DNA from: Parafrankia discariae
GTDB taxonomy: Bacteria > Actinomycetota > Actinomycetes > Frankiales > Frankiaceae
Direction: 5' to 3'
Assembly (NCBI RefSeq): GCF_000373365.1
Contig: NZ_KB891241.1
Location: 1 to 64,000, forward strand
Length of the DNA: 64,000 bases
Part shown: positions 1 to 64,000 of the stretch, in pieces
Layout of the letters: every line of letters begins with the position of its first letter
How positions within the stretch are numbered: position 1 is the first letter of the stretch
Program-made: the position numbers and the translations under genes
The notes under the pieces: generated by a model
Told to the model about the DNA's origin: nothing
Seen by the model: only the letters and a program-made list of their open reading frames with translations
Databases searched by the model: none

Positions 1-45
1 AACGCATGGAGCTGACCGGTACTAATAGGCCGAGGGCTTGACCAC
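1..45 (+). rRNA. rrl: 23S rRNA, 3' end (partial)
   Basis: The first bases contain the universal 3'-terminal 23S motif GACCGGTACTAATAGGCCGA followed by GGGCTTGACC, so only the last few dozen nucleotides of the gene lie in the window. The 3' boundary is approximate. It is followed after about 70 nt by 5S rRNA, the usual bacterial order, so this is the end of an rRNA operon transcribed rightward. Confidence 0.93.
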
Positions 46-115
46 AAAGATTCTGCTGTTCTGCGTCCACTGTGCGGTTCTCGGGCTGCGACCGGTTTCG
101 GTCGGGTCTGATAGT

Positions 116-234
116 GTTTCGGTGGTTTTAGCGAAGGGGAAACGCCCGGTTCCATTCCGAACCCGGTAGCTAAGCCCTTCAGCGCCGATGGTACTGCGTG
201 GGTGACTGCGTGGGAGAGTAGGACGCCGCCGGAC
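116..234 (+). rRNA. rrf: 5S rRNA
   Basis: The sequence matches actinobacterial 5S rRNA: it begins GTTTCGGTGG, contains AACGCCCGGTTCCATTCCGA, the AAGCTAAG-like segment and GCGCCGATGGTACTGC, and ends GAGAGTAGGACGCCGCCGG. The 5' and 3' ends pair to form helix I. Length of about 119 nt is normal. Ends are placed by comparison with known 5S genes and may be off by a few bases. Confidence 0.95.
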
Positions 235-241
235 TTCTTTT

Positions 242-283
242 GGTGGGGGCTGTTTCTGGCTGTGGCCGGGAGCAGCCCCCACC
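242..283 (+). terminator. rRNA operon terminator
   Basis: A perfect 11-bp inverted repeat (GGTGGGGGCTG / CAGCCCCCACC, 242-252 and 273-283) with a 20-nt loop begins 8 nt after the 5S gene. A T-rich patch (TTCTTTT) precedes the stem and no T tract follows, as is common in actinobacteria. Position and strength fit termination of the rRNA operon. Confidence 0.75.
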
Positions 284-653
284 TGCATTTCCGGGTTGTT
301 CCGGCTGGCGCGGAGTTCGCGCCCCGCCCCAGGATCGGTCTGGGCGAAGTGTGCCGCGGAGCGAGTCCATGGACTCACTCACCCGCCACGGTCGCGCCTG
401 GCGGACCGGCGGCCGGGACCGGACCCGCGAGATCCGCCTCGGGCCTGGAGCCCCGGATCCCCGGTCCGGAGGGACCCTCGGCTGGGCGCGTCCCCAGATC
501 GCGATCACCCGTCCGCTGCTGTGTGACGGGTTTGACGCTCGTATGTCGGCCTCACGTCCCTGGTCTCGGTGGCCCCAGTTAAATGGACGTCCTACTATCG
601 GAGTGCCAACGACGGTCGTTGGTGTCCGCGTACCGTCCTCGGGAGCAAGCCTC

Positions 654-3600
654 ATGAGCGCAGTCACCGTGGTGGGCCAGCAGGCCCCCGCCCTGCACGT
701 GCCCGTCTGGCCGGTGCGCGTCGTCACCGCGGCGTCGCTGTTCGACGGCCATGACGCGGCGATCAACATCATGCGCCGGATCCTGCAGGCCCAGGGGGCC
801 GAGGTGATCCACCTCGGTCACGACCGGGGCGTCGACGAGATCGTGACGGCGGCGATCCAGGAGGACGCCCAGGCGGTCGCGATCTCGTCCTACCAGGGCG
901 GTCACGTCGAGTACTTCAGCTACCTGGTGGACCGGCTGCGGGAGCGGGGCGCCGGGCACATCGGCGTGTACGGCGGCGGTGGCGGGGTCATCGTGCCGGA
1001 CGAGATCGCCCTGTTGCACTCGCGTGGCGTCGCGCGGATCTTCTCCCCGGAGGACGGGCAGCGGCTCGGCCTGCACCTGATGGTCAACAGCATCGTCCGT
1101 GACGGCGATGTCGATCTCGCCGCCCGCCCGCCGGCGGCCGAGGCGGTGCGGGCCGGCGACGAGTCCGCGCTGGCCCGGGCGATCACGGTGCTCGAAGACG
1201 GCCGGAACCCGGCGCTGGCCGCCGCGCTGCGCGACGCGGCCGAGAGCGGACCGGTGGTGCCGGTCCTCGGTATCACCGGTACCGGCGGTTCCGGGAAGTC
1301 GTCGCTCACCGACGAGGTGCTGCGCCGCTTCCGCCTCGACCAGGGCGACGGACTGCGCATCGCGGTCCTCGCGGTCGACCCCACCCGGCGGCGCGGCGGT
1401 GGTGCGCTGCTCGGCGACCGGATCAGGATGAACGCGCTGGGAGCCGGCTTCCTCGGCGGTGCGCCCGTGGCCGATGCCGCCGCCGACGGTGGCGACGACA
1501 CCGGCGGTGCGGGCAGCGGGGTGTTCTTCCGCTCGCTGGCCACCCGCGGCGCGGGGCGCGAGCTGCCCGAGCACCTCGCCGACATCATCGCGGCCTGCAA
1601 GGCCGCCGGGTACGACCTGATCGTTGTGGAGACGCCGGGCATCGGCCAGGGCGACGCGGCGATCGTGCCCTTCTGTGACGTCTCGATGTACGTGATGACC
1701 CCCGAGTACGGAGCCGCCTCCCAGCTCGAGAAGATCGACATGCTCGACTTCGCCGATGTCGTGGCGGTCAACAAGTTCGAGCGCCGGGGCGCGGAGGACG
1801 CGCGGCGCGACGTCGCCCGGCAGATGGTGCGCAACCGGGAGGACTTCGGCTCCTCCTGGGACGAGATGCCGGTGTTCGGCACCTCGGCCGCGCGGTTCAG
1901 CGACGACGGCGTGACCGCTCTTTACCAGTTCCTGCGTGACCTGCTGCGCGAGCGCGGGCTGCGCGTGGTGCCCGGCCGGCTGCCGGTGGTGGACGTCCGG
2001 GTCTCCTCGGGGCTGACGACGGTGGTGCCGCCGGCGCGGGTCCGCTACCTCGCGGAGATCACCGATGTGGTGCGCGGCTATCACGCGCGGACCGAGGAGC
2101 AGGCCGAGCTCGCCCGCCGGCGCCAGCACCTGTCCACGGCGCTCGCCGAGCTCGACGGCGTCGAGCCGGATCAGGCCGGCTCGAACGGCTCCAGCCCGAA
2201 CGGCTCCGGCGGCGCGCTGACGAGGCTGCGGAGCCTGCGGGACGAAGCCGACGCGGCGCTGGACGCGCGGACCCGCGACCTGCTCGACGGCTGGCCCGCC
2301 CTGGTCGCCGAGCGTTCCGGCGAGGAGATGGTCTATACGGTGCGCGACCGGGAGATCCGCACCCCGCTGCGGCGCACGACGCTGTCGGGTACGGCCGTGC
2401 CCCGGGTGGCGGTGCCGCGGATCGACGACGACGCCAGTCTCGTCCGGTTCCTGCGGCGGGAGAACCTGCCGGGGCTCTTCCCGTTCACCGCGGGCGTGTT
2501 CCCGTACAAGCGGGCCGGTGAGGCGCCGGCGCGGATGTTCGCCGGCGAGGGCGACCCGTTCCGCACGAACCGGCGGTTCCACCTGCTCTCCGCCGACTCG
2601 CCGGCGACCAGGCTGAGCACCGCGTTCGACTCGGTCACGCTGTACGGGCGTGACCCGGGCCCCCGACCGGACGTGTACGGAAAGGTCGGGACGTCCGGAG
2701 TGTCGGTGGCGACGCTGGACGACATGAAGGCGCTGTACGCGGGCTTCGACCTGTGCTCGCCGACGACGAGCGTCTCGATGACGATCAACGGTCCGGCGCC
2801 GGCGATCCTGGCGATGTTCCTCAACACCGCGATCGACCAGCGCCTCGAGCTGTTCCGGACGGAGCACGGGCGCGAGCCGTCGGCGGCCGAGACGGCCGAG
2901 GTGGCGGCCTGGGCGCTGGCGAACGTGCGCGGCACCGTCCAGGCGGACATCCTCAAGGAGGACCAGGGCCAGAACACCTGCATCTTCTCGACGGAGTTCG
3001 CCCTGCGCTGCATGGCGGACGTGCAGGAATGGTTCATCGATCACCGCGTCCGGAACTTCTACTCGGTTTCGATCTCCGGCTACCACATCGCGGAGGCCGG
3101 GGCGAACCCGATCAGTCAGCTCGCGTTCACCCTCGCCAACGGGTTCACCTACGTCGAGGCCTACCTGGCGCGCGGAATGCGGATCGACGACTTCGCGCCG
3201 AACCTGTCGTTCTTCTTCTCCAACGGCATGGACGCCGAGTACAGCGTGATCGGCCGGGTGGCCCGGCGGATCTGGGCGGTCGCGATGCGCGAGCGCTACG
3301 GCGCGGCGGAGCGCTCCCAGAAGCTCAAGTACCACGTGCAGACCTCGGGCCGGTCGCTGCACGCGCGGGAGATGAACTTCAACGACATCCGGACGACGTT
3401 GCAGGCATTGTGCGCGATCTACGACAACTGCAACAGCCTGCACACCAACGCCTACGACGAGGCTGTGACGACGCCCACGGAGCAGTCCGTGCGGCGGGCG
3501 CTGGCCATCCAGATGATCATTGATCAGGAGTGGGGGCTCGCCGGGAACGAGAACCCGTTGCAGGGCTCGTATGTGATCGACGAGCTGACCGACCTCGTCG

Positions 3601-4031
3601 AGGAGGCGGTGCTGGCCGAGTTCGAACGGATCTCGGAGCGGGGCGGTGTGCTCGGCGCGATGGAGACCGGCTACCAGCGCGGGCGCATCCAGGACGAGTC
3701 GATGCTCTACGAACGGCGCAAGCACGACGGCTCCCTGCCGATCATCGGGGTGAACACCTTCATCGGGCCGGACGCCGACGAGAAGGGAGCCGGCCCGCTG
3801 GAGCTCGCCCGGGCCACCGAGGAGGAGAAGCAGTCCCAGCTGCGCCGCCTGGCGGACTTCACCAGCCGCAACCGCGAGCCCGCCCAGCAGGCGCTGGAGC
3901 GGCTGCGGCAGGTCGCCGCGGCCGGCGGCAACACTTTCGAGGTGCTGATGGACGCCGTGCGGGTGTGTTCGCTAGGCCAGATCAGCGCGGCGTTCTTCGA
4001 GGTCGGCGGACAGTACAGGCGTAACATCTGA
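654..4031 (+). CDS. icmF: Fused isobutyryl-CoA mutase (IcmF)
   Basis: This 1125-residue protein interconverts isobutyryl-CoA and n-butyryl-CoA using coenzyme B12. Three modules are visible in IcmF order. First, an N-terminal B12-binding Rossmann domain with FDGHDAAI (DxHxxG-type motif) and a GGGGG loop, residues about 20-150. Second, a MeaI-type G-protein chaperone with P-loop GTGGSGKSSL near residue 208, VVETPGIGQGD and NKFE. Third, a C-terminal mutase barrel from about residue 570, with FPYKRAGEAPARMFAGEGD and NEWGLAGNENPLQGSY-like segments. Length matches IcmF (about 1,090-1,130 aa). ATG 654 is chosen because B12-domain homology begins soon after and GGGAG lies 9 nt upstream; the frame stays open further upstream but with unconvincing sequence. 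A TACTAT box at 593-598 could be its -10. IcmF links to valine and branched-chain acyl-CoA turnover. Start certainty is moderate, identity high. Confidence 0.93.
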   Translation: MSAVTVVGQQAPALHVPVWPVRVVTAASLFDGHDAAINIMRRILQAQGAEVIHLGHDRGVDEIVTAAIQEDAQAVAISSYQGGHVEYFSYLVDRLRERGAGHIGVYGGGGGVIVPDEIALLHSRGVARIFSPEDGQRLGLHLMVNSIVRDGDVDLAARPPAAEAVRAGDESALARAITVLEDGRNPALAAALRDAAESGPVVPVLGITGTGGSGKSSLTDEVLRRFRLDQGDGLRIAVLAVDPTRRRGGGALLGDRIRMNALGAGFLGGAPVADAAADGGDDTGGAGSGVFFRSLATRGAGRELPEHLADIIAACKAAGYDLIVVETPGIGQGDAAIVPFCDVSMYVMTPEYGAASQLEKIDMLDFADVVAVNKFERRGAEDARRDVARQMVRNREDFGSSWDEMPVFGTSAARFSDDGVTALYQFLRDLLRERGLRVVPGRLPVVDVRVSSGLTTVVPPARVRYLAEITDVVRGYHARTEEQAELARRRQHLSTALAELDGVEPDQAGSNGSSPNGSGGALTRLRSLRDEADAALDARTRDLLDGWPALVAERSGEEMVYTVRDREIRTPLRRTTLSGTAVPRVAVPRIDDDASLVRFLRRENLPGLFPFTAGVFPYKRAGEAPARMFAGEGDPFRTNRRFHLLSADSPATRLSTAFDSVTLYGRDPGPRPDVYGKVGTSGVSVATLDDMKALYAGFDLCSPTTSVSMTINGPAPAILAMFLNTAIDQRLELFRTEHGREPSAAETAEVAAWALANVRGTVQADILKEDQGQNTCIFSTEFALRCMADVQEWFIDHRVRNFYSVSISGYHIAEAGANPISQLAFTLANGFTYVEAYLARGMRIDDFAPNLSFFFSNGMDAEYSVIGRVARRIWAVAMRERYGAAERSQKLKYHVQTSGRSLHAREMNFNDIRTTLQALCAIYDNCNSLHTNAYDEAVTTPTEQSVRRALAIQMIIDQEWGLAGNENPLQGSYVIDELTDLVEEAVLAEFERISERGGVLGAMETGYQRGRIQDESMLYERRKHDGSLPIIGVNTFIGPDADEKGAGPLELARATEEEKQSQLRRLADFTSRNREPAQQALERLRQVAAAGGNTFEVLMDAVRVCSLGQISAAFFEVGGQYRRNI

Positions 4032-4259
4032 CGACGTGACCGCGGGCCGGTGCCGATGCCGCCGCCGGCGCGGGGTCAGCGGCGCGCGGCGGGGGAGGCT
4101 CATCCAGGCGCGCTGTGTGGCCTTCATGTTGCCGGCATCGTCAACGTCGCCGGCATCGCCGTTCCCGGGTGCGACGGCCGTACGCCGGAATGGCTATCGT
4201 TGATGGCTCTGCCGTTGATGGTCCGCCGGCCCGACGTCCCGTCCTGGAGAATTGCACCC

Positions 4260-4766
4260 GTGTCACAGCCGAAACCGCTTCCGACCGACCCGATCGCGGA
4301 GGCGCACCGGCAGTGGACCGCCCATGGATGGGGGCCCGTCGCGGACGGGATGGCCGCCGTCACCTCGCTCATGCGCGCGCAGCAGATCCTGCTCGCCCGC
4401 GTCGACGAGGTCCTGCGGCCCCTCGACCTCACCTTCGCCCGCTACGAGCTGCTCATGCTGCTGCTGTTCAGCCGTAAGGGCTCACTGCCGCTGAGCCGCA
4501 TCGGGAGCCTGCTCCAGGTGCACCCGACCAGTGTCACCAGCGCGGTGGACAGGCTGGAGGCCCGCGGGCAGGTGCGCCGCCTGCCGCATCCGACGGACCG
4601 GCGCGCGATTCTCGCCGAGATCACCGAGGACGGGCGGGTGACGGCGCTCGCGGCCACCGAGAAGCTCAACGACACCGTGTTCGCCGACCCCGGGCTTCCG
4701 GACAGCGGCGTGCGGGACCTCGTCGAGCTGCTCACCGACCTGCGGCGCGGTGCCGGCGACTTCTGA
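4260..4766 (+). CDS. MarR-family transcriptional regulator
   Basis: A 168-residue winged-helix regulator. The MarR signature is clear: LDLTFARYELLMLLLF, then SRIGSLLQVHPTSVTSAVDRLEARGQ (recognition helix region) and the wing RRLPHPTDRRAILAEITEDGR with the typical Asp-Arg-Arg. It lies 229 nt downstream of icmF on the same strand and may regulate it or a nearby function; this is inference. The start is uncertain: GTG 4260 gives a sensible N terminus, while in-frame ATGs at 4203 and 4218 also exist and a TATCGT box lies at 4195-4200. Confidence 0.85.
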   Translation: MSQPKPLPTDPIAEAHRQWTAHGWGPVADGMAAVTSLMRAQQILLARVDEVLRPLDLTFARYELLMLLLFSRKGSLPLSRIGSLLQVHPTSVTSAVDRLEARGQVRRLPHPTDRRAILAEITEDGRVTALAATEKLNDTVFADPGLPDSGVRDLVELLTDLRRGAGDF

Positions 4767-4830
4767 GCCGGGGCGGGCGGTCGTCCCGAGGACGGGTGGG
4801 GTGCCCGGGCGGCGGCTACCCTCTACAGAC

Positions 4831-6018
4831 GTGACCTATCTCGACCACGCGGCGACCACGCCGATGCGCCCGGAGGCCGTCGCGGCGTTCACCGCCGTGC
4901 TGACGGACGCCGGGAACGCCTCATCGCTGCACGCCGGCGGTCGGCGTGCCCGCCGGATCGTCGAGGAGTCGCGGGAGTCACTGGCCGAGGTGCTGGGCGC
5001 CCGGCCGTCCGACCTGATCTTCACGGCGGGTGGCACGGAGAGCGACAACCTGGCGATCAAGGGCCTGTACTGGGCGCGCCGCGCCGCCGACCCGCGCCGG
5101 CGCCGGATCCTGGTCAGCGCGGTGGAGCACCCGGCGGTGCTGGACACCGCGTCCTGGCTGGCCCGACGGCAGGGGGCGGTGCTGGAGCCGCTGCCGGTCG
5201 ACGAGACCGGCCTGGTCGCCCCGGAGGTGCTGCGCGCCGCGGTGGAGTCCGATCCGGCCTCGGTCGCGCTCGTCTCGGTGATGTGGGCGAACAGCGAGGT
5301 GGGCACCATCCAGCCGGTCGCCGAGCTGGCCCGGGTCGCCCACGCCCGCGACATCCCGTTCCACACCGACGCCGTCCAGGCGTTCGGGCAGATCGAGATG
5401 TCGTTCGCCGCCAGCGAGGCGGACGCGCTGACGATCAGTGCGCACAAGATCGGCGGCCCGGTGGGGGTGGGCGGCCTGCTCCTGCGACGCGGGGTCGAGG
5501 TGGAGCCGCTGGCGCACGGCGGCGGGCAGGAGCGCGACGTCCGTTCCGGGACGCTCAACACTCCCGGAGTGGCCGCGTTCGCCGCGGCGGCGGCCGCCGT
5601 CACCGCCGAGCTGCCCGCCGAGCGGGTCCGGCTGGCCTCGCTGCGCGACGACCTCGTGCGCCGGGTGCTGTCCGAGGTCCCCGGGGCGACGCTCAACGGC
5701 GCCGCCCCCGGTCCCGGCCGACTGCCCGGCAACGCGCACCTGACCTTCCCCGGCTGCGAGGGCGACTCGCTGCTGATGCTGCTCGACGCGCACGGGGTGG
5801 AATGCTCGACGGGTTCGGCCTGCTCGGCGGGAGTGGCCCGGCCCTCGCACGTGTTGTTGGCGATGGGCGCCGGTGAGGCGCACGCTCGCGGGTCGCTGCG
5901 GTTCTCGCTCGGGCACGGCTCGGCGGCGGCGGACGTCGACGCGCTGGTCGCCGTGATCGGTCCGGTGGTGGAGCGCGCCAGCCGCGCCGGTGAGCTCGCG
6001 GGTCTGAGCGCGGGGTGA
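4831..6018 (+). CDS. iscS: Cysteine desulfurase (IscS/NifS family)
   Basis: A 395-residue PLP enzyme that removes sulfur from L-cysteine as a persulfide, here most likely the sulfur donor for MnmA encoded next. Visible landmarks are [14 protein letters not shown] at the N terminus, [11 protein letters not shown] (PLP phosphate and ring contacts), [10 protein letters not shown], the Schiff-base lysine in [10 protein letters not shown], and the catalytic cysteine loop [11 protein letters not shown] near the C terminus. GTG 4831 directly precedes TYLDHAATT, the normal family start, and a TACCCT box at 4817-4822 ends 8 nt upstream, so the transcript is probably leaderless. The mnmA gene starts 62 nt downstream on the same strand, the same order as in mycobacteria. 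Confidence 0.94.
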
Positions 6019-6079
6019 GTCGAGGAGCCGGCGGCGGGAGTGCCCGCCGGGTGCGGCGGTGTGGACGAGGGGTGGGATC

Positions 6080-7147
6080 GTGAGCCGGATGAGGGTGCTC
6101 GCGGCCATGTCGGGTGGCGTCGACTCGGCGGTGGCCGCCGCCAGGGCCGTCGACGCCGGTCATGACGTGACCGGTGTCCACCTGGCGCTGTCGCGCTCAC
6201 CCGCCTCGGACCGGGTCGGCGCCCGCGGGTGCTGCACGCTCGAGGACGCCCGCGACGCCCGCCGAGCCGCCGACGTGCTCGGCATCCCCTTCTACGTCTG
6301 GGATCTCGCGGAGCGCTTCGAGACCGAGGTCATCGACGAGTTCGTCGCCGACTACTCGGCCGGGCGCACGCCCAACCCGTGCGTGCGCTGCAACGAGCGG
6401 ATCAAGTTCGCCGCGGTGCTGGAGAAGGCGCTCGCGCTCGGCTTCGACGCGGTCGTCACCGGGCACCACGCCCGGCTGGACGCGGACGGCACGCTGCGCC
6501 GCTCGGTGGACCCGGCGAAGGACCAGTCGTACGTGCTCGGCACCCTGCGGCCCGCGCAGCTCGCCGCGGCCCGGTTCCCGCTCGGCGACTCCACGAAGGC
6601 GCAGGTCCGCGCGGAGGCGGCGCGTCGTGGCCTCGCCGTCGCCGACAAGCCGGACAGTCACGACATCTGCTTCGTGGCCTCCGGGGACACCGGGGCCTGG
6701 CTGCGCGAGCGGCTGGGGCCACGTCCGGGCCCGGTCGTCGACGCGGAGACCGGCGAGACGCTCGGCGAGCACGACGGGGCGTACGCGTTCACGGTCGGGC
6801 AGCGCCGGGGGCTCGGCCTGGGACGTCCCGCGCCGGACGGCCGTCCGCGCTACGTGCTGGGGATCTCCCCGGCGACGTCCACGGTGACCGTCGGCCCGTC
6901 CAGCGCGCTGGACATGCGCAGTCTGGTCGCGGAGCGGATCGTCTGGCCGCACGACGGGCCGGTCTCGTGCACCGCGCAGGTCCGGGCGCACGGCGGGGTC
7001 GTCCCCGCGGTGGTGACGGCCCGGGGCGACGAGCTCGACGCGCGGCTGGCGGAGCCGGTGCGCGGTACCGCGGCGGGCCAGGCCGTGGTCTTCTACGACG
7101 GCGACCGGGTGCTCGGCGGCGGGCGCATCCGCTCCCTGGCGGCCTGA
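6080..7147 (+). CDS. mnmA: tRNA-specific 2-thiouridylase MnmA
   Basis: A 355-residue ATP-pyrophosphatase that 2-thiolates U34 of tRNA-Glu, -Gln and -Lys. It shows the PP-loop [14 protein letters not shown], the first catalytic cysteine in [12 protein letters not shown], the second in [11 protein letters not shown], and [12 protein letters not shown] in the C-terminal portion. GTG 6080 is preferred over ATG 6089 because GAGGGG (6067-6072) lies 7 nt upstream. It follows its presumed sulfur donor desulfurase. Interestingly, both tRNA-Gln and tRNA-Glu substrates occur in this window, although the isoacceptors here have CTG and CTC anticodons, whose wobble base is C and therefore not a substrate. 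Confidence 0.95.
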
Positions 7148-7315
7148 CCCGCCGGACCCTGCGGCGTGCCCGGCCCGCGCGGCCGGTCTGGCCTGGTCTG
7201 GCCTGCGCGGTTGTGGCGTGTGTCCGGTAGTCGTGCCGGGTGCGGTTCCCGCGCGTTGCCGGATGTTGTCCGCCGGCTGCGGCCTGGGGCCGCGGCCGGA
7301 ATCTAAGGAGTCGAT

Positions 7316-10569
<3,254 letters not shown>

Positions 10570-10709
10570 CCTTCGCATCCTGGCAGCGAAAGGTTCATCA
10601 CGGTGAGCACTCATATGTTCCGTCATGTTCTCGTCGATGTGGCCGGGCCCAGGCGCGCCCGTTCCCGAGGCGTCGGGGGATCGACGCGGGGCTGTCCCGG
10701 TCGCCGCTG

Positions 10710-13403
10710 ATGCGCGCCGCCCCGCGAGCCGGCGGCGGGCCGCCGGAACCAGCGGCCGGCTGGGGGGTCGCGCTCGGCGCGGCGGGATGCCTGGCGGCCG
10801 CGGCGGTCGCCGTCGCCGGGGCCTGGCGCGGCGCCTTCGACCACCTGGGCGCGGCCTTCGCGCTGATCGCCGGGCTCGCGCTGCTCGTCGGGTCGCAGCC
10901 GGCGCCCGCCGGCGCGGCGGCCTTGCCGGGCCCCTCCGGGCCGGCCGGTCCACCGCCCGGCGCCCCGGGCGTCCCAGGTGGCTCGGGTGGCTCGGGGCGC
11001 CAGGGCGGGCCGAGTTGGACGGGCGGGCCGGGCGGGCCGGGCACCGGTGGCGCCGATCTCACGTTGGCCTTCCTGTTCGCGTTGCTGCTCGGCTGGGGAG
11101 CGCCGCCCGCGCTGGCGGTGCACCTGGTGGTCGGCGTCCTGCTGGAGCTGGTGCGGGGCGCGCACCCGAGGCGGGTGATGGCGGTGGTCGGCCGCCGCTC
11201 GCTGGCGCTGTGCGTGGCGGGCGCCGTGGCGGCCGGGTACGGCCTCGGGGCCGATCTCGGGGCCGGGGAGCTGCCCGCGGTCGCGTTCGCCGGTCTCGCG
11301 CTGTTCGCCGTCGACGACCTGCTCGGCCCGTGTACCCGCCCGGCCGGGCCGGCGGTGCCCCGCGGCGGCGCGGGGCGGGGCGGTACGCCCGGCGGTGCCG
11401 CGTCCGGAGGTGCCGGGGGTCGGGATCCCCTCGCCGAACTGCGGCGTCGGGTGGCGGGCGGGGTGGCGACGCTGTCCCTCGCGCCGCTGGTGGTGGTCGC
11501 CGCGGCGCGTAGCGCCTGGCTGGTGCCGCTGCTGCTGCCGGCGCTGCTGCTGGTGGCCAGGGTCGGTGAGCTCTCCCGGCAGAAGGAACACGAGGCCCGC
11601 CACGACGGGCTCACCGGGCTGCCGAACCGGGCGGAGTTCGCCGAACGCGCGGCGGCCAGCTTCGGCGCGGCGGAGCGGACCGGCAGCCGGGTCGGCCTGC
11701 TGCTGCTCGACCTGGACCGGTTCAAGAAGGTCAACGACCGGCTGGGGCACGAGGTCGGCGACCGGCTGCTGATGGTCGCCGCCGCCCGGCTCACCGCCGC
11801 GCTGCGTCCCGGTGACGTCGTCGCGCGGCTGGGCGGCGACGAGTTCGCCGTCCTGCTGCCCGCGCTGCCGTCCGGCGAGGCGGCCGGGGCGGTGGTCGGC
11901 GAGGTGGCCGGGCGCGTCCGTGGCGTGCTGCGGGCCCCGTACGAGATCGACGGGCAGTTCTGCGACGTCGACGCGAGCGTCGGGGTCGCGCTCTACCCGG
12001 ACCACGGCGGCGACCTTCCCACCCTGTCGCGGTGCGCGGACCTCGCCATGTACGCGGCGAAGGAGCATCGGCTCGGGGTCCAGGCCTACGGCCCGCGCGA
12101 CGCCCGCCGCGCCCGGCTGCGGGCCCGTACCACCGCCGAGCTCGGCTACGCCCTCGAACACGGGCAGCTCGAGGTGCACTACCAGCCGCAGGCGGAGATC
12201 GCCGACGGGCGGGTACGCCGGGTCGAGGCGTTGCTGCGCTGGCGGCACCCGAGCCGGGGGCTGCTGCTGCCGGGAGTCTTCGTCCCGCTCGCCGAGTCCG
12301 CCGGCCTGATCCGCCCGATCACATCGTGGGTGATGGGCCGCGCGCTCGCGCAGGTCACCCGGTGGAACGCGGCGGGGATCCCGGTGTCGGTCGCGTTGAA
12401 TGCGTCCGCGCGGGACCTGCGCGACCCCGGCTTCGTCGGTTCGGTCGCGGCCGCGCTGGCCGAGACCGGTCTGCCGGCCGCGGCGCTGACCTTCGAGGTC
12501 ACCGAGGGCGCCGTCACCGCGGACGGCGACGAGCCGGCCGGGGCCCTGCATGAGCTCGCGGACCTCGGCGTGCGGGTCAGCCTGGACGACTTCGGCACCG
12601 GCCGGGTCTCCCTCGACGCGCTACGGCGCCTGCCGTTCGCGGAGATCAAGATCGACCGGACCGTGATCGGTCGGATGGCGGGCGCCGACCGCGACGCCGA
12701 CTTCGTCCGCGCGGTGGTTCGGATGGCCGCCGACCTGGGGCTGCGGGTCGTCGCCGAGGGCGTGGAGACCCCCGTCGAATGGCGCCGGCTCGCCGGCTTC
12801 GGCGCGGACGCGGCCCAGGGATGGCACGTCGCGCCCGCGCTGCCCGCGGTGCTGCTCACCCCGTGGCTCGCCGCCGCCGCCGCGGCACCGGCACCGACAC
12901 CGGCACCGGCACCGTCAGCGGCCGGCCGTGCGGGCGAGGGTGGCGGCGATGCCGGCCAGGTGCGCCAGCCGGGCCACCTCGGACGGCCGGAACGCGGGGC
13001 CTCCCGGCCGACCGACCAGGACGGCCAGCCGCTCATCCCCGACCGGGGCCGCGGCGAGCTCCATGTTGACCGCCTCCCAGCGGGCCGGGAACTCGCCGTC
13101 GTCCGGCACGACGCGACGCGCCGCGCGCAGCGGCAGCCAGGGCAGTGGGAGGCGCACCCGCTCCGGAACACCGAGGTCGTCGCCGCCCAGGCTCGGCGCG
13201 CCCACCGAGGCCTCCCGGACCCGGACGTCGCCCGGCCCCAGGTACTCGAGCAGCAGCGTCCAGTCGGCGTGGAAGACCCCGGCGACCAGGTCGGTCAGCA
13301 CGGCCACGGCGTCGGCGGGGCGTTCGGCGAGCGCGTCGACGAGTTCGAGGTCCTCGCTGATCCCGGCGCCGTCGGCCTGGTAGGGCCGCAGCGACTCGAC
13401 TGA
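10710..13403 (+). CDS. Membrane GGDEF-EAL c-di-GMP protein (RmdB-like position)
   Basis: An 897-codon frame. Several hydrophobic segments (about residues 15-300) are followed by a GGDEF domain with intact GGDEF at 375-379 and an RPGD inhibitory-site motif five residues upstream. The EAL domain is complete: EAL at 506-508, LNAS, FEVTEG, DDFGTG, KIDRT, AEGVET and QGW. Either diguanylate cyclase or phosphodiesterase activity is possible. Its place between ligA and the ACT/gatC genes is, from memory, that of Streptomyces rmdB (SCO5495), a c-di-GMP phosphodiesterase controlling development. The frame has no stop after the EAL domain: from about residue 736 the last ~160 codons run antisense through the convergent ACT gene and look non-protein-like. 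The start is uncertain. Confidence 0.85.
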   Translation: MRAAPRAGGGPPEPAAGWGVALGAAGCLAAAAVAVAGAWRGAFDHLGAAFALIAGLALLVGSQPAPAGAAALPGPSGPAGPPPGAPGVPGGSGGSGRQGGPSWTGGPGGPGTGGADLTLAFLFALLLGWGAPPALAVHLVVGVLLELVRGAHPRRVMAVVGRRSLALCVAGAVAAGYGLGADLGAGELPAVAFAGLALFAVDDLLGPCTRPAGPAVPRGGAGRGGTPGGAASGGAGGRDPLAELRRRVAGGVATLSLAPLVVVAAARSAWLVPLLLPALLLVARVGELSRQKEHEARHDGLTGLPNRAEFAERAAASFGAAERTGSRVGLLLLDLDRFKKVNDRLGHEVGDRLLMVAAARLTAALRPGDVVARLGGDEFAVLLPALPSGEAAGAVVGEVAGRVRGVLRAPYEIDGQFCDVDASVGVALYPDHGGDLPTLSRCADLAMYAAKEHRLGVQAYGPRDARRARLRARTTAELGYALEHGQLEVHYQPQAEIADGRVRRVEALLRWRHPSRGLLLPGVFVPLAESAGLIRPITSWVMGRALAQVTRWNAAGIPVSVALNASARDLRDPGFVGSVAAALAETGLPAAALTFEVTEGAVTADGDEPAGALHELADLGVRVSLDDFGTGRVSLDALRRLPFAEIKIDRTVIGRMAGADRDADFVRAVVRMAADLGLRVVAEGVETPVEWRRLAGFGADAAQGWHVAPALPAVLLTPWLAAAAAAPAPTPAPAPSAAGRAGEGGGDAGQVRQPGHLGRPERGASRPTDQDGQPLIPDRGRGELHVDRLPAGRELAVVRHDATRRAQRQPGQWEAHPLRNTEVVAAQARRAHRGLPDPDVARPQVLEQQRPVGVEDPGDQVGQHGHGVGGAFGERVDEFEVLADPGAVGLVGPQRLD

Positions 13404-13625
13404 GACCCCGGGCACGGAGTGGGCCGCGGTGAACAGCCGCTCGGCCAGGCCGCCCGGGGGCAGGAGCACGATCAGGTCGTCGACCGCCCCGGCCGGTGTG
13501 TGCTCCACCACGGTGAGGCTGACGATGTCGATGCCGGCGGCACCGAGTGCCGTGGCCACCGCTCCCAGCACACCAGGATGATCGGGAAGTAGGAGCCGGA
13601 GCAGGTACGACATGTGGTCGAGCAT
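12915..13625 (-). CDS. ACT-domain amino-acid-binding protein
   Basis: A 236-residue protein starting with an ACT domain: MSYLLRLLLPDHPGVLGAVA, then GIDIVSLTVVEH and a strand VDDLIVLLPP. ACT domains bind small molecules, usually amino acids. The remainder (about residues 75-236) has a moderate hydrophobic pattern with no motif I recognise. An equivalent gene next to ligA/gatC exists in mycobacteria and Streptomyces. ATG at 13625 is used; a further ATG at 13613 begins MSYLL, and a TTG lies at 13631. No strong ribosome-binding site is visible. Its 3' 489 bp overlap the convergent GGDEF-EAL frame. Confidence 0.85.
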   Translation of the reverse strand: MLDHMSYLLRLLLPDHPGVLGAVATALGAAGIDIVSLTVVEHTPAGAVDDLIVLLPPGGLAERLFTAAHSVPGVSVESLRPYQADGAGISEDLELVDALAERPADAVAVLTDLVAGVFHADWTLLLEYLGPGDVRVREASVGAPSLGGDDLGVPERVRLPLPWLPLRAARRVVPDDGEFPARWEAVNMELAAAPVGDERLAVLVGRPGGPAFRPSEVARLAHLAGIAATLARTAGR

Positions 13626-13970
13626 GCGCAAGGAGCGTGACGGAACGGTGGCCGCCGCGTCACGCCCGCGTGTCGCGCCGCCCTACCGACACCCGCCGCG
13701 CCCGTGTCGTGTCGCCAACCGCCACGGATGAGTCGGCGTGGGGTGGTGGGCCGTACGATGTGGGGAACGCCGACGTTGTGTTCGCCGGCAGGTCACCGCC
13801 GGCAGCAACCGGCGCGGCAGTCGTCCGGCCCCAAGCCGGTCGGGCCGCGGCCAGGGTCGCCGGCAGGGGCCTGCCGCCGGTGGTGCCACCACCGGCCCCA
13901 TCCGCACGACGGCGCGCGACGACCTGACCGATCTCGGGCCTGTGCCCACCGCCCACGAGGGGTCCACGGA

Positions 13971-14267
13971 ATGGCGATCACCCGGGACGAGGTAGCCAAC
14001 CTCGCCCGCCTGTCGCGGATGTCCCTGTCCGACGCCGAGCTCGACGCGCTCGCGCCGCAGCTCGAGGCGATCCTCGGCGCCGTCGCGCGGGTCGCCGAGG
14101 TGGCGGCCGCGGACATCCCGCCGACCTCGCACGCCGTGCCGCTGACCAATGTCTTCCGCGCGGACGTGACCCGCCCGTCGCTGCCGGTCGCCGACGTCCT
14201 CGCCGGTGCGCCCGCCGCCGAGGAGGGCCGGTTCCGGGTGCCGCGCATTCTCGATCCGGACGAGTGA
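13971..14267 (+). CDS. gatC: Asp/Glu-tRNA amidotransferase subunit C (GatC)
   Basis: A 98-residue subunit that wraps and stabilises GatA in the GatCAB complex, which converts Glu-tRNA(Gln) to Gln-tRNA(Gln) and, where relevant, Asp-tRNA(Asn) to Asn-tRNA(Asn). Family features: [22 protein letters not shown] at the N terminus, [21 protein letters not shown] in the middle, and the C-terminal [15 protein letters not shown] lies about 9 nt before ATG 13971. The gatC stop lies only 17 nt before the chosen gatA ATG and overlaps an in-frame upstream GTG, so the genes are co-transcribed. Confidence 0.95.
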
Positions 14268-14284
14268 GGGGCACCAGGCCGCAC

Positions 14285-15856
14285 ATGACCGACGTTTCCA
14301 GCACCTCAACGCCCGCCGCCGCGCCCGCCGTCGCCGCTGCCGCTGCCGCCGTGGGCGGTTCCCGGCGGACCGACGACGTCGTCCGGCTGACCGCCGCCGA
14401 GACCGCGGCCGCGATCGCCGCCGGTGAGCTCTCCGCGCAGGACGCGACTCTCGCCGCGCTCGACCGCATCGCCAAGGTCGACGAGGCCGTCCACGCCTTC
14501 CTGCACGTCGACGCCGAGGGCGCGCTCGCCGCCGCCCGCGCGATCGACGCCCGCCGCGCCGCGGGGGAGAAGCTCGGACCGCTCGCCGGCGTCCCGCTCG
14601 CGCTCAAGGACGTGCTCACCGCGCGGGGTATGCCGACGACCTGCGGCAGCCGCATCCTGGAGGGCTGGCGGCCGCCGTACGACGCGACCGTGGTCTCCCG
14701 GTTGCGCGCCGCCGACGTGGTCATCCTCGGCAAGGTCAACATGGACGAGTTCGCGATGGGCTCGTCCACCGAGAACTCCGCGTACGGGCCGACCCGCAAC
14801 CCGTGGGATCTCAGCCGCATCCCCGGCGGCAGCAGCGGCGGCAGCGCGGCCGCGGTCGCCGCCTTCGAGGCGCCGCTGTCCATCGGCACCGACACCGGCG
14901 GGTCCATCCGCCAGCCGGCCGCGGTGTGCGGGCTGGTGGGGGTCAAGCCGACCTACGGCGGGGTGAGCCGCTACGGCCTGGTCGCGTTCTCCAGCTCGCT
15001 GGACCAGGCCGGCCCGCTGGCCCGCACCGTCGGCGACGCCGCGCTGCTGCACGCCGCGATCGCCGGGCACGACCCGATGGACAGCACCAGCGTCGACCTG
15101 CCGGTGCCGCCGGTGGTCGAGGCCGCGGCGCGTCGCGACATCCGTGGTCTTCGGGTGGGCGTGGTGCGCGAGCTCGCCGGTGAGGGCTACGACCCGGGCG
15201 TGCAGGCGGCGTTCGACGCGGCGGTCGAGGAACTGGCCGGGCTCGGCGCCGAGGTCGTCGAGGTGAGCTGCCCGCACTTCACCTACGCGCTGGCGGCGTA
15301 CTACCTGATCGCGCCGAGCGAGTGCTCGTCCAACCTGGCCCGGTTCGACGCGATGCGCTTCGGGCTGCGCGCCGGGGACGACGGCCGGGCCGGTGCCGAG
15401 GAGGTCATGAGCCACACCCGTGACGTCGGCTTCGGTGCAGAGGTCAAGCGGCGGGTCATGCTCGGCACGTACGCGCTGTCCTCGGGCTACTACGACGCCT
15501 ACTACGGACAGGCGCAGAAGGTCCGGACGCTGATCAGCCGTGACTTCGCCGCCGCCTACGAGCAGGCCGACGTGCTGGTCTCGCCGACCACGCCGACGCC
15601 GGCCTTCCCGATCGGCGACAAGGTGGACGACCCGGTGGCGATGTACCTGTCGGACCTGTGCACGATCCCGTCCAACCTGGCGGGCGGGCCGGCGATGAGC
15701 CTGCCGGCCGGCCTGGTGGGTGGGCTGCCCGCCGGCATCCAGATCATGGCCCCGGCGTTCGCGGACGACCGGCTCTACCTGGTCGGCGGCGCGCTCGAGG
15801 CCGCCCTGGACGCGCGTCGCGGACATCCGCTGCTGGACGAGGCACCCGCGCTCTAG
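14285..15856 (+). CDS. gatA: Asp/Glu-tRNA amidotransferase subunit A (GatA)
   Basis: A 523-residue amidase that releases ammonia from glutamine or asparagine for the transamidation. The amidase signature is intact: catalytic Lys in PLALKDVLT, then [14 protein letters not shown] and [25 protein letters not shown] with the Ser-cisSer-Lys triad. A 30-residue Ala/Thr-rich lead precedes the domain ([14 protein letters not shown]). ATG 14285 is chosen, with GAGGGG at 14266; GTG 14264, overlapping the gatC stop, is the alternative. Confidence 0.95.
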
Positions 15857-15925
15857 CGCCGGCACCCGGAACGCCGGGAAGGCCGGGGAACGGGGAAGGC
15901 CGGGAAAGTAAGGACGAGGAGGGAC

Positions 15926-16174
15926 ATGGTCGGGCTGCGCAGCGGCCGGCAGGACCGCGCACTGCTGATGGTCGTCTGGGGGCTCACGCTCCTGGTGCTC
16001 GTCCTCGGCGCCCTGACGCTGAGCCCGATCCTGCTGGTCTGGGGGGTCATCGGGCTGCCCGCCGCGATCGCGCTGAGCTACGTCCACGTCCGCGACACCC
16101 GTTCCGCCCCGAGCCGACCGGCCGCGGGCGAGGAAGACGACGTCGACGGCATCGAAGAGGAGTCATCCCGGTGA
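15926..16174 (+). CDS. Small membrane protein between gatA and gatB
   Basis: An 82-residue protein with two predicted membrane segments (about residues 12-32, [20 protein letters not shown], and 35-50, [18 protein letters not shown]) and an acidic cytoplasmic-looking tail ([11 protein letters not shown]). A strong ribosome-binding site (GAGGAGGGAC, 15916-15925) precedes ATG 15926. Its stop overlaps the gatB start (GTGA), so gatB translation is probably coupled to it. I do not recognise a family function. Its retention inside the gat operon suggests co-expression, not necessarily a role in transamidation. Confidence 0.8.
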
Positions 16175-17688
16175 GCACATCGGCTCCCGTCATCGCCACC
16201 CCGTCCTACGAGGACGCCACCGCCCGGTACGAGTCGGTGATCGGGCTGGAGACGCATGTCGAGCTCGGCACCGCGTCCAAGATGTTCTGCGGGTGCGCGA
16301 CGGCCTTCGGCGCGGAGCCGAACACCCAGGTGTGCCCGGTCTGCCTGGGCCTGCCCGGCGCGCTGCCCGTGGTCAACGAGGCCGCGGTGCGTTTCGCGAC
16401 GCTGATCGGGCTGGCGCTGAACTGCTCGATCGCGTCCTGGTGCCGGTTCGCCCGGAAGAACTACTTCTACCCGGACATGCCGAAGAACTTCCAGATCAGC
16501 CAGTACGACGAGCCACTGTGCTCGAACGGCTGGCTCGACGTCGAGGTCGAGGGCGAGATCCACCGGGTCGGGATCACCCGGGTGCACATGGAGGAGGACA
16601 CCGGCAAGTCCCTGCACGTCGGCGGGGCGACCGGCCGGATCCACGGCGCGACCCACTCGCTGGTCGACTACAACCGCGCCGGCATCCCGCTGGTCGAGAT
16701 CGTCACCGAGCCCGACATCCGCACGCCCGAGGTCGCCCGCGCCTACGTCGACGAGCTGCGCGAGCTGTGCCGCGCGCTGGCCGTCTCGGACGTCCGGATG
16801 GACCAGGGCTCGCTGCGCTGCGACGCGAACGTCTCGCTGCGCCCGCGGCCCGCCCCCGGTGAGCCCGACGCGCCGTTCGGCACCCGGTCGGAGACGAAGA
16901 ACCTCAACTCGCTGCGCTCGGTCGAGCGCGCGGTGCGGTTCGAGATCGTCCGGCAGGCCGCGCTGCTGGACGGGGGCGACCGGGTCGTGCAGGAGACCCG
17001 GCACTTCGACGAGGCCTCCGGGCGGACGTCGTCGGGCCGGTCCAAGGAGGAGGCGACCGACTACCGGTACTTCCCCGAGCCGGACCTGACGCCGCTCGCG
17101 CTCACCCACGAGTACATCGAGGCCGTCCGCGCGGTGGTGCCGGAGCTGCCGGCCCAGCGGCGCACCCGGCTCATCGCCGAGCACGGGTACACGGTGCGCG
17201 ACATCCAGGAGATGCGCAACGCCGGGGTGCTCGACCTGGTCGAGGCGACGGTGGCCGCCGGGGCGAGCCCGCCCGCGGCCCGCAAGTGGTGGCTCAACGA
17301 GCTGGCCCGGCGGGCGGCCGACGCCGGCGTCGAGCCGCGCGAGCTGGCGATCGGCCCGGCCGACGTGGCGCGGATCTGCGAGCTGGTCGCGGCCGGGCAG
17401 CTCACCGACGCGCTCGGGCGCAAGGTCGTCGACGGAGTGCTCGCCGGTGAGGGCTCGGCCGACGAGGTCATCGCCGCCCGTGGCCTGGCCGTGGTCTCCG
17501 ACGACTCGGCGCTGCGCGACGCGGTCGACACGGCGATCGCCGGCGCGCCCGACATCGCAGAGAAGGTGCGGGGCGGCAAGGTGAACGCCGTCGGCCCGCT
17601 GGTCGGCGCGGTCATGAAGGCGATGCGCGGCCAGGCCGACGCCGCGGCCGTTCGTCGCCTGCTGCTGGAGCGCCTCGAGGCCTCCTGA
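16171..17688 (+). CDS. gatB: Asp/Glu-tRNA amidotransferase subunit B (GatB)
   Basis: A 505-residue kinase and tRNA-binding subunit that phosphorylates the misacylated Glu (or Asp) before amidation. Signature regions: [25 protein letters not shown] and [17 protein letters not shown] (zinc-binding cysteines), [28 protein letters not shown], then [10 protein letters not shown]. The C-terminal helical and YqeY-like tail domains follow (about residues 350-505) and bind tRNA. GTG 16171 overlaps the stop of the preceding small gene. Complete, no lesions. Confidence 0.96.
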
Positions 17689-17801
17689 CGCGGCCGGGGC
17701 GGCCATCCCGGGTGGGCGTCCGGGGCGGCCGACGTGGGTCACATCACTGGCCTCGCGCGAGCCCCGGGTCCGGGGCGGCCGATGTGCGACGATCGGCAGT
17801 G

Positions 17802-18758
17802 ATGCAAGCGACCACGCCGGGCCGGCCGCCGGCGACCACACAGGGGCGGCTGCTCGCCACCAGCGACATCCACGTCCGCCATCCCGACAACCGGGCGATC
17901 GTCGAGGCGATGCGCCCGGGCCGTCCCGACGACTGGCTGCTCGTCGTCGGCGACGTCGGGGAGCTGTACGAGGACGTCGAATGGGCGCTGCGGCTGCTCG
18001 CCGACCGCTTCGCGCAGGTCGTGTGGGTGCCGGGCAACCACGAGCTGTGGACGCTGGGGCGGGACCAGACCTCGCTGCGGGGTGAGGCCCGCTACCGGCG
18101 CCTGGTCGACCTGTGTGCCGGGCTCGGCGTGCTCACCCCGGAGGATCCGTATCCGCTGTGGACGGGTCAGGGCGGCCCGGCCCGCATCGTGCCGATGTTC
18201 CTGCTCTACGACTACACGTTCCGGCCCGAGGGCACCTCGACCAAGCAGGAGGCGCTCGCCGCCGCCTACGAGGCCGGCATCGTCTGCTCGGACGAGTCGG
18301 TCCTCTTCTCCGACCCGTACCCGACCCGGGACGACTGGTGCCGGGCCCGGGTCGAGCTGACCCGGCGGCGGCTCGACGCCTGCCCGCGCGACGTCCCGCT
18401 CGTGCTGGTGAACCACTTCCCGCTGGTGCGCGAGCCGACCAGGATCCTGCGCTACCCGGTGTTCGCCCAGTGGTGCGGCACCGAGCTGACCGCGGACTGG
18501 CACACCCGCTACAACGTCGCCGCCGTGGTCTACGGCCACCTGCACATCCCGCGGACGACCTGGTACGACGGGGTCCGGTTCGAGGAGGTCTCGGTCGGCT
18601 ACCCGCGTGAGTGGCGGTCCTGGCCGGCCCGCCGGCCGGTGCTGCGCCAGATCCTGCCGGCGCCGACGGGTCAGCCGGTGCCGCCGTGGGGGGCGCCCCG
18701 GGACGAGTCCGCCGCGGCGGCGATCCGGTCCGGGCTGTCAGCGGATCGAACGAGTTAG
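17802..18758 (+). CDS. pptH: PptH-like metallophosphoesterase
   Basis: A 318-residue calcineurin-fold phosphoesterase. All metal-binding motifs are present: SDIHV, VGDVGE, PGNHELW, LVNHFPL and YGHLHIP. The segment GHLHIPRTTWYDGVRFEEVS and the flanking WCGT..TADWHTRYN are, from memory, nearly identical to mycobacterial Rv2795c (PptH), which removes 4'-phosphopantetheine from carrier proteins and opposes PptT. In mycobacteria pptH sits beside pptT; here no phosphopantetheinyl transferase is adjacent. ATG 17802 follows a GACGAT box by 8 nt, so the mRNA may be leaderless. The in-frame region upstream is not protein-like. Confidence 0.82.
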   Translation: MQATTPGRPPATTQGRLLATSDIHVRHPDNRAIVEAMRPGRPDDWLLVVGDVGELYEDVEWALRLLADRFAQVVWVPGNHELWTLGRDQTSLRGEARYRRLVDLCAGLGVLTPEDPYPLWTGQGGPARIVPMFLLYDYTFRPEGTSTKQEALAAAYEAGIVCSDESVLFSDPYPTRDDWCRARVELTRRRLDACPRDVPLVLVNHFPLVREPTRILRYPVFAQWCGTELTADWHTRYNVAAVVYGHLHIPRTTWYDGVRFEEVSVGYPREWRSWPARRPVLRQILPAPTGQPVPPWGAPRDESAAAAIRSGLSADRTS

Positions 18759-18962
18759 ACGACGAATTAAGTAACGGATTAGGTCGGACGTCCGATCGGT
18801 CGCCGTGGTCCTCTGTGTTGCCACCATCGGTGCATCCGCGTGTCGGCTTGCCGACGAACGACGGCGCGTCGGATGCGGAGCGGGTTAGCCGTTCGTAGGG
18901 TGTGGCTCGGGCCGTGTGGTCCTGTCAGACGGTTCTCCGAGCGAGGGGGGAGGCGAGCCGTC

Positions 18963-20783
18963 GTGCCTCTCACTCCGACGGGGTTCAGCCCGTCCACGTC
19001 ACGCCGCCGTGGCCGGGGCCGCGGCCGGCGCAACACACTCATCGTCGCGCTCGTCGTGGTCCTGCTGGCGGTCGGCGGCGGGGTGGCCTACTGGCTGAAG
19101 TCCCGTTCCGACGCGCGCGAGGCGGACCGCCGGGTGGCCGCGGTCGCCCTCGCCTACCTGGACGCCTGGAAGACGCTGACGACCGCGCCGGCCGCCGAGG
19201 AACCGGCGGCGGGCGACCCCGCCGGCGGCACCGCGGGCACGACCGCGCCGGCCTCGGCCGCGCCGGCAGCCTCGGCCGCGCCGGCGGCGGCCGGGCAGGC
19301 GCCGGCCGGGCAGGCCCGGGAACGGGCGGGCGCCGCCGTGACGGCCCTCAGCACCGAGGGCGACGTCCCGGTCGGTGCCCTCGTCGGGCTGATGGGTGAC
19401 GTGCGTGACCGGCTCTCGGTGACCGGGGCCGAGTTCGTCTCCGGTGAGCTGACCCGGTCGGGCTCGACCGCGACCGTCCCGTACACCGCGAAGCTGACGC
19501 TCGCCGGTTTCGCCGAGCCGCTGGCGTACGCGGGTGAGCTGGCCCTCGCCGACACCGGCGGCGGGCAGTGGAAGGTGCGGGCCCGGCCGTCGTCGGTGCA
19601 CCCGTCCCTCAAGCCCGGCCTGCGCCTGGACCGCGCCGCGTCCACCGGTGAGCGCGGTGCCCTGCTCGACGTCAACGGGCGGCCGCTGGACGGCAGCCCC
19701 GAGCTCGCCGGGAACCTCGTCGGCCGGGTCGATCCGGCGTCCGGCCTCCAGCGGGTGTACGACGCCAGGCTGCGACCGCAGGGCGGCTCGGTGGTGGTGC
19801 GCACCGAGGGCAACGAGACCGTCGAGACCCTCAAGACCTACCCGAGCAGCAACGGCGAGGAGATCCGCACCACCATCAACCTGGACGTCCAGCGCGCGGG
19901 GGAGCAGGCGCTGGGGACCGCGTCGCGTCCCAACGGGGCCCTCGTCGCGATCGACACCCGCACCGGCGGGGTGCTGGCGGCGGTGAACCACCCGCTCAAC
20001 GGCTACGGCCGGGCGGTGCGCGGCTCCTATCCGCCGGGTTCCACCTTCAAGATCGTGACGGCGACCGCCGCCCTGATGAGCGGCAAGCCGGCCGACACCA
20101 CGATCGACTGCACCCAGACGGTGAGCGTGGGCGGGCGCGAGTTCCAGAACTCCGAGTCGGAGCAGTTCGGGGCCATCCCGCTGCGGACGGTCTTCGCCAA
20201 GAGCTGCAACACCGCCTTCATCCGGCTCGAGCAGTCACTGCCCGACGACGCGCTCGAGCGGGCCGCGAGGCTCTACGGCTTCGACGGCTCCGAGCCGCTG
20301 CCGATCGCCAGCGTGGGCGGCTCGTTCCCGACTCCGCGTGACGCCGTCGAGTCGGCGTCCGCCTCGATCGGGCAGGGACGGGTGGCCGCGTCCCCGCTGC
20401 AGATGGCGAGCGTCGCCGCCGCCGTGGCCAGCGGCACCTGGCACCAGCCGTTCGTCGTCGGTGAGTCCCCGCGCAGCAACCCCCTGCCGACCGAGGTGCT
20501 GGGGCCGCTGCGGGACTTCATGCGCGCGGTGGTCACCGAGGGGACCGCGGCCGGCGTCCCGATGCCCGGTGACGTCCACGGCAAGACGGGCACGGCCGAG
20601 TACGCCGACGGTGACCCGCCGCCCACGCACGGCTGGTTCGTCGCCTACCGCGGCGATGTCGCCGTCGCGGTGGTGATCGAGGACGGCGGGTTCGGCGCCG
20701 AGTCCGCCGCGCCGGTGGTGTCCGCGTTCTACACCGCCCTCGACGGCGGCCAGGTGGCCGGCCCACCCCCCGCGGCCGGCTGA
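18963..20783 (+). CDS. Class B penicillin-binding protein with NTF2-like domain
   Basis: A 606-residue cell-wall DD-transpeptidase. Order: a short basic cytoplasmic lead, one membrane anchor (TLIVALVVVLLAVGGGVAYWL), an Ala/Pro linker, and an NTF2-like (MecA_N type) domain about residues 60-215. A PBP dimer-like region follows, then the transpeptidase with STFK at 360-363, SCN at 414-416 and KTGT at 541. All three catalytic motifs are intact. From memory, mycobacterial Rv2864c has the same architecture. GGGGGGAGG (about 18944-18953) precedes GTG 18963. It is followed by a long intergenic leader for ilvB, so it is probably the last gene of its unit. Confidence 0.9.
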   Translation: MPLTPTGFSPSTSRRRGRGRGRRNTLIVALVVVLLAVGGGVAYWLKSRSDAREADRRVAAVALAYLDAWKTLTTAPAAEEPAAGDPAGGTAGTTAPASAAPAASAAPAAAGQAPAGQARERAGAAVTALSTEGDVPVGALVGLMGDVRDRLSVTGAEFVSGELTRSGSTATVPYTAKLTLAGFAEPLAYAGELALADTGGGQWKVRARPSSVHPSLKPGLRLDRAASTGERGALLDVNGRPLDGSPELAGNLVGRVDPASGLQRVYDARLRPQGGSVVVRTEGNETVETLKTYPSSNGEEIRTTINLDVQRAGEQALGTASRPNGALVAIDTRTGGVLAAVNHPLNGYGRAVRGSYPPGSTFKIVTATAALMSGKPADTTIDCTQTVSVGGREFQNSESEQFGAIPLRTVFAKSCNTAFIRLEQSLPDDALERAARLYGFDGSEPLPIASVGGSFPTPRDAVESASASIGQGRVAASPLQMASVAAAVASGTWHQPFVVGESPRSNPLPTEVLGPLRDFMRAVVTEGTAAGVPMPGDVHGKTGTAEYADGDPPPTHGWFVAYRGDVAVAVVIEDGGFGAESAAPVVSAFYTALDGGQVAGPPPAAG

Positions 20784-21091
20784 TCACACCCCCACCCAGT
20801 CGCCCTGGCCAGGCCGCCCACCCCAGCCAAACCGGCTGTGCCGAGCCACCCCCCGCCCAGAGCCGGCGACTTCTGCGGAGCGTGGTGGCCGGGCCGAAGT
20901 GTGTTGTCCGACCCGCACATGGCGGGGCGGAGGCGACTCGCTTCGGCCCGGCCCGGCCCCGCTTCGGTCCGGCCCCGCTTCGGGCTCGGGCTCGGTGTCA
21001 GGCTTGGGGCTATGAGGGAGGTTGGGGCTATGAGGGAGGGATGTTGAATGTCGCCGGTGTGTGGTCTGTCTCTCCGAACGCGGCGTGACGC
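20784..21091 (+). other. Intergenic region between the PBP gene and the ilvB leader
   Basis: About 300 nt without a convincing gene. It contains repetitive GC-rich sequence (variants of TTCGG.CCGGCCC around 20940-20990) and an exact 18-bp tandem duplication listed separately. Short frames here have no conserved features. Confidence 0.5.
21004..21039 (+). repeat. 18-bp perfect tandem duplication
   Basis: TTGGGGCTATGAGGGAGG occurs twice head to tail (21004-21021 and 21022-21039) upstream of the ilvB leader promoter. Each copy carries an ATG preceded by GGGG and followed by GGGAGG. No function is evident; it may be a simple slippage duplication. Confidence 0.85.
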
Positions 21092-21120
21092 TTGACGCGG
21101 TGGCGGATGTCGGGGATCGT
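21092..21120 (+). promoter_or_regulatory. Probable promoter of the ilvBNC leader
   Basis: TTGACG (21092-21097) and GATCGT (21115-21120) are separated by 17 bp. The -10 is weak, but the implied transcript start (about 21127) falls on the ATG of the leader peptide, giving a leaderless leader RNA like that predicted for leuA. Confidence 0.45.
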
Positions 21121-21127
21121 TGTCCGC

Positions 21128-21196
21128 ATGCTGCTTGGCATTCCTGGGCGCACGCATGTGGCGTCCTCGCTTCTCGTACGCTCGGAGCGCGTGTAG
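21128..21196 (+). CDS. ilvB attenuator leader peptide (22 aa)
   Basis: A 22-codon frame opening MLLGIPGRTHVASSLLV and ending at TAG 21194. Eight of 22 residues are branched-chain (four Leu, one Ile, three Val), with codons rare in this GC-rich genome (CTT twice, ATT, GTA). It ends 33 nt before an intrinsic terminator and lies about 310 nt before ilvB. This is the classical layout for ribosome-mediated attenuation by charged Leu/Val/Ile tRNA. It is too short for standard gene calling. A weak GGGGA lies 11 nt upstream; it may instead be translated leaderless. Confidence 0.72.
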   Translation: MLLGIPGRTHVASSLLVRSERV

Positions 21197-21218
21197 TCGG
21201 ACCAGACCGGTCTCCGAC
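21196..21218 (+). promoter_or_regulatory. Leader hairpin (pause or anti-terminator candidate)
   Basis: GTCGGA (21196-21201) pairs with TCCGAC (21213-21218), and the enclosed GACC/GGTC extends the stem. The hairpin begins on the last base of the leader-peptide stop codon and ends 11 nt before the terminator. I could not establish a mutually exclusive pairing with the terminator by eye. Confidence 0.45.
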
Positions 21219-21229
21219 CACCCGCGCCG

Positions 21230-21261
21230 CCCCTCAGTGCCCATGGCACGAGGGGTTTTTT
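21230..21261 (+). terminator. Intrinsic terminator/attenuator before ilvB
   Basis: CCCCTC-A-GTGCC, loop CAT, then GGCAC-GAGGGG followed directly by six T. This is a textbook rho-independent terminator and the only one with a strong T tract of this kind in the window apart from that after the tRNAs. It lies 178 nt before ilvB and downstream of the branched-chain-rich leader peptide, so it is a transcription attenuator, not the end of a gene. Confidence 0.85.
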
Positions 21262-21438
21262 CGTGTCCGGCCCCGACCCCGGCCCAGCGTGACGCCGCTC
21301 CCGGACACGGGCACGGTGGCAACGCCACGCACGACGACCGACCGTCGCCGTCCGTGAACACGTCCGTGAACCACCCGTGAACCGTCCGTCAACGACGTCC
21401 CGTCCGCACCTCGCCGGCCCCGTCAAGGAAGACGACAG

Positions 21439-23235
21439 ATGACCAGAGAGACCAGACAGATCACCGGAGCGCAGTCGCTCGTCCACTCGCTCGAGGCGGT
21501 CGGTGCCGACGTGGTCTTCGGCATTCCGGGCGGGGCGATCCTGCCCGCCTACGATCCGCTGTTCGACTCCACCCGGGTCCGGCACGTGCTCGTCCGGCAC
21601 GAGCAGGGCGCGGGGCACGCCGCCGAGGGGTATGCCCAGGCCACCGGGCGTGTCGGGGTCTGCATGGCGACGTCCGGGCCGGGCGCGACGAACCTCGTGA
21701 CGCCGATCGCGGACGCCTACATGGACTCGGTGCCCATCGTCGCCATCACCGGCCAGGTGCCGAGCGCGGCCATCGGCACCGACGCCTTCCAGGAAGCCGA
21801 CATCTGCGGCATCACCCTGCCGATCACCAAGCACAACTTCCTGGTGCAGTCGGTGGACGACATCCCGCGCACGATCGCCGAGGCGTTCCACATCGCCTCG
21901 ACCGGGCGCCCAGGCCCGGTGCTGGTGGACCTGCCGAAGGACATCCTGCAGGCGGTCACCTCGGTGCTGCCGCACGAGGTCTGGCCGCCCACGCTCGACC
22001 TGCCCGGCTACCGCCCGGTCACCCGGCCGCACGCCAAGCAGATCCGCGAGGCGGCCAAGATGATCAGCGCGGCGCGCCGGCCGGTGCTCTACGTGGGCGG
22101 GGGCGTCCTGAAGGCCCGCGCCGCCGCCGAGCTGCGGGCGCTCGCCGAGCTCACCGGCATCCCGGTGGTCACCACGCTGATGGCCCGCGGCGCGTTCCCC
22201 GACTCGCACCCGCAGCACCTGGGCATGCCCGGGATGCACGGCTCGGTCGCCGCGGTCACCGCGATGCAGAAGGCCGACCTGCTGATCACCCTGGGGGCCA
22301 GGTTCGACGACCGGGTCACCGGCAAGCTGTCGTCGTTCGCGCCCGGCGCGGCCGTCATCCACGCCGACATCGATCCGGCCGAGATCGGCAAGAACCGGAT
22401 CGCCGACGTGCCGATCGTGGGCGACTGCCGGGAGGTCATCGTCGACCTGACCGCGGCGCTGCGCACCGAGGAGCGCCCCGACCTGGAGGGCTGGTGGCGG
22501 TCGCTGGACCGGTGGCGCAGGACCTACCCGCTCGGCTACGACCAGCCCGCCGACGGCTCGCTCGCCCCGCAGCAGGTCATCGAGCGGATCGGCCGGATCT
22601 CCGGCCCGGAGACCGTGTTCGCGGCCGGGGTGGGGCAGCATCAGATGTGGGCCGCCCAGTTCATCTCCTACGAGAACCCCTACACCTGGCTGAACTCCGG
22701 TGGCGCCGGAACGATGGGCTACGCCGTGCCGGCGGCGATGGGGGCCAAGGTCGGCCGCCCGGAGGCCACCGTGTGGGCGATCGACGGTGACGGCTGCTTC
22801 CAGATGACCAACCAGGAGCTCGCCACCTGCGCCCTGGAGGGCATCCCGATCAAGGTCGCGGTCATCAACAACGGGTCGCTGGGCATGGTCCGGCAGTGGC
22901 AGACGCTGTTCTACGACAAGCGCTACTCGAACACCGACCTGGGCACCCACCCGGTGTCGGCGCGCACCGGGGTGACCCGGGTCCCCGACTTCGTGCGCCT
23001 CGCCGAGGCGCTGGGCTGCGTCGGCCTGCGCTGTGAGACGCCCGCGGACGTGGACGCCACGATCGAGAAGGCGATGAGCATCGACGACGCCCCGGTCGTG
23101 GTCGACTTCGTGGTCCACCCCGACGCGATGGTGTGGCCGATGGTGGCCGCGGGCTCCAGCAACGACGAGATCCGGGTCGCCCGCGACATCGCCCCCGACT
23201 TCGACTACTCCGGCGACGCGGAGGTCAACCTGTGA
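21439..23235 (+). CDS. ilvB: Acetolactate synthase large subunit (IlvB)
   Basis: A 598-residue thiamine-diphosphate enzyme. It condenses two pyruvates, or pyruvate and 2-ketobutyrate, in the first common step of valine/leucine and isoleucine synthesis. Catalytic Glu55 is in [14 protein letters not shown]. The ThDP/Mg motif is [17 protein letters not shown] through INNGSLGM (GDG from about residue 450). FAD-domain sequence such as [13 protein letters not shown] is present. AAGGAAG precedes ATG 21439 by about 8 nt. It overlaps ilvN by GTGA and is controlled by the upstream attenuator. Confidence 0.97.
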
Positions 23236-23756
23236 CCCGGCACACCCTCTCGGTGCTCGTCGAGAACAAGCCCGGCGTCCTGGCCCGGGTGTCCGGCCTG
23301 TTCTCCCGGCGCGGCTTCAACATCGAGTCGCTCGCCGTCGGCCCGACCGAGCACGCGGACGTCTCCCGGATGACGATCGTCGTCGCGGTGGAGGACCTGC
23401 CGCTGGAGCAGGTCACCAAGCAGCTCAACAAGCTGGTGAACGTGCTGAAGATCGTGGAGATGGACACCGCCGTCTCCGTGCAGCGCGAGCTGATGCTGGT
23501 CAAGGTGCGGGCCGACCTCGCGGTCCGCTCCCAGGTGCTCGAGACCGTCCAGCTCTTCCGCGCCAAGGTCGTCGACGTCGCCCCCGACGCGGTCACGATC
23601 GAGGCCACCGGTACCCGTGACAAGCTGGACGCGCTGATCCGCATGCTGGAGCCCTTCGGGATCCGCGAGCTGGTCCAGTCCGGCATGGTCGCGCTCGGCC
23701 GCGGATCGCGGTCGATCACCGATCGCAGTCTGCGCGCCGTCGAGCGCTCGGCCTGA
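23232..23756 (+). CDS. ilvN: Acetolactate synthase small subunit (IlvN)
   Basis: A 174-residue regulatory subunit that confers valine feedback inhibition and stimulates IlvB. The N-terminal ACT domain reads [37 protein letters not shown], followed by the second ACT-like domain ([10 protein letters not shown].. [16 protein letters not shown]) and the C-terminal [19 protein letters not shown] 23232 overlaps the ilvB stop by four bases, ensuring coupled translation. Complete and of typical length. Confidence 0.96.
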
Positions 23757-23799
23757 CCCACCCCACATTTCAGTTCCGACTAGGAGAGATTCAGCAACG

Positions 23800-24795
<996 letters not shown>

Positions 24796-24802
24796 GGCGT
24801 GC

Positions 24803-24832
24803 CGGGCCGGGCGGCACGTGCCGCCCGGCCCG
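24803..24832 (+). terminator. Palindromic terminator after ilvC
   Basis: Positions 24803-24832 form a perfect 30-bp palindrome (core GGCGGCACGTGCCGCC), beginning 7 nt after the ilvC stop, with no T tract. Such GC-only hairpins are common actinobacterial terminators. Confidence 0.65.
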
Positions 24833-25040
24833 TCGGCGTGCGCCCGCTCCCGCCGCAGGTGAGAGCGGGCACACCCCTCGCGGCGCCCGAACGTGTCGAG
24901 GGCGTGTCTGTAGGCTGTACCCGCACCGAACCGCCCACCGATTCGACATCGTCGTCGTCCGCCCGGGCCGCGGCGCAGCGCGTCCATACCGCTGCGTCCT
25001 CCCCAGCGGTGGCCGGCGACGAGCGTGCTAGGAGCAGACC

Positions 25041-26630
25041 GTGCCCGTCGTACTCGTCGCCGAGGAACTCTCACCGGCCGGGCTGGAGGTCCTGTCCGGG
25101 GACTTCGAGATCCGCCATGTGGACGGGGCCGACCGGTCCGCCCTGCTGCCGGCGCTGGCGGACGTGGACGCGGTCCTCATCCGCTCGGCGACGAAGATCG
25201 ACGCAGAGGCGCTCGCCGCCGCCCCGCGGCTGAAGGTCGTGGCCCGCGCCGGGATCGGCCTCGACAACGTCGATGTCCCCGCCGCCACCAGCCGCGGCGT
25301 CATGGTCGTGAACGCGCCGCAGTCGAACATCGTCAGCGCCGCCGAGCACGCCATCGCGCTGCTGCTCGCGGTCGCCCGCCGGGTCCCGGCCGCCCACGAG
25401 TCGCTCGTCGGCGGCGCGTGGAAGCGGTCGAAGTACGTCGGTGTCGAGCTGACGGAGAAGACCGCGGGCGTCGTCGGCCTCGGCCGCATCGGTGTGCTGG
25501 TGGCGCAGCGGCTGGCGGCCTTCGGCATGAAGGTCCTGGCCTACGACCCCTACGTGTCGGTGGCCCGGGCCTCGCAGCTCGGCGTGCGCCTGGTGGACCT
25601 CGACGAGCTGCTCACCTCCAGCGACGTCATCACGATCCACCTGCCGAAGACGCCGGAGACGCTGGGCCTCATCGGGGCCGACGAGCTGGCCCGGGTGAAG
25701 CCGGGCGTGATCATCGTCAACGCCGCCCGCGGCGGCCTGGTCGACGAGACCGCCCTGGCGGACGCGGTCCGCTCCGGCCGGGTCGGCGGCGCCGGGCTCG
25801 ACGTGTACGTCAAGGAGCCGACGACCTCCTCGCCGCTGTTCGGGCTGGAGAACGTCGTCGTCACCCCGCACCTGGGCGCCTCGACGCAGGAGGCGCAGGA
25901 CAAGGCGGGCCTGGCCGTGGCCCGTTCGGTGCGTCTCGCGCTCAGTGGCGAGTTCGTCCCGGACGCGGTGAACGTGCAGGCCGGCGGGGTCGTGGCCGAG
26001 GACGTCCGCCCCGGCCTGCCGCTGGCGGAGAAGCTGGGTCAGCTCTTCTCCGGGCTGGCCGCGGGGGTCGCCGCCGCGATCACCGTCGAGGTGCGCGGGG
26101 AGATCGCCGCGCACGACGTGTCCGTGCTGCAGCTCGCCGTCCTCAAGGGTGTCTTCACCGACATCGTCGAGGAGCAGGTCACCTACGTGAACGCGCCACT
26201 GATCGCCAAGGAGCGCGGCGTCGACGTGGCGCTGGAGACCTCCGAGGAGAGCCCCGACTACCGCAACCTCGTCACGGTCCGCGGCGTCCTGCCCGACGGG
26301 ACGGCGGTGTCGGTCAGCGGGACACTCGTCGGCTCCCGCCAGGTCGAGAAGATCACCGCGATCGACGGGTTCGAGGTCGACCTGCGTCCCGAGGACCACC
26401 TGGCGTTCTTCCGCTACGAGGACCGGCCGGGCATCGTCGGGGCGGTCGGCGCGCTGCTGGGCGAGGCCCACATCAACATCGCCAACGCTCAGGTGAGCCG
26501 GCTCAGCGCCGGTGGCGAGGCCCTCATGTCGCTGTCCCTGGACGACGCGGTGGCGCCCGACATCCTGGCCGAGATCGCCAAGATCATCGGGGCCTCGTAT
26601 GCCCGCGCGGTGAGCATCTCCGCGGGCTGA
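25041..26630 (+). CDS. serA: D-3-phosphoglycerate dehydrogenase (SerA, long type)
   Basis: A 529-residue NAD enzyme for the first step of serine synthesis. The catalytic half shows VVARAGIGLDNVDVPAA, the NAD loop GVVGLGRIGVLVAQRL, INAARGGLVDE-like segment (VNAARGGLVDETAL) and the His in TPHLGAST. The intervening ASB domain (about 320-450) and C-terminal ACT domain (HLAFFRYEDRPGIVGAVG) make this the type I form, which can be serine-inhibited. AGGAGCAG precedes GTG 25041 by 3-4 nt. It follows ilvC on the same strand but after a terminator, so it probably has its own promoter. Confidence 0.96.
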   Translation: MPVVLVAEELSPAGLEVLSGDFEIRHVDGADRSALLPALADVDAVLIRSATKIDAEALAAAPRLKVVARAGIGLDNVDVPAATSRGVMVVNAPQSNIVSAAEHAIALLLAVARRVPAAHESLVGGAWKRSKYVGVELTEKTAGVVGLGRIGVLVAQRLAAFGMKVLAYDPYVSVARASQLGVRLVDLDELLTSSDVITIHLPKTPETLGLIGADELARVKPGVIIVNAARGGLVDETALADAVRSGRVGGAGLDVYVKEPTTSSPLFGLENVVVTPHLGASTQEAQDKAGLAVARSVRLALSGEFVPDAVNVQAGGVVAEDVRPGLPLAEKLGQLFSGLAAGVAAAITVEVRGEIAAHDVSVLQLAVLKGVFTDIVEEQVTYVNAPLIAKERGVDVALETSEESPDYRNLVTVRGVLPDGTAVSVSGTLVGSRQVEKITAIDGFEVDLRPEDHLAFFRYEDRPGIVGAVGALLGEAHINIANAQVSRLSAGGEALMSLSLDDAVAPDILAEIAKIIGASYARAVSISAG

Positions 26631-26756
26631 GTGCGCCGCGGTGCAGGTCGGAAGCCTGTACGGCGGGAATCTCCGCACTTGACCGGGGTCGTGGTGACTC
26701 GGCCCGGTGTGGGTGATCTTTAGCCGGAAGCGGCGCTCCCACGCGCTTGCTCGCGT

Positions 26757-26762
26757 TACCGT
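26757..26762 (+). promoter_or_regulatory. -10 box of a probable leaderless transcript
   Basis: TACCGT lies 7 nt before ATG 26770, exactly the spacing at which transcription would begin on the start codon. No ribosome-binding site is visible. Confidence 0.5.
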
Positions 26763-26769
26763 GGCAGAC

Positions 26770-27657
26770 ATGGCGGCACGGCACCCGGATCCGTTCGAGG
26801 ACCTTCGGCTTGACGAGCGCTTCGTCCGGTCGGCCCGGTTTCTCGAGCCATCGGCCCGCGAGCGGGCCGGCCAGGCCGCCCGGACCCACGGCACCCGGTG
26901 CCAGGTGGTGCCCGCGCCCCGTGGGCTGCAGGGGTTCGTCCACCGGCTGTTCGTCGCGCCGCCGCGCCCGGCCCCGCGGACGCGGCGGCTCACCCGGGTG
27001 CTGGCGGTCGTCACGCTCGCCGTCGGGATGATCAGTCTGACGTTCGTGGCGTTGCGCCAGACCGCGGGCCGGGGCACGCCGGTGGCGACGGAACCACTGC
27101 CGGTCTCGCAGGTCAGCACGCCCGTCGGCGGTCCGGAGACGGCGAGCAGTGTCGGTGAGCTCGCCGGCGGCGCCACGGCCGCCGGCGGCGGGGGCGCGGG
27201 CGGCGCCGGGTTCTCGGCCAGCTCGCTCCCGCTCACCGTCGACCCCGCGGTCGGCGTGCCGGGGGGCTTCGACCTGGCACCCGAGCTGTTCGCCGCGATC
27301 CACAGGGGCGACTGCCTGGCCTGGTCGGCCCGCTCCGTGGCCCCGGTCACGCCGGTCCGCGTCGCCTGCGCGGCCCCGCACGTCGACGAGGTGACGAAGA
27401 TCGTCGATCTCGGTGACCGCTTCGGTGACTGGCCCGGGACCGAGGTGCTGCACACCACGGCGCGCGATGTCTGCGCCGGGTCGATGCGCGAGTACGTCGG
27501 TGCCCTGGATGTGGCTCCGCACCATGTCGTCGGGTCGGTGCGGCCGGACGAGGCCAGCTGGGAGCGGGGCGTGCGCGCCGTGGTCTGCACCATCCGCTCG
27601 GACGACCTCGCCGCGCGCTCGGGGCGGTTCCTGGTGGCCGGCGCCGTCCGGAGCTGA
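26770..27657 (+). CDS. Membrane-anchored septum-formation-domain protein
   Basis: A 295-residue single-pass protein. Residues 1-75 are charged and cytoplasmic, a membrane segment follows (LTRVLAVVTLAVGMISLTFVAL, about 75-97), then a Gly/Ala/Ser linker. The extracytoplasmic domain contains GDCLAWSARSVAPVTPVRVACAAPHVDEVTKIV, with the spaced cysteines and C..PH..E pattern of the Septum_form family. The function of this family is poorly known. It stands alone between serA and leuA. ATG 26770 is chosen because it lies 7 nt after TACCGT; GTG 26761 is an alternative. Confidence 0.75.
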   Translation: MAARHPDPFEDLRLDERFVRSARFLEPSARERAGQAARTHGTRCQVVPAPRGLQGFVHRLFVAPPRPAPRTRRLTRVLAVVTLAVGMISLTFVALRQTAGRGTPVATEPLPVSQVSTPVGGPETASSVGELAGGATAAGGGGAGGAGFSASSLPLTVDPAVGVPGGFDLAPELFAAIHRGDCLAWSARSVAPVTPVRVACAAPHVDEVTKIVDLGDRFGDWPGTEVLHTTARDVCAGSMREYVGALDVAPHHVVGSVRPDEASWERGVRAVVCTIRSDDLAARSGRFLVAGAVRS

Positions 27658-27680
27658 CCGCCGTGGTGGCGGCTGGGCCG

Positions 27681-27714
27681 TGTCGGTGGGCGGGCTGTGT
27701 CGGTGGGCGGGCTG
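27681..27714 (+). repeat. 17-bp tandem repeat upstream of leuA leader
   Basis: TGTCGGTGGGCGGGCTG occurs twice in tandem (27681-27697, 27698-27714), followed by degenerate copies to about 27750. It lies in the leuA promoter region, just upstream of the TAAACT box. No role is evident. Confidence 0.7.
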
Positions 27715-27758
27715 TGCCGGCCGGTGGGCTGTGTCGGCGGGTGGTCGGTGCGAACCGG

Positions 27759-27764
27759 TAAACT
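27759..27764 (+). promoter_or_regulatory. -10 box of the leuA leader transcript
   Basis: TAAACT lies 6-9 nt before GTG 27771 and ATG 27774 of the leader peptide. Transcription is therefore predicted to start at the leader codon itself. No convincing -35 box is visible in the GC-rich repeat upstream. Confidence 0.55.
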
Positions 27765-27773
27765 GCCGTGGTG

Positions 27774-27815
27774 ATGCGTGCGCTGCTTCTTCTTAGGTGC
27801 CGCGGCGGGGCCTGA
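27774..27815 (+). CDS. leuA attenuator leader peptide (13 aa)
   Basis: The frame encodes MRALLLLRCRGGA and stops at TGA 27813. Four consecutive leucine codons are CTG-CTT-CTT-CTT; CTT is rare in this genome. It lies 118 nt before leuA. Similar Leu-run leader peptides precede leuA in other actinobacteria, so this is a leucine-sensing attenuator. A GTG at 27771 would add one residue. No ribosome-binding site is visible, so it is probably read leaderless. Confidence 0.78.
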   Translation: MRALLLLRCRGGA

Positions 27816-29941
<2,126 letters not shown>

Positions 29942-30042
29942 GGCGGGTGGCCGCGCGATGCTCACCTCGCGGACCCGGGTGCCCGGGTCCCCGACGGGGC
30001 GCGGGCCCATCAGCGCCTGCGCCGTCCAGAACCGGTTCCGCC

Positions 30043-31407
30043 TCATGCGGCCGACAGATCCGCGAGACGCAGCATCAGGCGCTCCATCCGTACCAGGCCG
30101 AGAGGCCGGCCCATCTCGGTCACGATTATCACCGGGTCGAACCGGCAGCCGGCGGGCCGGGTCATCGCCCGGCGGGCGACCTCCGTCACGGGCTCGTTCG
30201 GGAGCGCGAACAGCGACGTGGGAATCCGCCGCGGCTCCCGCTCACCCGCGCCGCCGGCCAGCCGCACCGCGACGGGCCGGCACCGGTTGCTGACGATGAT
30301 GGCACTCCCACCGTCGGAACCGTCGTCACCGGCACTGTGGTCTCCGAGAGTCTCATGATCCCCGGCGTGTTCGTCGCCCGGAGCGGGCGGGTGCCCGCAG
30401 GGCGGGCAGTCCGGGACCTGGCCGCAGCGCCCGAAGTCGCCGGTCGAGATCCGGACCGGTTCCATCAGGCTCACGATGTGCGAGGACTGGTCGGAGCTCG
30501 CGGAGAGCAGCCTGATCCGCCTGGCCACCGCCGGGTCGAGCTCCTGCCAGCGGGCGGCCGGCCGGCCGAGCAGGTAGCCCTGCCCGAGCGGAACGCCGAG
30601 AGCGACCAGCATGGTCAGTTCCTGGACGCGCTCCACGCCCTCGGCGATGACCCAGCCGTTGAGACGGCTGGCGAATCCGCCGACCAGCTCGGTGAGCGCG
30701 ATCTTCACCTGATCGTCGTCGATGTTCGCGACCAGCGACGCGTCGAGTTTCACGAAATCCGGCCGGATGTGGGTGAGCTGACGCAGACCCGCATAGCCCG
30801 AACCGACATCGTCCATGGCGAGGAACGCGCCGTGGTCCCGCAGCTCCTGCGAGGTCGCCCGCAGACCGGTCGCGCGTTCGATGTCGACGGCCTCGTTCAG
30901 CTCGAGAACGATGCGGGAGAGATCGGCGCCCCGCCAGACCGCCGCCACCTCGGGGGAGGAAAGGAGATGCGGGAACACGTTGACGGCGAGAAAACAACGC
31001 TCCGGAAGATGATCGCGGGCGGCGAGCGCCCTGCGCAGGACCCGGGCCTCGAGCTCGGCCGCACAGCCGCGCCGGTCCGCCTCGCCGAAGACGAGATGGG
31101 GCGCGTCGCGGGGGTCGGGGCCGAAGCGGGCCAGCGCCTCGTAGCCGGCCGTCACGCCGCGGCGCAGGTCCACGATTGGCTGGAAGACAAGGGCCGGTGC
31201 GTCGGGGTCGGCCAGGATGCGGTCGAGGTTCGGCCGGGCGGGAACCTGGCGGTGTCCGTCGGTGGGCCGGGACCCGTCCGTGGGGCGAGCCTCGTCGGTG
31301 GGCCGGGACCCGTCCGGCTCGTCCGCCCGGCCCTGACCGGCGGGTTCACGCGGCCCCGACGGGTCGGCCTCGGCCGGGCGCCTGATGGTCGACTGTTGGG
31401 AAACCAT
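30043..31407 (-). CDS. EAL-domain c-di-GMP phosphodiesterase with CBS-like C terminus
   Basis: A 454-residue soluble protein. After an ~65-residue Pro/Arg/Asp-rich lead (repeat RPTDGSRPTD), an EAL domain runs about 75-320: EAL at 90-92, AVNVFP, LELNE, DDVGSG, VKLD, AEGVE and GQGYLLGRP. All catalytic and metal-binding residues are present, so it should hydrolyse c-di-GMP. A Cys-containing linker (RCGQVPDCPPCGHPP) leads to a C-terminal segment resembling one CBS motif (VTEVARRAM... DPVIIVTEMGRPLGLVRMERL). ATG 31407 has GGGGGT about 10 nt upstream. Its stop overlaps an ATG of the downstream DUF1059 frame. It is divergent from leuB. Confidence 0.85.
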   Translation of the reverse strand: MVSQQSTIRRPAEADPSGPREPAGQGRADEPDGSRPTDEARPTDGSRPTDGHRQVPARPNLDRILADPDAPALVFQPIVDLRRGVTAGYEALARFGPDPRDAPHLVFGEADRRGCAAELEARVLRRALAARDHLPERCFLAVNVFPHLLSSPEVAAVWRGADLSRIVLELNEAVDIERATGLRATSQELRDHGAFLAMDDVGSGYAGLRQLTHIRPDFVKLDASLVANIDDDQVKIALTELVGGFASRLNGWVIAEGVERVQELTMLVALGVPLGQGYLLGRPAARWQELDPAVARRIRLLSASSDQSSHIVSLMEPVRISTGDFGRCGQVPDCPPCGHPPAPGDEHAGDHETLGDHSAGDDGSDGGSAIIVSNRCRPVAVRLAGGAGEREPRRIPTSLFALPNEPVTEVARRAMTRPAGCRFDPVIIVTEMGRPLGLVRMERLMLRLADLSAA

Positions 31408-31832
31408 GCGCCGTGCACCCCCTACGTGTCGCCGCACGCCGCATCGTCGATGTTGTTGATTTCTTATCACTTTTTCGACGCTTCGGGCGCGGTTGGGGGC
31501 CGGAGTTGTGGCACTGTTCGAGTGCGTGGTCCGAATTTTGTCTGCCGCGTATTTATCGTGGCCAGGGCGATTGTGGGGCGGTTGAGGTGGCGGCACCTTT
31601 GTCTGCTGCCGCTTACGTCAACGCGCGATGCGTCGCGGTATGTCGTCTCCTGGTTCAGTGGAATGGCGACCCACGGCGGCCGGTGGGCGCGCCCCGCCGG
31701 CGGCGGCCCCGGCGCGACGAGGCCGGGCGATCGCGACGAGGCCGGTGGGTGTGGCGGGCCCGGCGGGCGCGAGCGGGCGTCCGGCCTGGTAGCGCCCGGG
31801 GCGGGTGCGCCGGGCGTCCACGCCGAGCGGAC
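31408..31832. other. Divergent intergenic region, EAL gene / leuB
   Basis: About 425 nt without a supported gene. A comparatively AT-rich patch at 31441-31475 (GATTTCTTATCACTTTTTCG) is the likely promoter zone of the leftward EAL gene. A 14-bp direct repeat (CGCGACGAGGCCGG) occurs near 31713 and 31732. The rightward leuB -10 box lies at the right edge. Confidence 0.45.
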
Positions 31833-31838
31833 TAAAGT
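31833..31838 (+). promoter_or_regulatory. -10 box of leuB, probable leaderless start
   Basis: TAAAGT ends 8 nt before ATG 31847, so transcription should begin at or beside the start codon. No -35 consensus is evident. Confidence 0.5.
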
Positions 31839-31846
31839 CGAGCACC

Positions 31847-32881
31847 ATGAGGCTTGCGGTCATTGGTGGCGACGGAATCGGCCCGGAAGTGGTCGCGGAG
31901 GGGCTGCGCGTGCTGCGTGCCGTGCATCCCAAGGTGGAGACCACCGACTACGACCTGGGCGCGCGGCGCTGGCACGAGACCGGCGAGACCCTGCCCGACA
32001 GTGTCCTGGCGGAGCTGCGCGGGCACGACGCGATCCTGCTGGGCGCCGTCGGCGACCCCGGGGTGCCCAGCGGCGTCCTGGAGCGTGGGCTGCTGCTGCG
32101 GCTGCGGTTCGAGCTGGACCACCACGTCAACCTGCGGCCGGTCCGGCTGTACCCCGGAGTGACCTCACCGCTCGCCGGTGACCCCGCCATCGACATGATC
32201 GTGGTGCGGGAGGGGACGGAGGGCCCCTACGCCGGCGCCGGCGGCACCCTGCGGCGCGGGACGCCGCAGGAGGTGGCCACCGAGGAGAGCCTGAACACGC
32301 GGTTCGGGGTCGAGCGGGTGGTGCGCGACGCCTTCGCGCGGGCGAGCCGGCGGCCCCGCGCCCACCTCACCCTGGTGCACAAGAACAACGTGCTGACCAA
32401 GTCGGGTGACCTGTGGGTTCGCACCTTCACCGAGGTCGGCGCCGAGTTCCCCGGCGTGAGCGTCGACTACCAGCACGTGGACGCCGCCTCGATGTTCTTC
32501 GTGACCGACCCCGCCCGGTTCGACGTCGTGGTCACCGACAACATGTTCGGTGACATCCTGACCGACATCGGTGCCGCGATCACCGGTGGCATCGGGCTCG
32601 CCGCCAGTGGGAACCTCGACCCCTCGGGCGCGAACCCGAGCATGTTCGAGCCGGTCCACGGCAGCGCCCCCGACATCGCCGGCCAGGGCCTGGCGGACCC
32701 GACCGCGACGGTCTCCTCGGTCGCGATGCTGCTGGACCACCTCGGCCACGCCGACGAGGCGGCCCGGGTGGAGGGCGCGGTGGCCGCCTCGCTGGCCGCC
32801 CGCGCCGCGGCCGGCGCCGGCGGTGCCCGCCGCTCCACCCGCGAGATCGGCGACGACCTGGCCGCCCGCGCGGCCGGCTGA
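31847..32881 (+). CDS. leuB: 3-isopropylmalate dehydrogenase (LeuB)
   Basis: A 344-residue NAD-dependent decarboxylating dehydrogenase of leucine synthesis; it can also act on 3-methylmalate in the citramalate-isoleucine route used with CimA in this window. Features: [36 protein letters not shown], the catalytic Lys in [11 protein letters not shown], the metal Asp in [14 protein letters not shown], and [18 protein letters not shown]. This is the short actinobacterial type. Transcribed from a probable leaderless promoter and closed by a hairpin terminator 33 nt downstream. Confidence 0.96.
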
Positions 32882-32913
32882 GCCGCCCGGCCCCACTGCC
32901 GCCCGGCTCCACT

Positions 32914-32951
32914 CCGGCGTCCCGGTCCGGCGTGCCCGACCGGGACGCCGG
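32914..32951 (+). terminator. Terminator after leuB
   Basis: CCGGCGTCCCGGT (32914-32926) pairs perfectly with ACCGGGACGCCGG (32939-32951) around a 12-nt loop. A second 10-bp GC stem (32959-32968 with 32979-32988) follows immediately. No T tract. Confidence 0.68.
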
Positions 32952-32989
32952 TCCGGTTGGCCGCGCGGGCGGGAATCACCGCGCGGCCG

Positions 32990-33287
32990 GCGAGCCGGGG
33001 AGGGCGCCGCGGTGCGGCCCGCCGATTCGTCGTCCGTTTCCCGTCCGGTCATCCGGCGGCTATTCTTCGGTGAAGCCGTAGATCCGGTACGACGGCAGCC
33101 GACAGGGCCCGACCACGGCGACGATCGGCGGTTTCGTCCTCTCTGACCGTTCGTTTCTGACCGTCCGTCACGGCGTCGGTCAGTGACATCGTGCCGGCAC
33201 GCCGGCCCGCCGGTCGAAGCAGCGTTCGCGTACCGCGGCGCCCGCCAGCCCGCACGTCCCCCTGACGCAGCCCGTCCTGGAGTCATC
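32990..33287 (+). other. Intergenic region upstream of ilvE
   Basis: Roughly 300 nt between the leuB terminator and ilvE. I see no gene, no branched-chain leader peptide and no clear promoter; the ribosome-binding GGAG lies at the right end. Confidence 0.4.
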
Positions 33288-34211
33288 ATGGCCATCACGC
33301 CCACCTCGAAGATCTGGATGAGCGGCGAGTTCGTCGACTGGGACGACGCCCGCATCCACGTGCTCAACCCGACCCTGCACTACGGCTGGGGCGTGTTCGA
33401 GGGCATCCGCGCCTACTCGACGCCCGAGGGCAGCGCGGTCTTCCGGCTGACCGACCACATCGCCCGCCTGTACCGCAGCGCGAAGATCTACCTGATGGAG
33501 CCGACCTTCACGCCGGAGGAGCTCGTCCAGGCGACGAAGGAGACCATCGCGGTCAACGACGTCGAGGAGTGCTACATCCGGCCGCTGATCTACCTCGGGT
33601 ACGGCGAGATGGGCCTCAATCCGCTCCCGTCCTCGATCGAGGTCATGATCGCGGTCTGGCCCTGGGGCTCCTACCTGGGCGAGGACGCCGAGCGCAACGG
33701 GGCCCGGGCGACCATCTCGACCTGGCGCCGCAACGACTCGAACATCATCCCGCCGGCCGCGAAGGCGTCCGGCCAGTACCTCAACTCCTCGCTGGCCAAG
33801 GTCGCCGCGATCAAGGCCGGTTACGACGAGGCCATCATGACCAGCCCGAACGGCCACATCGCGGACGGCTCCGGGGAGAACGTCTTCATCGTCTCCGGCC
33901 GGCAGGTCATCACCCCGCCGCTCAGCGACGGCCCGCTCGGCGGCATCACCCGCGCCTCCGTCATGCAGATCGCCGCGGACCAGGGTTACGAGGTGCGCGA
34001 GCAGCACATCGTGCGCACCGACCTCTACCTCGCCGACGAGGCGTTCTTCACCGGCACCGCCGCCGAGATCGTTCCCATCTCCGAGGTGGACGACCGGCGG
34101 ATCGGCGCGGGCCGGCCCGGCCCGGTCACCCGGGAGATCCTCGACCTCTTCCACCAGGCCACCCACGGCGAGGTCGACCGCTACAAGGACTGGAACGAGC
34201 TCGTCCGCTGA
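33288..34211 (+). CDS. ilvE: Branched-chain amino acid aminotransferase (IlvE)
   Basis: A 307-residue fold-type IV PLP enzyme that transaminates the 2-keto acids of valine, leucine and isoleucine with glutamate. It opens with KIWMSGEFVDWDDARIHVLNPTLHYGWGVFEGIRAY. The PLP lysine lies in SSLAKVAAIKAGYDEAIM, followed by ADGSGENVFIV, GGITRASVMQIA and EAFFTGTAAEIVPI. GGAG lies 5 nt before ATG 33288. It is the short bacterial (E. coli-like) class. Neighbours leuB and cimA belong to the same pathway group. Confidence 0.95.
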   Translation: MAITPTSKIWMSGEFVDWDDARIHVLNPTLHYGWGVFEGIRAYSTPEGSAVFRLTDHIARLYRSAKIYLMEPTFTPEELVQATKETIAVNDVEECYIRPLIYLGYGEMGLNPLPSSIEVMIAVWPWGSYLGEDAERNGARATISTWRRNDSNIIPPAAKASGQYLNSSLAKVAAIKAGYDEAIMTSPNGHIADGSGENVFIVSGRQVITPPLSDGPLGGITRASVMQIAADQGYEVREQHIVRTDLYLADEAFFTGTAAEIVPISEVDDRRIGAGRPGPVTREILDLFHQATHGEVDRYKDWNELVR

Positions 34212-34349
34212 CCTCCCGGCCGGCGGCGGGCCGACATCGTGACCACGCCGCCGCGTGTGCCCTGGCCAACCCGACCTTGGACGCCTACCGTCTCCTGTAG
34301 TCGTTTCACGAGTGCACAAGCGTCCGGAGTCGGAGTTCGGGAGGACGTC

Positions 34350-34808
34350 ATGCGGGTTTCGGAGGGCACGCGGGTCTCGGGGGAAATGAGTGGTCCGGCG
34401 GGCCTGGGCGCCGCCGTGGGCCTGAGCGTCTCGGAGGGCATGAGCGCGCTGGTCCTCGTCGTCGGGCCCGGGCACACCCTGCGCCAGGCGGCCCGGCTGA
34501 TGGCCGCCCGGCACGTGGGCGCCGCCGTCGTGCTCGACGGCGACGGCCAGGGGTTCGGGATCCTCACCGAACGCGACGTCCTGCGGGCGATCGCGGCCGA
34601 CCAGGATCCGGACGTCGAGGTGGTGGGTGACCATCTCACCCGGGACGTGGTGGTCGCCGCTCCCGACTGGTCACTCGACGAGGCCGCCGCGGTGATGTTG
34701 CGCGGCGGGTTCCGGCACCTCGTGGTCACCACCGGAGCCGAGGTCGAGGGTGTCCTCTCGATGCGTGACGTGGTGCGCTGCTGGAGTCGGCAGCGGGTGT
34801 CGGCCTGA
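34350..34808 (+). CDS. Tandem CBS-domain protein
   Basis: A 152-residue protein made of a short Gly/Ser-rich lead and two CBS motifs: GHTLRQAARLMAARHVGAAVVLDGDGQGFGILTERDVLRAIA, then DWSLDEAAAVMLRGGFRHLVVTTGAEVEGVLSMRDVVR. CBS pairs bind adenosyl ligands and usually regulate another protein; no partner domain is present. GGAGG precedes ATG 34350. It lies upstream of the Crp/Fnr gene with 117 nt between, which contains a palindrome, so they are probably separate units. Confidence 0.88.
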   Translation: MRVSEGTRVSGEMSGPAGLGAAVGLSVSEGMSALVLVVGPGHTLRQAARLMAARHVGAAVVLDGDGQGFGILTERDVLRAIAADQDPDVEVVGDHLTRDVVVAAPDWSLDEAAAVMLRGGFRHLVVTTGAEVEGVLSMRDVVRCWSRQRVSA

Positions 34809-34837
34809 CGTGTCGGGAGTGGCGGATATGACCAGTC

Positions 34838-34855
34838 GTGACTATTTGGTCACGG
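34838..34855 (+). promoter_or_regulatory. Candidate Crp/Fnr-type operator
   Basis: CGTGAC-TATTTG-GTCACG is a perfect 6-bp-arm inverted repeat centred 79 bp before the start codon of a Crp/Fnr-family gene. The GTGA/TCAC half-sites match Crp preference, but they are 2 bp further apart than in the classical TGTGA-N6-TCACA site. It may mark autoregulation. Confidence 0.5.
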
Positions 34856-34925
34856 TTTTGCGGTGAACGTGTCGGCTCCGGGATCTGCGGCACACGAGAC
34901 CGCCGGGCGGCGCTACGTTCACGGC

Positions 34926-35603
34926 ATGCACGACACTGAGGCGGTCACGCTGCTGCGGGCGACCACGCTGCTGAAGGAGCTCGACGAGGAGGACCTGCTG
35001 CGGCTGGCCAGCCGGTCCGTGACCCGGCGCTTCCGCCGGGGCCAGGTCGTTTTCACCGAGGGGGAGCCGGCCGACACCCTCCTCGTCGTCGCGTCCGGGC
35101 GACTCAAGATCCTCACCAAGGCCGACGACGGGCGCGACCACGTGCTCAACATCGCCGGCCCGCGGGAGACGCTGGGCGAGCTCAACATCGTCGAGGCCGG
35201 CACGAGGTCCGCGAGCGTCGAGGCGCTGGAGCCGAGCACCGCCCTGGTGCTCGAGCGCAGCGCCGTGTGGGAGCTCGTCCGGGAGCGCCCGGCGGTCGCC
35301 GAGCAGCTCATCCGCGCGCTGGTGGCGCATGTGCGCCGCCTCACCGGGGCGAACGCGGACCTGGTCTTCCTCGACCTGCCGCGCCGGGTCGCGAAGCTGT
35401 TGCTGATGCGGATGCGTGAGGCCGGTCGGCCGGTCATCGAGCTGGGCCTGACCCAGACCGAGATCGCGTCGCTGCTCGGCGGCTCACGCCAGTCGGTCAA
35501 CCAGGCGCTGCGCGAGTTCGAGCGGCGGGCGTGGATCCTGTCCGAAGGCCAGACGATCACGATCATGCAGGTCGACCGCCTCCACCGGTTCGCGGGCGAC
35601 TGA
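34926..35603 (+). CDS. Crp/Fnr-family transcriptional regulator
   Basis: A 225-residue protein. Residues about 10-125 form a cyclic-nucleotide-binding barrel with the phosphate-binding cassette TLGELNIVEAGTRSASVEAL (the Gly-Glu and Arg-Ser-Ala expected of cAMP binders). A dimer helix and a winged HTH (LTQTEIASLLGGSRQSVNQALREFERRAWI) complete it. There is no N-terminal FNR cysteine cluster. TACGTT at 34914-34919 ends 6 nt before ATG 34926, implying a leaderless transcript. A palindromic site upstream suggests autoregulation. Direct targets cannot be read from the sequence. Confidence 0.9.
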   Translation: MHDTEAVTLLRATTLLKELDEEDLLRLASRSVTRRFRRGQVVFTEGEPADTLLVVASGRLKILTKADDGRDHVLNIAGPRETLGELNIVEAGTRSASVEALEPSTALVLERSAVWELVRERPAVAEQLIRALVAHVRRLTGANADLVFLDLPRRVAKLLLMRMREAGRPVIELGLTQTEIASLLGGSRQSVNQALREFERRAWILSEGQTITIMQVDRLHRFAGD

Positions 35604-35780
35604 CTCCACGGTGACTTCACGGCGGGCGCGCATGGCACTCGCCACACTTGCCACGTGTCCAGTGTGTTACATCGTAAGGTGGGACGCTGGCGGCGAACCC
35701 GTCCCCGTCGCGCGCTCCGGTCACTGACCAGGCAGACCGGGCGCGTGACGGCCAGACACGGTTCCAGCGAGAGGTCCATC

Positions 35781-37454
35781 GTGGTTCACGACACCCCAGC
35801 TCCGTCCGGTTCGGCCCCGCTCGGTTCAGCTCCGCTCGGCGCTGTCGAAGGGCTCCCGTTCGACCGGGAGTCGCTGCACATCTACGACACCACGCTGCGC
35901 GACGGCACCCAGCAGGAAGGCCTGTCGCTGTCGGTCGCCGACAAGCTGGCGGTCGCCCGGCACCTCGACGACCTGGGTGTCGGCTTCATCGAGGGCGGCT
36001 GGCCCGGCTCGAATCCGAAGGACGCCGAGTTCTTCCGGCGGGCCCGTACCGAGCTCGACCTCAACGGCGCGCTGCTGACCGCGTTCGGGTCCACCCGGCG
36101 GGCCAGCAAGGCCGTCGCCGACGACTCCCAGGTCGCCGCGCTGCGCGACGCCGGCACCTCCGTGGTCTGCCTGGTCGCCAAGGCCGACCGCCGGCACGTC
36201 GAGCGCGCGCTGCGGACCACCCCCGCCGAGAACCTCGCGATGATCCGGGACACCGTCCGGCACCTGACGAACGAGGGCAAGCGGGTCTTCGTCGACGCCG
36301 AGCACTTCTTCGACGGCCACCGCGCAGACGAGGCCTACGCGCTGGAGATGGTGCGCACCGCCGCCGAGGCCGGCGCCGAGGTGATCGTGCTGTGTGACAC
36401 CAACGGCGGCATGCTGCCGACCCGGATCGGTGACGTCGTGGCGGCCACGCTCGCCAGCACCGGAGCGCGCCTGGGTATCCACACCCACGACGACGCCGCC
36501 TGCGCAGTCGCGAACAGCCTGGTGGCGATCGAGGCCGGGGCCACCCACGTCCAGGGGACCGCCAACGGCTACGGCGAGCGCTGCGGCAACGCCAACCTGT
36601 TCAGCGTCGTCGCCGGCCTGGAGACCAAGCTGGGCCGCCAGGTGCTGCCGGCCGGGCGGCTGCGTGAGCTCGTGCGGGTCTCGCACGCCATCGACGAGGT
36701 CACCAACTCGACCCCGAGCACGCACCGGCCCTACGTCGGCGCCAGCGCCTTCGCGCACAAGGCGGGCCTGCACGCCAGCGCCGTCAAGATCGACCCCGAC
36801 ATGTACCAGCACATCGACCCGGCCGCCGTCGGCAACGACATGCGGATGCTCGTCTCCGAGCTGGCCGGCCGCGCGACCCTCGAGCTCAAGGGCCGCGAGC
36901 TCGGCCTGGACCTCTCCGGGGAGCGCGAGGCGCTCGGCCGGGTGCTGGAGATGGTCAAGGACCGGGAGGCCGCGGGCTACGCCTACGAGGCCGCCGAGGC
37001 ATCCTTCGAGCTCATGCTGCTGGACGAGGTCTCGGGCCGGGAGCGGTTCTTCACCCTGGAGTCCTGGCGGGTCATCGTCGAGCAGCGCTCCGGTGACGAG
37101 GTCGTCAGCGAGGCCACGGTGAAGCTCACCTCCCACGGTGAGCGGCACGTGTCGACGGCGGAGGGCAACGGGCCCGTCAACGCGCTCGACACCGCCCTGC
37201 GCAAGGCGCTGGAGAAGGCCTACCCGGGCCTGGCCGACCTCGACCTGGTCGACTACAAGGTCCGCATCCTCGACGGCCGGCAGGGCACTGGCGCGGTCAC
37301 CCGCGTCCTGGTGGAGACCAGCGACGGCCGCGGCCGCTGGGACACCATCGGCGTCGACGAGAACATCATCGCCGCCTCCTGGGTGGCGCTGCAGGACGCC
37401 GTCACCTACGGCCTGCGCCGCCAGGGCGAGCGCCCCGACCCGGACGCCGTCTGA
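35781..37454 (+). CDS. cimA: (R)-citramalate synthase (CimA)
   Basis: A 557-residue enzyme condensing pyruvate and acetyl-CoA to citramalate, giving 2-ketobutyrate without threonine. The DRE-TIM catalytic domain shows IYDTTLRDGTQQEGLSLSV, FIEGGWPGSNPKD and the metal site HTHDDAACAVANSL. VQGTANGYGERCGNANL follows, and a C-terminal LeuA-type regulatory domain (about 440-545, VSTAEGNGPVNALDTALR). The family name is assigned over homocitrate or isopropylmalate synthase by GGWPGSNPKD and NGYGERCGN, typical of CimA. GAGAGG precedes GTG 35781. LeuB and LeuCD in this window can complete the pathway. A large inverted repeat follows. Confidence 0.93.
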   Translation: MVHDTPAPSGSAPLGSAPLGAVEGLPFDRESLHIYDTTLRDGTQQEGLSLSVADKLAVARHLDDLGVGFIEGGWPGSNPKDAEFFRRARTELDLNGALLTAFGSTRRASKAVADDSQVAALRDAGTSVVCLVAKADRRHVERALRTTPAENLAMIRDTVRHLTNEGKRVFVDAEHFFDGHRADEAYALEMVRTAAEAGAEVIVLCDTNGGMLPTRIGDVVAATLASTGARLGIHTHDDAACAVANSLVAIEAGATHVQGTANGYGERCGNANLFSVVAGLETKLGRQVLPAGRLRELVRVSHAIDEVTNSTPSTHRPYVGASAFAHKAGLHASAVKIDPDMYQHIDPAAVGNDMRMLVSELAGRATLELKGRELGLDLSGEREALGRVLEMVKDREAAGYAYEAAEASFELMLLDEVSGRERFFTLESWRVIVEQRSGDEVVSEATVKLTSHGERHVSTAEGNGPVNALDTALRKALEKAYPGLADLDLVDYKVRILDGRQGTGAVTRVLVETSDGRGRWDTIGVDENIIAASWVALQDAVTYGLRRQGERPDPDAV

Positions 37455-37463
37455 CGGTCGGAC

Positions 37464-37513
37464 CGGTCGGGGGCGTCCCCCGACTGGTCCCAGTCGGGGG
37501 ACGCCCCCGACCG
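37464..37513 (+). terminator. Large inverted repeat/terminator after cimA
   Basis: The two 23-nt arms (37464-37486 and 37491-37513) are perfectly complementary around a GTCC loop. Each arm also contains its own hairpin, GTCGGGGGCGTCCCCCGAC or its complement, so the element can form either one long stem or two short ones. It starts 9 nt after the cimA stop. No T tract. Confidence 0.75.
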
Positions 37514-37832
37514 AGCCCACGGCGCCGCCTCTTCATCACCGGTCGATCTACACGGCCAACACGGCCCATGCGTTTCGGGCCTGTCCTGTCAAAGAATTCC
37601 CGGTTGACGCCAACGCCGCCCGGCCATCCTTTGGTGCCCGTTACGCTGGCCGCGACGCTTTCGGGCATCCCGGGCATCCGCCGCAGATGGCGGCGGGCGG
37701 GTTCGGGGGCTCCCCGGGGGCGACGGTGATGGGCGATCTCGGCTGCTGCGGCCGAGGAGAGGGGACGGCCGTGTCGCGGTGCCCGGCGGTTGAGCGCCCG
37801 ACAGGGCGTGGCCGCTTTCGGGGAGGTCGGCG

Positions 37833-40205
37833 ATGAGCCGCCGTTCCACCGGTGGTGTGGGCGGACGCCGGGGCGGCTCGCACCGCTCGTCGCCCGGAGT
37901 ACCGGACATCGTGTGGGTCGACCCGCCGTCCGGGCGCCGTCGCCGCGCGGGCGGCCGTCGTCGTTCCACCGCGGGGCGCGCAGAGGCCACCGCGCGCATC
38001 GAGCTTCCAGCACCCGCCCAGCTTCCGGCACCCGTCGAGGTTCCGGTGCCCGCCCAGCTTCCGGCACCCGTCGAGGTTCCGGTGCCCGCCCAGGTTCCAG
38101 CGCCCGTCGAGGTTCCGGCGCGTGGCGAGGACCAGGCGTCGGACGACAGTTCTCCCGGGGCCACGCCGGCACCGGGGGGCGATGACCCCGAGCAGGACGT
38201 TCTCTACGGTCGGCCGTCCTCCGCCGAGCGGGCCGCGGCCCGCCGGGGCGGGACCGCCGCCGGCCGTCGGGTACGGCTGGGCCGGCGCCCCGCACCCGGT
38301 GCCTGGCCGGCGGGTGGAAACCGGTCACGCACCACGCGGAGCCGGACCGGAAGCCGGAGCCAGGGGCGGGACCGGAGGGCGTCCGCGAACGGGGCCTGGG
38401 CGTTGCCGAAGATCGCGCTCGCGGCGACAGCCCTCACGCTCGCCGTCACCGCGGTGGCCGGGCCGTCGTCCGAGGCCGTCGCCGCGAAACTCACCGGCCC
38501 TGTCAACGGGCGGGTGGACCAGACGGAGCTGCTTCCCGAGGGTGGCGCCGCCTTCGGGAGCGCGACCGTGGACGATCTCGCCGGTGTCGTGGGCGCCTCC
38601 GGGCAGGTCCGCCTGCCGGTGCGAGCCGGCCTCGCCGCCGCGCCGGTCGCGAGCCGGTCGGCCGGATCCGGTGCCGACGCCTCCGCCGCCTCCACCACGC
38701 CGTCGACCGGCACCACGTCCGTGGGTTCGTCGGGCAGCGGTGCCGGCGGTGACGGCGCTGCCGACGGCACCGTCCGCAACGAGCCGCTCGCGACCCCGCC
38801 CGGCTCCAGCGAGGAGGCGTCGACCATCCCGGCCCGGGCCCTGGCCGCGTACACCGGCGCGGCCGACCGGGCCGTCGCCGAGTATCCGGGTTGCTACCTG
38901 CACTGGTCGGTCCTCGCCGGCATCGGCGCGATCGAGTCGGGCCACGGGCAGGGCGCGCGAACGGCCGGCGACGGCCGGGTCACCCCCACCGTCGTCGGCC
39001 CGCGCCTCGACGGCTCGCCCGGAATGTTCCGCATCCGTGACACCGACGACGGCTGGCTCGACGGTGACACCGTCTGGGACCGGGCGGTCGGTCCCATGCA
39101 GTTCACACCGTCCATGTGGCGCTGGATCGGGCGCGACGCCGACGGCGACGGCCGCGCGGACCCCAACGACTTCGACGACGCCGCCCTGACCGCGGCCGAT
39201 CGGCTCTGCCAGGCCGGGGGTGACCTGCGCATACCCGAGAACGTGCTCGCCGCGGTGCGCTCCTACAACCCCTCCGAGGCCTACATCCGCTCCGTGCTCG
39301 GCTGGGCGGCCTGGTACGCCGTCGGACCGACCGTCGTCGGCAGTCTGGGCACCGTGCCGACCGGCGCGGCGGGCGACGGCGCGACCGGGGGCGACGGCGG
39401 CGACCCGGCCACCGAGGCACTGGCGACCGACCAGCCCTTCCAGGTCACCACCCTCGTCCCGCTGCCGGGTTCGTCCGACGGCCCGTGCGTGGCACCCGTG
39501 ATCGACCAGGCCTCGATCGGCGCGGGCGGCGTCGGAGGGGACGTCGTGACCGAATCGGAATACGAGTCGCTGGAGGTCCGCGCCCGGGTGGGTGGCACCG
39601 CCGAGCGGACGGTGACCATCGAGCTCACCCTGCTGGACCGGACCGGCGCGACGGTGGCGACCGGGGTGAGCGCGCGGGCGCTGCCCGGCGGCGACGGCGT
39701 CGTGCCGCTGGGCCGGCTCGACGGGCTGGCGATCGGGCGGGCCACCGGCCGCGGCCCCTTCGACGTGCGGGTCCGGATCCAGCCGTCCGGCCAGGACTGC
39801 CAGCCGGCGCAGGCCACCGCACAGGTCGGCAACGTCGATCCGGTGGACTTCGCCGGCGCGCCGTCCACGCTGGCCAGCCTCCGCCGGCGGCTGGAGACCT
39901 ACCGGGACACCGGACGGATCACCCAGACGGCCGCGGCGGATCTGCTCGTCAGCCTGCCGGGCGGCGACGGCGGCCTGCAGGCCTCCGTGGAGCTCGTCCG
40001 GTTCCTCGACCGCCTCGCCGCGGCCATCCGGATCGGGGAGATCGCCGCCGACGCGGCCACGGGTCTCGGTGACGTCGCCGAAGCCCTGCAGTCCCAGCTG
40101 GACCCGCCGGCGAGCACCCCGCCCGTGGGCGGAACCCCCGCACCGGCCACGGGCGACGACGTCCCGCTGCCGTTCGACGTCGTCCCGCTGGCGCCCGGGA
40201 CCTGA
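37833..40205 (+). CDS. Lytic transglycosylase-like cell-wall hydrolase
   Basis: A 790-residue secreted or anchored protein. An Arg-rich lead contains a Pro-rich repeat (APVEVPVPAQLP units, about residues 57-95). A hydrophobic segment follows near residue 190-212 (IALAATALTLAVTAVAG). The lytic transglycosylase domain (about 345-500) has the catalytic Glu in GIGAIESGHGQ (about E368), VGPMQFTPSMWRWIG, a Ca-binding-like loop DADGDGRADPNDFDDAALTAADRLC, and AVRSYNPSEAYIRSVLGWA. The C-terminal ~270 residues include a beta-rich region and a helical region I do not recognise. GGGGAGG precedes ATG 37833. It cleaves peptidoglycan glycan strands by inference. Confidence 0.83.
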   Translation: MSRRSTGGVGGRRGGSHRSSPGVPDIVWVDPPSGRRRRAGGRRRSTAGRAEATARIELPAPAQLPAPVEVPVPAQLPAPVEVPVPAQVPAPVEVPARGEDQASDDSSPGATPAPGGDDPEQDVLYGRPSSAERAAARRGGTAAGRRVRLGRRPAPGAWPAGGNRSRTTRSRTGSRSQGRDRRASANGAWALPKIALAATALTLAVTAVAGPSSEAVAAKLTGPVNGRVDQTELLPEGGAAFGSATVDDLAGVVGASGQVRLPVRAGLAAAPVASRSAGSGADASAASTTPSTGTTSVGSSGSGAGGDGAADGTVRNEPLATPPGSSEEASTIPARALAAYTGAADRAVAEYPGCYLHWSVLAGIGAIESGHGQGARTAGDGRVTPTVVGPRLDGSPGMFRIRDTDDGWLDGDTVWDRAVGPMQFTPSMWRWIGRDADGDGRADPNDFDDAALTAADRLCQAGGDLRIPENVLAAVRSYNPSEAYIRSVLGWAAWYAVGPTVVGSLGTVPTGAAGDGATGGDGGDPATEALATDQPFQVTTLVPLPGSSDGPCVAPVIDQASIGAGGVGGDVVTESEYESLEVRARVGGTAERTVTIELTLLDRTGATVATGVSARALPGGDGVVPLGRLDGLAIGRATGRGPFDVRVRIQPSGQDCQPAQATAQVGNVDPVDFAGAPSTLASLRRRLETYRDTGRITQTAAADLLVSLPGGDGGLQASVELVRFLDRLAAAIRIGEIAADAATGLGDVAEALQSQLDPPASTPPVGGTPAPATGDDVPLPFDVVPLAPGT
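38001..38122 (+). repeat. 36-bp in-frame repeat in the transglycosylase gene
   Basis: Two identical 36-bp units (38021-38056 and 38057-38092) are flanked by a half copy and a degenerate third copy. They encode LPAPVEVPVPAQ, a Pro/Val-rich extended spacer. Copy number is likely to vary between strains. Confidence 0.85.
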
Positions 40206-40209
40206 CTGA

Positions 40210-40248
40210 CCGGGACGCTGTGGCGGCCAGCCCGCCACAGCGTCCCGG
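40210..40248 (+). terminator. Terminator after the transglycosylase gene
   Basis: CCGGGACGCTGTGGCGG (40210-40226) pairs perfectly with CCGCCACAGCGTCCCGG (40232-40248) around a 5-nt loop, starting 4 nt after the stop codon. No T tract. Confidence 0.72.
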
Positions 40249-40347
40249 CACCTCCACCCCGCCCCCGCCTGGTCGCTTGGAGTGACCGGTGCGGTGGTCG
40301 GGGCGCGCGTGCCCCCGTAACGTCGTCCGGCATGGGGGAGGGCGACG

Positions 40348-41277
40348 ATGCTTCTGCGGACGATCCGAGGCCGTGTCGTGGACGAGCGCGCGCTGCGCGC
40401 CGAGCTGCGTGGATGGGCCGCCGAGGCCGCCGAGGCCGCCGGTGTTGTCGGGGGTGCCGAGGGTCTCGGGCCTGGTGGCGGGAGCCGCGCCGACCGGTTC
40501 GGCGTGACCGCTGGAATGGCCGGGGACGGCCTGTTCGTCGGCCTGTTACTCCTGCCCGGCGACACCGCGCGAGCAGTCCCGCACGGCACCCCGCACGGCA
40601 CGCGGTGGCGGCGGCTGGGGCGATGGCTGTGCCCCGCCGTGGTCGTCGACCACCCGTGCGTCCAGGTCGTCGGGGAGATGGCCGTCGGGGAGGTGGCCCC
40701 GGAGCCCGGGGCCACGGAGGCGGGACGCCACCCCGGGCAGGCGTTGAACGCGGCGCGCTACGTCCGCGTCACCTGGGGGCGGACCGTCGACCGGAGCGCG
40801 CTGTGGGCGCTGCGGCGCCGCCTCGCCGACCGGCTGCCCGACGGCCGCCCCGACCTGCTGGGCCTGCTGTCGGCGGCCACCGCGGGCGGGGCGCTGGTCG
40901 AGGTCGCCTACCACGAGTCCGAGGAGCTGACCCACGCCGCCGATCGCGGTGATCCGGATCCGGAGGTGGCCGAGCTCCTCGACGAGGCGCGTGCGCTGGT
41001 CACGGTGTCCGGCACCGACGTCCTGCGCTCGCCGTGGCCGCACCTGCCCGCGCCGTGCGCCGATCCGCCCCAGGGCGGACGGGACGGCGTCGCGCCCACC
41101 CCGGACCGGGGCGGGCGGGAAAGGGCCGCGCCAGCGGCACTCGGGGCCGCCGGCACGACATCAGTTCACCGGACGGGGACGCTCCCCGCGTCTCAGTCCT
41201 CCTCCGGGATCTCCTCCCACCACTGGCACCACCAGTCGCCGCCGACGAGGATCCGCAGCTTCGGGTGCCAGCAGTAG
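40348..41277 (+). CDS. Hypothetical protein
   Basis: A 309-codon frame with a credible start: TAACGT box at 40318, GGGGGAGG 6-8 nt before ATG 40348. Residues 1-225 look like a folded protein (MLLRTIRGRVVDERALRAELRGW... FVGLLLLPG... ALNAARYVRVTWGRTVDRSALWALRRRLADRLP... ALVEVAYHESEEL), but I recognise no family. The last ~80 codons turn Gly/Arg/Ser-rich and the final 85 bp run antisense to the convergent small Cys-protein gene, so the natural C terminus is uncertain. Confidence 0.6.
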   Translation: MLLRTIRGRVVDERALRAELRGWAAEAAEAAGVVGGAEGLGPGGGSRADRFGVTAGMAGDGLFVGLLLLPGDTARAVPHGTPHGTRWRRLGRWLCPAVVVDHPCVQVVGEMAVGEVAPEPGATEAGRHPGQALNAARYVRVTWGRTVDRSALWALRRRLADRLPDGRPDLLGLLSAATAGGALVEVAYHESEELTHAADRGDPDPEVAELLDEARALVTVSGTDVLRSPWPHLPAPCADPPQGGRDGVAPTPDRGGRERAAPAALGAAGTTSVHRTGTLPASQSSSGISSHHWHHQSPPTRIRSFGCQQ

Positions 41278-41459
41278 GTGATGTCCTTGTCGGTGTCCAG
41301 GTAGTACAGGCAGTTGTCGCAGCGCTCATCGCCGTTCGGCTTACCGCGGAGGATGGCGTCCTCCGCGAGGTGGCCCAGCTTGACGCTGAGCTCCTCGTCG
41401 ATCGGCTTGGGCTCGGGTGCGCCGACGTCGTAGACGGGGGTCGAGTCGATCTCGGTCAC
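41193..41459 (-). CDS. Small four-cysteine, HiPIP-like protein
   Basis: An 88-residue acidic protein. The C-terminal half has four cysteines in the pattern CDNCLYY, YCWHPKL, WWCQWW. This spacing and the aromatic GDWWCQWWEE end resemble high-potential iron-sulfur proteins (CxxC..C..WC..W), so a [4Fe-4S] or zinc site is possible. There is no signal peptide. AAGGAGAAC precedes the GTG start at 41459 by 5 nt, a strong ribosome-binding site, so the gene is real. Its function is unknown. It converges on the preceding hypothetical gene and is divergent from the FAH gene. Confidence 0.78.
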   Translation of the reverse strand: MTEIDSTPVYDVGAPEPKPIDEELSVKLGHLAEDAILRGKPNGDERCDNCLYYLDTDKDITYCWHPKLRILVGGDWWCQWWEEIPEED

Positions 41460-41708
41460 CGTTCTCCTTCCAGGTCGCTGGCGGGTCGTGCTGGGTCACG
41501 CCGTGTCCCGACCGGGGCGTCGACCCGTTTCCGGCAATCCTGCCTGATTCTCGGCTTCTCTTCGTCGTCCCGGTGAACCGGATCCGGCGGCCGGGCGGCC
41601 GAACGGCCGGGCGGTTCGGACCACAGTGCGGCCGGACGCCGCCGTGTGCCGGGACCCGGCCCGGATCCGGACGCACCGATCGCCGCGTTCGGTCGGTACG
41701 GTCGCGGA

Positions 41709-42485
41709 GTGCGCATAGCGAGGTACACCGACGGGTCCGAGCCGGCATTCGGAGTGGTGGAAGGCTCCGTGGCGGACGGAACCGCCATTGTTGCCGGGAT
41801 CACACCGCATCCGTTCGCGCCCTTCACCTTCACCGGGGCGCGGCAACCGCTGGCGGAGGTACGCCTGCTGGCTCCCGTCCTGCCCAGCAAGATTCTCTGT
41901 ATCGGGAAGAACTACGCCGACCACGCCCGGGAGATGGGCGGCGAGGCCCCGGCCAGCCCCGTGCTGTTCCTGAAGCCGTCGACGAGTGTGGCCGGCCCCG
42001 GGGACCCGATCGTGCTGCCGCCGGACAGCGAGCGGGTCGACTACGAGGGCGAACTGGCCGTCGTCATCGGCCGGCTCTGCCGTGACGTGCCGGTCGAACG
42101 GGCGTTGTCCGTCGTTCTCGGCTACACCTGCGCGAACGACGTGACCGCGCGCGACCAGCAGACGACGGACGGCCAGTGGACCCGCGCCAAGGGCCACGAC
42201 ACGTTCTGCCCGATCGGCCCCTGGATCGAGACGGACCTCGACCCGTCCGACCGGGTCATCCGGACGACGCTGGACGGCGAGGTCCGCCAGGACTCGCGGA
42301 CCAAACTGCTTCTGCACGACGTTCCGGCGCTGGTGGCGTTCATGTCCCGGGCGATGACGCTGCTCCCGGGAGACGTCCTGCTCACCGGCACCCCGGCCGG
42401 AGTCGGCCCGATGCGCGCCGGCCAGACCGTGGCCGTCACGGTGGACGGCATCGGAACCCTGACAAACCCGGTGACCACCCGCTGA
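41709..42485 (+). CDS. Fumarylacetoacetate hydrolase family protein
   Basis: A 258-residue FAH-fold enzyme. The N-terminal small domain is followed by SKILCIGKNYADHAREMG, the metal-binding glutamates in DYEGELAVVIG, an Asp in CANDVTARDQQ, KGHDTFCPIGPW, and LLPGDVLLTGTPAGVGPM. Members hydrolyse or decarboxylate acylpyruvates or similar diketo acids; the substrate cannot be told here. The gene normally precedes gltX in mycobacteria and Streptomyces (from memory), but here tRNA genes follow directly. TACGGT (41697-41702) ends 6 nt before GTG 41709, giving a leaderless start. Confidence 0.9.
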   Translation: MRIARYTDGSEPAFGVVEGSVADGTAIVAGITPHPFAPFTFTGARQPLAEVRLLAPVLPSKILCIGKNYADHAREMGGEAPASPVLFLKPSTSVAGPGDPIVLPPDSERVDYEGELAVVIGRLCRDVPVERALSVVLGYTCANDVTARDQQTTDGQWTRAKGHDTFCPIGPWIETDLDPSDRVIRTTLDGEVRQDSRTKLLLHDVPALVAFMSRAMTLLPGDVLLTGTPAGVGPMRAGQTVAVTVDGIGTLTNPVTTR

Positions 42486-42496
42486 CACCAGCCCAC

Positions 42497-42586
42497 AACC
42501 CCACAACCCCCGCCAGCCCGCGGCGGCCCGGCCCACAGCTCCGGCTGTCGGCCGGGTCGAGGCGAGGGGGAGGGGGTTGTGGGGTT
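42497..42586 (+). terminator. Long inverted repeat after the FAH gene
   Basis: AACCCCACAACCCCC (42497-42511) is perfectly complementary to GGGGGTTGTGGGGTT (42572-42586). The 60-nt interior folds into a further GC stem (CGGCC.CACAGC with GCTGT.CGGCCG). It separates the FAH gene from the tRNA genes. Confidence 0.6.
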
Positions 42587-42694
42587 TGGGAGTGGGGGGC
42601 GATCGGGGCGGACGGGGCGACTCGCCCTGCGCGCACCCCCGTGTGGACCGGGGCCGCCGATGGGGTACAGTAGGCATCGCCCGCAAGGGCCCCA

Positions 42695-42766
42695 TGGGGT
42701 ATGGGGTAATTGGCAGCCCAACAGATTCTGGCTCTGTTAGTCTAGGTTCGAGTCCTGGTACCCCAG
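42695..42766 (+). tRNA. tRNA-Gln (CTG)
   Basis: A complete cloverleaf: acceptor TGGGGTA/TACCCCA, D arm with GGTAATTGGCAG, anticodon arm ACAGA-TTCTGGC-TCTGT (anticodon CTG), and T arm CTAGG-TTCGAGT-CCTGG. The discriminator base is G and CCA is not encoded directly. In this organism the tRNA is presumably charged with Glu and amidated by GatCAB, encoded in the same window. Confidence 0.96.
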
Positions 42767-42824
42767 CTGCACCAGATGCACCGCGATGCTGTATATTGCA
42801 AGAGTCACAAACACAGACAGTCTT

Positions 42825-42897
42825 GGCCCCGTCGTCTAGCGGCCCAGGACGCCGCCCTCTCAAGGCGGTAGCGCCGGTTCGAATCCGGTCGGGGCTA
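42825..42897 (+). tRNA. tRNA-Glu (CTC)
   Basis: A complete cloverleaf: acceptor GGCCCCG/CGGGGCT, D arm, anticodon arm CCGCC-CTCTCAA-GGCGG (anticodon CTC), T arm GCCGG-TTCGAAT-CCGGT, discriminator A, no encoded CCA. It lies 58 nt after tRNA-Gln, probably in one transcript. Confidence 0.96.
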
Positions 42898-42913
42898 CGT
42901 TACGAATAATCGC

Positions 42914-42942
42914 AGCGCCAATCCTCCTGGGTTGGCGCTTTT
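42914..42942 (+). terminator. Intrinsic terminator of the tRNA unit
   Basis: AGCGCCAA (42914-42921) pairs with TTGGCGCT (42932-42939) around a 10-nt loop and runs into TTTTGCGTTTT. This is a clear rho-independent terminator. Confidence 0.85.
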
Positions 42943-43401
42943 GCGTTTTCATTGATTCAGCCCGTCCAACTCGCCTCCTGCTCCGGCCTGGGTCGGGTCC
43001 GGCGGGTGAGCGTTGACGGGCGTGCGCTTTCGAAGTCGGGGGAGCCCCGTAGCCGGGGGAGCACGGTGCCCTCCGCCCTGTCACGTCGGTGTGACGACTC
43101 CACCGGCTGGTCGCACCTCATCGATGACTGCCCAGCCACGGTCCACGCGGCCTGAGCCGGATGGCGTGGCCATCCGGGTGAGCCGGGGCGCGGGTGGCGT
43201 GCTGCGCGGGATGAGGCGGGGACGAGCGCTGGGGCGGAGCGGAGCGCGGGCGGGAGCATGCGGGGCGTGCCGGTGGTGCCGGGGCGCCAGCGGTGTCGGC
43301 GTGCCAGCGGTGTCGGTGGCGGGCCGGTGCTGGCGGGCGTGCCGGTGGACCTCGGCTCGTCGGGCCGGCGTCAGCGGGTGGGGTCGGTGGCGGGCGAAGG
43401 A
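42943..43401. other. No supported gene (expected gltX neighbourhood)
   Basis: About 460 nt of GC-rich sequence. A hairpin CCGGATGG/CCATCCGG lies at 43157-43177 and an imperfect 17-bp tandem repeat (CCAGCGGTGTCGGCGTG) near 43290. No remnant of gltX or other protein similarity is recognisable. Confidence 0.4.
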
Positions 43402-43749
43402 CTAGTCAACGACGCGCAGGCGGGGCATGGCCGCGGGGTGGCGGGCCATGGCGCAGGGGCGGCAGCTGCACGTGCTCGGGCCGCCCCAGCCGTGGACGAC
43501 CTCCTCGGGGACCTCGGCCGCGCCGACCGGCTCCAGACCGACCAGACGCAGCACGGGACGGGTGGCGCGCGAGGCCGGGGCACAGCCGTCAGCGAAGGTC
43601 TCCGCAGGCTGTGGCACCGCCTGGGTAATGCGGACGGGGGCGGTCGCGGTAGTCAGGGCCACTGGGGGCACGAGTCCTCCTCCGCGGGTGGCCGTCCTGG
43701 GGCCACCTCGCGGACCACAGCCTGTCGGGAATCGCGGTATCCGCGCCAT
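43402..43749 (-). CDS. Small unrecognised Cys-containing protein
   Basis: A 115-residue frame opening MARIPRFPTGCGPRGG and ending CSCRPCAMARHPAAMPRLRV plus VD. The middle (LTTATAPVRITQAVPQPAETF.. RPVLRLVGLEPVGAAEVPEEVV) has a protein-like composition. The C-terminal CSCRPCxxxxH cluster could bind a metal. Support for reality: TTGACT lies about 45 nt upstream on the minus strand, AAAGAAG sits just before the ATG, and it is divergent from the histidine kinase gene with a palindrome-containing shared region. No family recognised. Confidence 0.5.
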   Translation of the reverse strand: MARIPRFPTGCGPRGGPRTATRGGGLVPPVALTTATAPVRITQAVPQPAETFADGCAPASRATRPVLRLVGLEPVGAAEVPEEVVHGWGGPSTCSCRPCAMARHPAAMPRLRVVD

Positions 43750-43871
43750 GCTTCTTTGAGCCCGTTACCAGGTGGTACAGATGGCCTAGTCAAAGCTGGG
43801 CATAGTCGTCATACGACACCACCCTTGACAGCCATGGTGCTCCAGGGCCGGAACGGGAGAAACTTGCTCGG

Positions 43872-45620
43872 ATGTCCTCCGCCAGCCCCTCCATGCCCGA
43901 GCGGGCGCGCCGCCGTCACGGCAGCGCTCACGTCGGGCGCGCCGCCCGGCGGCTCGAGAAGTCTCGGCCGTCCCGGTCACCCGCGGCGGATGCCGGCCTG
44001 TCCGCGGTGACCGCCGACGCCGCGCTGCGCGGTCCCGTCGCGTGGTTCCCCCGCGGTCGCGGCCTGCCGACCGAGGACTGGGCCGCCCGCCACGCGCTGA
44101 TGTGCTGGGTTCTGGCCCTGCACCTGCCGGCCATCGTCGGGTACGCGCTGTGGCGCGACCACAGCCTCCCGCACGGGGTGCTGGCGGCGAGCCCGTCGGC
44201 GCTGCTGTTCGCGGCCGCGCTGGCCCCCGGCATGCGGCGGGTGCGCGCGCTGGCCGCGAGCCTCGGCCTGCTGTGCTGCTCGGTCGTCCTCGTGCACCTC
44301 TCCGACGGCCTGACCCCGATGTACTTCCACTTCTTCGTGGTGGTCGCGCTCATCGCGCTCTACGAGGACTGGACCGTCTACCTGCTGGCCATCGCCTTCG
44401 TCTTCCTCGCCAGCCTCGCGATCGGCGACATCATCACCGACGAGGCCGCCGCGCGGATGGACAACGCCCTGCTGCTGGCGGGGCTCCACGCGGGCTTCAT
44501 CTTCGCGCTGGCCGGCGCGCAGATGGTCTTCTGGCACTACAACGAGCAGGCCCGGCGGCGGGTGGAGAACTACCGCCAGCAGCTCTACGAGGGCGAGCAG
44601 AGCCTCATGGCCCGGCTGGAGGAGACCGACCGCATCCGCAGCGACCTCGTCGCCACGGTCTCGCACGAGTTCCGGACGCCGCTGACGGGCATCCGGGGCA
44701 CCCTGCTCACGATCAGGCGCCGTCGGGACCGCCTCTCCGACGCCCAGCTCGACGACATGCTCGACTCGGCCGTCACCTACTCGGATCGCCTGTCCAGACT
44801 GCTGGAGAACATGCTGACGGCCGCCACGGCCACCGGCACCGACGACACCACCGCCGCCGACCTGCCCGAGGTCGTGCGTGAGGTGATCGCGAGCCTGAAC
44901 TACGCCGGCAGCAGCGTGACGGTCGACCTGCCGCCCCAGCTCCCGGTCCGGATGGCCCGCCAGGCCCTGCACCAGGTCGTGGCGAACCTGGTGGACAACG
45001 CGCTGGTGCACTCCTGGCCGGGCGCGCCGGTGCGGCTCATCGCGGGCCGGGTCGGCGACGAGGTGGTCCTGCGGGTCCGCAACCCGGGGCCGGACCTCGA
45101 TCCGGCGACCATCCGCCAGCTCTTCGAACCGTTCACCCAGCGGGACGGAACGGCGACCCGGCAGACCGACGGCGCCGGCATGGGGCTCTACGTGGTGCGG
45201 CGGCTGGTGGAGGTGCACGGCGGCCGGCTGCGGATGTCCTCCGAGAACGGCGAGATCATCGTCGAGGTCGATCTGTGGGCGGCCTCCCCGACGGCGACCG
45301 CCGCCGGTACGGCCGAGCCGGCTCCGATGCCGGTGCCGATGCCGCTGCCGCGCAGCATGCGCAACCGGTCGGACCTCCCCGACCCGCCGGCGCTGCCCGC
45401 CGGCTCCGGGGCGCTGCTCGGGCCGCGGGGCGGCCCCGCCGCGCCCGGGCACAGCGCGGTCGCGCCCGCGCCGATCCCCGAGCCGGCCAACTTCCCCCGC
45501 CCCGCCCCGGCACCGCGCTCGGCGATGCCCCCGCACGCCGCGTCCCGGCCCGCGTCGTCCGCTCGGACCTGGGGTTCGAGGTCCTCGTCGTCATCCCTGC
45601 CCGCGGACTGGACGCCCTGA
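43872..45620 (+). CDS. Sensor histidine kinase (orphan)
   Basis: A 582-residue membrane kinase. A basic lead (1-75) is followed by about six hydrophobic helices (75-225; WVLALHLPAIVGYALW, LLFAAALAPGM, SVVLVHLSDGLTPMYFHFFVVVALIALY). A short coiled linker leads to the HisKA H-box ATVSHEFRTPLTGIRG (about His265), then HATPase with NLVDNALVHSW, VRNPGPDLD and GAGMGLYVVRRLVEVHGG. The membrane part resembles the MHYT-less MASE-like sensor with YFHFFV. A 120-residue Pro/Ala-rich tail follows. No response regulator lies nearby. The 3' 433 bp overlap the antisense Ser/Thr kinase frame. Confidence 0.88.
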   Translation: MSSASPSMPERARRRHGSAHVGRAARRLEKSRPSRSPAADAGLSAVTADAALRGPVAWFPRGRGLPTEDWAARHALMCWVLALHLPAIVGYALWRDHSLPHGVLAASPSALLFAAALAPGMRRVRALAASLGLLCCSVVLVHLSDGLTPMYFHFFVVVALIALYEDWTVYLLAIAFVFLASLAIGDIITDEAAARMDNALLLAGLHAGFIFALAGAQMVFWHYNEQARRRVENYRQQLYEGEQSLMARLEETDRIRSDLVATVSHEFRTPLTGIRGTLLTIRRRRDRLSDAQLDDMLDSAVTYSDRLSRLLENMLTAATATGTDDTTAADLPEVVREVIASLNYAGSSVTVDLPPQLPVRMARQALHQVVANLVDNALVHSWPGAPVRLIAGRVGDEVVLRVRNPGPDLDPATIRQLFEPFTQRDGTATRQTDGAGMGLYVVRRLVEVHGGRLRMSSENGEIIVEVDLWAASPTATAAGTAEPAPMPVPMPLPRSMRNRSDLPDPPALPAGSGALLGPRGGPAAPGHSAVAPAPIPEPANFPRPAPAPRSAMPPHAASRPASSARTWGSRSSSSSLPADWTP

Positions 45621-48184
45621 CCCAGAGGCGCGAAACGACCCAGAGGCGCGACGGGCGAAACGACGTCGCCCGGCCCCGCCGGGTGACCCGCGAACCGGCC
45701 CTGCCGGGTGATCTGCGAACTGGTCCCGCCGGGTGACCTGGCCGGACGAAGCCGTGCCCATCCACCGTCTCCCAGCCTCCGGCCGCGGGGGGAGGGGCTG
45801 CGGGTGGGAGACGGGTGGTTACAGGGGAAGGCCCGAGCGTGGGTGACGCTCGGGCCTTCCGTCGGTGGCACCGGACCGGGGTCGCGTGCCCCGGTCGGAG
45901 TGAGGGCCGCGCTAGGCGGCCGCGCGGGTCGGGGGTGGGGCGGCGGGGGTCTGGCCGGCGGGGGCGCGGGGGCGTCCTTGCAGGTCGGCTCCAGCCAGAC
46001 GCTGTCGCCCTTGTGCATCAGGGAGCCGGCGGCGGGGGTCGTGCGCGCGGCGTTGGCTCCGGCGCCGTACTGGCAGCCGCCGTTGCCGTCCAGGACACCC
46101 AGGCCGACGCCGGTCAGCGTGCCGCGGGCGGCGGCGAGGCTCTGGCCGGCCACGGCGGGGACCTCGACACAGTTCGTCGCCTGCACCGTGAGGGTCACCT
46201 TCGTGGTGACCGGGACGACGCTGCCCGCGTTCGGGGCCTGGTCGATCACGGTGCCGCCGTTCTTGCCCTTCTGACAGACCTCGGTGGTCGCCACGTTGGT
46301 GAAGCCCTTGCCCGACAGGGTGTTGGTCGCCGCCGCCTGGCTCTGGCCCTCCACGTTGGGGACGGTGCCGTCCTTGGGGGTGGCCGTGGCCGTGGCGGTG
46401 GCGGGCGGGGCCGAGGTCTGGCCGGGCTGGGTGGGGGTGGCCCCGGGGGCCACGCTCTGGCCGGGGCTCGGGGTGGTGCCCGGGCGGGGGCTCGCGCCCG
46501 CGGCGGTGCTGGTGGGGATCGTGGCCGGGTCCATCCCCGCGGGCATCGGGGCGCCGCCGGGCAGTGTGGCGGTCACCGACGGGTCGGTGATGACCTGGGC
46601 GCCGTTGTCCGCCGTCAGCGTGCCCTCACTGTCGCCGGCGGCGGCCAGGGCCCAGCCACCCGCGCCGGCGACCAGCGCGACCACCAGGCCGGCTCCGGCC
46701 GCTATGCGGCTGCGCCGGCGACGGTCGGCGGCGGTGCGCCCACCCGGTCCGCCCGACGAGCCGGAGCTGCCCGGGGCCGGCTGCTTGTTCGCCGGAATCG
46801 CGGAGATCACCGTGTTGCGGTCGGACGCCGAGCCCGTGGACCGGGCCGGGACGCGGACCGCCGGCCGGCCACCGGTGTCGTCGTCGCTCCAGTCGGCGCG
46901 GACGGGGGGCATCCCGGCGATCTGGGTGTGTTCGGCGTCGTTCCAGTCCGGACGGACGGGCGGCATGCCGGCGATCTGGGTGTGTTCGGCGTCGTTCCAG
47001 TCGCCGGCCGGGCCACCGACGCCCGCGCCCGCGACGCTGGTCGCCGCGATCGCGGCGCCGGCGCCGGCGAGGCGGCGGCCGGCGGTGGCCGGCTGGCGGC
47101 CACGCTCGTCGTCCGCCCAGTCGGCGGCGTTGCCGATCCGGGTCTGGGCCGCGTCGAAGGCGGCTTCCCGGTTCCCGGCCGCGTCGCGACGGGGGTCGGG
47201 GACGGCGCCGCGGCCGTCCCCTCGACCACGGCCGGACTCGCGCCCACGCTGATCCGTCGACCGGTCGTCGAACCCGCGGTCCCGCTCGTCGGAACGGCGG
47301 TCCTCCGGTCGGCGGTTGTCGAGGTCCAGCTGGTCGTCGGAGTCGAAGTCCGGGTCGTCGCGGTCGCGGTCGTTCCCGAGCGCCTCGATCAGGTCCTCCG
47401 CGGCGTCCGCGGCGGAGGGGGGCCGCTGGCGCGGCGACTTCGCGAGCATCGCGGACAGGACGTCCCAGAGGGCCGGCGGGACGCCCTGGATGGGCAGCGG
47501 CTGGTCCTCGCGGTGCGCCCGCACCATGTCGGCCGGGTGCGCCTCGTCGAACGGCGGACTGCCGGCGATGAGCTCGTAGAGGACGACCCCGGCGGCGTAG
47601 ATGTCGACGGACGGCGTCGGCGGGGCGTCGGTCGTCAGCTCCGGCGCCATGTAGAGCGGGGTGCCGATCGGCCCGGTCAGCGAGGCCCGGGTGGGGGTGT
47701 GCACCATCCGCGCCACGCCGAAGTCGGTCAGCCGTACGTAGGGGCGACGGGGGTCCGAGGTGTCGATGAGGACGTTCTCGGGCTTGACGTCACGGTGGAT
47801 GATCCCGGCCGCGTGCACGCTGTCCAGCGCCCAGAGGAGCCCGACGACGAGGTTGACCGCCTCGGTCACCGGCCGCGGCCCGCTCTGGTCGAGGTGGGCC
47901 CGGAGATCGATGCCCTCGACGAGGTCCATCACGATCGCCAGGGGCGTGTCGGGCTCTCTGATCAGGTCACGAACCCGCACCAGGTCAGGGCTGTCGAGTT
48001 CGACGAGCAGGTCCCACTCACGCAGGAACCGGTCGACGATCTCGGGGTCGTGAGCGAGCTCCGGCCGAAGTACCTTGATGGCGACGGGCTCTCCGTCGGG
48101 GACGTGGGCCCCGCGCCAGACCTGGCCGGCCGTTCCCTGCCCGAGCAATTCGTGCAGGACGTACCGTGCACCCAGTTTGCGCAC
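45188..48184 (-). CDS. PASTA-domain Ser/Thr protein kinase (3' end probably frameshifted)
   Basis: Kinase domain (1-265): GQGTAGQVWRG, AIKVL, IIHRDVKPENVLI, LTDFGVARM, MAPEL. Residues 270-480 are a charged, disordered juxtamembrane region with an 18-residue tandem repeat containing DWNDAEHTQIAGMPPVR, possible phospho-Thr sites. A membrane helix (about 488-510) and two PASTA domains (about 605-740) follow, so it senses cell-wall muropeptides by analogy with PknB. After the second PASTA domain the frame continues about 245 codons, antisense to the histidine kinase, with implausible sequence. One extra base in the C-run near 45960 would instead give a tail ending AGQTPAAPPPTRAAA and a stop at 45912 (757 aa). 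GTG 48184 has GGGAAAGG upstream. Confidence 0.82.
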   Translation of the reverse strand: MRKLGARYVLHELLGQGTAGQVWRGAHVPDGEPVAIKVLRPELAHDPEIVDRFLREWDLLVELDSPDLVRVRDLIREPDTPLAIVMDLVEGIDLRAHLDQSGPRPVTEAVNLVVGLLWALDSVHAAGIIHRDVKPENVLIDTSDPRRPYVRLTDFGVARMVHTPTRASLTGPIGTPLYMAPELTTDAPPTPSVDIYAAGVVLYELIAGSPPFDEAHPADMVRAHREDQPLPIQGVPPALWDVLSAMLAKSPRQRPPSAADAAEDLIEALGNDRDRDDPDFDSDDQLDLDNRRPEDRRSDERDRGFDDRSTDQRGRESGRGRGDGRGAVPDPRRDAAGNREAAFDAAQTRIGNAADWADDERGRQPATAGRRLAGAGAAIAATSVAGAGVGGPAGDWNDAEHTQIAGMPPVRPDWNDAEHTQIAGMPPVRADWSDDDTGGRPAVRVPARSTGSASDRNTVISAIPANKQPAPGSSGSSGGPGGRTAADRRRRSRIAAGAGLVVALVAGAGGWALAAAGDSEGTLTADNGAQVITDPSVTATLPGGAPMPAGMDPATIPTSTAAGASPRPGTTPSPGQSVAPGATPTQPGQTSAPPATATATATPKDGTVPNVEGQSQAAATNTLSGKGFTNVATTEVCQKGKNGGTVIDQAPNAGSVVPVTTKVTLTVQATNCVEVPAVAGQSLAAARGTLTGVGLGVLDGNGGCQYGAGANAARTTPAAGSLMHKGDSVWLEPTCKDAPAPPPARPPPPHPRPARPPSAALTPTGARDPGPVPPTEGPSVTHARAFPCNHPSPTRSPSPRGRRLGDGGWARLRPARSPGGTSSQITRQGRFAGHPAGPGDVVSPVAPLGRFAPLGQGVQSAGRDDDEDLEPQVRADDAGRDAACGGIAERGAGAGRGKLAGSGIGAGATALCPGAAGPPRGPSSAPEPAGSAGGSGRSDRLRMLRGSGIGTGIGAGSAVPAAVAVGEAAHRSTSTMISPFSEDIRSRPPCTSTSRRTT
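46895..47002 (-). repeat. 54-bp tandem repeat in the kinase gene
   Basis: Two adjacent 54-bp units (46895-46948 and 46949-47002) encode near-identical 18-residue segments DWNDAEHTQIAGMPPVR(A/P). A third degenerate DWSDDDT copy follows in the protein. Each has a Thr-Gln in an acidic context. Confidence 0.8.
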
Positions 48185-48588
48185 TGCGCCTTTCCCCCTT
48201 TGTGTGCCGTCCGGGAGCGGACGACGCGAGCCTGTGACGCTGCCGCGGCGGGGGCTGCGGAAGCCTGAGGACTCCGGTGAACCCTCTCGCCCACCAGTGG
48301 CGAGAGCCCGTTGACGTAAAGTCCGCCCGGGCCACCGGATCGACGCACAGCGACCGACGCCCCCCTGTCCGGTCGGCGTCCCACGGGCTGGCGGGCTGAC
48401 CGGACTGCGTCATCACTGCATGTGCGCAGAAACCGCGCCGCTTGTGCGCAGAAGCTGCTCAGTACGTCGATCCTGCTCTGTTGACAACACCAGAGGCTAC
48501 GATGCCGGGCTCTCCCTGGATGCGTCGGGGTGCCGGCGGGGCGGGTTGGTGCGGGAGCATTGTGTTTCCGGACATCGGATATAGGCGT
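48185..48588. other. Intergenic region between the kinase gene and ndgR
   Basis: About 400 nt without a gene. It holds a hairpin CTCTCGCC/GGCGAGAG (48284-48306), possibly the ndgR terminator, and a direct repeat TGTGCGCAGAA (near 48420 and 48445). The promoter for the leftward kinase gene should lie here but no clear box is assigned. Confidence 0.45.
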
Positions 48589-49401
48589 TCACGGTGGAGC
48601 GGCGGTGGTTTTCGTCGCGCCCGGTGGGGTTCTCGCCGCATTCGTCGTGACCTGGGACACGATTCCCGATTCAGGGGTGGGGATTCGGTCCGCGCCCGCC
48701 GGGGCCCGCGGGCCGGACAGCTCCCGGGCCGCGGCGACCACCGCGGTACCGTGCCGCCGGCCCGGTGACCGGGTCAGCCGTTCGACCGGGCCGGACAGCG
48801 ACACCGCGGCGACCACGCCGGCCGCGTCGTACACCGGGGCCGACACCGAGGCCAGGCCCGGCTCGCGCTCGCCGAGACTCTCCGCCCAGCCACGCCGGCG
48901 CACCTTCGTCAGGATGTCCGCCGCGAACGCCGCGCGTGCCAGCAGCTCGGGCTCGGCTGCGTCGCCGAAGGCGAGCAGGACCTGCGCGCCGGAGCCCGCG
49001 GTCATCGGCAGGGCCGCGCCGACGGGCACGGTGTCGCGCAGCCCGGTGGACCGCTCGGAGGCGGCGACGCAGACCCGGACCGGCCCGCGTCGGACGTAGA
49101 GCTGGGTGCTCTCGCCGGTGGCGTCGCGCAGGGCGGTGAGTACCCGGCCGGCCGCGTCGAGCATCTCCCACGGCAGGGTCGCCGGGCCGGCGGCGGCCAG
49201 CCGTGGGCCGGGCACGAACCGGCCGTCGCCGTCGCGGGCGAGCAGGCGGTGGGTCTCCAGGGCCAGCGCGAGCCGATGGGCCGTCGCTCTGGTCAGGCCG
49301 GTGCGGGCGACCAGGTCGGCGAGCCCGGCCGGCCCGTGCTCGACGGCGCTCAGCACCAGGGCGGCCTTGTCCAGCACCCCGACGCCGCTACTATGTTCCA
49401 T
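48589..49401 (-). CDS. ndgR: IclR-family regulator of leuCD (NdgR/LtbR type)
   Basis: A 270-residue regulator: N-terminal winged HTH (GVLDKAALVLSAVEHGPAGLADLVARTGLTRATAHRLALALETHRLL) and C-terminal IclR effector domain (TGESTQLYVRRGPVRVCVAASERSTGLRDTVPVG, SVSAPVYDAAGVVAAVSLSGPVERL). Its position divergent from leuC is that of Streptomyces NdgR and corynebacterial LtbR, which control leuCD and other amino acid genes. The protein extends about 45 residues (PAGADRIPTPESGIVSQ...) beyond the typical ~238-residue length with low-complexity sequence. ATG 49401 lies in a palindrome, suggesting autoregulation. Confidence 0.9.
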   Translation of the reverse strand: MEHSSGVGVLDKAALVLSAVEHGPAGLADLVARTGLTRATAHRLALALETHRLLARDGDGRFVPGPRLAAAGPATLPWEMLDAAGRVLTALRDATGESTQLYVRRGPVRVCVAASERSTGLRDTVPVGAALPMTAGSGAQVLLAFGDAAEPELLARAAFAADILTKVRRRGWAESLGEREPGLASVSAPVYDAAGVVAAVSLSGPVERLTRSPGRRHGTAVVAAARELSGPRAPAGADRIPTPESGIVSQVTTNAARTPPGATKTTAAPP

Positions 49402-49403
49402 AG
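49391..49403. promoter_or_regulatory. Candidate NdgR operator
   Basis: CTATG-TTC-CATAG is a perfect inverted repeat covering the ndgR start codon, in the short divergent ndgR-leuC promoter region (49402-49504). IclR regulators bind such short palindromes between divergent genes. That this is the actual site is inference. Confidence 0.45.
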
Positions 49404-49466
49404 TTTGATACTGCCATCTCAACTTATGGGATGCACGCACGAAATCCGAGCCACGAAGCCCGAGCA

Positions 49467-49485
49467 GCGTGGGCCCCGCCCACGC
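49467..49485 (+). promoter_or_regulatory. Hairpin just before the leuC ribosome-binding site
   Basis: GCGTGGGC-CCC-GCCCACGC forms a perfect 8-bp stem with a 3-nt loop, followed at once by GAGAGAGGGAG and ATG 49505. It could modulate leuC translation or act as a pause. No Leu-rich leader peptide is present here. Confidence 0.45.
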
Positions 49486-49504
49486 GAGAGAGGGAGTGGG
49501 GCCA

Positions 49505-50902
49505 ATGGGGCGCACACTCGCGGAGAAGGTCTGGGACGCGCACGTCGTCCGCCGTGCGGACGGAGAGCCCGACCTGCTCTACATCGATCTGCACCTCGTC
49601 CACGAGGTCACCTCGCCGCAGGCGTTCGAGGCGCTGCGGCTCGCCGGGCGCCCGGTCCGTCGTCCCGACCTGACGTTGGCGACCGAGGACCACAACGTCC
49701 CGACGAGCGACACGCTGGTGCCGATCGCCGACCCGGTCTCGCGGGCGCAGGTCGAGGCGCTGCGCAAGAACTGCGCCGACTTCGGGGTCCGCCTGTTCCC
49801 GATGAACGACCCGGGGCAGGGCATCGTCCACGTGGTCGGCCCGCAGCTCGGCCTGTCCGAGCCGGGCATGACGATCGTCTGCGGCGACAGCCACACCTCG
49901 ACGCACGGCGCCTTCGGCGCGCTCGCCTTCGGCATCGGCACCAGCCAGGTCGAGCACGTGCTGGCCACCCAGACACTGCCGCAGCGCCGCCCGAAGACGA
50001 TGGCGGTCACCGTCCAGGGCGAGCTGCCCGCCGGGGTCACCGCGAAGGACCTGATCCTCGCCGTGATCGCCAGGATCGGCACGGGCGGCGGCGCCGGCTA
50101 CGTCATCGAGTACCGCGGCGACGCCGTCCGTGGGCTGTCCATGGAAGGCCGGATGACGGTCTGCAACATGTCGATCGAGGCGGGTGCGCGCGCCGGGATG
50201 ATCGCCCCGGACGAGACCACGTTCGAGTACCTGAAGGGACGTCCCAACGCCCCGACCGGGGCCGACTGGGATGCCGCGGTCGAGTACTGGCGGACCCTGG
50301 CCACCGATCCCGACGCCACGTTCGACCACGAGGTCGTCATCGACGCGCCCAGCCTGAGCCCGTACGTCACCTGGGGGACCAACCCGGGCCAGGCGGCACC
50401 GCTGAGCTCGCCCGTGCCGGACCCGGCCGCCTACGCCGACCCGGCCGCGCGCGGCTCGGTGGAGCGCGCCCTGGCCTACATGGACCTCGTGCCGGGCACC
50501 CCGCTGACCGACGTCACGGTGGACACCGTCTTCATCGGCTCCTGCACCAACGGCCGGATCTCCGACCTGCGTGCCGCCGCCGACGTGCTGCGCGGGCGCC
50601 AGGTGGCGGACGGCCTGCGGGTCCTGATCGTCCCCGGCTCGATGGCGGTCAAGGCGGAGGCGGAGGCGGAGGGCCTCGACGAGGTGTTCCGCGCCGCGGG
50701 CGCCGACTGGCGCAGCGCCGGCTGCTCGATGTGCCTGGGCATGAACCCGGACACCCTGCGGCCGGGGGAGCGCAGCGCGTCGACGTCCAACCGCAACTTC
50801 GAGGGCCGGCAGGGGCCCGGCGGGCGGACCCACCTCGTCTCACCGGCGGTCGCCGCCGCCACCGCGGTGACCGGCCGCCTCACGGCGCCCGCCGACCTGT
50901 AG
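49505..50902 (+). CDS. leuC: 3-isopropylmalate dehydratase large subunit (LeuC)
   Basis: A 465-residue aconitase-family subunit holding the [4Fe-4S] cluster. Cluster cysteines are at about 347 ([13 protein letters not shown]), 407 and 410 ([11 protein letters not shown]), the same numbering as in E. coli Leu[32 protein letters not shown] and [21 protein letters not shown] are canonical. GGGAG precedes ATG 49505. With LeuD it isomerises 2- to 3-isopropylmalate, and citramalate in the CimA route. It forms an operon with leuD (90-nt gap) and is divergent from ndgR. Confidence 0.97.
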
Positions 50903-50992
50903 CTCCCGCCCCTGTAGCCCCCGGCTCCGCAGCCTCTGGCTCCGCAGCCCCTGAAACCCTCTCTCCACCGGACTCGAAGGGAACGTGCCGTC

Positions 50993-51580
50993 ATGGAGGC
51001 GTTCACCATCCACACCGGTCGGGCGGTGCCGCTGCGGCGCAGCGACGTCGACACCGACCAGATCATCCCGAGCGAATGGCTCAAGCGCATCGAGCGGACG
51101 GGCTTCGGCGCCGGGCTGTTCTCCGAATGGCGGACGGACCCGTCGTTCGTGCTGAACGACCCGGCCCACGCCGGTGCGTCGATCCTGCTCGCCGGCCCGG
51201 ACTTCGGCACCGGCTCGTCCCGGGAGCACGCGGTCTGGGCGTTGCAGGACTACGGCTTCCGCGCGGTGCTCTCGCCCCGCTTCGCCGACATCTTCCGCGG
51301 CAACGCGCTGGGCAACGGCCTGCTCCCGGTGGTGCTGCCGGCCGACACGGTCGAGGCGCTGACCGCGGCGGTGGAGGCCGACCCGACCACGGAGATCACC
51401 GTCGACCTGGTGGCCCGGGAGGTCCGCGGCGCCGGTCGGGTCGCGGGCTTCGAGCTCGACGACTTCACCCGCTGGCGGCTGATGGAGGGCCTGGACGACG
51501 TCGGCCTGACGCTGCGCCACGAGCAGGACATCACCGTGTTCGAGACCAGCCGGCCCGGCTGGCTGCCGACCACGGCCTGA
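50993..51580 (+). CDS. leuD: 3-isopropylmalate dehydratase small subunit (LeuD)
   Basis: A 195-residue swivel-domain subunit. It shows [25 protein letters not shown], the substrate-specificity loop region, and [49 protein letters not shown]. Length is typical. GAAGGGAAC lies upstream of ATG 50993. Followed by a 12-bp stem terminator. Confidence 0.97.
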
Positions 51581-51611
51581 GCCCGGCGGGCCGCGTCACC
51601 TGAGGATTCTC

Positions 51612-51647
51612 CCCGGGCCGAGCTGGGACGTCCCCGCTCGGCCCGGG
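51612..51647 (+). terminator. Terminator after leuCD
   Basis: CCCGGGCCGAGC (51612-51623) pairs perfectly with GCTCGGCCCGGG (51636-51647) around a 12-nt loop, 31 nt after the leuD stop; ATTT follows. Confidence 0.75.
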
Positions 51648-51885
51648 ATTTCCAGCCCACCGACGGGCTCCGGGGCCGCCCTCGCGGATGTTGCGTTGAT
51701 CACGTTCCGACCCCTTGCGGCGCCCCAGGTGGTGGGTGGTCCGCGCACCCCCGACCGGTCCGCCGCCCGGTGTCCGTCGCAACGCTGAGGGTGATCTCAC
51801 ATCCGCACGGGGTAGTTCCGTGGTGTGTTGCTGTGAGGGCCTTCTCGGGTCGGCGTCTGCCGGCTACCAATTCGTGACTTTCGGC

Positions 51886-51914
51886 TTGAATTCGCCCCCG
51901 CAAAAAGTTACTTA
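51886..51914 (+). promoter_or_regulatory. Promoter of the HU gene
   Basis: TTGAAT (51886-51891) and TACTTA (51909-51914) are separated by exactly 17 bp in a locally AT-rich patch (CAAAAAGTTACTTAAGG). This is the best sigma-70-type promoter in the window. The predicted start near 51921 gives a 200-nt leader RNA before HU containing a hairpin AACCCGC/GCGGGTT (51980-51999). Confidence 0.65.
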
Positions 51915-52120
51915 AGGTGAGCAAGCTGCAGGATGTGGCGGGCTCGGAGGACAGTGCGCAACCTGTAGCCACCCGGCGCGAACCCGCTGACGTGCGGGTT
52001 TGTGTGACGCGACACGCTCATGGGAATTGCCCTCGACAGTGGAGATGCCTACGGTGCAGCGCAGTGTGATGCCCGATCTGCTCCCCACCCCGCACCGTGC
52101 GGGGGCGTCCGGAGGTTGTT

Positions 52121-52405
52121 GTGAACAAGTCCCAGTTGGTTGACCGCATCGCCCAGCAGATCGAGGGTGGGCGGGCGAACGCCACCAAGGCGGTCGACGC
52201 GGTGTTCGACGCGATCCAGGAGGCCGTGGCCGGCGGCGAGAAGGTCACGATCACCGGGTTCGGTGTGTTCGAGCGGGTGGAGCGCGCCGCGCGCACCGGC
52301 CGCAACCCCGCGACCGGCGAGCCCGTGCACGTCGCCGCGTCCGTGGTGCCGAAGTTCCGGCCCGGCTCGGAGTTCAAGGCCAGCGTCTCGGCCAGCAGCG
52401 ACTGA
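52121..52405 (+). CDS. hup: DNA-binding protein HU (tail-less)
   Basis: A 94-residue nucleoid protein: NKSQLVDRIAQQIEGGRANATKAVDAVFDAIQEAVAGGEKVTITGFGVFERVERAARTGRNPATGEPVHVAASVVPKFRPGSEFKASV. The body is canonical, including the DNA-intercalating arm (RTGRNPATGEPV). The locus (leuCD-hup-ppk) is that of mycobacterial hupB and Streptomyces hupS, whose products carry long Lys/Ala-rich tails. Here the protein stops after SVSASSD and no Lys-rich sequence follows in any frame. GGAGG lies 5 nt before GTG 52121. Confidence 0.95.
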   Translation: MNKSQLVDRIAQQIEGGRANATKAVDAVFDAIQEAVAGGEKVTITGFGVFERVERAARTGRNPATGEPVHVAASVVPKFRPGSEFKASVSASSD

Positions 52406-52499
52406 GCGGCTGACGGCCGTGCCCTCGCGCGGCCGCGCTCCGGAGCGAGCGTGGACACCCACGACGCTCCGGGGCGTGGCCGCGGCGGACGCGGTGGCG

Positions 52500-54716
52500 C
52501 TAGCGACGGCCGCGCTCGTACGCCTGGGCCATCAGGTCCGCCTGGTAGTCCGAGAGCCGCTCGTCGTCCGCCGAGGTCGTCCGCCGCTCCCAGCGGCCGT
52601 CGGCGGCCAGGGTCCAGGCCTCCACCTGGTCGGAGAACGCGTGGTCGAGCATGCCTCGCACCGTGGCCTGCCGCTCGGTGTGCGGGACCCGCACCAGTGC
52701 CTCGATCCGACGGTCCAGGTTGCGGTGCATCATGTCGGCGCTGCCGATCCAGAACTCGCCGACCGAGGCGAACTCCAGGACCCGGCTGTGCTCCAGGAAC
52801 CGCCCGAGGATCGACCGGACGTGCACCGTCTCGGACAGCCCCGGCACCCCCGGCCGCAGCGCGCAGATGCCGCGTACCAGGCAGTGCACCGGCACCCCGT
52901 CGATGGACGCCCGGTAGAGCGCGTCGATGATCTTCTCGTCCACCAGGCTGTTGACCTTGATCCGGATGCCGCACTCGCGGCCCTCCCGGGCGGCCGCGGC
53001 CTCGGCCTCGATCCGCTGGATGATGCCGTCCCGCATGTGCTGCGGGGCGACCAGCAGCGAGCGGTACTCGGTCTGCCGGCTGTAGCCGGTCAGCACGTTG
53101 AACAGGTCGGTCAGGTCGGCGCCGACGTCCGGGTCGGCGGTGAGCAGGCCCAGGTCCTCGTAGAGCCGCGCGGTCTTGGGGTTGTAGTTGCCGGTGCCGA
53201 CATGGCAGTAGCGGCGCAGCCCACCCCGTTCCTGCCGGACGACGAGGCAGATCTTGCAGTGGGTCTTGAGCCCGATCAGCCCGTAGACGACATGGCAGCC
53301 CGCGCGCTCCAGCTCGCGCGCCCAGCGGATGTTCGCGCTCTCGTCGAACCGGGCCTTGATCTCCACCAGGACGACGACCTGCTTGCCGGCCTCGGCCGCG
53401 GCGACGAGCGCGTCGACGATCGGTGAGTCGCCGGAGGTCCGGTAGAGCGTCTGCTTGATCGCCAGGACGTTCGGGTCGGCCGCGGCCTGCTCGATGAACC
53501 GCTGCACCGAGGTCGTGAACGAGTCGTACGGGTGGTGGACGAGGACGTCCACCTCGCGCAGCACGCCGAAGAAGTCCGGCGGCTCGCCCTCGTCGGTGAG
53601 CAGCCGCGGATGGGTGATCGGCACCCGCGGCGGGTCCTTCAGTTCCGGCCGGTCGAGGTCGTAGAGGGCCCAGAGCACCGACATGTCGAGCGGCCCGTGG
53701 ACCCGGTGGACCTCACGGTCGCTGATCTCCAACTCGCGCATCAGCAGGCTGAGCAGGTCGTCGTCGATGTCGTCGTCGACCTCGAGGCGGACCGCCGGGC
53801 CGAACCGGCGCCGGGCCAGCTCGCGCTCCAGCGCCTGCAGCAGGTCCTCCGCCTCGTCCTCCTCGACCTCCAGGTCGGCGTTGCGGGTGACCCGGAACAG
53901 GTGCGAGTCGACGACCTCCATCCCGGGGAAGAGCTGTCCGAGATGAGCGGCGATGACCTCCTCGAGCGGGACGAAGCAGGCGGTGGTGTCGTCCGGGATG
54001 GGCCGGGGCGCGGACTCCGCGCCGGGCCGGTCGCCGGCCGGCTCGTCGATGTCCACCCGGATCAGCCGCGGGACGTTCTGCGGCACCTTGACCCGGGCGA
54101 AGCGCTGCGTGTCGCCCCCGGGCTCGCGCACCGCCACGGCCAGGTTCAGCGACAGGCCGCTGATGTAGGGGAACGGGTGCGCCGGGTCGACGGCGAGCGG
54201 GGTGAGGACCGGGAAGATCTGCTCGTGGAAGTAGTCCCGCAGCCGCTCCCGCTGCGGCTCGTCGAGCTGGTGCCACAGCTGGATCGTGATGCCGGCGTGC
54301 GCGAGCGAGGGCGCGACCTCGTCGGTGAAGCAGCGCGAGTGGCGGGCGGTGAGCTCGGCGGTGGTGCGGCTGATCAGGTCGAGCTGCTCGCGGGCGGTCA
54401 GCCCGTCGGCCGAACGGACGGCCAGCCTGGTGGCGTGCCGGCGCATCAGGCCCGCCACCCGCACCATGTAGAACTCGTCGAGATTGCTCGCGAAGATGGC
54501 CAGGAACTTCGCCCGTTCCAGCAATGGGGTCGAGACGTCCTCGGCGAGCGCGAGGACACGGGAGTTGAAATCGAGCCAGGACTTCTCGCGGTTGATGTAA
54601 CGGTCCGGCGGGAGGTCCGAAGGGGCTGGCGTGCGGGGCGCCTCGAGGGGCTCCAGCAGCGCGCTCCGGGCCTTCCGCTGCGGCTGATCCGGACGGGTCG
54701 CCACCAGCTCGCTCAT
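52500..54716 (-). CDS. ppk: Polyphosphate kinase (Ppk1)
   Basis: A 738-residue enzyme that reversibly makes polyphosphate from ATP. N and head domains: [40 protein letters not shown]. The PLD-like C1/C2 domains: [41 protein letters not shown], the catalytic His in [10 protein letters not shown] with [21 protein letters not shown], and the second His in [20 protein letters not shown] 54716. Convergent with HU. In mycobacteria mutT1 lies between hupB and ppk; it is absent here. Confidence 0.96.
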
Positions 54717-54890
54717 GCTTGTCCATGCTGCCAGGACTCGGTGAACGCGGCAGCCGCGAAGTACGACGATGTGAGGTAATCATGAGGATTGGTTGTGTCG
54801 TCCGGGCTGCTGAGATGTCCTGTGCTGGTGCCGTTCGGTGACAGTCGTGCCGCGGTGCGGCTTCTGTTAACGGATGAGAAACAGAGCAGA

Positions 54891-55925
54891 GTGACGATCG
54901 GTGGCGTGGTGGAGACTCCTGGGGCACCCGGCGCCGGGCCGGGGCCCGCCGCGGACGCGTTCGCCGTGCCGTTCGCCGTGCCGTTCGCCGTGTCCGACGC
55001 CGCGCCCGACGTCGCGGGCGCGCGGCGGGTCACCTACCGGGTGAGCCAGCGCTTCCGGTACACCTACGACGGCCGGGCGACGAACCTCGACCACCGGCTC
55101 GTCGCGGTACCCCCGCCGCGGCACGGCGGCCAGTTCCGCCGTTCCGTCGACCTGCGGGTCTCCGCCCCGGGGGCGCGCACGACCTGGCAGCGCGGGCCGG
55201 ACGGCCTCCAGGTCGCCAACATCCGGATCGACGTCGTGCCGCCGACGCTGGACTTCGACGTCACCGTCGTGGTCGAGCGGATCGCCCGGGCCGGGTGGCC
55301 GGCGCTGCCGGCGTCCGCGCTGAGCAGCCGCCGCCTGCTCACCGCCACCGCCCTCACCGCCCCCACCCCGGAGATGGTCGACGCGGCGCGCTCGCTGGCC
55401 GGACCCGACCCGGTCGCCACGGCCCGCCGGGTGTGCGGCTGGGTCCACGAGCGCATCGCCTACGTCTCGGGCAGCACCGACGTCGCGACGACCGCCGCGC
55501 AGGCGCTCGCCGGTGGGCGCGGCGTCTGCCAGGACCAGGCCCACGTGATGATCGCGATGTGCCGGGCGGCCGGCATCCCCGCGCGGTACGCGCAGGGGCA
55601 CATGCTGGGTGAGGGCGCGTCGCACGCCTGGGTCGAGGTGCTGGTGCCCGCGGCCCTCGCCCCGCCGGTCGCCGTCGTGGACGCGCCCGCGGGGGCGGAC
55701 ACGCTCGCGGAGGCGGTCGATCCGGCGCTGGCCGAGGCGTTCACCCCCGGCGGTGTCGGCGCGGCCGCGGTCGCCTTCGACCCCTGCCACAACCGGCTCG
55801 CCGACCTGAGGTACGTCACGGTGGCGGTCGGCCGCGACTACCAGGACGTCGCCCCGACCTCGGGCCGTTATGTCGGCGCGGGCCGCGGCGTCCTCGTCGC
55901 CACCGCCCGGGTCGACGTCGTCTAG
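54891..55925 (+). CDS. Transglutaminase-like cysteine protease-fold protein
   Basis: A 344-residue protein. The N-terminal beta domain (RRVTYRVSQRFRYTYDGRATNLDHRLVAVPP, about 45-150) is typical of bacterial transglutaminase-like proteins. The catalytic core follows: Cys in GGRGVCQDQAHVMIAMCRAAGIPARYAQG, His in ASHAWVEVLVP, Asp in VAFDPCHNRLAD. The triad is complete, so peptidase or transglutaminase activity is plausible. There is no signal peptide. The start is uncertain: GTG 54891 is used, with in-frame GTGs at 54795 and 54831. The lead contains a 12-bp repeat (FAVPFAVPFAV). No alpha-E or ATP-grasp partner genes are adjacent. Confidence 0.83.
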   Translation: MTIGGVVETPGAPGAGPGPAADAFAVPFAVPFAVSDAAPDVAGARRVTYRVSQRFRYTYDGRATNLDHRLVAVPPPRHGGQFRRSVDLRVSAPGARTTWQRGPDGLQVANIRIDVVPPTLDFDVTVVVERIARAGWPALPASALSSRRLLTATALTAPTPEMVDAARSLAGPDPVATARRVCGWVHERIAYVSGSTDVATTAAQALAGGRGVCQDQAHVMIAMCRAAGIPARYAQGHMLGEGASHAWVEVLVPAALAPPVAVVDAPAGADTLAEAVDPALAEAFTPGGVGAAAVAFDPCHNRLADLRYVTVAVGRDYQDVAPTSGRYVGAGRGVLVATARVDVV

Positions 55926-55930
55926 CGCCG

Positions 55931-55972
55931 GTGCCCGGTGCCCGGTGCCCGGTGCGCGGTGCGCGGTGCGCG
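55931..55972 (+). repeat. Heptanucleotide tandem array
   Basis: Six contiguous 7-bp units: GTGCCCG three times then GTGCGCG three times, starting 6 nt after the transglutaminase stop codon. It is followed by GAGGGGCGATGGGCGAGGGGCGAT, itself repetitive. Such arrays change copy number easily. Confidence 0.85.
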
Positions 55973-56142
55973 AGGGGCGATGGGCGAGGGGCGATCTCGG
56001 TGTTCCGCGGCGCGCCGCGGCGCCGGAGCGTGGTCGCTCGTCCGGTTTGGCCGGCCGGGACGCCTCGGGCTGACGCCGTAGGGTGCCCGACGCGCCGCGC
56101 GCACCACAGGTGGACACTCTTTGTGTTTGCCTGATCACAAGA

Positions 56143-56148
56143 TACGGT
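56143..56148 (+). promoter_or_regulatory. -10 box upstream of the second GGDEF-EAL gene
   Basis: TACGGT follows TTGTGT (16-bp spacing) in a relatively AT-rich stretch (TTTGTGTTTGCCTGATCACAAGATACGG). The predicted start near 56155 leaves about 300 nt before the chosen start codon. Confidence 0.45.
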
Positions 56149-56458
56149 GACCCGAGGGGCTCTCCGACGAGCTGGTCTCTCGGCGTCGATTGATCGACCA
56201 CGCACGAGTCGTCCTGGTTCGCGGGAGTTCCCGACGAGCGTGCCGCGGCCTGCGCCGCGGTCAGTGACCCCTCGCGAGTGGCCGGGCCCCAGGGGCCCTG
56301 GTCACCCACGACGCACCGTCGTCCGCGATGCACCGTCATCCGCGAATGCCGTCATCACCCTCGGTCGCCACCGGCTGACCTCACGGACGTCGGTGCGCAG
56401 AGAACCGGCCCACGTGCCGGTGCGGCGGACCACCGGACCACTGGGGAGGAGGGTGGGC

Positions 56459-59104
56459 GTGCCTCTACTGCTCGACGGCGTCGGGATCGCGGCGGGTCTC
56501 GCCGCGGCCGCCGGCTGCGTGTGGACGGGCCGCCGGCTCGGGAGGGCGCACGGCAGATGGCTGATCTGGGTCGCCGCGGCGCTGGTGGCGTGGACGGCCA
56601 GCCAGTCGGCGTGGGTCGTCGACGGGCGTGAGGGTCAGCGGCCCCGCCGGCCGTCCCCGGCGGATGTCGGCTACCTGGCGATGCCCGTCCTGGCGCTCGC
56701 GGCGCTCGCCGCGACCCCGACCGCGCGGGCGCGCCGGCCGGTGAGCCAGCCGGATCTGCCGCCCCTGCCGGCGGGCACACCGATCGCGGGCGGTCCAAGA
56801 GACCCGGGCGGCTCCGGTGGTTCCGGTGGTTCCGGTGGTTCCGGCGGGTTCGGTGCTTCGGGTGGCTTCGGCGGGTTCGGCCGGGCCCGCCGGTCGCGGG
56901 CGAAGCGTACCGGTGACGGTGTCGCGGGCCTGGTGGACCGGCTGCTGCTCGCCTGCTCGGTGATTCTCGTGGGCTGGGGTCTCGGGGTGCGCCCCGCGCT
57001 CGCCGCCGCCGGCCCGGACGGGTGGAGCCGTGCCGTGGCGGTCGTCTATCCCGCCGGGGCGGTGCTGCTCGTCGTCGCCGCGCTGCACGCCACGGCGGTC
57101 CGGCGGCCGCCGGACCGGGTCCGGGTTCTCGCGGCCGCGGTGGGCCTGTTCCTGATCGTCGCCTCGACCTCGTGGCTGCGCGGGCCGACCGACGCCGCGG
57201 CCTTCCCGGCGGTGGTCGGGGTCGTACCGATCGCCGGTTGCGGGTTCGTCCTGCTCGCCGTGCTGCGCGCGGCCGGCGGCGTCCGGATCGGGACGGCGGG
57301 CTTCGGGCGCCCGGGGGTCGCGTATCTCGCGGGGCCCACGCCTGCCGCGCGCCTCGGCCATGCCGCGGGCCTCGGCCACGCCGTCGGTTTCGGGCATGCC
57401 GTGTTGACACGTGCCGGGACCGGGACCGACGGCGGTCGTGGGGTCGCCGGGGCCGCCGGGGCCGACGTCGGCGAGGCCGGTGAGGCCGGCGACGGGTCCG
57501 AGCGTTGGGGCTTCCTCGTGGTGCCCACGCTGGTGGCCGGCTGCGCGACGGCCACGGTGCTGGCCGGCCTCGCCGGCGGCCACCACCTCGACGGCGTGGA
57601 GGTCGGGCTGGCCGCGGTGGTCGTCGCCGGAATGGTGGCCGACCGTCTGGTGGCGGCCCGCGCGGGCCGCCGGCTCGCCCAGCGGGTCCATGCCGCCGAA
57701 CGGGAGATCCATCACCGGGTCTTCCACGATCCGCTCACCGAGCTGGCGAACCGGGCGCTGTTCCAGCACCGGCTGCGCGGTGCCCTGACCGACCGGTGGC
57801 GTTCCGGCGACGACCGGCCCGTCGACGACATCGCCATCCTGTACTGCGATCTTGACGACTTCAGTGTGCTCAACGACAGCCTCGGCCCGGCGGCCGGTGA
57901 CCATCTGCTGCGCACCGTCGCCCAGCGGCTGCGGCACTGCGTGCGCACCACCGACCTGGTCGCCCGGGTCGGCGCGGACGAGTTCGCGGTGCTGCTGGCC
58001 GGCGGTGACGAGTCGCCCGAGGTGGTCGGCGAGCGGGTGCTGGCGGCGCTGCGCCACCCGATGGCGGTCGGCGGGCGGCCGCGCTCCATCCGGGCCAGTG
58101 TCGGGCTGGCCGTCGCCCGCCGCACCCACGAGACCGGGGAGTCGCTGCTGCGGCACGCCGAGACGGCCGTCCACGTGGCCAAGCGCTCGGGCAAGAACCG
58201 GCTGGTGACCTACCGGCCCGGGATGGCCTCGCCGGAGGCCGGCGCGCACCTGGCCGACGCCCTGGCCACCGCGCTGCGCCGCGGCGGGCGCTCGGCGGGC
58301 TTCGACGTCCACTACCAGCCGATCGTGCGGCTGCGCGACGGGCTCCCGGTCGCGCTGGAGGCCCTCGCGCGCTGGACCGACCCCGGGCGCGGGCCCGTCC
58401 CGCCCGGCATGTTCGTCGCCGCCGCCGAGAACGGGGGGATGGTCGGCCTGCTCGACGACCTGGTGCTGACCCGGGCGTGCACCGAGGTCGCGCTGGCCTA
58501 TCCGGCCGGCTCGCGGCTGCGGCTGCACGTGAACGTCTCGGCCAGCCGGATCACCGACACCAGGCTGCGCGACAGCGTCGCCCGGGTGCTCGCCGCGAGC
58601 CGGCTCGATCCCCGCCGGCTCGTCGTGGAGGTCACCGAGACCAGCCGGATCGCGGACCTCACCGCCGCGGCCGACGTGCTCTCGGGAGTGCGGGACCTGG
58701 GGGTGGCGATCGCGCTGGACGACGTCGGCGCCGGCAACACGAGCCTGGCCGTCCTGCACCGACTGCCGGTGGACGTCGTCAAGCTGGACCGCACGCTCAT
58801 CGAGTTCCCGATGGACGGCAGCCGGGTCTCGAACCTGCGTCGATCGATGATCGACGTCGCCCACGCGCTAGGGGCGGTCGTTGTCGCCGAGGGCATCGAG
58901 CGGGAGTCGCAGCTGGAGGAGCTGGACCGCCTCGGCTGCGAGCTCGGCCAGGGGTTCCTCTTCGCGCGTCCCGGACCGCTGGCCGGCCTGCCGCCCATCG
59001 GCCGTGGTCCCGGCAGTCGTCTCGGTGGTCTCCGTGGTGGTTCCGCGGGCGGCGAGGACGGCTACGGCTACGGCAGGGGGGAAGGCGGGGGCCAGCAGTG
59101 GTGA
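56459..59104 (+). CDS. Membrane GGDEF(degenerate)-EAL protein
   Basis: An 881-residue protein. Membrane helices occupy about 1-90 and 150-400, interrupted by a Gly/Ser/Phe-rich loop. The GGDEF domain has GADEF at about 505-509 in place of GGDEF, but keeps the RTTD inhibitory-site motif. The EAL domain is complete (EAL at 634-636, HVNVSAS, VEVTET, DDVGAG, VKLDRT, AEGIE, GQGFLFARP), so phosphodiesterase activity is likely while cyclase activity is doubtful. A Gly/Tyr-rich tail ends the protein. GGAGGAGG lies 6 nt before GTG 56459; the frame is open upstream to 56147. The 3' end overlaps the convergent cyclase-family gene by 37 bp. Confidence 0.87.
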   Translation: MPLLLDGVGIAAGLAAAAGCVWTGRRLGRAHGRWLIWVAAALVAWTASQSAWVVDGREGQRPRRPSPADVGYLAMPVLALAALAATPTARARRPVSQPDLPPLPAGTPIAGGPRDPGGSGGSGGSGGSGGFGASGGFGGFGRARRSRAKRTGDGVAGLVDRLLLACSVILVGWGLGVRPALAAAGPDGWSRAVAVVYPAGAVLLVVAALHATAVRRPPDRVRVLAAAVGLFLIVASTSWLRGPTDAAAFPAVVGVVPIAGCGFVLLAVLRAAGGVRIGTAGFGRPGVAYLAGPTPAARLGHAAGLGHAVGFGHAVLTRAGTGTDGGRGVAGAAGADVGEAGEAGDGSERWGFLVVPTLVAGCATATVLAGLAGGHHLDGVEVGLAAVVVAGMVADRLVAARAGRRLAQRVHAAEREIHHRVFHDPLTELANRALFQHRLRGALTDRWRSGDDRPVDDIAILYCDLDDFSVLNDSLGPAAGDHLLRTVAQRLRHCVRTTDLVARVGADEFAVLLAGGDESPEVVGERVLAALRHPMAVGGRPRSIRASVGLAVARRTHETGESLLRHAETAVHVAKRSGKNRLVTYRPGMASPEAGAHLADALATALRRGGRSAGFDVHYQPIVRLRDGLPVALEALARWTDPGRGPVPPGMFVAAAENGGMVGLLDDLVLTRACTEVALAYPAGSRLRLHVNVSASRITDTRLRDSVARVLAASRLDPRRLVVEVTETSRIADLTAAADVLSGVRDLGVAIALDDVGAGNTSLAVLHRLPVDVVKLDRTLIEFPMDGSRVSNLRRSMIDVAHALGAVVVAEGIERESQLEELDRLGCELGQGFLFARPGPLAGLPPIGRGPGSRLGGLRGGSAGGEDGYGYGRGEGGGQQW

Positions 59105-59931
59105 GGCGCGGCCCCGCGGTGCCCGGAGCTCCGGCGGCGGGGCGGGATGAGCCCGAACACGGTGGCCGCCGAGCCGGAGCCGGCGCGGTTGACGGCGCCA
59201 CCCGCCAGCACCCAGGCCCCGGTGGGCGGGAGAGCCTCCAGGTTCGCCAGGTTCTCCAGGGAGACGCGGTGCTCTCGGTAGAGCGCTCGGGAGACCGCGA
59301 ACGTGTCGTCCGAGCCGGGGTCGGGGCCGAAGGTGTCCGACCCCAGGGCACCCCGCCGCCCGAGCCGGCCGGTCCCGATCAGCCAGCGCACGGCGGCCAG
59401 CCCGAAGCCGGGCTGGTGGATGCCGCCGTGCCGGTCCAGGTTCGGGTAGGCGGGCGTGCCCCAGCGGTGGTCCCACCCCGTCCACGCGATCACGGCGGCG
59501 CCGGCGGGGATGCGCCCGTGCCGGCGCTCGAACGCGGCCAGGTCGGCCAGGCTGACCTGGTAGTCGGGATTCTCGGCCGCCGCGGCGCGGACGTCGATCC
59601 GCACCGCGGGCAGGAACAGGTCCGCCGGGCGCAGCTCGTCGGCCAGCGCGCCCGCGGGGTCGAAGTGGCCGGGCGCGCCCCAGTGGGTGCCGGTGTGCTC
59701 GCCGCGGCACACCAGCTGGAGGTAGTAGCCGTCCCGCTCGATGGTCGCCGCGGTGGTCAAAGTGAACTCGGGGTCGCCGGGGAACACCGGCGTCGTCGCC
59801 GGGTCGTGCACGTGCGCCAGGCTGACGACGGTCACCGCACCGAGGCCGCCGTCCCGCGCCCCGCCCGCATGGCCGGCGCGGGCGCCGGCGCGGGTCGTGC
59901 GGGCCCAGCGGGGGCGGTGGGGGCGGCTCAT
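59068..59931 (-). CDS. Cyclase-family protein (kynurenine formamidase-like fold)
   Basis: A 287-residue protein of the metal-dependent cyclase/formamidase superfamily. The key motif reads CRGEHTGTHWGAPGHFDP; the family consensus HxGTHxDxPxH is matched except that Asp is Gly. IPAGAAVIAWTGWDHRWGT and GALGSDTFGPDPGSDDTFAVSRALYREHRVSLENLANL follow, typical of the family C terminus. The substrate cannot be inferred. ATG 59931 lies 23 nt after the cofC stop, so the two are probably one operon. Confidence 0.85.
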   Translation of the reverse strand: MSRPHRPRWARTTRAGARAGHAGGARDGGLGAVTVVSLAHVHDPATTPVFPGDPEFTLTTAATIERDGYYLQLVCRGEHTGTHWGAPGHFDPAGALADELRPADLFLPAVRIDVRAAAAENPDYQVSLADLAAFERRHGRIPAGAAVIAWTGWDHRWGTPAYPNLDRHGGIHQPGFGLAAVRWLIGTGRLGRRGALGSDTFGPDPGSDDTFAVSRALYREHRVSLENLANLEALPPTGAWVLAGGAVNRAGSGSAATVFGLIPPRRRSSGHRGAAPHHCWPPPSPLP

Positions 59932-59953
59932 CCGCGCCCGCGCCCGCGCCCGC

Positions 59954-60673
59954 TCACGCCGCGCTGCGCGGGGACGGATCGGCCGCGAGCGCCCGGGCGG
60001 TGGCCGGGCCCAGCCCGAGGGCGCGGGCCGCGGTGAGATCGGCGACGGTGTCGACGTCCCGGCGCAGCCCGGGGACCGTGTCGGCGAGCCGGGCGGTGAG
60101 GTCGACGGCCCCCGAGTCCAGGTGCGCCTGGAAGCTGCCGGGACCGAACGAGGGGCACAGCGGGGACCCGGGGGCGGCGCTGAGCAGCACCGTGCCGGTG
60201 CCCACCGCGTCCGCCAGCACCCCCCGCCCGGACGGCGGCGCGGCCGCCAGCGCCTGGCGCAGCTCGGCCGGGCGCAGCGCGGGCAGGTCGGCGGACACCG
60301 CGGCGACGGCGCACCCCGGGTGGATCCGGCGGGCGAGCGCGGCGCCGTGCGCGAGCGCCGGGTTGAGCCCGCGGCCCGGCTCGTCGGCGGCCACCAGCAG
60401 CCGGCCCGACTGCCCGACGACGGCCGCGCCGGCGAGGACCGCCGAACGGGACTGCGCGAGCTCGGTGAGGGCACGGCGCGCGCGGTGGTCGTCGGTGACG
60501 ACGACGAGGCGCACCACGCCCCCGCCTACGTCGAGCACGGCCCCGGCGGTGTCCAGCGCCATGGCCAGCGCGAGCGCACCGCGGTCGGGGCGGTCGAGCC
60601 GCGACTTCGCGACGGTCAGCGGTTTCAGCGGTACCAGGACGACCCAGGACGGGGCGGTCTCGGTGGTCGGCAC
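59954..60673 (-). CDS. cofC: Phospholactate/phosphoenolpyruvate guanylyltransferase (CofC/FbiD)
   Basis: A 239-residue enzyme of coenzyme F420 biosynthesis, forming the guanylylated phospholactate or PEP intermediate. Features: VVLVPLKPLTVAKSRL (nucleotide-binding start), VVVTDD, PGRGLNPALAHG, VAAVSADLPALRPAEL, ADAVGTGTVLLSA and FGPGSFQAHL. GTG 60673 lies 7 nt after a minus-strand TATCGT box, so the transcript should be leaderless. The ppk-cofC-gpsA neighbourhood is as in mycobacteria (Rv2984-Rv2983-Rv2982c, from memory). Other F420 genes are not in this window. Confidence 0.92.
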   Translation of the reverse strand: MPTTETAPSWVVLVPLKPLTVAKSRLDRPDRGALALAMALDTAGAVLDVGGGVVRLVVVTDDHRARRALTELAQSRSAVLAGAAVVGQSGRLLVAADEPGRGLNPALAHGAALARRIHPGCAVAAVSADLPALRPAELRQALAAAPPSGRGVLADAVGTGTVLLSAAPGSPLCPSFGPGSFQAHLDSGAVDLTARLADTVPGLRRDVDTVADLTAARALGLGPATARALAADPSPRSAA

Positions 60674-60833
60674 AGCGCCGACGATAGGACATCGGACCCG
60701 TCGCGGGCGGCCCGCGCGGCGTCCGGGACCCGCCGGCGGGGCACCGGGCGCCGGACCCGCCGGAGGTGCCCCGATCCGCCCGTCAGGGCACGAACTCGAC
60801 AGTCTTCCCGAGGCTGAGCAAGACTTCGACGCT

Positions 60834-61673
60834 ATGGGACGACCATGGCGGGGCGGGTTCTGGATCGCGCTCGCCGCGGCCGTCATCCGTCCGCTGTCCT
60901 TCCTGCTGACCCGTCGGCGCTGGTCGGGGCAGGGGAACATCCCCGCCGCGGGGGGCGTCATCCTGGTCGCCAACCACCTCTCGACGGTGGACCCGCCCCT
61001 GCTCGCGCACTATGTGTACGCCGCCGGGCGCAATCCCCGGTTCATGGCGACGAGCGATCTGTGGCAGGTTCCGATCCTGCGGCGTGTGCTGGCGGGCGCC
61101 GGGCAGATCCCGGTCCACCGCCGGGATCCCAGCGCGGGTGGCGCGCTGCGGGACGCGGTCGCGGCGCTGCGCGCGGGGCGCGCACTGGTCATCTACCCGG
61201 AGGGCGGCATCACCACCGATCCCGACTACTGGCCGGCGCGCGCCCGCACGGGCGTGGCCCGGCTGGCGCTGGCGACGGGCGCGCCGGTGATCCCGGTCGC
61301 CCAGTGGGGCGCGCAGCGCGTATGGGGGCGCGACCGGCGCCCGCACCTGCTCACCCGCCCGGAGATCCACGTCCGCGCGGGCCGGCCCGTCGACCTGAGC
61401 CGCTTCGCCGTCCGGCCCGGTGTGGCCGGCACCGCCGACCCGTCCGACGCGCGGCTGCTGCGCGAGGTGACCGACGCGGTGATGGCCGAACTCACCGCGC
61501 TGGTGGAGCTGGTCCGGGGCGAGCCGGCGCCACCGCGGGCGCCGGGCGGTTCCGCGCAACCGGTTCCGGGGATTCCCGATCAGCCGGCGGCGGCGTCGCC
61601 CGCGGCGAGCCCGTCCGTCGACCCGGACGCGCCCGTCGACCCGGACGCGCCGCGGGCCGGGAGCGCGCGGTGA
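60834..61673 (+). CDS. 1-acyl-sn-glycerol-3-phosphate acyltransferase (PlsC family)
   Basis: A 279-residue membrane-associated acyltransferase of phospholipid synthesis. Motif I is VANHLSTVDPPLLAHY (NHxxxxD), motif II includes RDPSAGGALRDAV, and motif III is IYPEGGIT. An N-terminal hydrophobic helix precedes. The last ~45 residues are a Pro/Ala/Asp-rich tail with a VDPDAP repeat. Its stop overlaps the gpsA start (GTGA), so synthesis of glycerol-3-phosphate and its acylation are co-translated. Confidence 0.92.
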   Translation: MGRPWRGGFWIALAAAVIRPLSFLLTRRRWSGQGNIPAAGGVILVANHLSTVDPPLLAHYVYAAGRNPRFMATSDLWQVPILRRVLAGAGQIPVHRRDPSAGGALRDAVAALRAGRALVIYPEGGITTDPDYWPARARTGVARLALATGAPVIPVAQWGAQRVWGRDRRPHLLTRPEIHVRAGRPVDLSRFAVRPGVAGTADPSDARLLREVTDAVMAELTALVELVRGEPAPPRAPGGSAQPVPGIPDQPAAASPAASPSVDPDAPVDPDAPRAGSAR

Positions 61674-62674
61674 GGCACGCGGCGGTGCTCACCGCCGGCT
61701 CCTGGGGGACGGTCTTCGCCAAGGTGCTGGCCGACGCGGGCGCGCACGTCACGCTGCTCGCCCGCGACCAGGCCATCGCGGACGCGATCAACGGCCGGCA
61801 CGTCAACCCGCGCTACCTGGCGGACGTCCGCCTGCCGGACCTGGTGCGCGCCACCTCGAGCCCGCGGCGGGCGCTGCGCGAGGCCGACCTGGTGGTGCTC
61901 GCCGTCCCGTCGCAGGCACTGCGCTCCTGCCTCGTCGAATGGGCGCCGCTGGTGCGGCCGGGCGCCGTGTACGTGAGCCTGATGAAGGGCATGGAGGCCG
62001 GCAGCAGCCGGCGGATGAGCGAGGTGATCGCGCAGGCCGCCGGGGTCGGCCCGGAGCGCATCGCGGTGGTCAGCGGCCCGAACCTGGCCCGCGAGATCGC
62101 CGTCGAGCATCCCGCGGCCACCGTCGTCGCCAGCGACTGCGCGGCCACGGCGAACGCCGTCCAGGCCGCCTGCTGGACGCCCTACCTGCGGCCCTACACG
62201 AACGCGGACGTCCTGGGCTGTGAGCTCGGCGGGGCGGTGAAGAACGTGATCGCGCTCGCCGCCGGGATGCTGGAGGGCATGGGCTTCGGCACCAACAGCC
62301 TCGCCTCGCTGATCACCCGCGGCCTGGCCGAGACCGCGCGGCTCGGCACGGCGCTCGGCGCCGACCCGATGACGTTCGCCGGGCTGGCCGGCCTCGGGGA
62401 TCTGGTGGCCACCTGCGGATCACCGCTGTCGCGGAACCGGAGCTTCGGCGAGAAGCTCGGCCGCGGCATGACCCTCGACCAGGTGCTCGCCGAGCAGCGC
62501 CAGGTGGCCGAGGGGGTGCGCTCCTGCCGGCCGCTGCTGGCGCTGGCCGACGGGCTCGGGGTCTCCATGCCGATCACCCGCCAGGTGGAGCGGGTGCTGT
62601 ACGAGGGGCTGCCGCCGCTGGAGGCGGTCAAGGACCTGATGAGCCGCGAGCCCGGCCCGGAGTACCACCTCTGA
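61670..62674 (+). CDS. gpsA: Glycerol-3-phosphate dehydrogenase (GpsA)
   Basis: A 334-residue NAD(P)-dependent enzyme making sn-glycerol-3-phosphate for lipids. The dinucleotide loop is AAVLTAGSWGTVFAKVLAD (first Gly of GxGxxG replaced by Thr, as in some other actinobacteria). AVPSQALRSC, SLMKGME, VVSGPNLAREIA, the catalytic Lys in CELGGAVKNVIALAAGM and FAGLAGLGDLVATC follow. GTG 61670 overlaps the plsC-type stop codon. In mycobacteria ddlA follows; here an unrelated gene does. Confidence 0.95.
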   Translation: MRHAAVLTAGSWGTVFAKVLADAGAHVTLLARDQAIADAINGRHVNPRYLADVRLPDLVRATSSPRRALREADLVVLAVPSQALRSCLVEWAPLVRPGAVYVSLMKGMEAGSSRRMSEVIAQAAGVGPERIAVVSGPNLAREIAVEHPAATVVASDCAATANAVQAACWTPYLRPYTNADVLGCELGGAVKNVIALAAGMLEGMGFGTNSLASLITRGLAETARLGTALGADPMTFAGLAGLGDLVATCGSPLSRNRSFGEKLGRGMTLDQVLAEQRQVAEGVRSCRPLLALADGLGVSMPITRQVERVLYEGLPPLEAVKDLMSREPGPEYHL

Positions 62675-62771
62675 CGCGGCGCCGTCCGCAACGGCGCCCG
62701 CGCCGGTGTGAGAGCCGGTACTGGCGCCGGCGGCGGAAATCCGGTGGACGTCACGTCATCACGCTGTCACG

Positions 62772-63902
62772 ATGCGACACATTATGGGGATTTTCGAGGA
62801 CGTCCCAACACCCGTGCCGCCGCCGCCCCCGGGGCCCGTGCGCGCTCCGTGGCTGGCCCCGCCGGATCATCAGCTCGGCGGGGTCGTCCCGGTGCCGCCG
62901 TCGATCGGGGCGACCGGGGACACCGCTGTCTCCCTCGGTGGCGTCGTCGCCTACCCGAGCGGTGTGGAGATCACGCTGGAGGTCCGGCTGCGGCCGGGGA
63001 CGGCCGGCGGCGTCGACCCGCGGCTGTCCGTCGCCTGGGCGCGGGAGGCGCACCGGATGGTCCGGTTCGGCGTCGTGCTCCCCGGCGGGGCCCGGGCGGT
63101 CGCGGCCGATCCGTCCGTGCCGCTCACGGCCCGTCTCGAGGCCGCCCTGGGCACCGCCGACCCGTCGGACGGCCCGCTGCTGACCGTCGTGGACTCCGCG
63201 GGCTCGGGAGAGGGCTGGGCGGTCCCCGTTCCCTTCCAGCCGTTCCCTTCCCCGCAACCACCGGAGTTCGGATACGGGCCCGGCGCCGCGTACCGAACGC
63301 TCACGGCCCAGTTCGTCGGCGAGCGTCAGGCGCCGGCCGTGCACCGGTTGCGGTACTGGCTGTGGCCGCTGCCGCCGGTCGGGCCGCTCACGCTGGTCGT
63401 CGACTTCCCCGCGCGCGGACTGGCCGAGTCGAGCGTCACCGTGGACGGCTCCGCGCTGCGCGCGGCGGCCGGGCGGGCCGTGCCGCTGTGGCCCGCGGGG
63501 GACGGGCTCGACGCGCCCGACACGCCGGCGGCGGGCGTCCCGGCGGATGTCCCGGCCGAGGCCGAGCGGGTACGGGCGGCCTTCCGGCGCGCCTTCACCG
63601 GCGGGCAGGGCGACGGCCACGCCCTGGGCGCCGTCGAGGGCGGAGCGGGGCTGAGGGAGATCCTGGACCGGGTGCGGGAGCGGTTCCCGCGGCAGATCGC
63701 GGGCGCCCGGGTGCTGGTCGGCGAGCCCGTCTTCACCGATCCCGGGCACGCCCGGGTGCTGTTCGAGGTCCTGGTGCCGACGGCCTCGCTGGGCGGGGTC
63801 GCCGTCGGCGCCGCGGTGCTCGTCGCCGGTGACTGGAAGGTGACCACGCGGACCTACACCGGGGTGCTCGCCCGGTCCGGGATCGGCGTGCCCACCGGCT
63901 GA
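62772..63902 (+). CDS. Hypothetical protein
   Basis: A 376-residue protein with a Pro-rich lead (VPTPVPPPPPGPV) and a predominantly beta-strand body: GDTAVSLGGVVAYPSGVEITLEVRLRPG, MVRFGVVLPGGARAVA, APAVHRLRYWLWPLPPVGPLTLVVDFPARGLAES. The C-terminal part adds a helical segment and another strand region (GARVLVGEPVFTDPGHARVLFEVLVPTASLGG). No enzyme motif or signal peptide is evident. ATG 62772 is used; ATG 62784 (MGIFEDV) is an equally good start. It stands where ddl is found in relatives. Confidence 0.75.
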   Translation: MRHIMGIFEDVPTPVPPPPPGPVRAPWLAPPDHQLGGVVPVPPSIGATGDTAVSLGGVVAYPSGVEITLEVRLRPGTAGGVDPRLSVAWAREAHRMVRFGVVLPGGARAVAADPSVPLTARLEAALGTADPSDGPLLTVVDSAGSGEGWAVPVPFQPFPSPQPPEFGYGPGAAYRTLTAQFVGERQAPAVHRLRYWLWPLPPVGPLTLVVDFPARGLAESSVTVDGSALRAAAGRAVPLWPAGDGLDAPDTPAAGVPADVPAEAERVRAAFRRAFTGGQGDGHALGAVEGGAGLREILDRVRERFPRQIAGARVLVGEPVFTDPGHARVLFEVLVPTASLGGVAVGAAVLVAGDWKVTTRTYTGVLARSGIGVPTG

Positions 63903-64000
63903 CCGGCCCGGCCCGGCCCGGTCAGCCGGGTTGTCGACGGGCCGGACGGTCCGGGCCGACCGGCCCGTCGGCCGGGTTGTCGGGTTGGTCGCCGTTCCGG
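63903..64000. other. Window end, non-coding
   Basis: About 100 nt of repetitive GC-rich sequence (GGCCC and CCGGGTTGTCG units) able to form several hairpins; probably a terminator region for the preceding gene. No gene seen. Confidence 0.4.

Follow-up and report, generated by a model that had tools for sequence, protein, structure and literature searches.

The window, the whole 64,000-nucleotide stretch of Parafrankia discariae DNA that was analysed, carries on its forward strand three open reading frames that we take to be ilvB, ilvN and ilvC. Five congeners encode IlvB proteins that are 92-98% identical to that of the window, and the ORF map together with these congeneric homologues places a short leader ORF upstream of the ilvB orthologue. 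A promoter precedes the leader, a hairpin (hairpin A) takes in its end, and an intrinsic terminator sits between the leader ORF and the first gene, ilvB (Table 1).

Table 1. Features of the ilvB upstream region and the genes that follow it, in window coordinates.
Feature	Position	Strand	Basis and remarks
-35 element TTGACG	21092..21097	+	Sequence
-10 element GATCGT (nAnnnT form)	21115..21120	+	Sequence
ilvL leader ORF MLLGIPGRTHVASSLLVRSERV, predicted leaderless	21128..21196	+	Sequence; 22 codons, start ATG 21128, stop TAG 21194-21196; start aligned with the GTG/ATG of five congeners, the promoter serving as anchor
In-frame extension of ~30 nt, borders ambiguous	21143..21172	+	Not present in the 12-codon leaders of congeners (e.g. 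VLLGILVRSERV), compared by eye
GTA valine codon, proposed sensor	21176..21178	+	Conserved in called leaders; first base 11 nt upstream of the hairpin A foot
Hairpin A; its 5' side takes in the final leader codons and the stop codon	21187..21227	+	Fold; covariation in 46 chosen loci
Intrinsic terminator, 12-pair stem with bulged A21236 and T run	21229..21261	+	Sequence, fold, relatives; stem 21229-21256, six T 21256-21261
ilvB, acetolactate synthase large subunit	21439..23235	+	ORF
ilvN	23232..23756	+	ORF; a longer frame is listed, start picked by eye
ilvC	23800..24795	+	ORF

The initial annotation had described the leader as rich in codons for Leu, Ile and Val, including the rare CTT, ATT and GTA, and both statements were confirmed. 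Eight of the 22 codons specify one of these three residues, and in ilvB, ilvN, ilvC, serA and leuA of the window CTT accounts for 0 of 200 Leu codons, ATT for 1 of 114 Ile codons and GTA for 2 of 245 Val codons. High-G+C DNA is rich in open frames, which lends some plausibility to the view that the leader is a chance ORF beside the ordinary terminator of an upstream transcript. Dinucleotide shuffling of the segment 21128-21235 yielded an ORF of 8-30 codons equally rich in Leu, Ile and Val in 8 of 2000 shuffles. For the larger segment 21060-21235, whose best short ORF starts further upstream and has 11 Leu/Ile/Val residues, 4 of 2000 shuffles matched that best ORF. From the letters of this locus, we would call the shuffle evidence for the leader alone modest, and it is the comparison with relatives that decides.

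In that comparison, an IlvB homologue was found in all 97 searched genomes, and the region upstream of ilvB was examined in 85 of them, giving 30 family loci (L002-L031) and 55 wider loci (L032-L086). Among the named ilvB records listed, from which close ones may be missing, the nearest came from a Frankiales MAG, at 80%. Genomes with weak or partial best hits (G020, G021, G040, G048, G049 and G054) or from genera already represented (G068, G075, G076, G082, G092 and G093) were left out. Conservation of the leader codons and of the terminator, which the initial annotation had put forward as a check, was borne out: both parts were present in all 30 family loci, in 53 of the 55 wider loci (a few of these 53 leaders, e.g. 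L043, L051 and L075, being doubtful picks) and in 52 of 80 loci of a named set. The promoter was also present in 29 of the 30 family loci, the exception (L031) ending at a contig end. By the rules applied, the two wider failures were one locus without a terminator (L033) and one without a leader ORF (L060). Among the 80 named loci, 21 lacked a terminator by rule (2 of them having no upstream sequence) and 7 lacked a leader ORF, counts that include errors of the rule itself, which missed a visible leader in L129 and took the wrong terminator in L098 and L100. Many of the failures fall in Microbacterium and in genera that we take to be its relatives; by the rule used, the attenuator element is not universal. 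A run of at least three Ile, Leu or Val codons occurred in 81 of 83 leader segments compared with 3.8% of shuffles, although the segments were themselves selected by eye or for containing two or more such codons in a row, which favours the observed figure. The conserved leader, promoter spacing and terminator refute a chance ORF, whose probability we regard as negligible.

The leaders of the congeners are VLLGILVRSERV (found twice), VLTGILVRSERV and VLLGILVRLERV, each of 12 codons with a GTG start, and that of the closest genome (L003) is MLLGILVRTILVGSERV, of 17 codons with an ATG start. Relative to its congeners, the window leader has ~10 extra codons between the start and the Leu-Leu-Val (LLV) sensor codons, and its stretch from GTA to terminator is the same as theirs. 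A shorter leader of 12 codons, the length of many relatives, could be read in the window from GTG 21158; this candidate was rejected because the family starts align with ATG 21128 when the promoter is taken as anchor, and GTG 21158 is a possible internal start. The leader of L003 carries a different in-frame insertion, of 5 codons and apparently an ILVR repeat, compared with the ~10 codons of the window, and both leaders keep the last GTA-to-terminator stretch despite their insertions. In another family leader, VRLNILVRGLVVETERA (L027, genome G010), an insertion after ILVR adds two GTA codons, and the usual GTA position is occupied by GTG. The peptide MRTRILVLGKRVG, that of S. lividans IlvL, recurs unchanged in 3 of 55 wider loci (L048, L066 and L079). 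Within its own genome, the leader DNA of the window gave one match.

The promoter elements of the window are separated by a 17 nt spacer, and 7 nt lie between GATCGT and ATG 21128. This geometry predicts a transcription start on, or within one nucleotide of, the leader start codon. The initial annotation had placed transcription start on the leader ATG, with ribosomes loading leaderless, and the leaderless reading is supported both by the geometry at the locus and by the conservation of the spacing across leaders. For the 30 family loci the start codons were set by eye, in part with the promoter visible; for the wider and named sets they were chosen by a rule that took the longest Ile/Leu/Val run and, after that, the shortest ORF. 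On this basis TTGAC began 35-37 nt 5' of the start codon in 70 of the 82 unnamed leaders and in 39 of the 52 named ones. An nAnnnT hexamer ended 6 or 7 nt 5' of the start codon in 78 of 82 unnamed and 44 of 52 named leaders (L031, at a contig end, being omitted from the 82). In relatives, starts of this kind have been reported from RNA ends: the ilvB leaders of S. lividans (IlvL, the ilvBHC attenuator; PMC8079986) and C. diphtheriae (PMC5784534) are both described as leaderless, and C. glutamicum ilvB transcription is given as starting one nucleotide from the leader start, with CUU and GUA as control codons (PMC11857589). Together with the geometry counts, these reports indicate that the leaderless start is common in the actinobacterial ilvB leader class and not peculiar to the window.

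RNA from 21128 to 21264 folds at -64.4 kcal/mol, compared with a shuffle mean of -52.6 kcal/mol (z = -2.9; 1 of 200 shuffles as good). The initial annotation had recognised two hairpins here, one starting on the stop codon and one forming a perfect terminator with six T. The six T are present, but the stem is short of perfect in that A21236 is bulged; likewise, the first hairpin does cover the TAG, but its foot lies at 21187, seven bases upstream of it. Hairpin A and the terminator have no bases in common in the window. A simple consensus scan of the locus listed no terminator, and such a scan listed no sigma-70-type promoter; the actinobacterial form of the -10 element and the bulge probably explain why both were missed. 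No Rfam family matched between 19000 and 26000 at E values up to 1.

GTA occurred in 129 of 135 called leaders (83 of 83 unnamed, 46 of 52 named), whose ORFs had not been chosen for GTA, and made up 95 of 158 leader Val codons, against the 2 of 245 in the five genes of the window named above. The leaders without it (L123, L134, L137, L141, L143 and L151) come from Arthrobacter, Paenarthrobacter, Brevibacterium and uncultured actinobacteria, and three of them (L137, L141 and L143) have GTC where GTA is expected. In 116 of the 135 loci (27 of 30 family, 49 of 53 wider and 40 of 52 named), a helix with a minimum of 5 pairs ended 0-2 nt from the terminator, compared with 1126 of 6750 shuffles. Under a laxer rule of at least 4 pairs, hairpin A was called in 121 of 135 loci, including all 30 family loci, and the gap between it and the terminator, within the 0-2 nt searched, was 0 nt in 71, 1 nt in 45 and 2 nt in 5 of the 121. 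The first base of GTA lay 10-12 nt before the hairpin A foot in 105 of these 121 loci, a count slightly favoured by taking, in leaders with several GTA codons, the one nearest 11 nt; in the rest, GTA was absent (5 loci) or elsewhere (11 loci). The standard deviation of the distance to the hairpin foot was 2.5 nt for GTA overall, compared with 4.9 nt for the stop codon and 7.8 nt for the start codon (2.9, 5.3 and 3.9 nt, respectively, in the wider set). A ribosome that waits at GUA is expected to have its leading edge at about this distance, near the hairpin foot.

Hairpin A also showed covariation in an alignment (A1) of 46 loci, chosen for diversity out of the 135, in which the rows for L034, L084, L095 and L103 start from a different GTA offset. 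In this alignment 92% of hairpin A cells pair, and 5 of 7 pairs have changes on both sides. The covariation score of hairpin A and terminator together was higher than in all 500 shuffles and in each of the slid controls. Because relatedness by itself can lift a score above shuffles in the absence of structure, we place weight on the slid controls and the double changes. Further pair types were at chance (286 of 500 shuffles).

The known actinobacterial ilvB leaders resemble the window locus in several respects. S. lividans IlvL, reported as leaderless, is likewise a short Ile/Leu/Val leader before ilvB, followed by hairpins and a U-rich terminator, although it has 13 codons whereas the window leader has 22, with the inserted stretch between start and sensor codons (PMC8079986). 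The Corynebacterium ilvBNC / ilvB-II motif has a transcription start at or 1 nt from the leader start, as predicted for the window, and likewise a hairpin followed by a terminator (PMC11857589, PMC10272879). M. tuberculosis ilvB1NC is described as having a BCAA-rich uORF in which GUA is marked as regulatory, a terminator and a prematurely ended leader RNA; unlike at the loci studied here, a mutually exclusive antiterminator is proposed there (PMC13236596). The ilvB leaders collected by Seliverstov et al. (2005) are likewise short ORFs with Ile/Val/Leu runs and terminators; that set covers Corynebacterium, Mycobacterium and Streptomyces, and the words 'leaderless' and 'Frankia' are absent from its main text (PMC1262725). 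As leader, promoter spacing and terminator are conserved and have these published relatives, the locus joins the actinobacterial ilvB attenuators, and we consider it very probably a ribosome-mediated transcription attenuator of ilvBNC.

Earlier work lists GUA among the control codons in C. glutamicum and marks it as regulatory in M. tuberculosis, and the class-wide count is the addition made here. In the running text of open-access papers we did not find the GUA-to-hairpin spacing described; parts of it could appear in Figure 3 of Seliverstov et al. or in Extended Data Figure 4 of PMC13236596.

We propose that transcription would start at the leader start codon and that a ribosome would load on the leaderless 5' end of the transcript. 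When charged tRNA-Val(UAC), and to some extent the Leu and Ile tRNAs, were scarce, the ribosome would wait at the LLV codons, GUA occupying the A site. The leading edge would then stand at the hairpin A foot, leaving the hairpin free to form. With plentiful amino acids, the ribosome would move on to the stop codon, within the 5' side of the hairpin, and melt that hairpin, whereupon the terminator would form and RNA polymerase would stop before ilvB. Stalling at GUA would thus leave hairpin A intact, and arrival of the ribosome at the stop codon would disrupt it. For the direction of the response, from starvation to read-through, we rely on pathway logic and on the work in C. glutamicum and M. 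tuberculosis. As for the signal, the genome has 46 matches to the tRNA family, and ARAGORN, run over the loci of these matches, found one tRNA-Val gene each for the anticodons TAC, CAC and GAC; we take charged tRNA-Val(UAC) to be the likely scarce species.

The initial annotation had called the arrangement classical ribosome-mediated attenuation. The conserved leader and terminator uphold this only in part, as the search for a competing antiterminator yielded no such pairing. When 11 of the 30 family loci were folded with the ribosome masked, in three states, the terminator probability was at least 0.96 throughout, so thermodynamics alone gives no switch. For the alignment columns 12-14 outside the hairpin foot, no partner in columns 52-67 exceeded 60% pairing across the 46 loci. 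Over 121 loci, pairing of the hairpin A interior with the 3' terminator arm failed to exceed composition shuffles outside the family, 76 of 100 shuffle means being as high in the wider set and the same number in the named set; it was marginal in the family, where 7 of 100 were as high. Transcripts cut before the 3' terminator arm, from 23 of 30 family loci (L002-L024), had no conserved alternative pairing, and in some of these loci (e.g. L004, L006 and L007) the 5' terminator arm paired with the early leader. Hairpin A is conserved and placed to form on stalling, but folding leaves the terminator intact.

These early-leader pairings could be read as traces of a true antiterminator that folding missed, such as a pseudoknot or a long-range pairing with the leader start, in which case hairpin A would only time or pause the polymerase. 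The same variant of the last step could draw on a GCC trinucleotide that antiterminator and terminator share in C. glutamicum (PMC11857589) and on a loop pairing with the terminator arm proposed for C. ulcerans (PMC10272879), but neither is conserved in the loci studied. The long-range pairings, moreover, vary between genera (23 loci), a long-range partner in the 12-codon leaders would by our reasoning lie under the stalled ribosome, and loop-to-terminator pairing is, as noted, not above chance outside the family. We give this variant a substantial chance, short of regarding it as probable. In place of a missed pairing we favour one of two last steps, with low confidence in choosing between them. 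Hairpin A, 0-1 nt from the terminator base, might sterically block that base in the RNA exit channel, and so exclude the terminator by adjacency; alternatively, it might serve as a pause hairpin and so set the timing of the polymerase. In family loci hairpin A is followed after ~11 nt by the boundary between U and G in GCCCCTCAGTG, which the pause consensus would make a candidate pause site.

Mutational work on related leaders bears on whether the codons act at all. Candidate regulatory codons of the S. coelicolor ilvB leader were replaced, reportedly to no effect, as told in PMC1262725, and in the C. ulcerans motif the change of one valine codon to glutamate left the reporter unchanged (PMC10272879). 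Such results, along with the lack of a thermodynamic antiterminator among our folds, would suit a real premature termination that is governed otherwise, for instance by how fast translation runs in general, how efficiently leaderless initiation occurs, a rate of transcription linked to ppGpp, or a protein, with the codons incidental or tuning speed. The choice of rare codons and the fixed GTA-to-hairpin distance are hard to explain in this way without a codon-specific ribosome position, and we consider control of this kind improbable. Counting along the printed primer, the mutated C. ulcerans codon appears to be the GUG after GUA, so that GUA would have been left intact.

A second leader was observed upstream of leuA (27933), at 27759-27815 of the window, beginning at GTG 27771 or ATG 27774 and reading (V)MRALLLLRCRGGA. 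Three of its codons are CTT. A TAAACT element lies 6 nt upstream of the GTG, and to judge from this spacing the leader is probably leaderless too. It resembles LeuL1 of S. lividans (PMC8079986).

These results add the family of the window to a known regulatory class, and the class gains a measurable rule, with 10-12 nt from GUA to hairpin, 0-1 nt from hairpin to terminator and 6-7 nt from the -10 element to the start. Tentatively, and with more doubt than confidence, the rule may be a rigid ruler that holds across the class, in which a ribosome stalled at the rare GUA would touch the foot of hairpin A and hairpin A would abut the terminator, so that antitermination would be achieved by geometry, the abutting helix preventing closure of the terminator base inside the exit channel, and not by competing pairs, in response mainly to charged tRNA-Val(UAC). 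The rule makes the old puzzle of the effectless codon mutants testable, since it can be asked whether GUA was among the codons changed. If true, antitermination without competing pairs would be a different way of building an attenuator.
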